Origin: Ectothiorhodospiraceae bacterium | GTDB taxonomy: Bacteria; Pseudomonadota; Gammaproteobacteria; Nitrococcales; Aquisalimonadaceae | Reading direction: 5' to 3' | Length of the DNA: 44,653 nt | NCBI GenBank assembly: GCA_007125985.1 | Contig: SLCE01000046.1 | Span: 1 to 44,653 of the forward strand | In this document: positions 1 through 44,653 of the stretch, one piece after another | How positions within the stretch are numbered: position 1 is the stretch's first letter | How the letters are laid out: every line of letters begins with the position of its first letter | The notes under the pieces: generated by a model | What the model saw: the letters and a program-made list of their open reading frames with translations, nothing else | The model's database searches: none | What the model was told of the DNA's origin: nothing | Position numbers and translations under genes: made by a program

Positions 1-376
1 ACATGGGGGGAATCTGCTGAATGGCGCCGCGCAGCGGCTGCAGCGCAGCCTCGATCTGTCCCGGGCTCAGTTCCGGTACGGCCTGCTCCTGGATCACTAC
101 GCCGTCCGCATCACCGGTATCCGTCACCTGCCCGAGCCGCAGCCGTACCCGATACTGCTTGTCCGCATCCAACAGGAAGCCGGAGATCTTGGTGGCCTCA
201 CCAAAACAGATGGGCAGCAGACCGGTGGCCAATGGATCCAGGCTCCCGGTGTGCCCGGCTTTACGCGCGCGGTACAGCCATTTGACCTTCTGCAGTGCGC
301 GGTTTGATGTCATGCTCCCCGGCTTGTCCAACAACAGGATGCCGTGGACGGAGCGGCGATTCCGCTTCTGTTTCAA
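1..376 (-). CDS. truB: tRNA pseudouridine(55) synthase TruB, N-terminal part (runs off the window)
   Basis: TruB converts U55 of the tRNA T-arm to pseudouridine. About 125 codons are present and the 3' end lies beyond base 1. The N-terminal block [10 protein letters not shown] and the motif [13 protein letters not shown], which holds the catalytic Asp, are both readable. No ATG is available. I chose TTG at 374-376 because AAGG lies eight bases upstream and it gives a family-like start ([12 protein letters not shown]). TTG at 389-391 is the alternative. It starts about 20 bp after the rbfA stop, so it is translated from the same message. The family call is firm; the exact start is less so. Confidence 0.9.
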
Positions 377-396
377 CTTGCCAACCTTCAACGTGT

Positions 397-786
397 TCAG
401 TCGTCGTCGCGCGGCGTTTTGCCGCTCCGTTCGTCCGCCATGACCCGGTCGATCAGGCTGGTCAGATGGGCGCCGCGGTCAAAGGAGGGATCATGCAGAA
501 ACTGCAGCTGGGGCACCTGGCGCAGCACCATTCGGCGTCTCAACTCGCGGCGCAGAAAGCCCGCGGCGCCGTTCAGCGCATCCGCCGCCACCTGGCTTTG
601 CTCCGCACTGGCACCCAGCACGGTCATGTACACACGCGCGTGCGCCATGTCCTTGGAGACTTCGACGCCGGACACCGTCACCGAACCGGACACCCGCGGA
701 TCACGCACTTCGTCGCGGATCAATTCGGCCAGTTCCTTCTGGATCTGGTCCCCCACCCGCCGGGTGCGTGGTGTCTGCTTGGCCAT
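397..786 (-). CDS. rbfA: 30S ribosome-binding factor RbfA
   Basis: RbfA binds the 30S subunit near the 5' end of 16S rRNA and helps late maturation and cold adaptation. The product is 129 aa, usual for the family, with a single KH-like fold. The N-terminal sequence ([16 protein letters not shown]) and the block [26 protein letters not shown] are typical. The ATG at 784-786 is preceded by GAGGGG at a normal distance; an upstream in-frame extension is not family-like. It lies between infB and truB in the conserved nusA-infB-rbfA-truB order. A strong hairpin separates it from infB, so its level may differ from that of IF2. Confidence 0.96.
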
Positions 787-816
787 GGATAGCCCCTCGT
801 TCTCGACCCGATAACA

Positions 817-850
817 ACACGGGCCCGACGGCAAACCGCCGGGCCCGTGT
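817..850 (-). terminator. Strong hairpin between infB and rbfA
   Basis: An 11-bp perfect inverted repeat (ACACGGGCCCG at 817-827, CGGGCCCGTGT at 840-850) has an inner CGG/CCG step in the loop. In the minus-strand transcript it follows the infB stop by about 13 bases. It is followed only by a weak U-tract (TTGTTATC). It could be a partial terminator or an RNA-processing or stabilising stem inside the operon. Confidence 0.55.
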
Positions 851-863
851 CCGAGGCTTCGCC

Positions 864-3599
864 TTACAGCTGGCGAGCCACTTCCACCCGTTCGTAGCAT
901 TCGATCTGGTCACCAACCTTGACGTCATTGTAGTTCTTCACCCCGATACCGCATTCGGTGCCGGAGCGCACTTCCTTGACGTCGTCCTTGAAGCGGCGCA
1001 GCGATTCCAGCTCGCCTTCGTAGATCACCACGTTGTCGCGCAACACGCGGATTGGGTTGTGGCGCTTGACCACCCCTTCCTCCACCAAGCAGCCGGCGAC
1101 AGCCCCGAGCTTCGACGATTTGAACACGTCCCGCACGGCGGCCAGACCGATGATCTCCTCGCGCACTTCAGGCTCCAGCATACCGCTGATGGCCTGCTTC
1201 ACCTGGTCGATGGCCTCGTAGATGATGCTGTAATAGTGCACATCTACTTCGGCTTCCTGGATCAGCTTCCGGGCCGCCGCGTCGGCACGCACGTTGAAGC
1301 CGATGACGATGGCGTTGGACGCCAGTGCCAGGTTGATGTCGGACTCATTGATACCGCCCACGCCGGCCTGGATCACATTGACCTTGACCTCGTCGTTGGA
1401 CAGCTCGTTGAGCGACTGGGCAAGCGCTTCCGCCGAGCCCTGCACATCGGCCTTGAGCAGGATGTTGACCTGACCGAGCTCGTTCTCCTTGAGCTGACCG
1501 AACAGATCTTCCATCTTGGCAGCTTTTTGCTGCTGCAGGCGCTTGTCACGCTGACGTTCCTTGCGCAACTCCGAAACCTCCCGGGCCTTGCGCTCGTCGG
1601 GTACCACCATCATGTCGTCGCCGGCATTGGGCAGGCCCGACAGGCCGAGCACCACCACCGGAATGGACGGCCCCGCTTCCTGAACCTGCCGGCCGTTCTC
1701 ATCGAGCATGGCCCGAACCCGGCCGTATTCCACACCGGAGAGAATCACATCGCCACGACGCAGCATGCCATTCTGGACCAGGATGGTGGCCACCGGACCA
1801 CGCCCTTTGTCCAGGCTGGACTCCACCACCACGCCGGTGGCGGAGCAGTCGGCCACAGCCTGCAATTCCAGGAGTTCGGCCTGCAACAGGATGGCCTCCA
1901 GCAGTTCGTCGATGCCTTCGCCGGTTTTCGCCGAGACGTGCACGAACTGGTGCTCGCCGCCCCATTCCTCAGGAATCACTTCGAGCTGGGTAAGCTCCTG
2001 CTTCACCCGGTCCGGATCAGCTTCAGGTTTGTCGATCTTGTTCACGGCGATGACCAGAGGGACACCGGCCGCCTTGGCGTGCCGTACAGCTTCCTCTGTC
2101 TGGGGCATAACGCCATCGTCCGCAGCCACCACCAGCACAACCACGTCGGTGATTTTCGCACCACGTGCGCGCATGGCCGTGAAGGCCTGGTGCCCCGGGG
2201 TGTCGAGGAAGGTGACGGTGCCGCGATCGGTGTCCACATGGTAGGCACCGATATGCTGGGTGATGCCCCCGGCCTCGCTGGCAACCACCTTCGCCCGCCG
2301 GATATGGTCCAGCAACGAGGTCTTGCCGTGGTCCACATGGCCCATAATGGTGACCACCGGCGGACGCGCCATCTTTTCGCCTTCCGGCTCGGCCACGCTG
2401 GCGATCATCTCGTCTTCCAGTGCGGTTTCGCTGACAATCTTGGGCTTGTGACCCAGTTCCTCCACCAGAAGCACCGCCGTGTCCTGGTCGATGACCTGGT
2501 TGATGGTGGCCATGATGCCCTGCTTCATCATTTCCTTGATAAGCACGGCGGCCTTGACGCTCATGCGTTGGGCCAAGTCCCCCACGGTGATGGACTCCGG
2601 AACCTGAACCTCCCGCACCACCGGCGCCGTGGGTTTCTCGAAGCCCTGCTGAAGCTGCTTGCCGGCGCCTTTGTTGTCCTTGCGTTTGCGTTTCCCGCCA
2701 CGAGGTGCAACCCGGAGTTCGTCACGACCGCCGGACTCCCGCGCCTTCTTGGCACGGCCAGCGCGACGACGCCCTTTGTCCTCGTCCTCGGCCGGCTTGG
2801 CGGTCTTGCCCTTGGGCTTTTCCTTGGAGCGGCGGCGCTGCTCTGCCTCGGCCTCTGCTTCCAGTGTGGCCGGATCGGCCACCGGCGGTTCTTCCTTCTC
2901 AGCGGCGGGCTCTGCTTCTGCAGGTTCCGCGGCTTTGGCTGCTGTCTGTTCCTCTGTGCTGGACACTGCCTGTGCGGGCTCTTCCGCGGCGGCCTCCGCC
3001 TCTGCATTCGCGACAGCGTTATCAGGGGCAACCTCTTGTGCGCCGCTGTCGGCACTGGCCTCGGGCCGGCTTTCGGCGGGACCCTGGGACGCCTGGTCGG
3101 TCACCGGTTCCTCAGCAGCAGACACCGCTTCCTGCGGTTCCACCCCAGGCTCCTCGGCCGGCTTCTTTGCGGCCTCCGCTTCGCGGGCTGCCTGCTCATC
3201 CTGGCGCTGGCGCTCAAGCTGCTCGGCTTCCTCGCGCTCCTTCTCGGCCTCGACCACGCTGCGCTTGACGTAAGTACGCTTCTTTCGCACTTCCACGTTC
3301 ACGGTACGCGCCGGCGTGGCCGTGCCTCTGGCACCGCGGCCGCCACCGCTGCCGCCAAGCTTGATCTGGCTCACGCTCTTCCGGCGCAACGTGATCTTTG
3401 CCGGTTCGGCCGTATCGGCGCTTGCCTCGCCGCGGCCATGGGATTTGCGCAGGTAGGCCAGCAGCGTTGCCTTGTCCTCATCAGACAGGGCGGCATTGGC
3501 ATCACGGATATCCACGCCCGCTTCCTGCAACTGGGTCAACAGGCGTTCAACCGGGGTTCCCACCGCTTCGGCAAACTGTTTGACTGTTACTTCCGACAT
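864..3599 (-). CDS. infB: Translation initiation factor IF-2
   Basis: IF2 is the GTPase that brings fMet-tRNA to the 30S subunit and promotes subunit joining. The product is 911 aa. An N-terminal IF2 domain ([14 protein letters not shown]) is followed by a long acidic, Ala/Glu-rich linker (about 110-300). A second IF2_N domain lies near 325-390. The GTPase domain has GHVDHGKT at about 420-427 and NKID near 525, and the C-terminal domains that bind fMet-tRNA follow. ATG at 3597-3599 was chosen over the adjacent GTG at 3602 because GGGGAGAA is better spaced from it. It lies in the rimP-nusA-infB-rbfA-truB operon, 85 bp after nusA. Confidence 0.97.
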
Positions 3600-3684
3600 C
3601 ACTTCTCCCCGAATCCTGAATACTCAACGGCAACACCCCGATGGCATCACCCGTCCGGCCGAGTGGTTACACCCGGCGCCCGCT

Positions 3685-5193
3685 TCAGGACTCCTGCTGC
3701 TTGTCCTGCTCGGCAAACCACGGCTCACGCGCTTTCATGATCAGCGCGGCAGCCCGTTCGGCATCAATGCCCGTGGCATCCACCACATCGTCCACAGCCT
3801 GCTCTGCCAGGTCTTCCATGCTGATGACACCATTGGCTGCAAGCTTGTAAGCAAGATTCTCATCCATGCCCACCATGCCCAGCAAATCATCGGCTGGCTT
3901 GGTGTCACCCAGCTTCTCTTCGGTGGCGATCATCTGCGTCAACAGCGCATCCCGCGCCCGGGAACGCAGTTCCTCCACGATGTCCTCGTCGAACTCCTCG
4001 ATCTCCAGCATCTCCGAGGCCGGCACGTAAGCCACCTCTTCCAAGGTCGAGAAGCCTTCCTGAACCAGAATCCCGGCCACTTCCTCATCGACACCCAGCG
4101 AGTCGATGAACATATTCATCACCCGCTCGGCTTCAGCCTGGTTTTTCGCCTCAGCCTCCTCGGAGGTCATGACGTTCAGCTCCCATCCGGTGAGTTCGCT
4201 GGCAAGCCGAACGTTCTGCCCGCCCCGACCGATGGCCTGGGAAAGCTGATCTTCCGCCACTGCGATATCCATGCTGTGGGAATCCTCATCCACAACGATC
4301 GACTCCACATCGGCGGGCGCCATGGCGTTGATCACGAACTGGGCCGGGTTGTCGTTCCACAGGATAATGTCGACGCGCTCCCCGGAGAGCTCGTTGGAGA
4401 CGGCCTGCACCCGGGACCCCCGCATACCCACACAGGCGCCCACCGGATCGATCCGCGGATCGTTGGAGCGAACGGCGATCTTGGCCCGCATACCGGGGTC
4501 GCGCGCCGCACCGAGAATATCGATCAGTTCCTGTCCGACTTCCGGGACTTCCAACTTGAACAACTCGATGAGGAACTCCGGCGCGGTCCGGGACACTAGC
4601 AGCTGCGGGCCGCGGGCATCCGAGCGCACCTCTTTCAGGTAACCCCGCACACGGTCCATGGTGCGGAACGCTTCCCTTGGAATGGTTTCCTCACGGGGAA
4701 TGATGGCCTCGGCGTTGTTGCCCAGATCCAGGATCAAACCACCCCGGTCCACCTTTTTCACGGTCCCGGTGACCAGTTCACCCACGCGGCCCTGATAAGC
4801 GGCGACAACCTTGGCACGCTCCGCCTCACGGACTTTCTGCACGATGACCTGTTTGGCGGTCTGGGCGGCGATCCGTCCAAAGGCTACCGATTCCATCGGT
4901 TCCTCGATCACATCACCAACCTGGATTTCCGGCCGCTCCTTCCGCGCCTCGGAAACCGGAATTTCCTGATCGGGAAACTCGATCTCAGCGTCGTCTTCCA
5001 CCACATGCCAACGGCGGAAGGTTTCATATTCGCCGGTCCGGCGGTCCACCGAGACGCGCACGTCGATCTCGCCGGGCGACCGTTTCTTGGTGGCGGACGC
5101 CAGCGCAGCCTCGATGGCTTCGACAATCACTTCCTGATCGACGCCTTTCTCATTGGAAATGGCCTCGACGACCAGCAGGACCTCTTTGCTCAT
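3685..5193 (-). CDS. nusA: Transcription termination/antitermination factor NusA
   Basis: NusA binds RNA polymerase and modulates pausing, intrinsic termination and antitermination. The product is 502 aa. The order is: N-terminal RNAP-binding domain, an S1 domain near 135-200 ([21 protein letters not shown]), and KH domains with [15 protein letters not shown] and [17 protein letters not shown]. Two C-terminal acidic helix-hairpin repeats follow (around [16 protein letters not shown] and [15 protein letters not shown]), as in gammaproteobacterial NusA. The start [17 protein letters not shown] matches the family. The terminators in the leader upstream of rimP are plausible targets for NusA self-control. 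Confidence 0.97.
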
Positions 5194-5240
5194 GCTTGCT
5201 ACTCCGTTCCCGGCACGCCATGTACCGCCGGGTTGACTGT

Positions 5241-5696
5241 TCAGATATCCGGAATCAGATTCGCCCGATCGACCAGTTCCAGCGGGACCGCGTACTCCAC
5301 ATCGTCTTCCAGCAGCAGAATGCGACCGTCGCTGAAACCCAACAGTTCCCCGCGCAGCTTGCGCCGCCCCTCCCACAATTCGGTGAGACGGACCCGGACC
5401 GGATGTCCGGCGAACCGCTGAAAGTGCTCCGGTATAAACAGGGGACGATCCAGGCCGGGCGAGGAAATCTCGAGGCGATACTGACCGCGGATCGGATCTT
5501 CCACATCCAGCAGCCCGCTGAGCTGGTGGCTGACGCGCTCACAATCTTCCAGCGTCACACCCTGTTCCGTGTCGATGTAGACCCGCAGCAGGCTTTCCCC
5601 CTGCCCGGGCTTGTACTCGACACCCACCAGTTCGTAGCCCATGGAATCCAGCACGGGCCTAAACAGCTCGTTGAGCTGCCGGGCAAGTCGATCCAT
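5241..5696 (-). CDS. rimP: Ribosome maturation factor RimP
   Basis: RimP acts in 30S assembly before S12 and S19 join. The product is 151 aa with the usual two domains. The N-terminal half has the signature [20 protein letters not shown]. The middle carries the [24 protein letters not shown] block, and the C-terminal half is an Sm-like barrel. ATG at 5694-5696 gives the normal length; in-frame codons upstream run into the leader hairpin and are not conserved. It is the first protein gene of the metY-rimP-nusA-infB-rbfA-truB group, with nusA starting 47 bp downstream. Confidence 0.95.
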
Positions 5697-5713
5697 ACAC
5701 ACTCCGCAGAAAC

Positions 5714-5742
5714 AAAAATGGGTCAGTGAATCCCTGACCCAT
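5714..5742 (-). terminator. Leader terminator/attenuator upstream of rimP
   Basis: The perfect 9-bp inverted repeat ATGGGTCAG (5718-5726) / CTGACCCAT (5734-5742) has a 7-base loop. In the minus transcript it is followed by TTTTGTTT. It sits about 18 bp before the rimP start and just after a good -10 box, so it can act as an attenuator in the leader of the rimP-nusA-infB operon. Confidence 0.7.
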
Positions 5743-5765
5743 CCATCATCCAGCGGCAACGTTCC

Positions 5766-5771
5766 ATTATA
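5766..5771 (-). promoter_or_regulatory. Candidate promoter (-10) for the rimP operon
   Basis: A perfect TATAAT reads on the minus strand here. The -35 at 17 bp spacing is poor (CATGCA). Transcription would begin about 15 bases before the leader hairpin. This suggests a rimP promoter separate from that of the tRNA gene. The strength is uncertain. Confidence 0.45.
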
Positions 5772-5846
5772 GCGGAGACACGCAAAGCTGCATGTCGCGC
5801 TGCCCTGGCCTGCCGCTCCCCTCAGGAACCGGCTTTTTCCAGCTAC

Positions 5847-5867
5847 AAAAAAAGGCCGCAAGCGGCC
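5847..5867 (-). terminator. Intrinsic terminator of the initiator tRNA gene
   Basis: GGCCGC (5854-5859) pairs with GCGGCC (5862-5867), realistically as a 5-bp stem with a 4-base loop. On the minus strand a run of seven Ts (5853-5847) follows. It starts 12 bases after the tRNA 3' end, which is the right place to end the tRNA transcript. Confidence 0.8.
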
Positions 5868-5879
5868 CTTTCCTGAAGG

Positions 5880-5956
<77 letters not shown>

Positions 5957-5969
5957 ATCGACGCTGCGC

Positions 5970-5998
5970 ATGTTAACGACCCGTGCCCGAGAATGCAA
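5970..5998 (-). promoter_or_regulatory. Promoter of the initiator tRNA gene
   Basis: TTGCAT (5993-5998) and TAACAT (5970-5975) are separated by 17 bp on the minus strand, about 14 bp before the tRNA 5' end. The region after the -10 box is GC-rich (GCGCAGCG), as in stable-RNA promoters under stringent control. RelA-dependent control is inference. Confidence 0.65.
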
Positions 5999-6014
5999 GC
6001 CTCCGTGGTACGGC

Positions 6015-6030
6015 GCCGCTGTTCAGCGGC
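6015..6030 (-). terminator. Hairpin just after the last nuo-operon gene
   Basis: GCCGCT (6015-6020) and AGCGGC (6025-6030) form a 6-bp stem with a 4-base loop. It lies immediately after the DUF2818 stop codon on the minus strand. There is no U-tract, so it may protect the 3' end or mark a Rho-dependent end. Confidence 0.4.
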
Positions 6031-6031
6031 A

Positions 6032-6352
6032 TCACCGCCGCTTTTTCAGCAAGCGGCGCAGATCATGGTGATAGATGAACCCGGGAAGGGCGAATACCAG
6101 GAACAGGCACAGAGTGGTTACATAAAACTCCCAACCCTGTGGATACACTCCCCCTGTGGCGCGGTACTCGAGCCCGACGGCCAGGGCGCCGATAACAACG
6201 TACATCAAGGCCCACTCCAGCAGACGCACCCATTCGCGCTTACCGCGAGCCGGCGGCCGCAGCACAAACAGCACGCGTTCCGTAAGCCACGGGAGATTGG
6301 CGGCCACCAGGGCCGCCACCAGCAGAAGTGCGAACGCCACCGTGACCGACAT
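6032..6352 (-). CDS. DUF2818 family membrane protein at the end of the nuo operon
   Basis: This 106-aa, very hydrophobic protein matches what I recall of the DUF2818 family, which is found after nuoN in betaproteobacteria and some gammaproteobacteria. Three membrane segments are visible: about 3-22, 43-60 and 77-94. A basic loop with PPARGKREW lies between the first two, and the C-terminus is basic (HHDLRRLLKKRR). It starts 3 bp after the nuoN stop, so it is co-transcribed and probably co-translated with complex I. The function is not established. An assembly or stability role for complex I is inference from position only. Confidence 0.85.
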   Translation of the reverse strand: MSVTVAFALLLVAALVAANLPWLTERVLFVLRPPARGKREWVRLLEWALMYVVIGALAVGLEYRATGGVYPQGWEFYVTTLCLFLVFALPGFIYHHDLRRLLKKRR

Positions 6353-6355
6353 AAG

Positions 6356-7804
6356 CTAGAGGAACACCGCCATGCAGATGGCCACCAATGTTCCCGGGAA
6401 AATCCCCGCAACCAGCACCAGCAGCCCGTTGGCCGCCAGCACTGCACGGAAACCGCCGGACCCGGTGAGCTGCGGCCCGTCACCCACCGGCTTGTCGAAG
6501 TAGCAGTAGCGAACCAGCCGCAGGTAATAGAAGGCGCCAATCACCGCGCCAATCACGGCGAGGATGGCCAACCAGACGAAGCCTGCTTCCACCACGGACT
6601 TCAATACCATCCACTTGGCGTAGAAGCCCACCGTGCCGGGGATACCGGTCAACGACACCATGAGAATAAGCATCACGAAGGCGAATAGCGGGCTCCGGTC
6701 GTTCAAGCCCTTGAAATCCTCGATATGGTCCCCCTCGAACCCCTTTCGCGCCAACAGCAGAACCAGACCGAAGGTTGCCGCCACGGTAAAGGCATAGGTC
6801 AGCGCATAGAATACCGAGGCACCGTAACCCTCGGGCGTGCCGGCCACAAACCCCATCAGTATGAAACCGACATGGTTGAAGGTGGAATAGGCCAGCATGC
6901 GTTTGATGTTGGTCTGGACCAACGCCACCGTGTTACCGACCAACAGCGACAGCACCGCCAGCAGGACCACCATGTGCTGCCAGCTCTCCAGGAGCGGGAG
7001 CAATCCCTCGCCGATCAAACGCAGGAACAAGCCCACGGCTGCGACCTTGGAAGCGGTGGCAATCACCAGCGTCACCGGAGTTGGGGCACCGTGATACACA
7101 TCGGGCACCCACATGTGGAACGGCACAGCGCCGAACTTGAAGGCGACACCGACCATCATGAAGACCAGGCCGAACAGGAACAGGAAGCGACGATCATCAA
7201 GTTCCGCGGCCGCGACGGTGATCTCGGCCAGATCCAGGCTGCCGGTCACCCCGTACAGCATGGACATGCCATAGAGGAGCATGCCGGACGCCAGCGCACC
7301 CAGCACAAAATACTTCATCGCGGCCTCGGAGGCGCGCGTGGAATCCCGATCCATGGCAACCAGGGCGTACAGCGACAGCGACATGAGTTCCACGCCCAGG
7401 TACAGGCTGAGCAGGTTGCCGGCCGACACCGTGACCATCATGCCCAGCACCGCAAACAGGCCCAGCATGTAGTACTCGCCCTTCAGCAAGCCCCGGTCCC
7501 GCAGATAATCCCGGGAGTAGGCGAAGCCGAGGAACGCCAGCACCAGAATCCCCACCTTGAGCACTGCCCCGAGGGAATCAGCAACATAAGTACCACTGAA
7601 GGTGGAGGCATCGACGCCCCATTGGGTACTGACGGTGAGGACGATGCCGCCGACCAGTGTCAGCTGTGTGAGCCAGTACGCCGGCCCGTGGTCCCGGTCG
7701 TTGCTGAACAGGTCCACCACCAGCACGACACAGGCCATGGCGAGCAGCCAGATTTCCGGCAGCGCGAGCGTCAGGTCCGGCGTCTCGAACGCTTGGTTGG
7801 TCAT
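6356..7804 (-). CDS. nuoN: NADH-quinone oxidoreductase subunit N
   Basis: NuoN is one of three antiporter-like proton-pumping subunits in the membrane arm of complex I. The product is 482 aa with about 14 membrane helices. The typical block KFGAVPFHMWVPDVYHGAPT is present, including the family Lys and His residues, as is IKRMLAYSTFNHVGF. It is the last classic nuo gene, 54 bp after nuoM and 3 bp before the DUF2818 gene. Confidence 0.97.
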   Translation of the reverse strand: MTNQAFETPDLTLALPEIWLLAMACVVLVVDLFSNDRDHGPAYWLTQLTLVGGIVLTVSTQWGVDASTFSGTYVADSLGAVLKVGILVLAFLGFAYSRDYLRDRGLLKGEYYMLGLFAVLGMMVTVSAGNLLSLYLGVELMSLSLYALVAMDRDSTRASEAAMKYFVLGALASGMLLYGMSMLYGVTGSLDLAEITVAAAELDDRRFLFLFGLVFMMVGVAFKFGAVPFHMWVPDVYHGAPTPVTLVIATASKVAAVGLFLRLIGEGLLPLLESWQHMVVLLAVLSLLVGNTVALVQTNIKRMLAYSTFNHVGFILMGFVAGTPEGYGASVFYALTYAFTVAATFGLVLLLARKGFEGDHIEDFKGLNDRSPLFAFVMLILMVSLTGIPGTVGFYAKWMVLKSVVEAGFVWLAILAVIGAVIGAFYYLRLVRYCYFDKPVGDGPQLTGSGGFRAVLAANGLLVLVAGIFPGTLVAICMAVFL

Positions 7805-7858
7805 ACAGTTTCCTCTGAGCTCAGCGGGCGCCCAGGTCGCGCCCCGTCACAATCCGCG

Positions 7859-9379
7859 TCAATTCAGGTTAGTACTGGCCATTACATGCTGAAGCAGGTT
7901 CTCCAGCGACGGCTCCATGATCTCGATCAGCGGCGCCGGGTAAAGGCCAAGCCAGAGCACCGCGACCGCCAGAATTCCGAGCACCAGTTTTTCGCGCCCG
8001 TCGACATCCTTCAGCGCGCCCACCTTCTCGTTGCTGACCGGGCCGTACATCACGCGTTTCACCATCCACAGCGTGTAGGCAGCACCGAGGATCAGGGTGA
8101 GCCCCGCGAAGAACGCATACCAGAAATTGGCCTGGAAGGCGGCGAGGATGACCATGAACTCACCGACGAAACCGGAGGTCCCCGGCAGACCGGCGTTGGC
8201 CATGGCGAAAAGCACGAACAATGCGGTGAATACCGGCATACGATGGGCCACGCCGCCGTATTCATTGATCATCCGCGTATGCATGCGGTCATACAGCACA
8301 CCCACACAAAGGAACATGGCCGCCGAAATGAAGCCATGGGAGATCATCTGCACCATGCCGCCGCCCAGAGCCAGAATGGCCCCCGACTCGCCGGCGTTCA
8401 GCACAACTTGGAACACGATGAAGAAACCCAGCGTCACAAAGCCCATGTGGGCGATGGACGAGTACGCGATCAGTTTCTTCATATCCTCCTGCATCATGGC
8501 CACCAGCCCGATGTAGACCACAGCCACCAGCGACAGCAGGATCATCAGCCAGTCCAGTTCCAGGCTCGCTTCGGGAACCACGGGCAGGCTGAAGCGGATG
8601 AAACCGTAACCGCCGATCTTCAGCATAATGGCCGCCAGAATCACCGAACCACCGGTGGGCGCCTGCACGTGGGCATCCGGCAACCAGGTATGCACAGGCC
8701 ACATGGGCACTTTGATCGCGAACGCCAGCAGGAAGGCGATGAACAGCCAGACCTGCGTACTCAGAGGCAGATTGAGACCATACATATCCAGAATGCCGAA
8801 GCTACCGGCCTGGAACTGCAGATAGATCAGCGCCACCAACATCAGCACGGAGCCGACAAAGGTATACAGGAAGAACTTGATAGTGGCGTAGATGCGGTTC
8901 TGGCCGCCCCAGATACCGATGATCAGGAACATCGGTACCAGCACCGCCTCCCAGAACACGTAGAACAGAATGGCGTCCAGCGCGCTGAACACACCCACCA
9001 CGATCCCTTCCATGATCAGGAAGCAGGCCATGTACAGGCTGGGCTTGTAGGCAATGCGGTTCCAGCCCGCGATCATCACCAGCACGGTGGAGAACGTAGT
9101 AAGCACCACCAGCGGCATGGAGATGCCATCGACCCCAAGGTGGTAATTCACACCCAGCGCCTCGACCCAGGGCCGCAGTTCGACGAACTGCATGGCAGCG
9201 GCGCCCGCCTCGAAGCCGGTGATCAGCAGAAGGCTGAACAGGAAAGTCGCAAGGCTTACCGCCAGCGCAACCAGCCGACCCAGCGCGCGCTGCCCGTCGC
9301 CCAGCAACAGCACCAGCACACCGCCGAGTATCGGCATCCAGATCAGCAGGCTCAACAAAGGCCAGGAGGACTCCAACAT
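7859..9379 (-). CDS. nuoM: NADH-quinone oxidoreductase subunit M
   Basis: NuoM is the middle antiporter-like subunit of the complex I membrane arm. The product is 506 aa and polytopic. Diagnostic blocks include FWEAVLVPMFLIIGIWG, with the conserved membrane Glu, and KVPMWPVHTWLPDAHVQAPT. MKKLIAYSSIAHMGFV also matches. The family length is about 500. It follows nuoL after an 83-bp spacer that carries a hairpin. Confidence 0.97.
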   Translation of the reverse strand: MLESSWPLLSLLIWMPILGGVLVLLLGDGQRALGRLVALAVSLATFLFSLLLITGFEAGAAAMQFVELRPWVEALGVNYHLGVDGISMPLVVLTTFSTVLVMIAGWNRIAYKPSLYMACFLIMEGIVVGVFSALDAILFYVFWEAVLVPMFLIIGIWGGQNRIYATIKFFLYTFVGSVLMLVALIYLQFQAGSFGILDMYGLNLPLSTQVWLFIAFLLAFAIKVPMWPVHTWLPDAHVQAPTGGSVILAAIMLKIGGYGFIRFSLPVVPEASLELDWLMILLSLVAVVYIGLVAMMQEDMKKLIAYSSIAHMGFVTLGFFIVFQVVLNAGESGAILALGGGMVQMISHGFISAAMFLCVGVLYDRMHTRMINEYGGVAHRMPVFTALFVLFAMANAGLPGTSGFVGEFMVILAAFQANFWYAFFAGLTLILGAAYTLWMVKRVMYGPVSNEKVGALKDVDGREKLVLGILAVAVLWLGLYPAPLIEIMEPSLENLLQHVMASTNLN

Positions 9380-9413
9380 CCGTTACTTCCTTACCAGCAG
9401 TCAGACTTTGCCA

Positions 9414-9435
9414 CCGGGCTGATGCTCAAGCCCGG
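9414..9435 (-). repeat. Inverted repeat in the nuoL-nuoM spacer
   Basis: CCGGGCT (9414-9420) and AGCCCGG (9429-9435) can form a 7-bp stem with an 8-base loop in the nuo message. No U-tract follows, so read-through to nuoM is expected. A role in message stability is possible. Confidence 0.35.
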
Positions 9436-9462
9436 CCCACGGTTCGAGTCTTGCAGGACCTG

Positions 9463-11457
9463 CTACCGGGCGCCGAAGACGAACCAGGTCAGCATCACGA
9501 GCAGGCCGATGATCATCACGAAGGCGTAGTGGAACAGAAAACCGGTTTGAACCCGGCGCAGCCCTGCCGCCACACGTCCGATGGTCCGGGCCGTTCCATT
9601 GACGATCACGCCGTCGATCAAACCGGCATCCGTCACCTTCCAGAAGAAGCGCCCCAGGCCGCGGCCGATCCCGGCAAACACATTCAGGTGCAGCTCATCA
9701 AACCAGTACTTCTTCTCGAGCACGGTGTAGCCGAACGCGAACCGCTGACGCAATTGGGCAGGCAGTTCCGGCCGCTTGATGTACAGATACCAGGCGGTGA
9801 GGAAGCCTGCCGCTGCCAGGTACACGGGGAGGCTCACGAAGCCGTGCAGGATCAACCCCCAGGCACTGTCGTATTTCGCCGCCACCGCAGCCAGCACGTC
9901 ATTTGCCTGACCGACGAAGATGGCGTCGCCGAACCAGTCACCCAACATCATGGGCATTACCGTCACCAACCCGATCAGCACCGAGGGTATGGCCAGCAGT
10001 ATCAGCGGAATGGTCACCACCAGCGGGCTTTCATGCAGATGCTCGCGGGTGTGCTGATCCATACGCGCCTCGCCGTGGAACACCAGAAACAGCAGTCGGA
10101 AGCTGTACAGGGCAGTGACGAACACCCCACCCAGAACACAGAGGTAGGCGAATGTGGCTCCAGCCCGCTCCGACTCCGCGACGGCCAGGATGATACCGTC
10201 CTTCGAGAAGTACCCCGAGAACGCGGGGAAGCCGATCAACGCCAGCGTACCCAGCAACATGGTCCAGTAGGTGATGGGCATGTACTTCTTCAGCCCGCCC
10301 ATCTCGCGCATGTCCTGCTTGTGGTGCATGGCGATGATCACCGAGCCTGCGCCCAGGAACAGCAGCGCCTTGAAGAAGGCGTGGGTCATCAGGTGATAAA
10401 CGCCGGCAGCGTAAGCCGATACACCCAGAGCCACCACCATGTAGCCGAGCTGGGACAGCGTGGAGTAGGCGACCACGCGCTTGATGTCGTTCTGCACCAG
10501 GCCCACCAGCCCCATGAAGAACGCCGTGATCGCACCGATGACCAGAACGAAGCTCAGCGCCACGTCCGACATCTCGAAAATGGGCGACATGCGCGCCACC
10601 AGGAAGATCCCGGCCGTCACCATGGTGGCGGCGTGGATCAGTGCAGAAATCGGGGTCGGGCCTTCCATGGAATCCGGCAGCCAGACATGCAGCGGCACCT
10701 GCGCGGACTTACCCATGGCACCGATGAACAATAGGATGCCGGCCACAGTGGCCACCTGCCATTCCGCGGTACCGAAGATGGACATGGTCAGGTTCGGATT
10801 AGCCGCCGCGGATGCGAACACCTCGCTGTAGTTCAGGCTTCCGTAGAACATCAGGACGGCGCCGATCCCCAACAGGAAACCGAAATCCCCCACCCGGTTG
10901 ACCAGGAACGCCTTCATGTTGGCGAATACAGCGGTGGGCCGGTTCATCCAGAAACCGATCAGCAAATAGGAGACCAGCCCCACAGCTTCCCAGGCAAAGA
11001 ACAGCTGCAGGAAGTTGTTGGACATCACCAGCATCAGCATCGCGAAGGTGAACAGCGCGATATAGCTGAAGAAACGCTGATAGGCGTTAACCCCGGCCAG
11101 ACTCTCCTTCGGCCAGTTGTGTTCCTCGTCGGCCATGTAACCGATGGTGTAGATATGCACCATCAGGGAGACGAAGGTCACCACCACCATCATCATGGCG
11201 GTCAGCCGATCCACCAGGAAGCCCACCTCGAACTGGATGCCCCCGGCCACCATCCAGTTATAGATGGTGCCGTCGAACGGCTGGCGGTCACCGCTGATCA
11301 ACCCCAGCAAGACGTAGAAGGACAGCAGGAAGGACAACGCCACCGACAGGCTCGTGACCCAGTGGGCGCCCGCGCGTCCGATGGTGCCACCGAAGAACCC
11401 GGCGATGATGGCGCCAACCAGCGGTGCGAGGACGATGATGAGTAAGAGATTCTCCAT
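9463..11457 (-). CDS. nuoL: NADH-quinone oxidoreductase subunit L
   Basis: NuoL is the distal antiporter-like subunit. Its long lateral helix runs along the membrane arm. The product is 664 aa. Visible signatures are FFAWEAVGLVSYLLIGFW, with the conserved membrane Glu, and GKSAQVPLHVWLPDSMEGPTP. NDIKRVVAYSTLSQLGYM and HAFFKALLFLGAGSVI also match. The extended C-terminus (residues about 530-664) fits the lateral helix and last membrane segment. It starts 5 bp after nuoK. Confidence 0.97.
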   Translation of the reverse strand: MENLLLIIVLAPLVGAIIAGFFGGTIGRAGAHWVTSLSVALSFLLSFYVLLGLISGDRQPFDGTIYNWMVAGGIQFEVGFLVDRLTAMMMVVVTFVSLMVHIYTIGYMADEEHNWPKESLAGVNAYQRFFSYIALFTFAMLMLVMSNNFLQLFFAWEAVGLVSYLLIGFWMNRPTAVFANMKAFLVNRVGDFGFLLGIGAVLMFYGSLNYSEVFASAAANPNLTMSIFGTAEWQVATVAGILLFIGAMGKSAQVPLHVWLPDSMEGPTPISALIHAATMVTAGIFLVARMSPIFEMSDVALSFVLVIGAITAFFMGLVGLVQNDIKRVVAYSTLSQLGYMVVALGVSAYAAGVYHLMTHAFFKALLFLGAGSVIIAMHHKQDMREMGGLKKYMPITYWTMLLGTLALIGFPAFSGYFSKDGIILAVAESERAGATFAYLCVLGGVFVTALYSFRLLFLVFHGEARMDQHTREHLHESPLVVTIPLILLAIPSVLIGLVTVMPMMLGDWFGDAIFVGQANDVLAAVAAKYDSAWGLILHGFVSLPVYLAAAGFLTAWYLYIKRPELPAQLRQRFAFGYTVLEKKYWFDELHLNVFAGIGRGLGRFFWKVTDAGLIDGVIVNGTARTIGRVAAGLRRVQTGFLFHYAFVMIIGLLVMLTWFVFGAR

Positions 11458-11462
11458 GAATA

Positions 11463-11768
11463 TCAGCCCTTCATGCTGTCCAGATCGCCCACGTTGATGG
11501 TGCCCCGATTACGGAACAGCACCACCATGATGGCCAGACCAATGGCGGACTCCGCCGCGGCCACGGTGAGAATAAAGAAGACGAACACCTGGCCCGCCAG
11601 ATCGCCCATAAACGTCGAGAAACCGATGAAGTTGAAATTCACCGCCAGCAGAATGAGCTCGATGGACATGAGCAGGACAATGGCGTTCTTCCGGTTCAGG
11701 AAGATCCCCGCCATGCCCAGCGCGAACAATATGGCGCCCAGTACCAGGTAATCTGAAAGCTCAATCAT
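11463..11768 (-). CDS. nuoK: NADH-quinone oxidoreductase subunit K
   Basis: NuoK is a small three-helix, MrpC-like subunit of the complex I membrane arm. The product is 101 aa, which is the usual length. Segments such as [23 protein letters not shown] carry the conserved membrane Glu, and [19 protein letters not shown] carries the second. It lies 5 bp after nuoJ and 5 bp before nuoL, so it is tightly coupled. Confidence 0.96.
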
Positions 11769-11773
11769 CTTGC

Positions 11774-12391
11774 TTATTCCTGTTCCGACTTGCGGCTCGC
11801 GGACGGGATGTTCACCACGCGCAGACGGTCTGCCTTGCGGACACGCACCTGCTTGCCCGGATCCTGATGGCGGGTGCCCTCGCGGCGGCGCAGGGTGAGC
11901 ATGATGGCGGCAATGATCGCCACCAGCAGGATGACGGCCGCCAATTCAAAGGGATACACATAGACCGTGTACAGCACGCTGCCCAACATGTGGGTGTTGC
12001 CCGCATCCTCCGGAATGGGCATGCGCGCCTCGGGCAGGGTTTCCGGCGCGAACAGACCGGAGCCGACGACCAACAACATCTGCACGGCCATGAGCACGGC
12101 GATAGGGACGCCGATATAGAAGTGCCTCATGAAGCCTTCACGGAGCGAACCCAGGTTCAGGTCCAGCATCATGACCACGAACAGGAACAGCACCATCACG
12201 GCGCCCACGTACACCAGCACCAGTACGATGCCGAGGAATTCCGCCCCTGCCATGACCCAAAGCACGGCGCTATTGAAAAACGCCAGCACCAGGAACAGCG
12301 CGGCATGCACCGGATTGCGGACCGTGATCACCATGGTGGCTGCGAACAGCAACACCAGTGCAAACACGTAGAAAATCAGCTGTTCAATCAC
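11774..12391 (-). CDS. nuoJ: NADH-quinone oxidoreductase subunit J
   Basis: NuoJ is a five-helix membrane-arm subunit. It contains the helix implicated in coupling quinone reduction to proton movement. The product is 205 aa. The N-terminal half is typical ([18 protein letters not shown] and [20 protein letters not shown]). The tail after the last helix is long, about 40 aa, basic and polar, compared with a shorter E. coli tail. It follows nuoI after 39 bp. Confidence 0.95.
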
Positions 12392-12430
12392 TGCGTCAGC
12401 CCCTGTCTCTGCGTCTGCGTTGTCTTGGCC

Positions 12431-12919
12431 CTAGCGGTAGGGCGCATCCATGGCCCGGTCGGCCGCCAGTTGCTTCTCATATTCATCGCCGAACGCCAGC
12501 AACTGCTGTTTGTTGACGACCCGTTCCTCGCGTTCTTCCATGTGGTACTCGAAGACACGCGTTTCGACGATGGAGTCCACCGGACAGGATTCCTCACAGA
12601 ACCCGCAGTAGATGCACTTGAACAGGTCGATGTCATAGCGCGTGGTGCGACGTTGTCCGTCGTCCCGCGGCTCGGATTCTATGGTAATCGCCAGCGCCGG
12701 GCATACCGCCTCACACAGCTTGCAGGCAATGCAGCGCTCCTCACCGTTGGGATAGCGACGCAGGGCGTGACGGCCACGGAACCGGGGCGACTGCGGCGCC
12801 CTCTCTTCCGGATACTGGATCGTCACCTTGCGCTTGAACAGATTGCGCCCGGTCAGCTTCAGCCCACGGAGCAACTCCGTGAGGAAGAACGTACGGACAA
12901 AGTCGCTAGCAGCACTCAT
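12431..12919 (-). CDS. nuoI: NADH-quinone oxidoreductase subunit I
   Basis: NuoI carries the two [4Fe-4S] clusters (N6a, N6b) that pass electrons to NuoB. The product is 162 aa. Both ferredoxin motifs are intact: [12 protein letters not shown] and [15 protein letters not shown] at 12917-12919 has AGGTG five bases upstream and gives the normal length. The in-frame GTG at 12928 is less likely. It lies 12 bp after the nuoH stop. Confidence 0.96.
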
Positions 12920-12931
12920 GGGCGACACCTA

Positions 12932-13954
12932 TCAATTGAACCAGGGCCCGAGGCCGACGATGATCATGAACGCGAGCACCACCAACCAGACGACGGTCAC
13001 CGGAATCAACACTTTCCAACCCAGCCGCATGATCTGGTCATAACGGTAGCGGGGGAACGTGGCCCGGAAGGCCAGGTACAGGTACAGGAAGATGCACATC
13101 TTCAGCACGAACCAGACGATCCCGGGCACCCAGTCGAATAGGGGGCCGAGCACCGGCAGGCCATGGAACGGCGAATACCAGCCGCCCATGAACATGATCA
13201 CGGCAAGCGCCGCAATCAGAATCATGTTGGCGTACTCGGCCAGGAAGAACAGGGCAAACGCGGTACCGGAATATTCCACATGGAAGCCGGCAACGATCTC
13301 CGATTCGCCCTCGGCCACGTCGAACGGCGCGCGATTGGTCTCGGCAACGCCGGAGATCCAGTAAACGACGAACAACGGCAGCAGCGGTAACCAGAACCAG
13401 TTCCAGATCGGACCGGCCTGCGCGTTGACGATGCCACTCAGGTTCATGCTGCCCGCAGCCATCAGCACGCCCACCAGCGCAAAACCCATGGCGATTTCGT
13501 AGGAAACGATCTGAGCCGCGGAGCGCATCGCACCCAGCATGGCGTACTTGGAGTTGGACGCCCAACCGGCAATGATCACGCCATAGACCCCGAGCGAGGT
13601 CATCGCCAGGATATACAGCAGGCCGGCGTTGATATCGGACAGCACCAGCCCATCACTGAAGGGCATGACCGCCCAGGCGGCCAGGGCCGGCATCAGCGAC
13701 AGCATGGGGGCGATCAGGAACAGGAAGCGGTTGGCGTTGCTCGGGACAACCACCTCTTTGAACAACAGCTTGAAGACGTCAGCGAAAGGCTGGAACAGTC
13801 CCATGGGCCCAACACGGTTAGGCCCGTTCCGCGCCTGGATGGCACCGATCACGCGTCGCTCGGCGTACGTCAGATACGCCACCGCCAGGATCAGGGGCAC
13901 CAGGATCGCAACGATCTTGGCCATGATCCAGATGAATTCCGTGAGTTCCGCCAT
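12932..13954 (-). CDS. nuoH: NADH-quinone oxidoreductase subunit H
   Basis: NuoH forms the heel of complex I where the quinone site meets the membrane. The product is 340 aa with eight or nine helices. The blocks [27 protein letters not shown] and [26 protein letters not shown] are the classic signatures, with the Glu-rich quinone-channel loop intact. A 123-bp spacer, longer than any other in this operon, separates it from nuoG. Confidence 0.97.
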
Positions 13955-13981
13955 GGGTCTCGTTATTCCTGTTTAGTCGCC

Positions 13982-14000
13982 CCTCGACACTGGTTCGAGG
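13982..14000 (-). repeat. Small hairpin in the nuoG-nuoH spacer
   Basis: CCTCGA (13982-13987) and TCGAGG (13995-14000) can pair across a 7-base loop. It lies in the longest intergenic spacer of the nuo operon. No U-tract is present. Possibly a processing or stabilising stem. Confidence 0.3.
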
Positions 14001-14077
14001 TCACCCCGGAGCCGGTAATGCACCCGGCCCCTATGCTGTCAATCACCACAGTCTTACGGCAAAGCGCTTCCCGCCGC

Positions 14078-16474
14078 TCAGATAGCCCGCAGGTCCACTG
14101 GACCCAGCGCAGGACCCGCGCCGGCCGTCTCCTGGATGCCGGCCGGCATCCAGACCACGCCGTCCGCCAGGCCGTCATCAACCAGCACCGGCAGCGTGGC
14201 GCTGAACTGTCCCTGGTGCACCTGCACTTCTTCGCCCAGCTGAAGTTGTTGCGCCGTGGCCTCGGACACACGCAGGCTGCGGTCCTGTCCCTGACGCGTC
14301 CGCTGCAGCGCGCCGGCACGACGCACGAGTGGGTCGATGCCGTACAACGGCAGCAGACCAACACGGACAAGCTCTTCGTCTGCGGTGGCATGGGTCACGC
14401 CCTGCCAGTCCGTCGCGTCTGCAGAGGCGTACTCAGCGGGCTGCAAAGCCTGCACCTCGGCCAGTACGTCTTCGGAAGACTGCTGCTCAAAACCGTCAAG
14501 CTGCAGCACGTTACCGAGAACGCGCAGGACTTTCCAGGCCGGCCGCGCCTCACCCACAGGGCTGGCAATGCCGGGAAACGATTGCCACAGGCCCTCGGCG
14601 TTAACGTAGGTGCCCGAGGTTTCGCCAAAGGCCCCCATGGGCAACAGCACGTCGGCATAGTTCTCCATGGCCGGCGTCACGTAACTCGTGATGGCCACCA
14701 CCGTACGGGCCTGGTTCAAGGCGGCCAAAGCGGAGTCACCGTTCCAGCAGTCCATCTCCGGTTCGACGCCCAAGAGCACGTAGGCACTACGCGGCTGCTC
14801 CAGCATGGTTCTGGCATCCAGGCCCGGCACGGATTCGGACTCACCTCCGGCCTGTCGATGGGGCACGGCACCCGTGAGCCAGGCGCCCGCTGAGTTCGCC
14901 CCCTCGCTGAGATAACCCAGCGCCGCACCGGAGAGTTCCGCCACCAACCCGGCCAGCGCTCGCAGCGCCGCCCCGCGCGGATGCGCCTCTGTCAGCGGAC
15001 CAAGGAATACAGCCGACCGGTCACCATCGCGCAGCGCCGTCGCCACCGCATGGGCCTGATCGTCCGCCTGCGCGTCACCCAACAGGGCCTCGAACCCGGC
15101 GGGCGCGTCGCGACCCTCCGCCTCCAGCAGCACGGATGCCACCGCGGCGAGCCGCCCGATCATTGCGTCGGGCCCGGCCAGCATATGCTCGGCCACCGGG
15201 TAATTGAAATCGTACCGCCGGGGGTTCAGCGAGCTAATGGCGGCTCCTTGCAGAGCCGCCTTGCGCAGCCGGTGATTGACGATGGGTTGCTCCGCGCGGG
15301 GGTAACTTCCCACCAGCAGGACCGCATTCAGGCTCTCGATGTCGGCAACCGACACACCCAGGCCGGGGAAGGCGCCGCGCGTCTGCTGATCACTGAAATC
15401 CGCAGTGCGCAGACGTGCATCCACGTTGCGGCTACCGAGGGCGCGCAGGAGCTTGCCCAGCAGATACTGCTCTTCGACAGTCGCGCTTGGGGAGACCAGC
15501 GCACCCAGTTGTTCGCCTCCGCCCTGCTCAACTGCCTGCATGAGCCCTTGCGCGGCAGCCTCCAGGGCGTCTTCCCAACTGCAGTCCTGCCAACGGCCGT
15601 CGCGCTTGATACGCGGACGCTGCAGCCGGTCGTCACTATACACGCCCTCGTACGCGAAGCGATCCCGGTCGGAGATCCAGCATTCATTGAGCTCGTCGTT
15701 GTCCCGGGGAACCACGCGCTTGATACGGCCGTGGACATGATGCACTTCCACGTTCGAGCCGACACAGTCATGTGGGGCCACGCCCGGGTGACTCAGCATC
15801 TCCCAGGCCCGCGCGGTAAACCGGTAAGGGCGAGAGGTCAATGCGCCCACCGGGCAAAGGTCGATCACATTGCCCGACATCTCGGAATGGACGCCCAGGC
15901 CCACCAGCGTGGAAATTTCGGTATGCTCGCCACGCCCCATGCCACCCAACTCACGCTGTCCGGCCACTTCATCCAGGAAGCGCACACAACGGGTGCAATG
16001 GATGCAACGGGTCATCTCAGTGGCGATCAACGGCCCGAGATTCTCATCTTTCACCACGCGCTTGCGTTCGGTGAAGCGGGAGACGCCTCGCCCATACCCC
16101 AGCGCCAGATCCTGCAGCTCGCACTCACCGCCCTGATCACAGATAGGGCAGTCCAGCGGGTGGTTGATGAGGAGAAACTCCATCACGCCCTTCTGCGCCT
16201 TCAGGGCACGTTCGGAACGCGTGCTGATCTTCATGCCGTCCGCCACCGGGGTGGCGCAGGCAGGCAGCGGTTTGGGCGCTTTCTCTACATCCACCAGGCA
16301 CATACGGCAGTTGGCGGCAATGGACAGCTTGCGGTGATAGCAGAAGCGCGGCACATGCACGCGGTTCTTGTCAGTGACCTCGATGATCATCGCCCCCTTG
16401 GGGGCCTCCATCTCGACGCCATCGACCTCGATCGTCACCAGGTCCGGATTGCTTGCTTCAGCCTTGTCTGTCAT
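14078..16474 (-). CDS. nuoG: NADH-quinone oxidoreductase subunit G
   Basis: NuoG is the largest peripheral-arm subunit and relays electrons through several Fe-S clusters. The product is 798 aa. The N-terminal [2Fe-2S] ligands are visible in [17 protein letters not shown] and ACATPV. The His/Cys [4Fe-4S] set is in [17 protein letters not shown]. The two-cluster ferredoxin ligands are in [10 protein letters not shown] and [11 protein letters not shown]. The region that binds the extra N7 cluster in E. coli lacks the full Cys set (DCVGSNV), so N7 is probably absent. The C-terminal part is a molybdopterin-oxidoreductase-like domain. It overlaps nuoF by 4 bp. Confidence 0.97.
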
Positions 16475-17763
16475 GCGGCAGCCCCCGCGCCATCAGCAAC
16501 AATCGAGCGCTTGTGCTCGATGTAGTACTCGAACTCATGCCGGAAGTGCTTGAGGAAACTCTGCACCGGCCAGGCCGCGGCCTCACCGAAGGCACAAATG
16601 GTATGGCCGGCAATCTGTCCCGCCGCAGCTTCCAGCAACTCCATGTCCTCCCAGCGCCCCTGGCCGGCAACGATGCGCTTGAGCACCCGGTGCATCCAGC
16701 CAGTGCCTTCGCGGCACGGCGTGCACTGGCCACAGGATTCCGCGTAGTAGAACTGGCTGATACGGCAAATGGCCGCCACCATGTCGGTGGTTTCATCCAT
16801 GACGATCAGGCCACCGGAACCGAGACCGGAACCCGCTTTGGCCATGGAGTCATAATCCATGTCCAGTTCCATCATCACGTCGCCTGGAATCACCGGCATG
16901 GACGAGCCACCCGGAATCACCGCCTTGAGTTTGCGCCCGCCCCGTACACCACCGGCCAACGCCAGCAGGTCGCGAAACGGCGTACCCAGGGGCAGCTCCC
17001 AGTTGCCCGGGTTCTCCACATGGCCGGACACGCAGAAGATCTTGGTGCCGCCGTTGTTGGGCTTGCCCTTCTCCAGGAACCACTCTGCCCCCTCGCGCAG
17101 GATAGTGGGAACCGAGGCCAGCGTTTCGGTGTTGTTGATCGTGGTCGGCCGGCCGTAAAGACCGAACTGGGCAGGAAACGGCGGCTTGTAGCGAGGCTGG
17201 CCCTTCTTGCCTTCCAGCGACTCCATCAGTGCGGATTCCTCACCGCAGATGTAGGCGCCGGCACCATAATGGTTGTACAGATCCACGTCGATGCCCGTAC
17301 CCTGGATATTCTTACCGAGCAGCCCGAGCTCGTAGGCCTCTTTGAGGGCCTGCTCCATGCGCTCATAGGGCTCGTGGTGGAACTCGCCGCGCATGTAGTT
17401 GTAACCCACAGTGGCGCCCATGGCGTAGCAGGCGATGGCCATGCCTTCCACCAGCGCGTGTGGGTTGAACCGCAGAATATCCCGGTCCTTACACGTGCCC
17501 GGCTCGGACTCATCGGAGTTGCACAGCAGGTATTTCTGGCCAGGCGCATTACGGGGCATGAAACTCCACTTCACCCCGGCGGGAAAGCCCGCGCCGCCAC
17601 GGCCGCGCAGATTGGCCTTTTTTACCGTTTCGATGATGTCCTCAGGCGGCGTCTTCTCCGCCAGGATCTTGCGCCAGGCCTGGTAGCCGCCGATCTTCTC
17701 GTAGGTCTCAAGCGTCCACGGCTCGTCAAACTCCAGCGTGCGGTAGCAGACTTCGTTTGCCAT
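16471..17763 (-). CDS. nuoF: NADH-quinone oxidoreductase subunit F
   Basis: NuoF binds NADH and FMN and holds cluster N3, the entry point for electrons. The product is 430 aa. The FMN/NADH site appears as [18 protein letters not shown]. The [4Fe-4S] ligands are in [15 protein letters not shown], with the distal Cys in GHTICAFG. It begins 2 bp after nuoE and its stop overlaps the nuoG start (ATGA), so the three peripheral-arm genes are translationally coupled. Confidence 0.98.
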
Positions 17764-17765
17764 GG

Positions 17766-18269
17766 TTACTCCAGGTTATCCAGAATCTCGTCCACCTTCT
17801 CGGGCGTGAGGTGGGTGTGGTAATGCCCGTCCACCACCATCATCGGACCGGACGAGCAGGCGGCCAGGCATTCCTCTTCAACCTTCAGGGTGATGCGGTT
17901 GTCCGGCGTGGTCTCGCCCAGCTTGATGCCCAGCCGCTTTTCGCAGTGGGCGACAATGTTGTCCGCACCCATCAGCCAGCAGGAAATATTGGTGCAGACA
18001 TTGACCTTGTGGCGCCCCACCGGCTCGAGATCGAACATGGTGTAGAAACTCGCAACCTCGTACACCGCGATCTTGGAAAGACCCAGGTAATCAGCGACGG
18101 CGTCCATCAATTCAGTGGTCAGGTAGCCACCGTTGGAATCCTGCACCACATGCAGGGCGGGGATCACCGCCGAACGTTTCCGGTCTTCCGGGAACTTGGC
18201 GAGCCAGTGATCGATTTCCTTCCGCACGTCGGGCGAAAGCACTTTTTCCGACAGGCGCTCAGCACTCAA
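17766..18269 (-). CDS. nuoE: NADH-quinone oxidoreductase subunit E
   Basis: NuoE is a thioredoxin-like subunit holding the off-path [2Fe-2S] cluster N1a. The product is 167 aa. The four ligands are visible as CTNISC and [10 protein letters not shown]. The N-terminal helices ([22 protein letters not shown]) and the EVASFYTMF block match the family. The start overlaps the nuoD stop by 4 bp. Confidence 0.97.
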
Positions 18270-19519
18270 CGGTCAATCTCCCCGAAAACGATGTCTTGGG
18301 TACCAATCAGGGCCACCACATCCGCAAGCATGTGTCCGCGCGCCATTTCATCCATGGCCGCCAGGTGGGCGAACCCCGGCGCCCGGACCTTCAGCCGGTA
18401 AGGCTTGTTGGCCCCGTCCGAGATCAGGTACACGCCGAATTCGCCCTTGGGCGCTTCCACGGCGGCATACGCCTCGCCTTCCGGTACGCAGTAACCCTCG
18501 GTGAACAGCTTGAAGTGATGGATTAGGGACTCCATGTCGTCCTTCATCTCCTCACGACTGGGCGGCGCCACCTTGTGGTCGTCCACCATCACCGGCCCCG
18601 GGTTCTTGCGCAGCCAATCGATACACTGCTTGATTATCCGAGTGGACTGCCGCATCTCCTCGACACGAACCAGATAACGGTCGTAGCAGTCCCCATTGGT
18701 GCCCAACGGGATATCGAATTCCAGTTCGTCATAGACTTCGTAGGGCTGCTTACGGCGCAGGTCCCATTCCACCCCGGAACCACGCAACATGGGGCCGGTG
18801 AAGCCCAATTCCTGCGCCCGCTCCGGAGACACCACACCGATGCCCACCAGACGCTGCTTCCAGATCCGGTTCTCCGTGAGCAGCGTCTCGTATTCGTCCA
18901 CGCAACCCGGGAAGCGCTCGCAGAAGTCCTCGAGGAAATCCAGCAACGAACCCTGCCGTGCGCCATTCAGGATCTTGAGATCCTTCTCGCTGCGGAAGCG
19001 AGACGGCTCGTATTGCGGCATGCGATCGGGCAGATCGCGATAGACGCCGCCGGGCCGGTAATAGGTGGCGTGCATACGGGTGCCGGATACGGCCTCGTAA
19101 CAGTCCATCAGGTCCTCGCGCTCCCGGAAGCAGTACAGGAACGCGGTCATTGCACCCACATCCAGGCCGTGGGCACCAAGCCACATCAGATGATTGAGGA
19201 TGCGGGTGACCTCGTCGAACATCACCCGGATGTACTGGGCACGCCGGGGGGGCGTGATACCCAGGAGCTTTTCAATGGCCAGCACGTAACCGTGCTCATT
19301 GCACATCATCGACACGTAGTCGAGCCGGTCCATGTAGCCGATGCTCTGATTGAACGGCTTGGACTCCGCCAGCTTTTCCGTGGCCCGGTGCAGCAGGCCC
19401 ACGTGGGGGTCGGCACGGCGAATGGTCTCGCCTTCCATCTCCAGCACCAGGCGCAGCACGCCGTGCGCGGCCGGGTGCTGCGGGCCGAAGTTCATCGTAT
19501 AGGAACGAATATCACCCAT
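18266..19519 (-). CDS. nuoD: NADH-quinone oxidoreductase subunit D
   Basis: NuoD is the 49-kDa-type subunit that forms the quinone site with NuoB. The product is 417 aa from ATG at 19517-19519, the standard family length. An upstream in-frame extension lies within nuoC and is not conserved. Motifs include [16 protein letters not shown], with the quinone-site His residues, and [32 protein letters not shown] also matches. NuoC and NuoD are separate here, unlike the fused NuoCD of E. coli. The start overlaps the nuoC end by 8 bp. Confidence 0.97.
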
Positions 19520-20246
19520 CGTTGGACTCCTTCTGAGCCGCACGGTCGGCGTAACGGTTGTCATGCCGAATCACACGCGGCACGAGTACGCGCGGCTCGA
19601 TGGACACCGGCTGATAAACCACCCGACGCCTGGCCTCGTCGTAACGAACCTCGACATTGCCGATGAGCGGGAAATCCTTGCGGAACGGATGACCAACAAA
19701 ACCGTAATCGGTGAGAATTCGGCGCAGATCCGGATGCCCTTCGAACACGATGCCGAACAGGTCGAAGGCTTCCCGCTCAAACCAGTTCACACCGGCCCAG
19801 AGTTCGATCATCGACGGCACGACCGGAAAGTTGTCATCGGTGCAGAAGCACTTCACCCGCAACCGCATGTTGTGACGCAGCGACAGCAGATGGTAAACCA
19901 CGGCAAACCGGCGACCGGTGTTACTGGTGATTTCATCCACCCCGTAGATGCCCGTCAGCCCACGGCGCGCGAAGGAATTGCCCTGCACCCCGCGGGAGAA
20001 CCCGGCGCTGCTGGCCTGCTCGGTAATCCACTCACCCTCGCCATAGGCCGCATAATCCACGCCACAAACGTCAGTGCACTGACTGAATGCGAATCCGTCT
20101 TGATCCCGCAGCGCCTGCATCAAGTCGAGCAGGTGCTCCGGCGACACCTCGATGGTCACTTCACCCAGCGTCTCGCGGCAATCAGCCAGTTGATCGGGAA
20201 ATGCGTGCTTCAGGCGCTCGGCCAGTTGATGCTGCGCGTCAGCCAT
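19512..20246 (-). CDS. nuoC: NADH-quinone oxidoreductase subunit C
   Basis: NuoC is the 30-kDa-type peripheral subunit that packs against NuoB and NuoD. The product is 244 aa. The signature ERETFDLFGI-type block reads [23 protein letters not shown], followed by [15 protein letters not shown]. Residues about 75-115 carry an insert ([21 protein letters not shown]) that looks longer than in shorter homologues. It lies 26 bp after nuoB. Confidence 0.96.
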
Positions 20247-20272
20247 GGACGGTCACTCTCCGACGTAGTGAA

Positions 20273-20749
20273 TCACCGGGCAATCGTATTGGTGCGGCGA
20301 ATCTTGTTCTGTAACTGCACAATGCCGTACAGCAGGGCTTCAGCCGTGGGCGGACAACCGGGCACGTAGACATCCACCGGCACCACGCGATCACAGCCCC
20401 TGACCACGGAATAAGAGTAATGGTAATAGCCGCCGCCGTTGGCACAGGAGCCCATGGAGATGACCCACTTGGGGTCCGACATCTGGTCATAGACTTTGCG
20501 CAGCGCCGGGGCCATCTTGTTGCACAGCGTGCCGGCAACAATCATCACGTCGGACTGCCGGGGGCTTGGCCGGAAAATGATCCCGAACCGGTCCATGTCA
20601 TAGCGGGCGGCGCCAGCATGCATCATTTCCACGGCACAGCAGGCCAGTCCAAACGTCATGGGCCACATGGAGCCGGTCCGCGCCCAATTGAAGAGTTTGT
20701 CAGCGGAGGTGGTGACAAACCCTTTTTCGAGTACGCCCTCTACTCCCAT
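20273..20749 (-). CDS. nuoB: NADH-quinone oxidoreductase subunit B
   Basis: NuoB holds cluster N2, which hands electrons to quinone. The product is 158 aa. The N2 ligands are visible in [10 protein letters not shown] (tandem Cys), GSCANGGG and [15 protein letters not shown] at 20747-20749 gives the family start [19 protein letters not shown] lies upstream inside nuoA. An in-frame GTG at 20770 is possible but less likely. It overlaps the nuoA end by 10 bp. Confidence 0.97.
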
Positions 20750-21096
20750 TCCAGCGCCCCCTTCTTCCACTCGTACAGGAATCCGATCAGCAGGATTGCC
20801 AGAAAGACCCCCATCGACGCGAAACCGAACAGCCCGATCTCATCCAGGACGATGGCCCACGGAAACAGGAAGGCGATTTCCAGATCAAAAATGATGAAGA
20901 GGATAGCCACAAGGTAATACCGCACATCGAACTTCATGCGGGAATCCTCGAATGCCTCGAACCCGCACTCATAGGGCGAGAGCTTCTCTTCACTGGGTCG
21001 GCGCGGGCCAAGGACGAAACCGGCGGCCAACAGAACAACGCCGACGCCAAGGCCAACGATGATGAACAGCAAAATAGGTAGGTAGTTTTCGAGCAT
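20740..21096 (-). CDS. nuoA: NADH-quinone oxidoreductase subunit A
   Basis: NuoA is a three-helix membrane subunit near the quinone site. The product is 118 aa. The blocks [43 protein letters not shown] carry the conserved Cys-Gly-Phe loop and acidic helix residues. It is the first gene of the nuo operon. A promoter candidate and a 175-bp spacer separate it from the tRNA-Leu gene. Confidence 0.96.
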
Positions 21097-21165
21097 GGGC
21101 CTGTTCCCCGACCCGGGCAGCCTGCTCCGGCCACCAGGGCATGCCTGGACTCAACAACGCGGCGC

Positions 21166-21195
21166 AGTCTATTTCAAGCGCACTCCGCACGTCAA
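21166..21195 (-). promoter_or_regulatory. Candidate promoter of the nuo operon
   Basis: TTGACG (21190-21195) and TAGACT (21166-21171) are separated by 18 bp on the minus strand, about 70 bp before nuoA. The -35 is near consensus and the -10 is moderate. It would serve the 15-gene nuo transcript independently of the upstream tRNA. Confidence 0.5.
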
Positions 21196-21235
21196 GCGTG
21201 AAACCGAAAAAATGCTAAATAAATCAGGCTCTTAC

Positions 21236-21257
21236 GGAGCACAAACATCTGCGCTCC
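21236..21257 (-). terminator. Hairpin after tRNA-Leu
   Basis: An 8-bp stem with one G-U pair (GGAGCGCA against TGTGCTCC on the minus strand) lies 14 bases after the tRNA 3' end. The nearest T-rich stretch, including six Ts, comes about 25 bases later. It is a weak or processed terminator candidate. Confidence 0.4.
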
Positions 21258-21271
21258 GGGCTGGGTGTAAA

Positions 21272-21356
21272 TGGTGCGGATGGCCGGACTCGAACCGGCA
21301 CGGCTTTCGCCACTGCCCCCTCAAGACAGCGTGTCTACCAGTTCCACCACATCCGC
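21272..21356 (-). tRNA. leuU: tRNA-Leu (GAG)
   Basis: This 85-nt class II tRNA has a long variable arm and an encoded CCA end (21272-21274 on the complement). The anticodon loop reads CUUGAGG, giving anticodon GAG for CUC/CUU leucine codons. Acceptor GCGGATG pairs with CATCCGC. It follows secG, as leuU does in E. coli, but has its own promoter after the secG terminator. Confidence 0.96.
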
Positions 21357-21396
21357 ACGTGGAAAGCTCTGGAGAACCCTTTGCTACCGGGCGTGG

Positions 21397-21425
21397 ATTC
21401 TACCAACCCCAACGGTCAGCGGCAA
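21397..21425 (-). promoter_or_regulatory. Promoter of tRNA-Leu
   Basis: TTGCCG (21420-21425) and TAGAAT (21397-21402) are separated by exactly 17 bp on the minus strand. They lie between the secG terminator and the tRNA, placing the start about 35 bp before the mature 5' end. Confidence 0.65.
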
Positions 21426-21500
21426 ACCGGACTCGCGGAAATCCGCACCATGAAAGGGCCGGCAGAAAAACAGACTGCGTTATCCAACGGAACCGTAAAG

Positions 21501-21529
21501 AAAAAAACCGCCAGCAGCGGCGGTTTTTT
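21501..21529 (-). terminator. Intrinsic terminator of secG
   Basis: CCGCC (21508-21512) pairs with GGCGG (21519-21523) across a 6-base loop. The stem is flanked by seven As and six Ts, so it could work on both strands. On the minus strand it lies about 27 bp after the secG stop and should end the tpiA-secG transcript. Confidence 0.85.
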
Positions 21530-21555
21530 CTTTTACTCGACCCGAGGCCAAGGCA

Positions 21556-21909
21556 TCAATCGGACGGCGGCGGCGGTGCATCCTCATCCGAATCTTCATC
21601 CACGGGGGCCTCCGGTGCCGCCTGTTCCAGTTCCACCTGCTCGTCCACCATGTCCACCACGCTGGCAGGCGGCCCTGCCTCCCGGCTGGCCAGCATGGCC
21701 AATGTCAAACTGGTCAGGAAGAAACCTGTTGCCAGCAGCGCCGTAATCTTCACCAGGAACGATGCTGAGCCGCGCGAACCGAACACGGTGCTGGACGCAC
21801 CACTGCCGAAGGCGGCACCGGCGTCAGCGCCTTTCCCATGCTGCAGCAGCACCAACACCACAATGGCCACGGCGATGACCACGTGGATGACCAGAAGGAT
21901 CTGTCCCAT
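21556..21909 (-). CDS. secG: Preprotein translocase subunit SecG
   Basis: SecG is the small SecYEG subunit that aids SecA-driven export. The product is 117 aa. Two membrane helices are visible (about 4-22 and 52-74), joined by the conserved loop LLQHGKGADAGAAFGSGASSTVFGS. The C-terminal tail (about 80-117) is strongly acidic and Pro-rich, and longer than strictly needed. It lies 23 bp after tpiA and ends at a clear terminator. Confidence 0.95.
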   Translation of the reverse strand: MGQILLVIHVVIAVAIVVLVLLQHGKGADAGAAFGSGASSTVFGSRGSASFLVKITALLATGFFLTSLTLAMLASREAGPPASVVDMVDEQVELEQAAPEAPVDEDSDEDAPPPPSD

Positions 21910-21932
21910 GTATTCCTCTCTATTGCCGGCTG

Positions 21933-22685
21933 CTAGCGTGCAGCCTGGCAGATTGCCAGAAAATCGTCTGCCTGCAGCGAGGCACCGCCCACAAGGCCGC
22001 CATCAATATCATCCATGGCAAACAACGCGTCGGCACTGGTAGGCTTCACGCTCCCGCCATAAAGTATGCGCAGTTCTTCCGCCACGGCCGCATGCTGGCC
22101 ACGCACATGACCCCGCAGCAGGGCATGAACCTCCTGCGCCTGCTCCGGAGACGCACTACGGCCGGTGCCGATGGCCCAGACGGGCTCGTAAGCAAGCACG
22201 CTCTTCGCCAAACCGGCGACTCCGACCCTGTTCATCACCGCGTCCAACTGACTCAGCACGACCTCCGCTGTCTTCCCCGAATCACGCTGTTCCAGCGTTT
22301 CACCGAGGCAGACCACGGGCGTGAGTCCGGCGTCCAGCGCGGCCTGCGCACGCGCGGCAACCAGTTCATCGGTCTCGCGATACAGCGTCCGCCGCTCGGA
22401 ATGCCCGACCAGCGCATGACTGCAACCGAACTCGCGCAGCATACCTGCGGACACCTCACCAGTGCGTGCACCTTCGGAGGCATCGGCCACGTTCTGCGCC
22501 CCCAGCAGAACAGCACTACCATCAAGCACCCGCGCCACGTCGGGAATATGCACGAATGCCGGAATCACCAGCACCTCGGCGGCAGGCTGCGCTGGCAACC
22601 CGTCGCGCACCGCGGACGCCAGCGCCTCAACCCCGGCCCGCGAACCGTGCATCTTCCAATTGCCGGCAACCAATGGTCTGCGCAT
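21933..22685 (-). CDS. tpiA: Triose-phosphate isomerase
   Basis: TpiA interconverts dihydroxyacetone phosphate and glyceraldehyde 3-phosphate. The product is 250 aa, the usual length. The catalytic Lys11 (NWKMHG), His95 (LVGHSERR) and Glu167 (AYEPVWAIGTG) are all present. The phosphate-binding loops YGGSVKPTSA and GGLVGGASL are also present. It has its own promoter candidate in the 144-bp spacer after glmM and is followed by secG. This tpiA-secG pairing is common in gamma- and betaproteobacteria. Confidence 0.98.
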   Translation of the reverse strand: MRRPLVAGNWKMHGSRAGVEALASAVRDGLPAQPAAEVLVIPAFVHIPDVARVLDGSAVLLGAQNVADASEGARTGEVSAGMLREFGCSHALVGHSERRTLYRETDELVAARAQAALDAGLTPVVCLGETLEQRDSGKTAEVVLSQLDAVMNRVGVAGLAKSVLAYEPVWAIGTGRSASPEQAQEVHALLRGHVRGQHAAVAEELRILYGGSVKPTSADALFAMDDIDGGLVGGASLQADDFLAICQAAR

Positions 22686-22754
22686 GGCGTCATTGTCCCT
22701 CAGCCGCAGCGCCGGCCTGCCGACCGCGCATTTTCCGATTGAAAACCGGCGGGA

Positions 22755-22783
22755 ATGGTAACGTCACCCCAGCGGTAGATCAA
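22755..22783 (-). promoter_or_regulatory. Candidate promoter of tpiA-secG
   Basis: TTGATC (22778-22783) and TACCAT (22755-22760) are 17 bp apart on the minus strand, about 70 bp before tpiA. They lie in the 144-bp spacer after glmM. Both boxes match 4 of 6 consensus bases. Confidence 0.4.
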
Positions 22784-22829
22784 CGCATGAAGAACGCAGC
22801 CCCTGATTAAGGACCGCGAACCGATATCC

Positions 22830-24170
22830 TCAACGCAGTGCTTCCTGTACCACGCGGGCGAGCTGTTCCGCGCACTGGCGGACGTGGTCCGCATCCCGGC
22901 CTTCCACCATAACGCGGATCACGGGCTCCGTTCCGGAAGGGCGCAGGAGTACGCGGCCTTCACCGGCCAGATCCCGTTCCGCGGCACTGACAGCAGACTG
23001 CACCGCCGACAGCTGATCCAACGACCGGCGGGACGCAACAGGGACATTGATCATGTGCTGTGGATACTTTTGCATTCCGCCGGCAAGTCGGGACAGGGGC
23101 TCACCGGTCACAATCATGGACTCAAGGACCTGAAGAGCCGAAATGATGCCGTCGCCGGTGGTGGTCCGGTCAAGGCAGATGATGTGGCCGGAGGACTCGC
23201 CACCGATCAGGCCACCACCCTGCTTCAAGCTCTCCAGCACATAACGATCACCGACCTTGACCCGCCGGAAATCAAGGCCCAGGTCGCTCAGCGCCAGTTC
23301 GAGACCCAGGTTGCTCATCAGCGTCCCGACCACAGGCCCCTTCAGCTTGCCGGCCTTGTGTCGCGCGGCGGCAATAATGAACACCAACTCATCACCATCC
23401 ACCACCCGCCCGTGGGCATCCACCATGATCACGCGGTCGCCGTCGCCGTCGAATGCAATCCCGGCGTCCGCGCCGTGCTCCACCACGGCGCGCTGCAGCG
23501 CGGCCGGATGCGTGGAGCCACAATCCACATTGATATTGAGGCCATCGGGGCGGTTGCCGATGGCGATCACCTCGGCACCCAGCTCCCGGAACACCTCCGG
23601 CCCGACCTGGTACGTGGCGCCATTGGCGCAGTCCACAACCAGCTTGAGTCCGGCCAAGCGCACATCCCGTCCCACGCTGCTCTTGCAGAACTCGATATAG
23701 CGGCCAGGAGCGTCATTCAGCCGCGACACCTTGCCCAATGCGCCGGAGTCAACGGTGGTCAGCGCCTCGTCCAGCATGGCTTCGATGGCACTTTCCGTGG
23801 CGTCGTCAAGCTTTTCGCCGTCGCGGGAGAAGAACTTGAAACCGTTGTCCTCATGCGGGTTATGGGAGGCGCTGATGACAATACCAGCGCTCGCGCGCAG
23901 CGTGCTGGTCAGATAAGCGATCGCGGGCGTGGGCATCGGGCCCAGCAGTCGGATATCGGCGCCGGCGGCGGACAGGCCGGCCTCCAGCGCCGACTCGAAC
24001 ATGTAACCGGACAAGCGGGTATCCTTGCCGATCAGGACCAGATCCCGCTGACCATCACGGGCCAGCACACGCCCCATCGCCCAGCCCAACTTGAGCACGA
24101 AGTCTGCCGTGATCGGCGCGCTGCCGACGCGGCCACGGATACCGTCGGTTCCAAAATAGCGCTTGTCCAT
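22830..24170 (-). CDS. glmM: Phosphoglucosamine mutase GlmM
   Basis: GlmM converts glucosamine 6-phosphate to glucosamine 1-phosphate for UDP-GlcNAc, peptidoglycan and LPS. The product is 446 aa. The phosphoserine motif is ISASHNP, with the catalytic Ser at 102 when counted from this start. DGDGDR binds metal, GGEQSG-type sugar binding reads GGESSGH, and [12 protein letters not shown] is the phosphate loop. ATG at 24168-24170 has GAGGGA six bases upstream and gives the start [16 protein letters not shown] at 24176, which overlaps the folP stop, is the alternative. Confidence 0.97.
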
Positions 24171-24172
24171 CC

Positions 24173-25057
24173 TCATTCCCTCGATTCAGCGAGCACCGCG
24201 CGCACCACCGCCATGGCTTCCACCGTGGCGCGGACATCATGCACCCGGATCAACCGGGCACCAGCCCTGGCCGCGATCACCGCCGCGGCCACACTGCCGA
24301 CCAGGCGCTGATCCGCCGGCGCCTGATCAAGCACCGCGCCAATCATGGATTTCCGGGACATACCCACCAGCACCGGCAGGCCCATGCCCACAATCCGCTG
24401 CAGTTGGGCCAGCAACCGGTAATTATGCTGTACGGTTTTTCCGAAGCCGAAGCCCGGATCAAGCACCAACCGGTGTCGTGGGATACCCGCTGCCGTGGCG
24501 GCGGCCACCCGTTCACCGAGAAACGCCACCACGTCGGCACTGACATCGCGGTACTGCGGCGCCTGCTGCATGGTGCGCGGTTGCCCCTGCATGTGCATCA
24601 GACATACCGGCAGGCCGGTAGCGGCCGCCGCATCCAGTGCCCCGGAAGCACGAAGCGCATTGACATCGTTGATCATCCCGGCGCCAAGGCGGCATGCTTC
24701 ACGCATCACCTCCGGCTTGCTGGTATCCACGGAAACCGGTACCGACAGATCCCGGCAAAGCGCTTCCAGCACGGGCATGACGCGATCCAGTTCCTCCTGA
24801 ACGGACACACCCTCGGAGCCGGGCCGCGTGGACTCACCCCCGATATCGATGATGGCCGCCCCGTCCTCCACCATCCGGTGCGCCTGCTCCAGCGCCCTGC
24901 CATGGTCGAGAAAGCGCCCGCCATCGGAGAAGGAATCCGGCGTAATGTTGAGAACGCCCATGACCTGTGGCTGGGAGAGATCCAGCGGACGCCCACCACA
25001 ATCAATAACAGCCGGCCCGCGTTGTGCGGGCCGGCTCGCACTTCCTGTTGCAACCAT
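24173..25057 (-). CDS. folP: Dihydropteroate synthase
   Basis: FolP joins p-aminobenzoate to 6-hydroxymethyl-dihydropterin pyrophosphate in folate synthesis. It is the sulfonamide target. The product is 294 aa in a TIM barrel. Both signatures are present: [15 protein letters not shown] (pterin and pABA loop) and [22 protein letters not shown] and RVHDV at the end complete the site. It lies 5 bp after ftsH and is coupled to glmM, in the common ftsH-folP-glmM order. Confidence 0.97.
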
Positions 25058-25062
25058 GCCTG

Positions 25063-27009
25063 TTAGTGTTCTCCGGCAGGATCCCCGAGCTTGCCGCCGG
25101 AAGCCCGGCCATCATCACGACCATCGGCCTGCACCGGTGCTTCATCGCCACCGCTGGAGTCATCCTTGCCCCGGTCGGAATTCCAACCCTGGGGCGGCCC
25201 CACCGGGCGGCCGGCCATAATGTCGTCGATCTGGCTCTTGTCGATGGTTTCGTACTTCATCAAGGCTTCCGCCATCACATGGAGCTTGTCCATGTTATCC
25301 AGAAGGATCTGCTTGGCCCGCTCATAGTTGGTATCGATGATGGAACGGATTTCCTCATCGATGGCGTGCGTGGTCTCGTCCGAGACGTTTTTCGTCTTGG
25401 TGACCTGGTGCCCCAGGAACACCTCACCGTCGTCCTCGTTATAGGACAGCGGACCCATGCGGTCGGACAGCCCCCATTTGGTGACCATATTGCGGGCGAT
25501 CTCGGTGGCCCGCTGGATGTCGTTGGACGCACCCGTCGTCACCCGATCAGCCCCGTAGATCAGCTCTTCCGCCAGGCGCCCGCCGAACAGCGAGGCAATC
25601 ATGCTGTTCAGGCGCTGTTTGGAGTAGCTCACCCGATCCTCCTCGGGCAGGAACATAGTCACGCCAAGGGCCCGGCCACGGGGAATAATGGTGACCTTGT
25701 GCACCGGGTCATGATCCGGCGTGGTCAGGCCGACAATGGCATGACCCGATTCATGGTACGCCGTGAGCCGCTTGTCATCCTCGTTCATGACCATGGAGCG
25801 CCGCTCTGCGCCCATCATGATCTTGTCCTTGGCGCGCTCGAAGTCCTCCATGTCCACTTCCCGCTTGTTCGAGCGGGCGGCGAACAGGGCGGCCTCATTC
25901 ACCAGGTTGGCCAGGTCGGCGCCGGAGAAACCGGGGGTTCCGCGGGCCAGAATAAACGGATCCACGTCCCGGGCCAGCGGCAGCTTGGCCATGTGCACCT
26001 TGATGATCTGTTCGCGGCCACGTACGTCAGGCAGCGGCACCACCACCTGACGGTCGAAACGGCCCGGGCGCAACAGCGCCGGGTCCAACACGTCGGGACG
26101 GTTGGTGGCGGCGATGACGATGACACCCTCGTTGCCCTCGAAACCGTCCATTTCCACCAGCAGCTGGTTCAGGGTCTGCTCACGTTCATCATGACCACCG
26201 CCCAGACCGGCGCCACGCTGCCGACCCACCGCATCGATCTCATCGATGAAGATGATGCAGGGCGCATGTTTCTTGGCCTGGGCAAACATATCCCGCACCC
26301 GGGATGCGCCCACACCGACAAACATCTCCACGAAATCGGAGCCGGAAATGGTGAAGAACGGCACCCGCGCCTCGCCGGCGATGGCCTTGGCGAGCAGCGT
26401 CTTACCGGTACCCGGGGAGCCAACCATCAGCACCCCCCGGGGGATCTTGCCGCCCAGGCGCTGGAATTTGGAGGGGTCGCGCAGAAAGTCCACCAACTCC
26501 GTAACTTCTTCCTTCGCCTCTTCCACGCCAGCGACGTCGGCGAAGGTCACCTTGACCTGCTCCTCGGTCATCATTTTCGCCCGGCTCTTGCCGAACGACA
26601 TGGCGCCACGGCCACCACCGCCACCCTGCATCTGGCGCATGAAGTAGATCCAGACCGCGATCAGCAGCAGGAACGGCGTCCAGGAAATCAGGATCTGCAG
26701 CAGCATGCTGCGCCCTTCCTGCTCCTTGGCGTCGATCACCACATTGTTGTCCAACAGTGAGCCGATCAGAGCCCGGTTATCCGTCTCGGGGCTCAGGGTG
26801 GTAAATGAGCTGCCACCCGCCGTCGTACCGGTGATCTCCTGACCCTGAATGGTCACGTCACGGATGTTGCCCCGCTCCACTTCCGTGAGGAACTCGGAGT
26901 AGGTGATCTTGTTCGGCGTGGCGGCCCGCTCCTGGAAATTGGAGAAAACGGACATCAGCACCACGGCGATGATCACCCAGAGGATCAGATTCTTGGCCAT
27001 GTCGTTCAA
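25063..27009 (-). CDS. ftsH: ATP-dependent zinc metalloprotease FtsH
   Basis: FtsH is the membrane-bound AAA+ protease for unfolded membrane proteins and regulators such as LpxC. The product is 648 aa. Two membrane helices flank a periplasmic domain (about 6-22 and 103-123). Walker A is GSPGTGKT at 197-204, Walker B is IIFIDEID near 252, and the zinc site is HESGH at 419-423. I chose TTG at 27007-27009 because GAGGTG lies 7 bases upstream. It gives [11 protein letters not shown], a start I recall in relatives. The ATG at 27000 has no good ribosome site. Confidence 0.95.
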
Positions 27010-27016
27010 GGTGACA

Positions 27017-27022
27017 CACCTC
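27017..27022 (-). promoter_or_regulatory. Ribosome binding site that decides the ftsH TTG start
   Basis: GAGGTG on the minus strand lies 7 bases before TTG (27007-27009) but 16 bases before the downstream ATG. It therefore favours a TTG start for ftsH. Confidence 0.55.
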
Positions 27023-27091
27023 GATCAGTTCTGGCCGCCGCCAATAGGGCGTCGGCATGTACGAAAACAGCGGGCAGAGTCGGCTACCCTA

Positions 27092-27712
27092 CTACAGCTT
27101 TTTTTGCCGGGCCAAGAGATAGGTTTCCCGGCTCCGGTCCCGCGAGGCCTTCGGCTTGCGCGTGATCACCTTGGTGAACTCGGCGCGCAAATCGCGCAGA
27201 TACGCATCGAAGCCCTCCCCCTGAAAGGTCTTGACCAGAAAATCGCCGCCAGGTTTCAGTACCTCGCGACAGAAGTCCAGCGCCAGCTCCGCCAGATACA
27301 TGGCGCGCGGCTGATCCACCGCCTTCATTCCAGAGATATTGGGCGCCATATCGGAAAGCACAAGGTCCACCGGCTGCCCCTGGAGCGCGTCGCGCAGTGT
27401 CACGAGAGCTGCCTCGTCGGTGAAATCCGCCTGCAGCACGGTGACATCCGGCAGCGGATCCATAGGCAGGATGTCCAGGGCCACCACCCGGCCGTGCACG
27501 CCGGTGATTTCCGCGGCCACCTGGGTCCAGCCCCCGGGCGCCGCCCCCAGGTCCACCACCCGCATTCCAGGTGCCAGGATGCGGTCCTTTTCCTGGATCT
27601 CGCGCAATTTGAACGCCGCACGCGAACGCAGCCCCTGACGCTGGGCCTCTTTCACGTAGTGATCATTGAAATGTTCACGCAGCCAACGGCCGCTGCTTTT
27701 TCTACGCGCCAT
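27092..27712 (-). CDS. rlmE: 23S rRNA 2'-O-ribose U2552 methyltransferase RlmE
   Basis: RlmE (FtsJ/RrmJ) methylates U2552 in the A-loop of 23S rRNA and aids late 50S assembly. The product is 206 aa from ATG at 27710-27712. The SAM motif reads [15 protein letters not shown]. The catalytic K-D-K-E set is visible around [32 protein letters not shown] and [11 protein letters not shown]. It lies 82 bp before ftsH, as in E. coli. Its start overlaps the end of the small membrane-protein gene upstream. Confidence 0.96.
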
Positions 27713-27983
27713 GCCGCTTGCCCTCCAACCGGGCACGTATCAGGGCGCGCCGGGTCCGCCAGGCCAGCCACAGACTGGCCGTGACGCTGCCGCCGAGCAG
27801 CAGCAGGAACTCCATGCCCCGGGACAGATCCGCCAGCCCCAGGCCCAACCACAGGCAGATGAGAAACAGCACCACCAGGCCGAGGTCCAGCTTCACGCCG
27901 GGCAGCAGCACCAGCTGTGGCTCCGCATCGGTGCGTGATACACTCGGCCGCCCCGATTTTTCTGGATGACGATCAACGGACAT
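27702..27983 (-). CDS. Small predicted membrane protein upstream of rlmE
   Basis: I do not recognise this 93-aa product. It has a polar, charged N-terminus (about 1-24), then two hydrophobic segments (about 30-50 and 56-75), then a basic tail ([18 protein letters not shown]). That is the pattern of a small inner-membrane protein. The stop overlaps the rlmE start by 11 bp on the same strand, which supports a real coupled gene. The ATG at 27981-27983 overlaps the yhbY ATG on the other strand. A sigma70-like promoter (28012-28040) lies upstream, inside yhbY. The ribosome site is weak, so the start is uncertain. Confidence 0.55.
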
Positions 27984-28284
27984 GCAGGCACTCAACGAAC
28001 ATCAGAAAAGGCATTTACGCAGGCTCGGCCACGAACGCAAGCCCGTGGTCCTGATGGGGGCGGCCGGCCTGACTCCGACCGTGCTGGACGAGATCAACCG
28101 GGCCCTGGATGACCACGAACTGATCAAGGTCAAGGTCGTCGCGGACGACCGCGCCCATCGCGAAGCACTGATTCAGCGCATCTGCGAGGACACCGGCGCC
28201 CATCTGGTCCAGGCCATAGGCAAGATCGCCCTGCTCTTCCGCCGCTCCCGGATCCAAAAGAAACGGCGCATTGCCCTGCCCTGA
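27982..28284 (+). CDS. yhbY: Ribosome assembly RNA-binding protein YhbY (CRS1-YhbY domain)
   Basis: YhbY binds pre-50S particles through a single CRM (CRS1-YhbY) domain related to the IF3 C-terminal fold. The product is 100 aa. The diagnostic blocks are LRRLGHERKPVVLMGAAGLTPTVLDEI, HELIKVKV and LVQAIGKIALLFRRS. It is transcribed away from rlmE and towards the DUF4149 gene, with only 7 bp between the two stop codons. An extended -10-like TGATACACT lies near 27936-27944. Confidence 0.94.
   Translation: MQALNEHQKRHLRRLGHERKPVVLMGAAGLTPTVLDEINRALDDHELIKVKVVADDRAHREALIQRICEDTGAHLVQAIGKIALLFRRSRIQKKRRIALP
28012..28040 (-). promoter_or_regulatory. Candidate promoter inside yhbY reading towards rlmE
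   Basis: TTGCGT (28035-28040) and TAAATG (28012-28017) are 17 bp apart on the minus strand, about 30 bp before the small membrane ORF. It would serve that ORF and possibly rlmE-ftsH. It is embedded in yhbY coding sequence, so chance is not excluded. Confidence 0.35.
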
Positions 28285-28291
28285 ACGCGCC

Positions 28292-28729
28292 TCAGGCAAA
28301 GATACTACGCCGGGGCCGCGGCCCCGCTGGCCCCGCGGCCACTAGGGCCAGGCCCATGACAGCCACCGCCAGGAACACCAATTGCGCCGTGCCATGCAGG
28401 CGGGAGAAGGCGTCGGTCCCCTGTACCAGTTCCATCTGGGCGCGGATCACAAACTCCCCAATGACCGTCAGAGCCAGCATGACCAGGACCACCCAGAAGC
28501 GCCATTGGGTAAACGTGGACCAGCCCCGCTGGATCATGTACACCAGTATCAGCACCATGGCGCAGCCAATGCCGAGCACCGCGGTGGCTGTAAACAGTTC
28601 CCCGGCCAGGGCCCCGGCCAGCTCCGAATCATCCAGATTGGCGAACAGCGCCGGTGCGGCGATATAGCCAATGGCCCAGACACTGCCCACCCAGAGCGTA
28701 ACCAGCAGACGTTCGATCGCCGAAGTCAT
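28292..28729 (-). CDS. DUF4149 family membrane protein
   Basis: This 145-aa protein resembles the DUF4149 (TMEM205-like) family, which I recall next to greA and yhbY in Pseudomonas. Four membrane segments are visible: about 7-27, 44-65, 78-95 and 114-133. The N-terminal ERLLVTLWVGSVWAIGYIAAPALF block is typical. The last 15 residues are Pro/Arg-rich. It lies 12 bp after greA in the carA-carB-greA operon. No function is established. Confidence 0.8.
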   Translation of the reverse strand: MTSAIERLLVTLWVGSVWAIGYIAAPALFANLDDSELAGALAGELFTATAVLGIGCAMVLILVYMIQRGWSTFTQWRFWVVLVMLALTVIGEFVIRAQMELVQGTDAFSRLHGTAQLVFLAVAVMGLALVAAGPAGPRPRRSIFA

Positions 28730-28741
28730 GCGTCCCGCCGA

Positions 28742-29214
28742 TCAGACATAACGCACGGCAAGGATTTCGTACTCCCGGGTTCCCCCGGGGGCATCCACGG
28801 AGGCCACATCGCCTTCTTCTTTCCCGATGAGCGCGCGCGCGATGGGCGACTGCACGCTGATCATGCCCTGCTTGATGTCGGCCTCGTCCTCACCCACGAT
28901 CTGGTAGGTAAACTCTTCACCCGAGTCCTCATCCGCCAGGTCAACCGTGGCACCGAACACCACCTTGCCATTGGCGTTCAGGGTGGTGACGTCGATGATC
29001 TGGGCATTGGACAGCTTGCCCTCGATTTCCTTGATTCGCCCTTCGACGAAGCTCTGCTGCTCCCGCGCCGCGTGATACTCGGCGTTCTCTTTCAAGTCGC
29101 CGTGGGCACGCGCTTCGGCGATGGCTTCGATAATCCGCGGCCGCTCCTTGTACTTCAGGTGATTCAATTCCTCGCGCAGCTTCTCGGCGCCGCGCACAGT
29201 CAGAGGGACCTTGC

Positions 29215-29218
<4 letters not shown>
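28742..29218 (-). CDS. greA: Transcription elongation factor GreA
   Basis: GreA enters the RNA polymerase secondary channel and stimulates cleavage of backtracked RNA. The product is 158 aa. The N-terminal coiled coil (about 1-75) carries the acidic tip in [18 protein letters not shown]. The C-terminal FKBP-like domain ends with [18 protein letters not shown]. Its start overlaps the carB stop (ATGA). I recall the carAB-greA linkage in Pseudomonas too. Confidence 0.97.
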
Positions 29219-32436
<3,218 letters not shown>

Positions 32437-32515
32437 GGTCTCTGGTAACTCGCTGGTTCTGCGCTGTACTCGGCCGGCCCGGACGCCACAGCGCCCGGGG
32501 GGTACTCCTGGATGC

Positions 32516-33658
32516 TCAGCCGCGTCGCTGACGCATCAGCTCGATGAAGTGATCGAACAGCGGCGCCACATCGTGTGGCCCTGGGCTGGCCTCCGGGTGC
32601 CCCTGGAAACCAAAGACCGGCCTGTCGGTGCGATGGATCCCCTGCAGGGAACCGTCGAACAGGGAGCGGTGCGTGGCCCGCAGTGTGTCGGGCAGGCTGT
32701 CCTCATCCACGGCAAAGCCATGGTTCTGACTGGAAATCATCACCCGCCCGGTTTCCAGATCCTGCACCGGGTGGTTGGCGCCGTGATGTCCGAACTTCAT
32801 CTTCACGCTCCTGGCACCACTGGCCAGACCGAGCAATTGATGACCCAGGCAGATGCCGAAGCCGGGCATACCGGCATCCACGATTTCGCGGATTGCATCA
32901 ATGGCGTAGTCACAGGGCTCCGGGTCGCCGGGCCCATTGGAGAAGAACACGCCGTCCGGCTGCATGGCCAGCACCTCGCTGGCGGGCGTCTTGGCCGGCA
33001 CCACGGTGACCCGGCAGCCATGATCCACCAGCATGCGCAGAATGTTCCGTTTGATGCCGAAGTCATAGGCCACCACGTGCCATTGCAGGTGATCCACCGG
33101 GGTGTCCGCGGCATCGGCCTGGCCCAGATCCAGGTCCCAGCTTCCCCGGACCCAGACATACGGCTCGGCACAGGTGACCTTCTGGGCCAGATCCATGCCC
33201 TTGAGGCCGGGGAACGCCCGGGCCGCTTCCACCGCTTTCGCCTCGTCGATCTCGCCGGCCATGATGCAGCCGTCCTGGGCGCCCTGCTCGCGCAGAATGC
33301 GGGTGAGCTTGCGCGTGTCAATGCCGGCAATGGCCACCACCCCGTTACGGTGCAGGTAATCGGACAGATCACCCTGATTACGCCAGCTGCTGGCCCGCAG
33401 GGGCAGATCGCGGATGATCAGGCCCGCCAGCTGCGGCCCGGCCGCCTCCTCGTCGATGGGATTGGTGCCCGTGTTACCCACATGAGGGTAGGTCAGGGTG
33501 ACCAATTGCCGACTGTAGGAGGGGTCGGTACAGATCTCCTGATACCCGGTCATGGCCGTGTTGAATACGACCTCGCCGGTACACGTTCCCGTAACGCCGA
33601 TGGCTTCGCCGTGAAAAATGGTCCCATCAGCCAGAGCTAGTATCGCCGGTGTGTTCAA
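32516..33658 (-). CDS. carA: Carbamoyl-phosphate synthase small subunit (glutamine amidotransferase)
   Basis: CarA hydrolyses glutamine and channels ammonia to CarB. The product is 380 aa, the family length, when started at TTG (33656-33658). A perfect AGGAGG lies 5 bases upstream of that TTG, and the N-terminus becomes [17 protein letters not shown]. The class I amidotransferase triad is Cys270 in [11 protein letters not shown] with His354 and Glu356 in [10 protein letters not shown] terminator-type hairpin lies in the leader, so attenuation is likely. Confidence 0.97.
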
Positions 33659-33663
33659 CAGAC

Positions 33664-33669
33664 CCTCCT
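33664..33669 (-). promoter_or_regulatory. Ribosome binding site for the TTG start of carA
   Basis: A perfect AGGAGG on the minus strand lies 5 bases before TTG (33656-33658). No ATG is available at this position. The site decides the carA start. Confidence 0.8.
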
Positions 33670-33683
33670 GACCGTGCGCGCGC

Positions 33684-33716
33684 AAAAACGGGAGGGCTCT
33701 CCAGGATGCCCTCCCG
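33684..33716 (-). terminator. Terminator/attenuator in the carA leader
   Basis: CGGGAGGGC (33689-33697) pairs perfectly with GCCCTCCCG (33708-33716) across a 10-base loop. In the minus transcript five Us follow. It lies between a good promoter and the carA ribosome site, so it would stop leader transcripts unless relieved. Confidence 0.75.
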
Positions 33717-33748
33717 CTGCGAGGAATCGACTACGCGAAGTGCCCAAT

Positions 33749-33777
33749 AGTTTAGGGAAGGATCAAGAGATTGTCAC
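33749..33777 (-). promoter_or_regulatory. Promoter of carAB-greA
   Basis: GTGACA (33772-33777) and TAAACT (33749-33754) are 17 bp apart on the minus strand. The predicted start near 33742 gives a leader of about 85 nt that contains the terminator hairpin. Confidence 0.6.
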
Positions 33778-33821
33778 CAGCCTCACACACTTCCGGCCCC
33801 AACCAGCAGCGAACACCCGGT

Positions 33822-34898
33822 TCAGGTATCCTGATGTGGGGCCGAGCGCCGGAGAAGAACCAGGCTGTCACTGCGCTGCCCGACGGCCCGGGCAAGACCT
33901 GCCGCGGCCTGTTGCAACATATCACTCACCGAGTCATCGCTCTGGTACACGGCGCCCCCCATGCGCAGGCACAGACCTTCAAGCCCGGGAAAGCTCTCGG
34001 CGAGTAGCTGACCGAAGGCCGCCTGGAGTTCAGCGGAGCGTTGCTGCAGGCCGGCCTCCGGGCTACGCGGCAAGAGAACGGCGAAGGTTCCGGGTTCCAG
34101 CACGAAAGCGTAATCCATGCGGCGCAGCAGCGCGGGCAGCACCGCGCTCCAGCAGCCGAGCAGCTGCTGCATCTCCCGGCTGCCGGGTCCCGGCCCGGCA
34201 TCGCCGGCAGCGATGGTCAGCAGGATCAGACCAAGCGGATCACCATAGCGGCTGGCACGATCAAGCTCGGCATTGAGCATGCGGTGGAAGTGCCCCTCGC
34301 GAAACAGGCCGGTGGTTTCCTCCGCCAACGTGGCCGGTTCGCTACCCGCACCAGGCCGATCACGCTCATCCAGGGTCGGCGCCTCCAGGCAGTGCCGGTG
34401 GACATACCCCACCAGCTGTCCCAGCAGGGCAAGTGTGTGTGTCTGTGTTTCAGCCAGCTGGCGCACTTCCCGGCAATACAGATGTATCGCGCCAAGCAGA
34501 CGACCCCCAGTTTGCACCGGCACCAGGACCACGCCGGCCGATCCTGCACCCGGGACCGGGCTGACATAACGGCTGGCAGCCCTCACGGACAGGCTGCGCA
34601 CCCGGGAGGGCACCGCCGGCAGAGGCTGGTAGTCCGCCGGCAACAGTCCGTACTGGTGATGAAGGCCGGTGGGGCCACCGGGGCGCGGGGACTCCACCCA
34701 GTACAACAGGGCCGCATCCGCGCCGGCCAAATCCGATAGCAGCCGTAACGCCGCCGTATCCCAGGCGGCCATCTCGACACGCCCGGCATGGCCGGCCAGC
34801 CACTGGACGCCACGCAACGCACGGCGCGCCAGCACATCGCCCTGTAGAGGACGCACGCCCCGGCCATCCGGCAGATTTCCTTCGATCAGTTTTTCCAC
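33822..34898 (-). CDS. GAF domain protein with degenerate GGDEF domain
   Basis: The 358-aa product has a GAF-like sensor region (about 40-170) followed by a GGDEF-type fold (about 195-350). The fold is recognised by LFREGHFHRMLNAELDRASRYGDPLGLILL, the usual entry to diguanylate cyclase domains. The active-site loop reads EPGTF (268-272) where GG(D/E)EF is expected, so cyclic-di-GMP synthesis is very unlikely. No inhibitory RxxD site is obvious. It begins with GTG, with AGGAGG 11 bases upstream, which is rather far. It follows relA on the same strand after 50 bp and may be co-transcribed. The role is unknown; GTP or cyclic-di-GMP sensing is only a guess. Confidence 0.75.
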   Translation of the reverse strand: MEKLIEGNLPDGRGVRPLQGDVLARRALRGVQWLAGHAGRVEMAAWDTAALRLLSDLAGADAALLYWVESPRPGGPTGLHHQYGLLPADYQPLPAVPSRVRSLSVRAASRYVSPVPGAGSAGVVLVPVQTGGRLLGAIHLYCREVRQLAETQTHTLALLGQLVGYVHRHCLEAPTLDERDRPGAGSEPATLAEETTGLFREGHFHRMLNAELDRASRYGDPLGLILLTIAAGDAGPGPGSREMQQLLGCWSAVLPALLRRMDYAFVLEPGTFAVLLPRSPEAGLQQRSAELQAAFGQLLAESFPGLEGLCLRMGGAVYQSDDSVSDMLQQAAAGLARAVGQRSDSLVLLRRSAPHQDT

Positions 34899-34948
34899 GG
34901 GCCAGCCAACCTCCTGCTGCGGGGCTGCCGGGCACAGTGACGGGCTGA

Positions 34949-37156
34949 CTACACCCGTCGCCGCACGTCGACCACATTGCGCAGGGAGGCGATCTTGTCC
35001 ATCAGCCTGCTCATCTGCGCCACATCGCTGATTTCCAGCGTCAGCGTCATCCGTGCACGATGATCATCTTTGCCTGTCGAGGTGTTCACGCCCAGGACAT
35101 TCAGCTTCTCATTGGTAAGGATAGCCGTGATATCCCGGAGCAGGCCCTGGCGGTCATAGGCATCCACCTGGATATCCACGGGATACTTCTGATCACCCGA
35201 GGCCCTCCAGCTCACTTCTACCAGTCTGTGCTCATCCGTCTCCATGAATTGCCGCACATTCTGGCAATCGCGCCGATGGATGGTCACGCCCTGTCCCTGG
35301 GTGATGAAACCAATGATGGGATCTCCCGGCGCCGGCTTGCAGCAGCGGGCCATACGCGTCAGCAGATTGCCGACACCGTAAATGGTCACTTCGTCCTTAC
35401 CGTCGGCGGACTTGCTCGGCCGACTGGTGACCGGCAATTGGTCACCACGCCGGGGTAACACCAGCTCACCCAGCAAACCGGCGATCTGACCGGCGGTGAT
35501 GTCGCCACGGCCAAGCGCGGCAAGAAAATCCTCCAGCCGAGGGAAGCGGGTTTTCTGCGCCAGGTTTTCCAGGTTGACGTCCCGCAGACCCAGCCGATGC
35601 AGTTCGCGATCCAACTCCTGGCGCCCGGCGGCCACGTTCTTGTCGTGATCCTGCTGCTTGAACCAGGCGCGCACCCGGGACCGGGCCCGGGACGTGCGCA
35701 GATAGCCCCGAGCCGGATTCAGCCAGTCGCGGCTGGGGCTGCTGGTCTTGGAGGTGAGTATCTCCACCTGGTCACCGTTACGCAGCTCGTAGGTCAGGGG
35801 GACAATACGGCCGTTGATCTTCGCGCCCCGGCATCGGTGTCCAATGTCGCTGTGGATGTGGTAAGCAAAATCCAGCGGCGTGGCGCCCCGTGGCAGGTCA
35901 ATGACATCGCCCCGGGGGCTGATCACGTAGACCCGGTCCTCGAATACCTCGGCCTTGAAGCGATCAATGAAGTCCTCGGCCCCGTTTTCCTCACGCCCCC
36001 ATTCAAGCAGCTGCCGCAGCCAGGCGATCTTCTGCTCGAAGCGACTGTCACGGCCACCGCCTTCCTTGTAGCGCCAGTGGGCGGCAACGCCCAGTTCCGC
36101 CTGCTCGTGCATCTCATGGGTGCGGATCTGCACTTCCAGCGTCTTGCCCTCGGGGCCGATCACCGCGGTATGCAGCGACTGATAGTTGTTCTCCTTGGGC
36201 GTGGCGATGTAGTCGTCGAACTCCTTGGGAATATGCTTCCAAATGCTGTGCACCACCCCCAGGGTGGCGTAACAGGCGGCCACGTCATGCACCATGACGC
36301 GCAACGCCCGGATGTCGAACAACTCATGAAAATCCAGCCCCTTGCGCTGCATTTTCTTCCAGATGCTGTAGATATGCTTCGGCCGGCCGTACACCTCGGC
36401 CTCGATCCCCGCCTGCTTCAACGCCGTGGTGAGTTGCTCGGTCACCTGCCGGATGTAGCGCTCACGGTCCTGCCGTTTCTCCTGCAGGAGGCGCGCAACG
36501 CTCTTGTAGGTTTCCGGCTGCAGATAGCGGAAGCAGAGATCCTCCATCTCCCACTTCACATGCCAGATACCCAGACGGTTGGCCAGCGGCGCGTAGATCT
36601 CGATGGTTTCGCGGGCAATCAGTCGCTGGCGTTCTTCCGGGAGGGTCTTCAGCGTGCGCAGATCGTGCAGCCGTTCGGCAAGCTTCACGAACACCACCCG
36701 AATATCCTGGGCCATGGCCAGTAGCATCTTGCGCAGAGCTTCGGTCTGGGCGTCGCGGCTCACAGTGGCTTCCGGCTGCTCCCGCAGTTCCTTGACCACG
36801 TCCATGCGCTCCACGCCTTCCACCAACTCCACCGCGTCGCGATCACACTGCTCACGCAATTTCGACCAGCGGGCGCCCGCCAGCTGCGGGATATCGTGCA
36901 GCATGCCAGCAGCCACGGTATGCACATCCAGTTTGAGACTGAACAGGATGGTGGCCACCGACAGGGCATGTTCAAAGTACGGCTCACCGGATGAACGGCA
37001 CTGGCTGCCGCACACCGCCTGAACGGTATCCCAAGTGTGCGCCAGCAGGGCGCGATCCTCTGCGCCGGGATCCACGCCGACGGCGGCCAGCCAGTTATCC
37101 AGACTGACTTCGCCGCTGGCAAACAGATCACTCAGATCGTCAGTTACGCTGACCAT
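34949..37156 (-). CDS. relA: GTP pyrophosphokinase RelA, (p)ppGpp synthetase
   Basis: RelA makes (p)ppGpp on stalled ribosomes. The product is 735 aa from ATG at 37154-37156. The N-terminal HD region keeps His63 and HD at 87-88 but lacks the following Glu-Asp of hydrolases, so it is probably inactive, as in E. coli RelA. The synthetase has YGRPKHIYSIWKKM and the EFDD motif at 312-315, typical of RelA rather than bifunctional Rel/SpoT. TGS (VISPRGDVIDLPRGATPLDFAY), helical and C-terminal ACT domains follow. It diverges from lexA across 246 bp. Confidence 0.96.
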   Translation of the reverse strand: MVSVTDDLSDLFASGEVSLDNWLAAVGVDPGAEDRALLAHTWDTVQAVCGSQCRSSGEPYFEHALSVATILFSLKLDVHTVAAGMLHDIPQLAGARWSKLREQCDRDAVELVEGVERMDVVKELREQPEATVSRDAQTEALRKMLLAMAQDIRVVFVKLAERLHDLRTLKTLPEERQRLIARETIEIYAPLANRLGIWHVKWEMEDLCFRYLQPETYKSVARLLQEKRQDRERYIRQVTEQLTTALKQAGIEAEVYGRPKHIYSIWKKMQRKGLDFHELFDIRALRVMVHDVAACYATLGVVHSIWKHIPKEFDDYIATPKENNYQSLHTAVIGPEGKTLEVQIRTHEMHEQAELGVAAHWRYKEGGGRDSRFEQKIAWLRQLLEWGREENGAEDFIDRFKAEVFEDRVYVISPRGDVIDLPRGATPLDFAYHIHSDIGHRCRGAKINGRIVPLTYELRNGDQVEILTSKTSSPSRDWLNPARGYLRTSRARSRVRAWFKQQDHDKNVAAGRQELDRELHRLGLRDVNLENLAQKTRFPRLEDFLAALGRGDITAGQIAGLLGELVLPRRGDQLPVTSRPSKSADGKDEVTIYGVGNLLTRMARCCKPAPGDPIIGFITQGQGVTIHRRDCQNVRQFMETDEHRLVEVSWRASGDQKYPVDIQVDAYDRQGLLRDITAILTNEKLNVLGVNTSTGKDDHRARMTLTLEISDVAQMSRLMDKIASLRNVVDVRRRV

Positions 37157-37261
37157 GATCAGGAATATGCCCCTGCACCCGCAGGCCTCATCGCCGTCTG
37201 CCGCCACCGCGACCCGACCGCCCGGGCCGTGGGCGCCGTTGGTTGAACACAAAGCGCTGGC

Positions 37262-37267
37262 ATTGTA
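37262..37267 (-). promoter_or_regulatory. Candidate relA promoter (-10)
   Basis: TACAAT reads on the minus strand about 105 bp before the relA ATG. The -35 at 17 bp (CTGGTA) is poor. The 246-bp relA-lexA spacer holds this, the lexA promoter and two LexA operators. Confidence 0.4.
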
Positions 37268-37341
37268 CCCGCCCGGCCCGGGGATACCAGCCCGCCGACC
37301 CGGTGAAACACTGGTGCATTCTCCGGCGGGCACACACCGGC

Positions 37342-37370
37342 TTGCCACCGTCTGGATTGGTGTATATATT
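37342..37370 (+). promoter_or_regulatory. Promoter of lexA
   Basis: TTGCCA (37342-37347) and TATATT (37365-37370) are separated by 17 bp, about 32 bp before the lexA ATG. Both LexA operators overlap or follow the -10 box, as expected for self-repression. Confidence 0.7.
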
Positions 37371-37375
37371 AACAC
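37360..37375 (+). promoter_or_regulatory. Second, weaker LexA operator over the lexA -10 box
   Basis: GTGTATATATTAACAC has the SOS layout of two 4-base arms around 8 AT-rich bases. It differs from CTGT/ACAG by one base in each arm. It covers the -10 box and lies 18 bp, centre to centre, from the stronger operator. Confidence 0.55.
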
Positions 37376-37377
37376 TA

Positions 37378-37393
37378 CTGTTCAAATAAACAG
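37378..37393 (+). promoter_or_regulatory. LexA operator (SOS box)
   Basis: CTGTTCAAATAAACAG matches the gammaproteobacterial SOS box CTGT-N8-ACAG perfectly. It lies 9 bp before the lexA ATG and just downstream of its -10 box. It predicts damage-inducible transcription of lexA and the imuA-imuB genes behind it. Confidence 0.92.
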
Positions 37394-37402
37394 GATTCAT
37401 TC

Positions 37403-38023
37403 ATGCAATCCCTGACACCGCGCCAGACCGAGATCCTCCAGTTCATCAAGGATTTCATTGCCGAACACGGCTTCCCCCCCACGCGGGAGGACATCAAGCG
37501 CGGGCTCGGTTTCCGCTCCCCGAATGCCGCGGAAAGCCACCTGCGCGCACTGGAGCGCAAGGGCGCCCTGGAGCTGCAGGCCGGCTCATCACGGGGCATC
37601 CGGCTGCTGGGTCAGGATCATGAACCGGAAACCGCCGGCCTCCCCATTATTGGTCAGGTTGCCGCCGGTAGCCCGCTATTGGCTGAGGAACATATCCGCG
37701 GCCGCTGCGCGCTTGATGCCGGCCTGTTCAACCCCAAGGCCGATTACCTGCTCGCCGTGCGCGGCATGAGCATGCGGGACGCCGGCATTCTGGACGGCGA
37801 TCTGCTGGCCGTACACAGCACACGCGAAGCGCGCAACGGCCAGATCGTGGTCGCACGCCTACAGGACGAGGTCACGGTCAAGCGCTTCCGGAAAGACGGC
37901 AGCCACGTCTGGCTGCTGCCGGAAAACCCGGAATTCGAACCGATTGAAGTGGACTTGCGGAAGGAACCGCTGGTTATCGAAGGCCTTGGCGTCGGGCTGA
38001 TCCGCAACGGGCTACCGCTCTAG
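37403..38023 (+). CDS. lexA: SOS response repressor LexA
   Basis: LexA represses SOS genes and cuts itself when activated by RecA filaments. The product is 206 aa. The N-terminal winged helix ([40 protein letters not shown]) binds DNA. The cleavage site is Ala88-Gly89 in VAAGSP. The catalytic Ser123 (GMSMRDAGI) and Lys160 (VTVKRF) are in place, each four positions later than in E. coli. A perfect SOS box and a second weaker one precede it. imuA follows after 66 bp without an SOS box of its own. Confidence 0.97.
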
Positions 38024-38089
38024 CCACCCCGCGCCAAACCGAGGGCAACAGGAACAGGATGCCCGCCTACAGACACAGCGAGGTCCTCC

Positions 38090-38932
38090 ATGAACGACGC
38101 ACTCGAGCAACTATTGCAGGAACCGGCGATCTGGCGCGCCGGTGACAACGGGCTCCCCTGGGCAGGACACATTGCCAGCGGGTTCGCCGAACTGGATGCT
38201 GCGCTCCCCGGTGGCGGTTGGCCCGACAGCGCACTGACCGAACTGCTGCACGACCAGCATGGCATTGGTGAGCTGCGCCTGTTCATGCCTGCCCTGGCCC
38301 GCCTGAGTCGCGCCGGGCGCTGGATCGCGCTGATTGCCCCGCCCCATATTCCTTACGCACCCGCCCTTGCGGCCCAGGGCGTGGACCTTTCTCGCATACT
38401 CCTGGTGCACCCACGCCGACAGCAGGATGCCCTCTGGGCCCTGGAACAGGCGTTGCGTTCCGGGACCTGTGCCGCGGTGCTCGCCTGGCCCGGCAGCAAC
38501 ACTACGGCACAGCAGCTCCGGCGACTGCAACTGGCTGCGGAAGCCGGACAAAGCTGGGGGGTACTGTTCCGCGGCAGCGCCTGCGCCGAGCAGGCCTCCC
38601 CCTCCGCACTGCGGCTGCACCTGCAGACAGGGGACAGCGAACTGGCCCGGCTCAAGCTGATCAAGTGCCGGGGCGCCCTGACACGGCAAAGCATACAGCT
38701 TGACCTGGAGAACCCGCGCACGCGCGCACTTCCGATTCGTCCATCCACCCCGGCTCCTGCGGCTCCGACCGGGCTCACCGGACATTCCCGCTGGCAACAG
38801 CGGCCACAACCAGCCCGCCCGCAGCCGGATCCTCAACCCCAGCTACCCTTGCCGCTGGGCAGCGCGCCGGCCCCCGGTGGCGGCGATCCACAGTGGCTAC
38901 GCCTGGTGCACCACCGGCACGAACGCTGCTGA
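38090..38932 (+). CDS. imuA: Translesion synthesis accessory protein ImuA (SulA/RecA-like)
   Basis: ImuA partners ImuB in the SOS-mutagenesis cassette of many bacteria. The product is 280 aa. The core (about 25-210) resembles the RecA-like SulA/ImuA fold, with GFAELDAALPGGGWPDSALTELL typical of the family. No intact Walker A is present. The C-terminal 70 residues are Pro/Gln-rich and probably disordered. They hold QLPLPL (251-256), which fits the hexapeptide sliding-clamp motif QLxLxL. It lies behind lexA with no promoter of its own visible, so it is probably SOS-induced by read-through. Confidence 0.88.
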   Translation: MNDALEQLLQEPAIWRAGDNGLPWAGHIASGFAELDAALPGGGWPDSALTELLHDQHGIGELRLFMPALARLSRAGRWIALIAPPHIPYAPALAAQGVDLSRILLVHPRRQQDALWALEQALRSGTCAAVLAWPGSNTTAQQLRRLQLAAEAGQSWGVLFRGSACAEQASPSALRLHLQTGDSELARLKLIKCRGALTRQSIQLDLENPRTRALPIRPSTPAPAAPTGLTGHSRWQQRPQPARPQPDPQPQLPLPLGSAPAPGGGDPQWLRLVHHRHERC

Positions 38933-38947
38933 AACATCCAGGCAGGC

Positions 38948-38974
38948 CCCGCCGGGCTGAATGGCACCGGCGGG
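38948..38974 (+). repeat. GC-rich hairpin between imuA and imuB
   Basis: CCCGCCGG (38948-38955) and CCGGCGGG (38967-38974) form a perfect 8-bp stem with an 11-base loop. No U-tract follows. It may lower ImuB expression relative to ImuA or be a processing site. Confidence 0.4.
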
Positions 38975-39021
38975 CGAAACAGCAGCCGGCATGTGCATGA
39001 AACAACAGCGTTCCCCTGATC

Positions 39022-40449
39022 ATGCTCTGGTTAGCATTGCATCTGCCGCGCTTTCCCCTGGAGGCCCGGAGCCGGGCCCAGCAGGCACCCGGCCCCTGCG
39101 CCCTGGTGGAGGCCGGGCGCATCACCCATGTCAACACAGTAGCCGCGGAAGCCGGCATTCAGGCCGGCCTGGGTCTGAGTGCTGCCCGATCACTGGCGCC
39201 CGACCTGCAGCTACTGGAACGCCATCCCGCCAGTGAAGCGCAAGCCCTCCGGCAACTGGCCGACTGGGCACTGCAGTTCACCAGCCAGGTCAGCCTCCAA
39301 CCACCGGACACGTTGTTACTGGAACTGGGCGGCAGCCTGCGCCTGTTCGGCGGTCTGGACACACTGATGACCATGCTGACCCAGGCGCTGGATCAGCTCG
39401 GCTACAGTCATCAGCAGGGCACCGCGCCCACACCCGTGGCTGCCTGGCTTCTGGCCCGGCACGGAGACCCGGAGCCGGTACGGGACCGGAGCGCACTACC
39501 GCAGCGCCTTGCTCCGTTACCCTGCATTCTGTTGCCCTTGGACACAGCCCGGCAACGGGCCCTTGCGGGCCTGGGCATTCGCACCCTGGGTGACCTGATG
39601 GCATTGCCATCGAAAGACCTGGGCAGGCGGCTGGGTCGCACCCCCATGCAACTGCTGGAACAGGCCTTGGGCCAGCGCCCCGACCTCCGCCCGCAGCACC
39701 AGCCCGCACGGCATTATCACGGCCATTTGGAGTTCCCCGCCGCCGCGCATTCCAGCAAGTCCATCCTGTTCGCCCTGCAACGCCTGCTGCGGGAACTGGC
39801 CGGGCTGCTGCATGGCCTGGAAGCGGGCGTGCAGCAATTGGAGCTGGAACTGGCGCACCATCGCCGCAACCCCACCCGGCTACGCCCCGGGCTGATGCGG
39901 CCCAGCCGTTCGACAAAGCGTTGGCTCATGGTGTGCCGGGAACGCCTGGAGCGCCAGGCCCTGCCTGCTCCTGTCATCGCCATCGACTTGCGCGCCGACA
40001 CGCTACTGCCCCTGGCACCGGAAGCGCTGGCGCTGCTGGACGCAGAAGTGCAGGAAACCCCGGACCGCTGGCTGGAGCTTACCGAACGGCTGAAGGCCCG
40101 CTTGGGGGGGCGGACCATTTGCGGGCTCGGCACCCGTGCCGAACACCGCCCGGAACAGGCCTGGCAGACACTGCCACCGGAACAGAGCCCACAACAGCGG
40201 GCCAACCCGCACCGCCCATTGTGGTTGTTGAAACAGGCCGAGCCCCTGGTGGTACGGCAAGGCCAGCCTTGCTGGAACGGCCCGCTCGTGCTCTGCCAGG
40301 GCCCGGAACGCATCGAAACCGGCTGGTGGGATGGGCACGACATCAGTCGTGATTACTATCAGGCCCGAGCTGCCAATGGCGCCCTGTTGTGGGTCTATCG
40401 CGACCGCAGGCCACCTCGCGGCTGGTATCTGCATGGCTTTTTCGGATAA
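39022..40449 (+). CDS. imuB: ImuB, catalytically inactive Y-family DNA polymerase-like protein
   Basis: ImuB is a Y-family polymerase homologue that acts as an adaptor in SOS mutagenesis. The product is 475 aa. The fold is recognisable, but the first acidic motif reads LALHLPRFPLEA in place of a D-x-D-x-F/Y pattern. The S(I/L)DE motif reads LLLELGGSLRLFGG, so catalytic Asp residues are missing, as in known ImuB proteins. A helix-hairpin-helix region (LAGLGIRTLGDLMALPSKDLGRRLG) and a little-finger domain follow. The C-terminal WYLHGFFG end is typical. No dnaE2 (imuC) follows. The ribosome site is weak and a hairpin lies upstream. Confidence 0.92.
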   Translation: MLWLALHLPRFPLEARSRAQQAPGPCALVEAGRITHVNTVAAEAGIQAGLGLSAARSLAPDLQLLERHPASEAQALRQLADWALQFTSQVSLQPPDTLLLELGGSLRLFGGLDTLMTMLTQALDQLGYSHQQGTAPTPVAAWLLARHGDPEPVRDRSALPQRLAPLPCILLPLDTARQRALAGLGIRTLGDLMALPSKDLGRRLGRTPMQLLEQALGQRPDLRPQHQPARHYHGHLEFPAAAHSSKSILFALQRLLRELAGLLHGLEAGVQQLELELAHHRRNPTRLRPGLMRPSRSTKRWLMVCRERLERQALPAPVIAIDLRADTLLPLAPEALALLDAEVQETPDRWLELTERLKARLGGRTICGLGTRAEHRPEQAWQTLPPEQSPQQRANPHRPLWLLKQAEPLVVRQGQPCWNGPLVLCQGPERIETGWWDGHDISRDYYQARAANGALLWVYRDRRPPRGWYLHGFFG

Positions 40450-40467
40450 CGCCAAGACACCGGTCAT

Positions 40468-40496
40468 TTGACACCAGGCACTCCCCTGCATAGGGT
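40468..40496 (+). promoter_or_regulatory. Candidate promoter of the amino-acid ABC transporter operon
   Basis: A perfect TTGACA (40468-40473) is followed at 17 bp by TAGGGT (40491-40496). It lies in the 181-bp spacer between imuB and the binding-protein gene, leaving a leader of about 130 nt. Confidence 0.45.
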
Positions 40497-40630
40497 CAAA
40501 AGAGGCCAACGGCCCGGAATGGCTCCGAAATCATTGCAAATGCACGGATTTCCGCCGGCATGTCCGTGCTCACGACGTATCACCGCGGGCCGCGCCCCGC
40601 CTCAAGCCCGGCGCAGCAACGGAGTTCGCC

Positions 40631-41365
40631 ATGAAACGGTTGCACAATCTGCTGATCGGCCTGTTACTGATGGCCGCTATCCCTCTGGCCCAGGCCGACC
40701 GCCTCACAGTGGCCATCCCATCCTCCTTTGTACCGTTCATGTTCCAGGAAGACGGCGAGTGGACCGGCTTCGAAGTGGAGCTCTGGGAGACCATCGCCGA
40801 GGAGAACGGCTGGGAGTTTGAGTACAACACCATGAACTTCTCCGGCATCATCACCGCGCTGCAGACCGGCCGGGTGGATGCCGCCATCGCCGCCATCACC
40901 ATCACGTCCGAGCGGGAGGAGACCATGGACTTCTCCCACGCCTACTACGACAGCGGCCTGATGCTGATGGTGCGCGCGGATAATGACGAGATCCAGAGTA
41001 TCGACGACCTGGCCGGAAAGCGCCTGGCCGTCACCACTGGCACCACCAGTGACAACTTCGCGGAGGAGAGTCTGCCGGACACCGAGCTCACCCGGTTCTC
41101 CCGTGCCGAACAGGCCTACCTGGAAGTCCGCTCCGGCCGTGTGGACGCCGCCCTGCACGACACACCCAACGTGCTTTACTACATCGAGACCGCCGGCGAT
41201 GGTGATGTGAAGGCTGTGGGCGAGAACCTGGAAGCCCAATCCTATGCCATGGCCTTTCCCCGCAACAGCGAACTGCGCAACGCGGTCAACATCACCCTCC
41301 TCGCGATGATGGAAGACGGCCGCTACGCGGAACTCTACGAACGCTGGTTCGGCGAAGCGCCGTAA
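40631..41365 (+). CDS. Periplasmic amino-acid-binding protein of an ABC transporter (GlnH-like)
   Basis: This solute-binding protein of family 3 delivers a polar amino acid, probably glutamine, to its permease. The product is 244 aa. A signal peptide is visible (basic MKRLHN, hydrophobic core, cut after AQA near residue 22). SBP_bac_3 blocks follow: GFEVELWETIAEENGWEFEY, GRVDAAIAAITITSEREETMDFS and LEVRSGRVDAALHDTPNVLYYI. The start has a GGAG upstream. The exact ligand cannot be read from the sequence. Confidence 0.92.
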   Translation: MKRLHNLLIGLLLMAAIPLAQADRLTVAIPSSFVPFMFQEDGEWTGFEVELWETIAEENGWEFEYNTMNFSGIITALQTGRVDAAIAAITITSEREETMDFSHAYYDSGLMLMVRADNDEIQSIDDLAGKRLAVTTGTTSDNFAEESLPDTELTRFSRAEQAYLEVRSGRVDAALHDTPNVLYYIETAGDGDVKAVGENLEAQSYAMAFPRNSELRNAVNITLLAMMEDGRYAELYERWFGEAP

Positions 41366-41372
41366 GCCCACC

Positions 41373-41396
41373 GGGAGCCCCGGCACCGGGGCTCCC
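41373..41396 (+). repeat. Stable hairpin between binding-protein and permease genes
   Basis: GGGAGCCCCG (41373-41382) pairs perfectly with CGGGGCTCCC (41387-41396) across a 4-base loop, 8 bp after the binding-protein stop. No U-tract follows. Stems here commonly protect the binding-protein message so that it outnumbers permease. Confidence 0.6.
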
Positions 41397-41419
41397 CCAC
41401 CGATCCGGAGAACCCGCCC

Positions 41420-42076
41420 ATGGATTTCCGCTGGGACGTGGTGTGGAATGCGCTGCCCCAGATGGTGGACGGCGCGCAACTCACTGCCCAGATCACGCTG
41501 CTGGGCATTGGTGGCGGCCTGCTAATCGGCACACTCTGCGGCCTGATCACGGCATTTCGCGTGCCGGTGCTGCACTGGCTGGTGTTCGTGTATGTGTCAG
41601 TCATCCGTGGCACACCCATCGTGGTGCAGGCCATGTTCATCTATTTCGCCCTGCCGCTGGCGATGGACATCACGCTCTCGGGCTTCGCCGCCGCCTCGCT
41701 GTGCCTGGCCCTGAATGCCGGCGCTTATATCACGGAGATCGTCCGCGGCGCCGTGCAATCCATCGACAAGGGGCTTCAGGATGCAGGGCTGGCGCTGGGC
41801 CTGTCCTACCCACAGGTGTTGCTGAGCATCGTCGGCCCGCTGGCCTTCCGCCGCACCATTCCTCCGCTGGGCAACCAGTTCATCATCAGCCTGAAGGATT
41901 CCGCCCTGTTTCTGGTCATCGGCGTGGCGGAACTGGCCCAGCGCGGTGAACAACTCACCGCGCAGACCGGCCGGGCACTGGAGATCTGGACCGCTGTCGC
42001 CGTGTTCTACCTCATCATGACCTTCATCCTGGCCATGATCATGCGCCTGATCGAACGGAGGATGCGCATCCTGTGA
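41420..42076 (+). CDS. Amino-acid ABC transporter permease (GlnP/HisM type)
   Basis: This is the membrane channel of a polar-amino-acid ABC importer. The product is 218 aa with about five membrane helices. The N-terminal LPQMVDGAQLTAQITLLGIGGGLLIG is typical of the HisM/GlnP family. The EAA loop that contacts the ATPase reads DAGLALGLSYPQVLLSIVGP. The blocks YVSVIRGTPIVVQAMFIYFALP and LNAGAYITEIVRGAVQSID also match. One gene only, so a homodimeric permease is expected. Its stop overlaps the GTG start of the ATPase gene. Confidence 0.95.
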   Translation: MDFRWDVVWNALPQMVDGAQLTAQITLLGIGGGLLIGTLCGLITAFRVPVLHWLVFVYVSVIRGTPIVVQAMFIYFALPLAMDITLSGFAAASLCLALNAGAYITEIVRGAVQSIDKGLQDAGLALGLSYPQVLLSIVGPLAFRRTIPPLGNQFIISLKDSALFLVIGVAELAQRGEQLTAQTGRALEIWTAVAVFYLIMTFILAMIMRLIERRMRIL

Positions 42077-42807
42077 GCCGCCTGATCGCCTGCCGCAACC
42101 TGTCCAAGCGCTTCGGCACCACCGAGGTGCTGCGTGACATCAATCTGGAAGTGCACCCCGGCGAAGTCGTGGTGATCGTCGGCCCGTCCGGTTCAGGGAA
42201 ATCCACCCTGCTGCGCTGTCTGAACGTGCTGGAACCCATCAGCGACGGTGAACTGGAGGTGGGCGGCAAGCGGCTCGGCGACCGGGGCACCCGCAAACGC
42301 GACATCCGCCGGGAGACCGGCATGGTGTTCCAGCAGTTCAACCTGTTTCCGCACATGACGGCCCGGGACAATGTCATGCTGGGCCCGCGCAAGGTACGCG
42401 GCCAATCCCGCCGTGAAGCGGGTGAACTGGCGGACCGCCTGCTGAACCGCGTGGGCCTGGCGGATCGCTCCCACCACTACCCGTCAGAACTCTCCGGCGG
42501 ACAACAGCAGCGTGTGGCCATCGCCCGGGCGCTGGCGGTGAACCCCCGGGTGATGCTGTTCGATGAACCCACCTCAGCGCTGGATCCGGAGTTACGCGGG
42601 GAGGTGCTGCAGGTCATGCAGGGCCTGGCAGCGGACGGCATGACCATGCTCATCGTGACCCACGAGATGCGCTTTGCGGCCGACGTGGCCAGCCGGTTGA
42701 TCTTCATGGACGAGGGAAGGATTCTGCACGACGGCAACCCCAAGACCCTGTTCCAGGATCCGCCCTCCGACCGCTTCCGGGATTTCCTGCGGCACGTGCA
42801 GAGCTGA
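42073..42807 (+). CDS. Amino-acid ABC transporter ATP-binding protein (GlnQ type)
   Basis: This ATPase drives the polar amino-acid importer. The product is 244 aa. Walker A is GPSGSGKST, the Q-loop is FQQFNLFPHMTARDNV, the signature is LSGGQQQRVAIARAL, Walker B is VMLFDEPTSALDPE and the switch His is in IVTHEMRFA. It starts with GTG at 42073-42075, overlapping the permease stop. The order binding protein, permease, ATPase matches glnHPQ. Confidence 0.96.
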   Translation: MSRLIACRNLSKRFGTTEVLRDINLEVHPGEVVVIVGPSGSGKSTLLRCLNVLEPISDGELEVGGKRLGDRGTRKRDIRRETGMVFQQFNLFPHMTARDNVMLGPRKVRGQSRREAGELADRLLNRVGLADRSHHYPSELSGGQQQRVAIARALAVNPRVMLFDEPTSALDPELRGEVLQVMQGLAADGMTMLIVTHEMRFAADVASRLIFMDEGRILHDGNPKTLFQDPPSDRFRDFLRHVQS

Positions 42808-42881
42808 AAGATCACGACCCCGTTCCGACCGCCGGCCGTAAGGCCGAGACCACGCCGCCGGGCCTACGGCAACGCACCGGC

Positions 42882-42896
42882 CCGGCCGATGGCCGG
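42882..42896. terminator. Hairpin between convergent genes
   Basis: CCGGCC (42882-42887) and GGCCGG (42891-42896) form a 6-bp stem with a 3-base loop. It lies at the meeting point of the transporter operon and the minus-strand orphan gene. There is no U-tract on either side. Another GGCC-GTAA-GGCC stem lies just upstream, near 42834. Confidence 0.4.
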
Positions 42897-42897
42897 C

Positions 42898-43476
42898 TTA
42901 CGCCTCGCTCTCCTCCACCGGTTCCCGCACAAACCCCAACTTCCCGGGCATGTCATCCCAGTCCAGACGGCGGACCGGCATTGTGGCGGCCCCTTGCCAG
43001 TACAAGCCGGTGTCTTCGCCGGACAGGTGGATCAATGCCTGCTCCAGCGCCTCGACACCCGCCGGCTCTCCCGATTCCGTGGTCAATTGGTCCACGGCCC
43101 AATCCAGGTCACCGTCATGAAGCAGGCCAGGCCCGTGCTCGGTATCCAGAACGATGCGTCCGTCCTCATCCAGATACACCGCCTTCACGGTGGTCACCTC
43201 GGCCTCCGTGTGGGTCTCCAGCCTGCCGTCAGCGCGGTGGCGGATGATCCACGGAGTGGCATCCAGGGCGATGAACACCCGCTGCGGCCCGTTCTGGAAG
43301 TACCAGCACCCACGCTCATCAACCAGGTAGTTGCGGCCGATAAAGGCCCGGAACTGGGCATGAGTAATCCGCTCGCCGTCCAGCAGCCAGTCGCCACGGC
43401 GGTTGAGGCGGAGCCAGCCGTACACCGCCGGCACGTTCGGCCAGCGCTGCATGGCCCGTATGACGCTATCGTCCAT
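42898..43476 (-). CDS. Uncharacterised 192-aa soluble protein
   Basis: I do not recognise the function. The product is 192 aa with no signal peptide or membrane segment. Likely conserved blocks are VPAVYGWLRLNRRGDWLL near the start and FIGRNYLVDERGCWYFQNGP near residues 50-70. A DATPWIIR block and an acidic C-terminus (EPVEESEA) follow. I recall similar short proteins in Pseudomonas and relatives, all hypothetical. ATG at 43474-43476 has AGGAGG at good spacing. It runs convergent with the ABC operon and divergent from the hydrolase. Confidence 0.8.
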   Translation of the reverse strand: MDDSVIRAMQRWPNVPAVYGWLRLNRRGDWLLDGERITHAQFRAFIGRNYLVDERGCWYFQNGPQRVFIALDATPWIIRHRADGRLETHTEAEVTTVKAVYLDEDGRIVLDTEHGPGLLHDGDLDWAVDQLTTESGEPAGVEALEQALIHLSGEDTGLYWQGAATMPVRRLDWDDMPGKLGFVREPVEESEA

Positions 43477-43529
43477 TATCAGCCTCCTGATTTCGGTCTT
43501 CCTGATCTCAGCATACCGGGCGAAGCCTG

Positions 43530-43535
43530 TATACT
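43530..43535 (+). promoter_or_regulatory. Candidate promoter (-10) of the alpha/beta hydrolase gene
   Basis: TATACT reads on the plus strand about 46 bp before the hydrolase ATG. The -35 is weak. On the minus strand TATGCT (43509-43514) could serve the divergent orphan gene, so the two promoters would nearly overlap. Confidence 0.35.
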
Positions 43536-43581
43536 CTGCGCCTTCCAACACCCGATCCGCCTGCGATGCCAGGGATGCAGC

Positions 43582-44436
43582 ATGGATGACGCAGTTGTTC
43601 AGACACATGAAGAAGCGCTGAGTGCCGGGGATGGCGCCCGAGTCCGCGTCACGCATGTGCGGGGCGCCCGCACCGGGCACCCGCCCGTGGTCTATCTGCC
43701 GGGCATGTTCACCGCCCGCAATTTCTGGATTTCCGCCACGGGCATCGGCCTTGCGGCCTATCTGGCACAGCAGGGGTTTCCGGGCCTGGTGGTGGAACGC
43801 CGCCGCACCGGCTGCGGGGGCCGCCCGGGGCTTGAGGATCACCTGACGCAGGATCTCCCGCTGGTTCAGGACCTGGTGGAGCGCACGTGGAAGCGGCCGG
43901 CCTTCTGGATGGGCCACTCCTTCGGCGGCGTGCTCGCCGCCCGGGCGACGGCAGATTGCCTGGATCAGTCACGTGTCCTGGGGCTTGTGCTGTTTGCCGC
44001 CCAGTTCGAAGTGGGCAAGCGCGGACTGCATCCGCCGGTGTCCTGGCTCACGAACCTGGTCTCCCGCAGCCTCGGCCGTTTCCCCGCCCGCCGCTTGGGA
44101 CTGGGGCCGATGGATGAGCCGCCGGAGGCCATGGAGGACGCCGTACGGCAGGTCACCGAGGGCCGGCGCAAGCCGGACATCCGCGAATCGCTGCGGCGCG
44201 TGGAGGTGCCGGTGCTGGCCATCTCCGGACTCGGCGACCGGGTGGACCCCACCGAAGGCTGCGAACGGCTCATCAGCCATTTCTCAAGCACAGACAAGCG
44301 GTTTCTCGCAGCAGGCAGAAAAACCGGCTTCCTCGAGGACTACGATCATCCGGGCATCGTGGTGAGCAAACCGGCCCAGCAGGAGATCTGGCCACTGGTC
44401 CTGGACTGGCTGATCCACCGTATCCCCGCCAACTGA
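43582..44436 (+). CDS. Alpha/beta-fold hydrolase
   Basis: This 284-aa protein is a serine hydrolase of the alpha/beta fold; the substrate is unknown. The oxyanion region is VVYLPGMFTARNF. The nucleophile elbow is MGHSFGGV. The acid is probably in SGLGDRVDPTEG and the catalytic His in LEDYDHPG. No signal peptide is visible, so it is probably cytoplasmic. ATG at 43582-43584 follows AGGG. Longer in-frame starts would run into the divergent gene and are rejected. Esterase or thioesterase activity is plausible, but nothing fixes it. Confidence 0.82.
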   Translation: MDDAVVQTHEEALSAGDGARVRVTHVRGARTGHPPVVYLPGMFTARNFWISATGIGLAAYLAQQGFPGLVVERRRTGCGGRPGLEDHLTQDLPLVQDLVERTWKRPAFWMGHSFGGVLAARATADCLDQSRVLGLVLFAAQFEVGKRGLHPPVSWLTNLVSRSLGRFPARRLGLGPMDEPPEAMEDAVRQVTEGRRKPDIRESLRRVEVPVLAISGLGDRVDPTEGCERLISHFSSTDKRFLAAGRKTGFLEDYDHPGIVVSKPAQQEIWPLVLDWLIHRIPAN

Positions 44437-44563
44437 CGAGGATCCAGTGCCGCACCTACCCCATGCTGTGCGCGGTACCTGACAATGCAGCAGGTGGCTT
44501 CGAACCGGCCGAGGAGTTGGGGGTTATCGTTGCGGACACGCATGAAAATACATCCCTGTAGCT

Positions 44564-44589
44564 TGTCGGCGGCGTCCATGCCGCCGACA
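44564..44589. repeat. Perfect 10-bp inverted repeat downstream of the hydrolase gene
   Basis: TGTCGGCGGC (44564-44573) and GCCGCCGACA (44580-44589) pair perfectly across a 6-base loop. No U-tract follows. The last 217 bases of the window otherwise hold no convincing gene. It could be a Rho-assisted terminator or a REP-like repeat unit. Confidence 0.5.
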
Positions 44590-44653
44590 GTCCGCAATAC
44601 AATCCCGACATCCTCTGCCGACTCGAAGCCACCAAATGAACCCAAACCGTGAC

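Follow-up and report, generated by a model that had tools for sequence, protein, structure and literature searches.

A conserved clamp-type motif in the C-terminal tail of ImuA, a proposed tether of the mutasome to the sliding clamp

Introduction

A described counterpart of the locus reported here is the mutasome of mycobacteria. In that system ImuB is reported to bind the sliding clamp through the motif 352-QLPLWG-357, which is required for mutagenesis (PMC10421592), and ImuA is held to a RecA-NT-like stretch of ImuB (PMC11791113). According to PMC3901139, Warner 2010 found no clamp binding by the mycobacterial ImuA′, a result that counts against a clamp contact by ImuA. The accessible text of PMC11791113 and PMC3901139 calls the role of ImuA in the mutasome unclear. 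In gamma-proteobacteria, a clamp motif of the form xLPLF is reported for DnaE2 (PMC3919608). A clamp contact outside the mutasome is that of E. coli Hda, which binds via QLSLPL (PMC3836487); this peptide is reported to be a tight clamp binder, with a KD of 0.38 micromolar when placed in epsilon (PMC12309361).

We analyzed a stretch of 44,653 nucleotides, here called the window, that makes up contig SLCE01000046.1 of an Ectothiorhodospiraceae bacterium (GTDB order Nitrococcales, family Aquisalimonadaceae). The window carries the gene order lexA-imuA-imuB, with imuB 90 bases downstream of imuA. With the mycobacterial system it has in common the complex, the motif class, and SOS-induced mutagenesis; the difference is that the motif of Mycobacterium is on ImuB (PMC10421592, PMC11791113, as far as their accessible text goes), whereas the window has ALALL on ImuB and QLPLPL on ImuA. 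The ImuA1/ImuB1/DnaE2A group of Proteobacteria (PMC12926913) shares with the window an ImuA lacking Walker motifs, an ImuB, and a DnaE2. The window differs in the added ImuA tail with its clamp-type motif, of which the accessible part of that paper makes no mention. Likewise, no clamp motif on ImuA appears in the accessible parts of PMC6511836, PMC12926913, PMC10421592, PMC11791113, PMC3901139, and PMC3919608, and none is reported in the titles and abstract openings of the open-access literature; supplements and subscription papers lie outside this scope and may hold an earlier mention. Both the motif class and the complex are known; the unexpected part is the subunit that carries the motif.

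The lexA-imuA-imuB Locus

The features of the locus are collected in Table 1. The assignment of ImuA is based on a profile match well over the curated cut-off of 150 bits. The protein also gives weak matches to RecA and SulA profiles, and its RecA-like fold is assigned by sequence; the Walker A (P-loop) pattern GxxxxGK[ST] is absent. The name ImuB rests on the position of the gene after imuA and on the ImuBs of relatives. No dnaE2 follows imuB, which raised the idea of a mutasome lacking DnaE2. This idea is ruled out, as DnaE2 is encoded on another contig of the same genome (G000:C33:10415-13480, 1489 bits).

Table 1. Features of the locus, with positions in the window
Feature	Position	Strand	Basis and remarks
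LexA-box-like CTGTTCAAATAAACAG	37378..37393	+	Exact match to CTGTN8ACAG, 9 bases before the lexA ATG
lexA, 206 aa	37403..38023	+	TIGR00498, 237.7 bits
imuA, 280 aa, RecA-like, without P-loop	38090..38932	+	NF033429, 220 bits; P-loop pattern check
ImuA C-terminal tail, residues 216-280, Pro/Gln-rich, modelled as unstructured	38735..38929	+	AlphaFold2 model; diverges between relatives
QLPLPL, proposed sliding-clamp-binding hexapeptide, ImuA residues 251-256	38840..38857	+	Translation of ORF 38090-38932
imuB, 475 aa, Y-family-like protein	39022..40449	+	Pfam IMS, 45.6 bits
ImuB residues 272-277, QLELEL	39835..39852	+	Fits hexapeptide pattern; seems to belong to a conserved strand
ImuB residues 335-339, ALALL, usual clamp-motif place	40024..40038	+	No Q, no aromatic end; other ImuBs end in LF

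The LexA-box-like sequence upstream of lexA is likely a LexA site. It is its location before lexA, rather than its mere occurrence, that supports this assignment: the window has exact matches at two places. The second, CTGTCAATCACCACAG, lies at window:14036-14051, and about one match per such window may be due to chance.

A first reading of the window, made from the sequence alone, had called attention to QLPLPL in ImuA, to its fit to the clamp-binding hexapeptide consensus QLxLxL, and to its likeness to the motif of Hda. Translation places the peptide exactly where that reading had put it, encoded by CAGCTACCCTTGCCGCTG, and the match to the consensus is plain. The reading had also described the tail as Pro/Gln-rich and probably disordered. 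The composition is as described, and an AlphaFold2 model built from a 14-row alignment (mean pLDDT 70.9) ends its last strand at residues 211-215 and has neither strand nor helix thereafter; pLDDT is below 50 at residues 218-239, 254-260, and 262-280, that is, over most of the tail. The motif is thus modelled in an accessible, unstructured setting, low pLDDT being itself a prediction.

The likeness to Hda is borne out by the QLSLPL sequence given in PMC3836487 and PMC12309361. It extends to the window's own genome, which encodes an Hda with the segment AQLPLNI, that is, the motif QLPLNI. Among the 22 Hda sequences read, of 30 loci, 21 have QLxLxh or QMxLxh. The E. coli Hda motif resembles that of the window's ImuA in having Q at position 1, L at positions 2 and 4, P at position 5, L at position 6, and a place in a flexible terminus. 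The two differ in setting: Hda is an AAA+ protein with an N-terminal motif, and in ImuA the motif is toward the C-terminal end of a RecA-like mutasome subunit.

A single DnaN is encoded by the window's genome (367.5 bits). It shares with solved clamps the segments ATDGHRLAM, FPDY, and YVVMPMRL, which we take to line the clamp pocket.

Conservation of the ImuA Tail Motif

Conservation in relatives had been named beforehand as a point on which the proposal could fail. ImuA was found in all 14 genomes of the window's GTDB-type family, and each of the 14 proteins carries Q[LM]xLPL, in the variants QLPLPL, QMNLPL, QLDLPL, QMRLPL, QMQLPL, and QLQLPL. In the alignment of these sequences, Q251, L254, P255, and L256 are the sole invariant columns after P215, and the tail around the motif varies in length and sequence. 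The motif peptide is identical in L003, L004, and L005, although five of its six codons differ.

In the order, 43 of 54 genomes gave an ImuA match. One of these, a 37-residue match in G397, was dropped before counting, leaving 42. QxxLx[LM] follows the core in 37 of the 42, where shuffling predicts 1.53. The strict form Q[LMI]xLxL is found in 27, all among the 31 proteins having tails of at least 25 residues (0.07 expected). The ImuAs of the order are related, and so 37 of 42 does not amount to 37 independent events. The constraint follows the clamp-motif pattern: positions 1, 4, and 6 are fixed, position 2 is mostly L or M, and position 3 is free. From the motif to the C-terminus there are 0 to 34 residues, and in the Halorhodospira-like L172-L175 the motif is the very end of the protein. 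Shuffling of the window tail by itself yields Q[LMI]xLxL in 0.38% of trials (frequency 0.0038). That single tail is modest evidence; at the level of sequence, it is the conservation that makes the evidence for the motif strong. On the basis of shuffling and conservation, we reject chance or composition as the source of the motif.

Five of the 42 ImuAs are without the motif: L154, L176, L161, L169, and L170. L154, the imuA of G382, has no motif in frame, but another frame after the stop reads PQLELPLA, likely the result of a frameshift or sequencing error. L176 reaches the end of its contig and is counted as lacking the motif. The remaining three belong to a Spiribacter-like genus. This genus also supplies ten of the 37 motif bearers, with shortened tails that read Q[QHK]xLPL in nine cases and QMPLAM in one; an example is the end TQQPLPLEG, two residues from the stop. 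Since these matches follow the core almost directly, they are rated ambiguous and may simply represent its end. When the Spiribacter-like genus is left out, the motif is present in 27 of 29 ImuAs, the failures being L154 and L176.

Outside the order the picture is different. A survey of the class covered 115 loci, the 22 weakest match rows having been left out. Either a hexapeptide or a pentapeptide clamp pattern was found at one of these loci (QASLF in L121) against 1.07 expected, and the strict Q[LMI]xLxL at none. In the comparison of the 42 with the 115, only the hexapeptide counts for order members, and either pattern counts for the others, which favors the outside set. Among 20 distant ImuA-like loci outside the class, taken from many matches, no clamp-type motif was found; two of them, L406 and L413, are partial profile matches in which the core is poorly placed. 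A wider spread of the ImuA motif beyond the order is thus not upheld by the class survey or by the distant loci.

The L121 protein (from G151) ends MKQASLFPESTY. In a relative of the same family, L333 (G420), a C-terminal fragment of ImuA ends GDRQLKLL, and L327 and L328, also of that family, have no such end. It is possible that the L121 and L333 ends represent an independent gain of a clamp-type motif.

A quick tree built from 144 cores requires at least five changes in the history of the motif. This is compatible with a single early gain, close to the root of the order, followed by losses within the Spiribacter-like genus, and with L121 having gained its motif separately. Some deep branches of the tree lack resolution. 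The order does not come out as a single clade, although the tree remains compatible with its being one.

Clamp Sites on ImuB and DnaE2

The usual place of the ImuB clamp site, before the RecA-NT-like stretch, was set by inference from the mycobacterial layout in the accessible text of PMC11791113. A clear clamp motif in ImuB had been named by the sequence-only reading as something that would tell against its proposal. The window ImuB has ALALL at this place, where the little-finger region ends, and does not show QxxL[FW] there. The QLELEL peptide of ImuB is not conserved: relatives read QLDLRL, RLELLL, TISLRL, or ELTLRL at this position, and the Q is not kept among them. An ImuB site clear enough to render the ImuA motif superfluous is rejected on these grounds.

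Over a broader sample, the ImuB site has an aromatic end in 68 of 87 proteins from outside the order versus 6 of 27 order members outside the Spiribacter-like genus, and in none of 8 Spiribacter-like ImuBs. The order counts comprise 25 plus 2 (L348 and L354) tail-bearing loci and 8 of 13 Spiribacter-like ones; repeated entries and loci that lacked a usable ImuB were excluded throughout. Five Spiribacter-like duplicates (L043-L047) likewise lack the aromatic end. Q is present in 9 of the 68 outside ImuBs having the aromatic motif. Strict complementarity, with the motif on either ImuA or ImuB, is ruled out by six order members that have both, namely L009, L153, and L172-L175.

DnaE2 follows the same trend. 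The clamp site of the window's DnaE2 is GAPLL. Among the 30 order DnaE2s read, from 38 genomes over the cut-off, Q is found in none and F in three, and most read xxPLL. Outside the order, QxxLF is found in 31 of 44, mostly relatives of Pseudomonas and Xanthomonadales; a further 46 loci had no recognizable region. The Pseudomonas-type DnaE2 reads QLPLF, which resembles the peptide of the window's ImuA, in contrast to the order's own DnaE2s.

Taken together, the sequences suggest that the order pairs a strong ImuA motif with mostly weakened sites on ImuB and DnaE2. Because the genomes compared are related, the trend on ImuB and DnaE2 is a correlation that may reflect no more than one or a few events. 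The xxLL patterns of ImuB and DnaE2 may still bind the clamp weakly.

Some genomes of the order lack parts of the system. Neither an ImuA match nor a DnaE2 above the cut-off was found in G387, G388, G391, G394, G395, and G399-G403; G402 and G403 give partial ImuB-like matches. G002 has ImuA and ImuB, with no DnaE2 above the family cut-off.

A Proposed Role for the ImuA Tail and Its Alternatives

We infer clamp binding, recruitment, and a division of labor between ImuA and ImuB, as follows. ImuA, RecA-like and without a P-loop, would join ImuB via the RecA-NT-like stretch of the latter, as in mycobacteria. The flexible 65-residue ImuA tail would dock its QLPLPL in DnaN's hydrophobic pocket, much as the N-terminal QLSLPL of Hda does, and in this way, once SOS is induced, would recruit ImuA-ImuB-DnaE2 to the clamp or keep it there. 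The tether would supplement the weak motifs of ImuB and DnaE2 and, in many members of the order, probably largely replace them. That ImuA binds the sliding clamp through its tail motif, tethering the mutasome, is given a probability of roughly 0.77. The observations on which the proposal is built are the motif, its conservation, the tail modelled as unstructured, the weak sites elsewhere in the complex, and a genome that encodes DnaN, Hda, and DnaE2.

How the work is divided is less firm. The sequence-only reading had suggested that the clamp job was transferred to ImuA. The weak ImuB site of the window speaks for this part of the suggestion; the six members with both motifs, and DnaE2 as a third possible contact, speak against it. 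Another reading grants the binding and denies the transfer: the ImuA motif would be an extra contact that adds avidity, with ImuB, and DnaE2 as well, remaining the main contacts. We regard this as a real possibility, somewhat short of even odds. L172-L175, L153, and L009 fit it, since their ImuA motif is accompanied by an ImuB motif with an aromatic residue (SGQLF, for instance), and sites without Q may suffice for ImuB, as most outside ImuBs with the aromatic motif have none. In the window, on the other hand, both ALALL and GAPLL are without Q or an aromatic residue, and the ImuA site is the best consensus match of the complex. At the other extreme, an order-wide shift of the clamp tether from ImuB and DnaE2 to ImuA, active even where both have been lost, seems doubtful to us.

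The loss of both partners is illustrated by G383, a genome reckoned 100% complete. It has lexA-imuA (L177:2280-3657) flanked by RelA/SpoT-like and GalU-like genes, both named by eye; its ImuA, from an open frame of 252 aa, ends GQLDLPLA. A search for ImuB at E 0.001 gave no match in this genome, nor did any DnaE2 reach the cut-off. If it is no remnant, this ImuA would meet the clamp without the remaining mutasome. Together with G002 and with the report that Myxococcus ImuA binds RecA (PMC11791113), G383 would fit a role in which, in some members, ImuA acts on the clamp without ImuB and DnaE2, e.g., as a clamp-borne RecA antagonist. We consider such a role improbable: the G383 protein is diverged (186 bits) and may be decaying, draft genomes can miss genes, and the sister genome, G384, is cut at a contig end. 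G383 bears also on the proposal that the peptide serves another partner, such as ImuB-C, the PHP domain of DnaE2, or RecA, its likeness to clamp motifs being convergent. In its favor, an extended ImuA loop is reported to contribute to the DnaE2-ImuB interface in a mycobacterial model (PMC12926913). Another partner is nevertheless unlikely, as the pattern of positions agrees with the clamp consensus and with the genome's own Hda, and G383 keeps the motif although ImuB and DnaE2 were not found there. Chance, or functionless inheritance in a low-complexity Pro/Gln-rich tail, is very improbable. All carriers of the order do share ancestry, and a single tail produces the pattern by chance at about 0.4%; yet while tails change in length and sequence and codons turn over, Q, L, P/G/A, and L stay, far above the shuffled expectation. 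A clamp contact by the ImuA tail is thus the reading we prefer.

Implications

The conserved clamp-type motif would give ImuA a testable job. It would also mean that lineages can differ in which subunit of one complex makes the clamp contact. The order itself offers a natural experiment, with members that have the motif on ImuA, on ImuB, or on both, and one that has ImuA alone.
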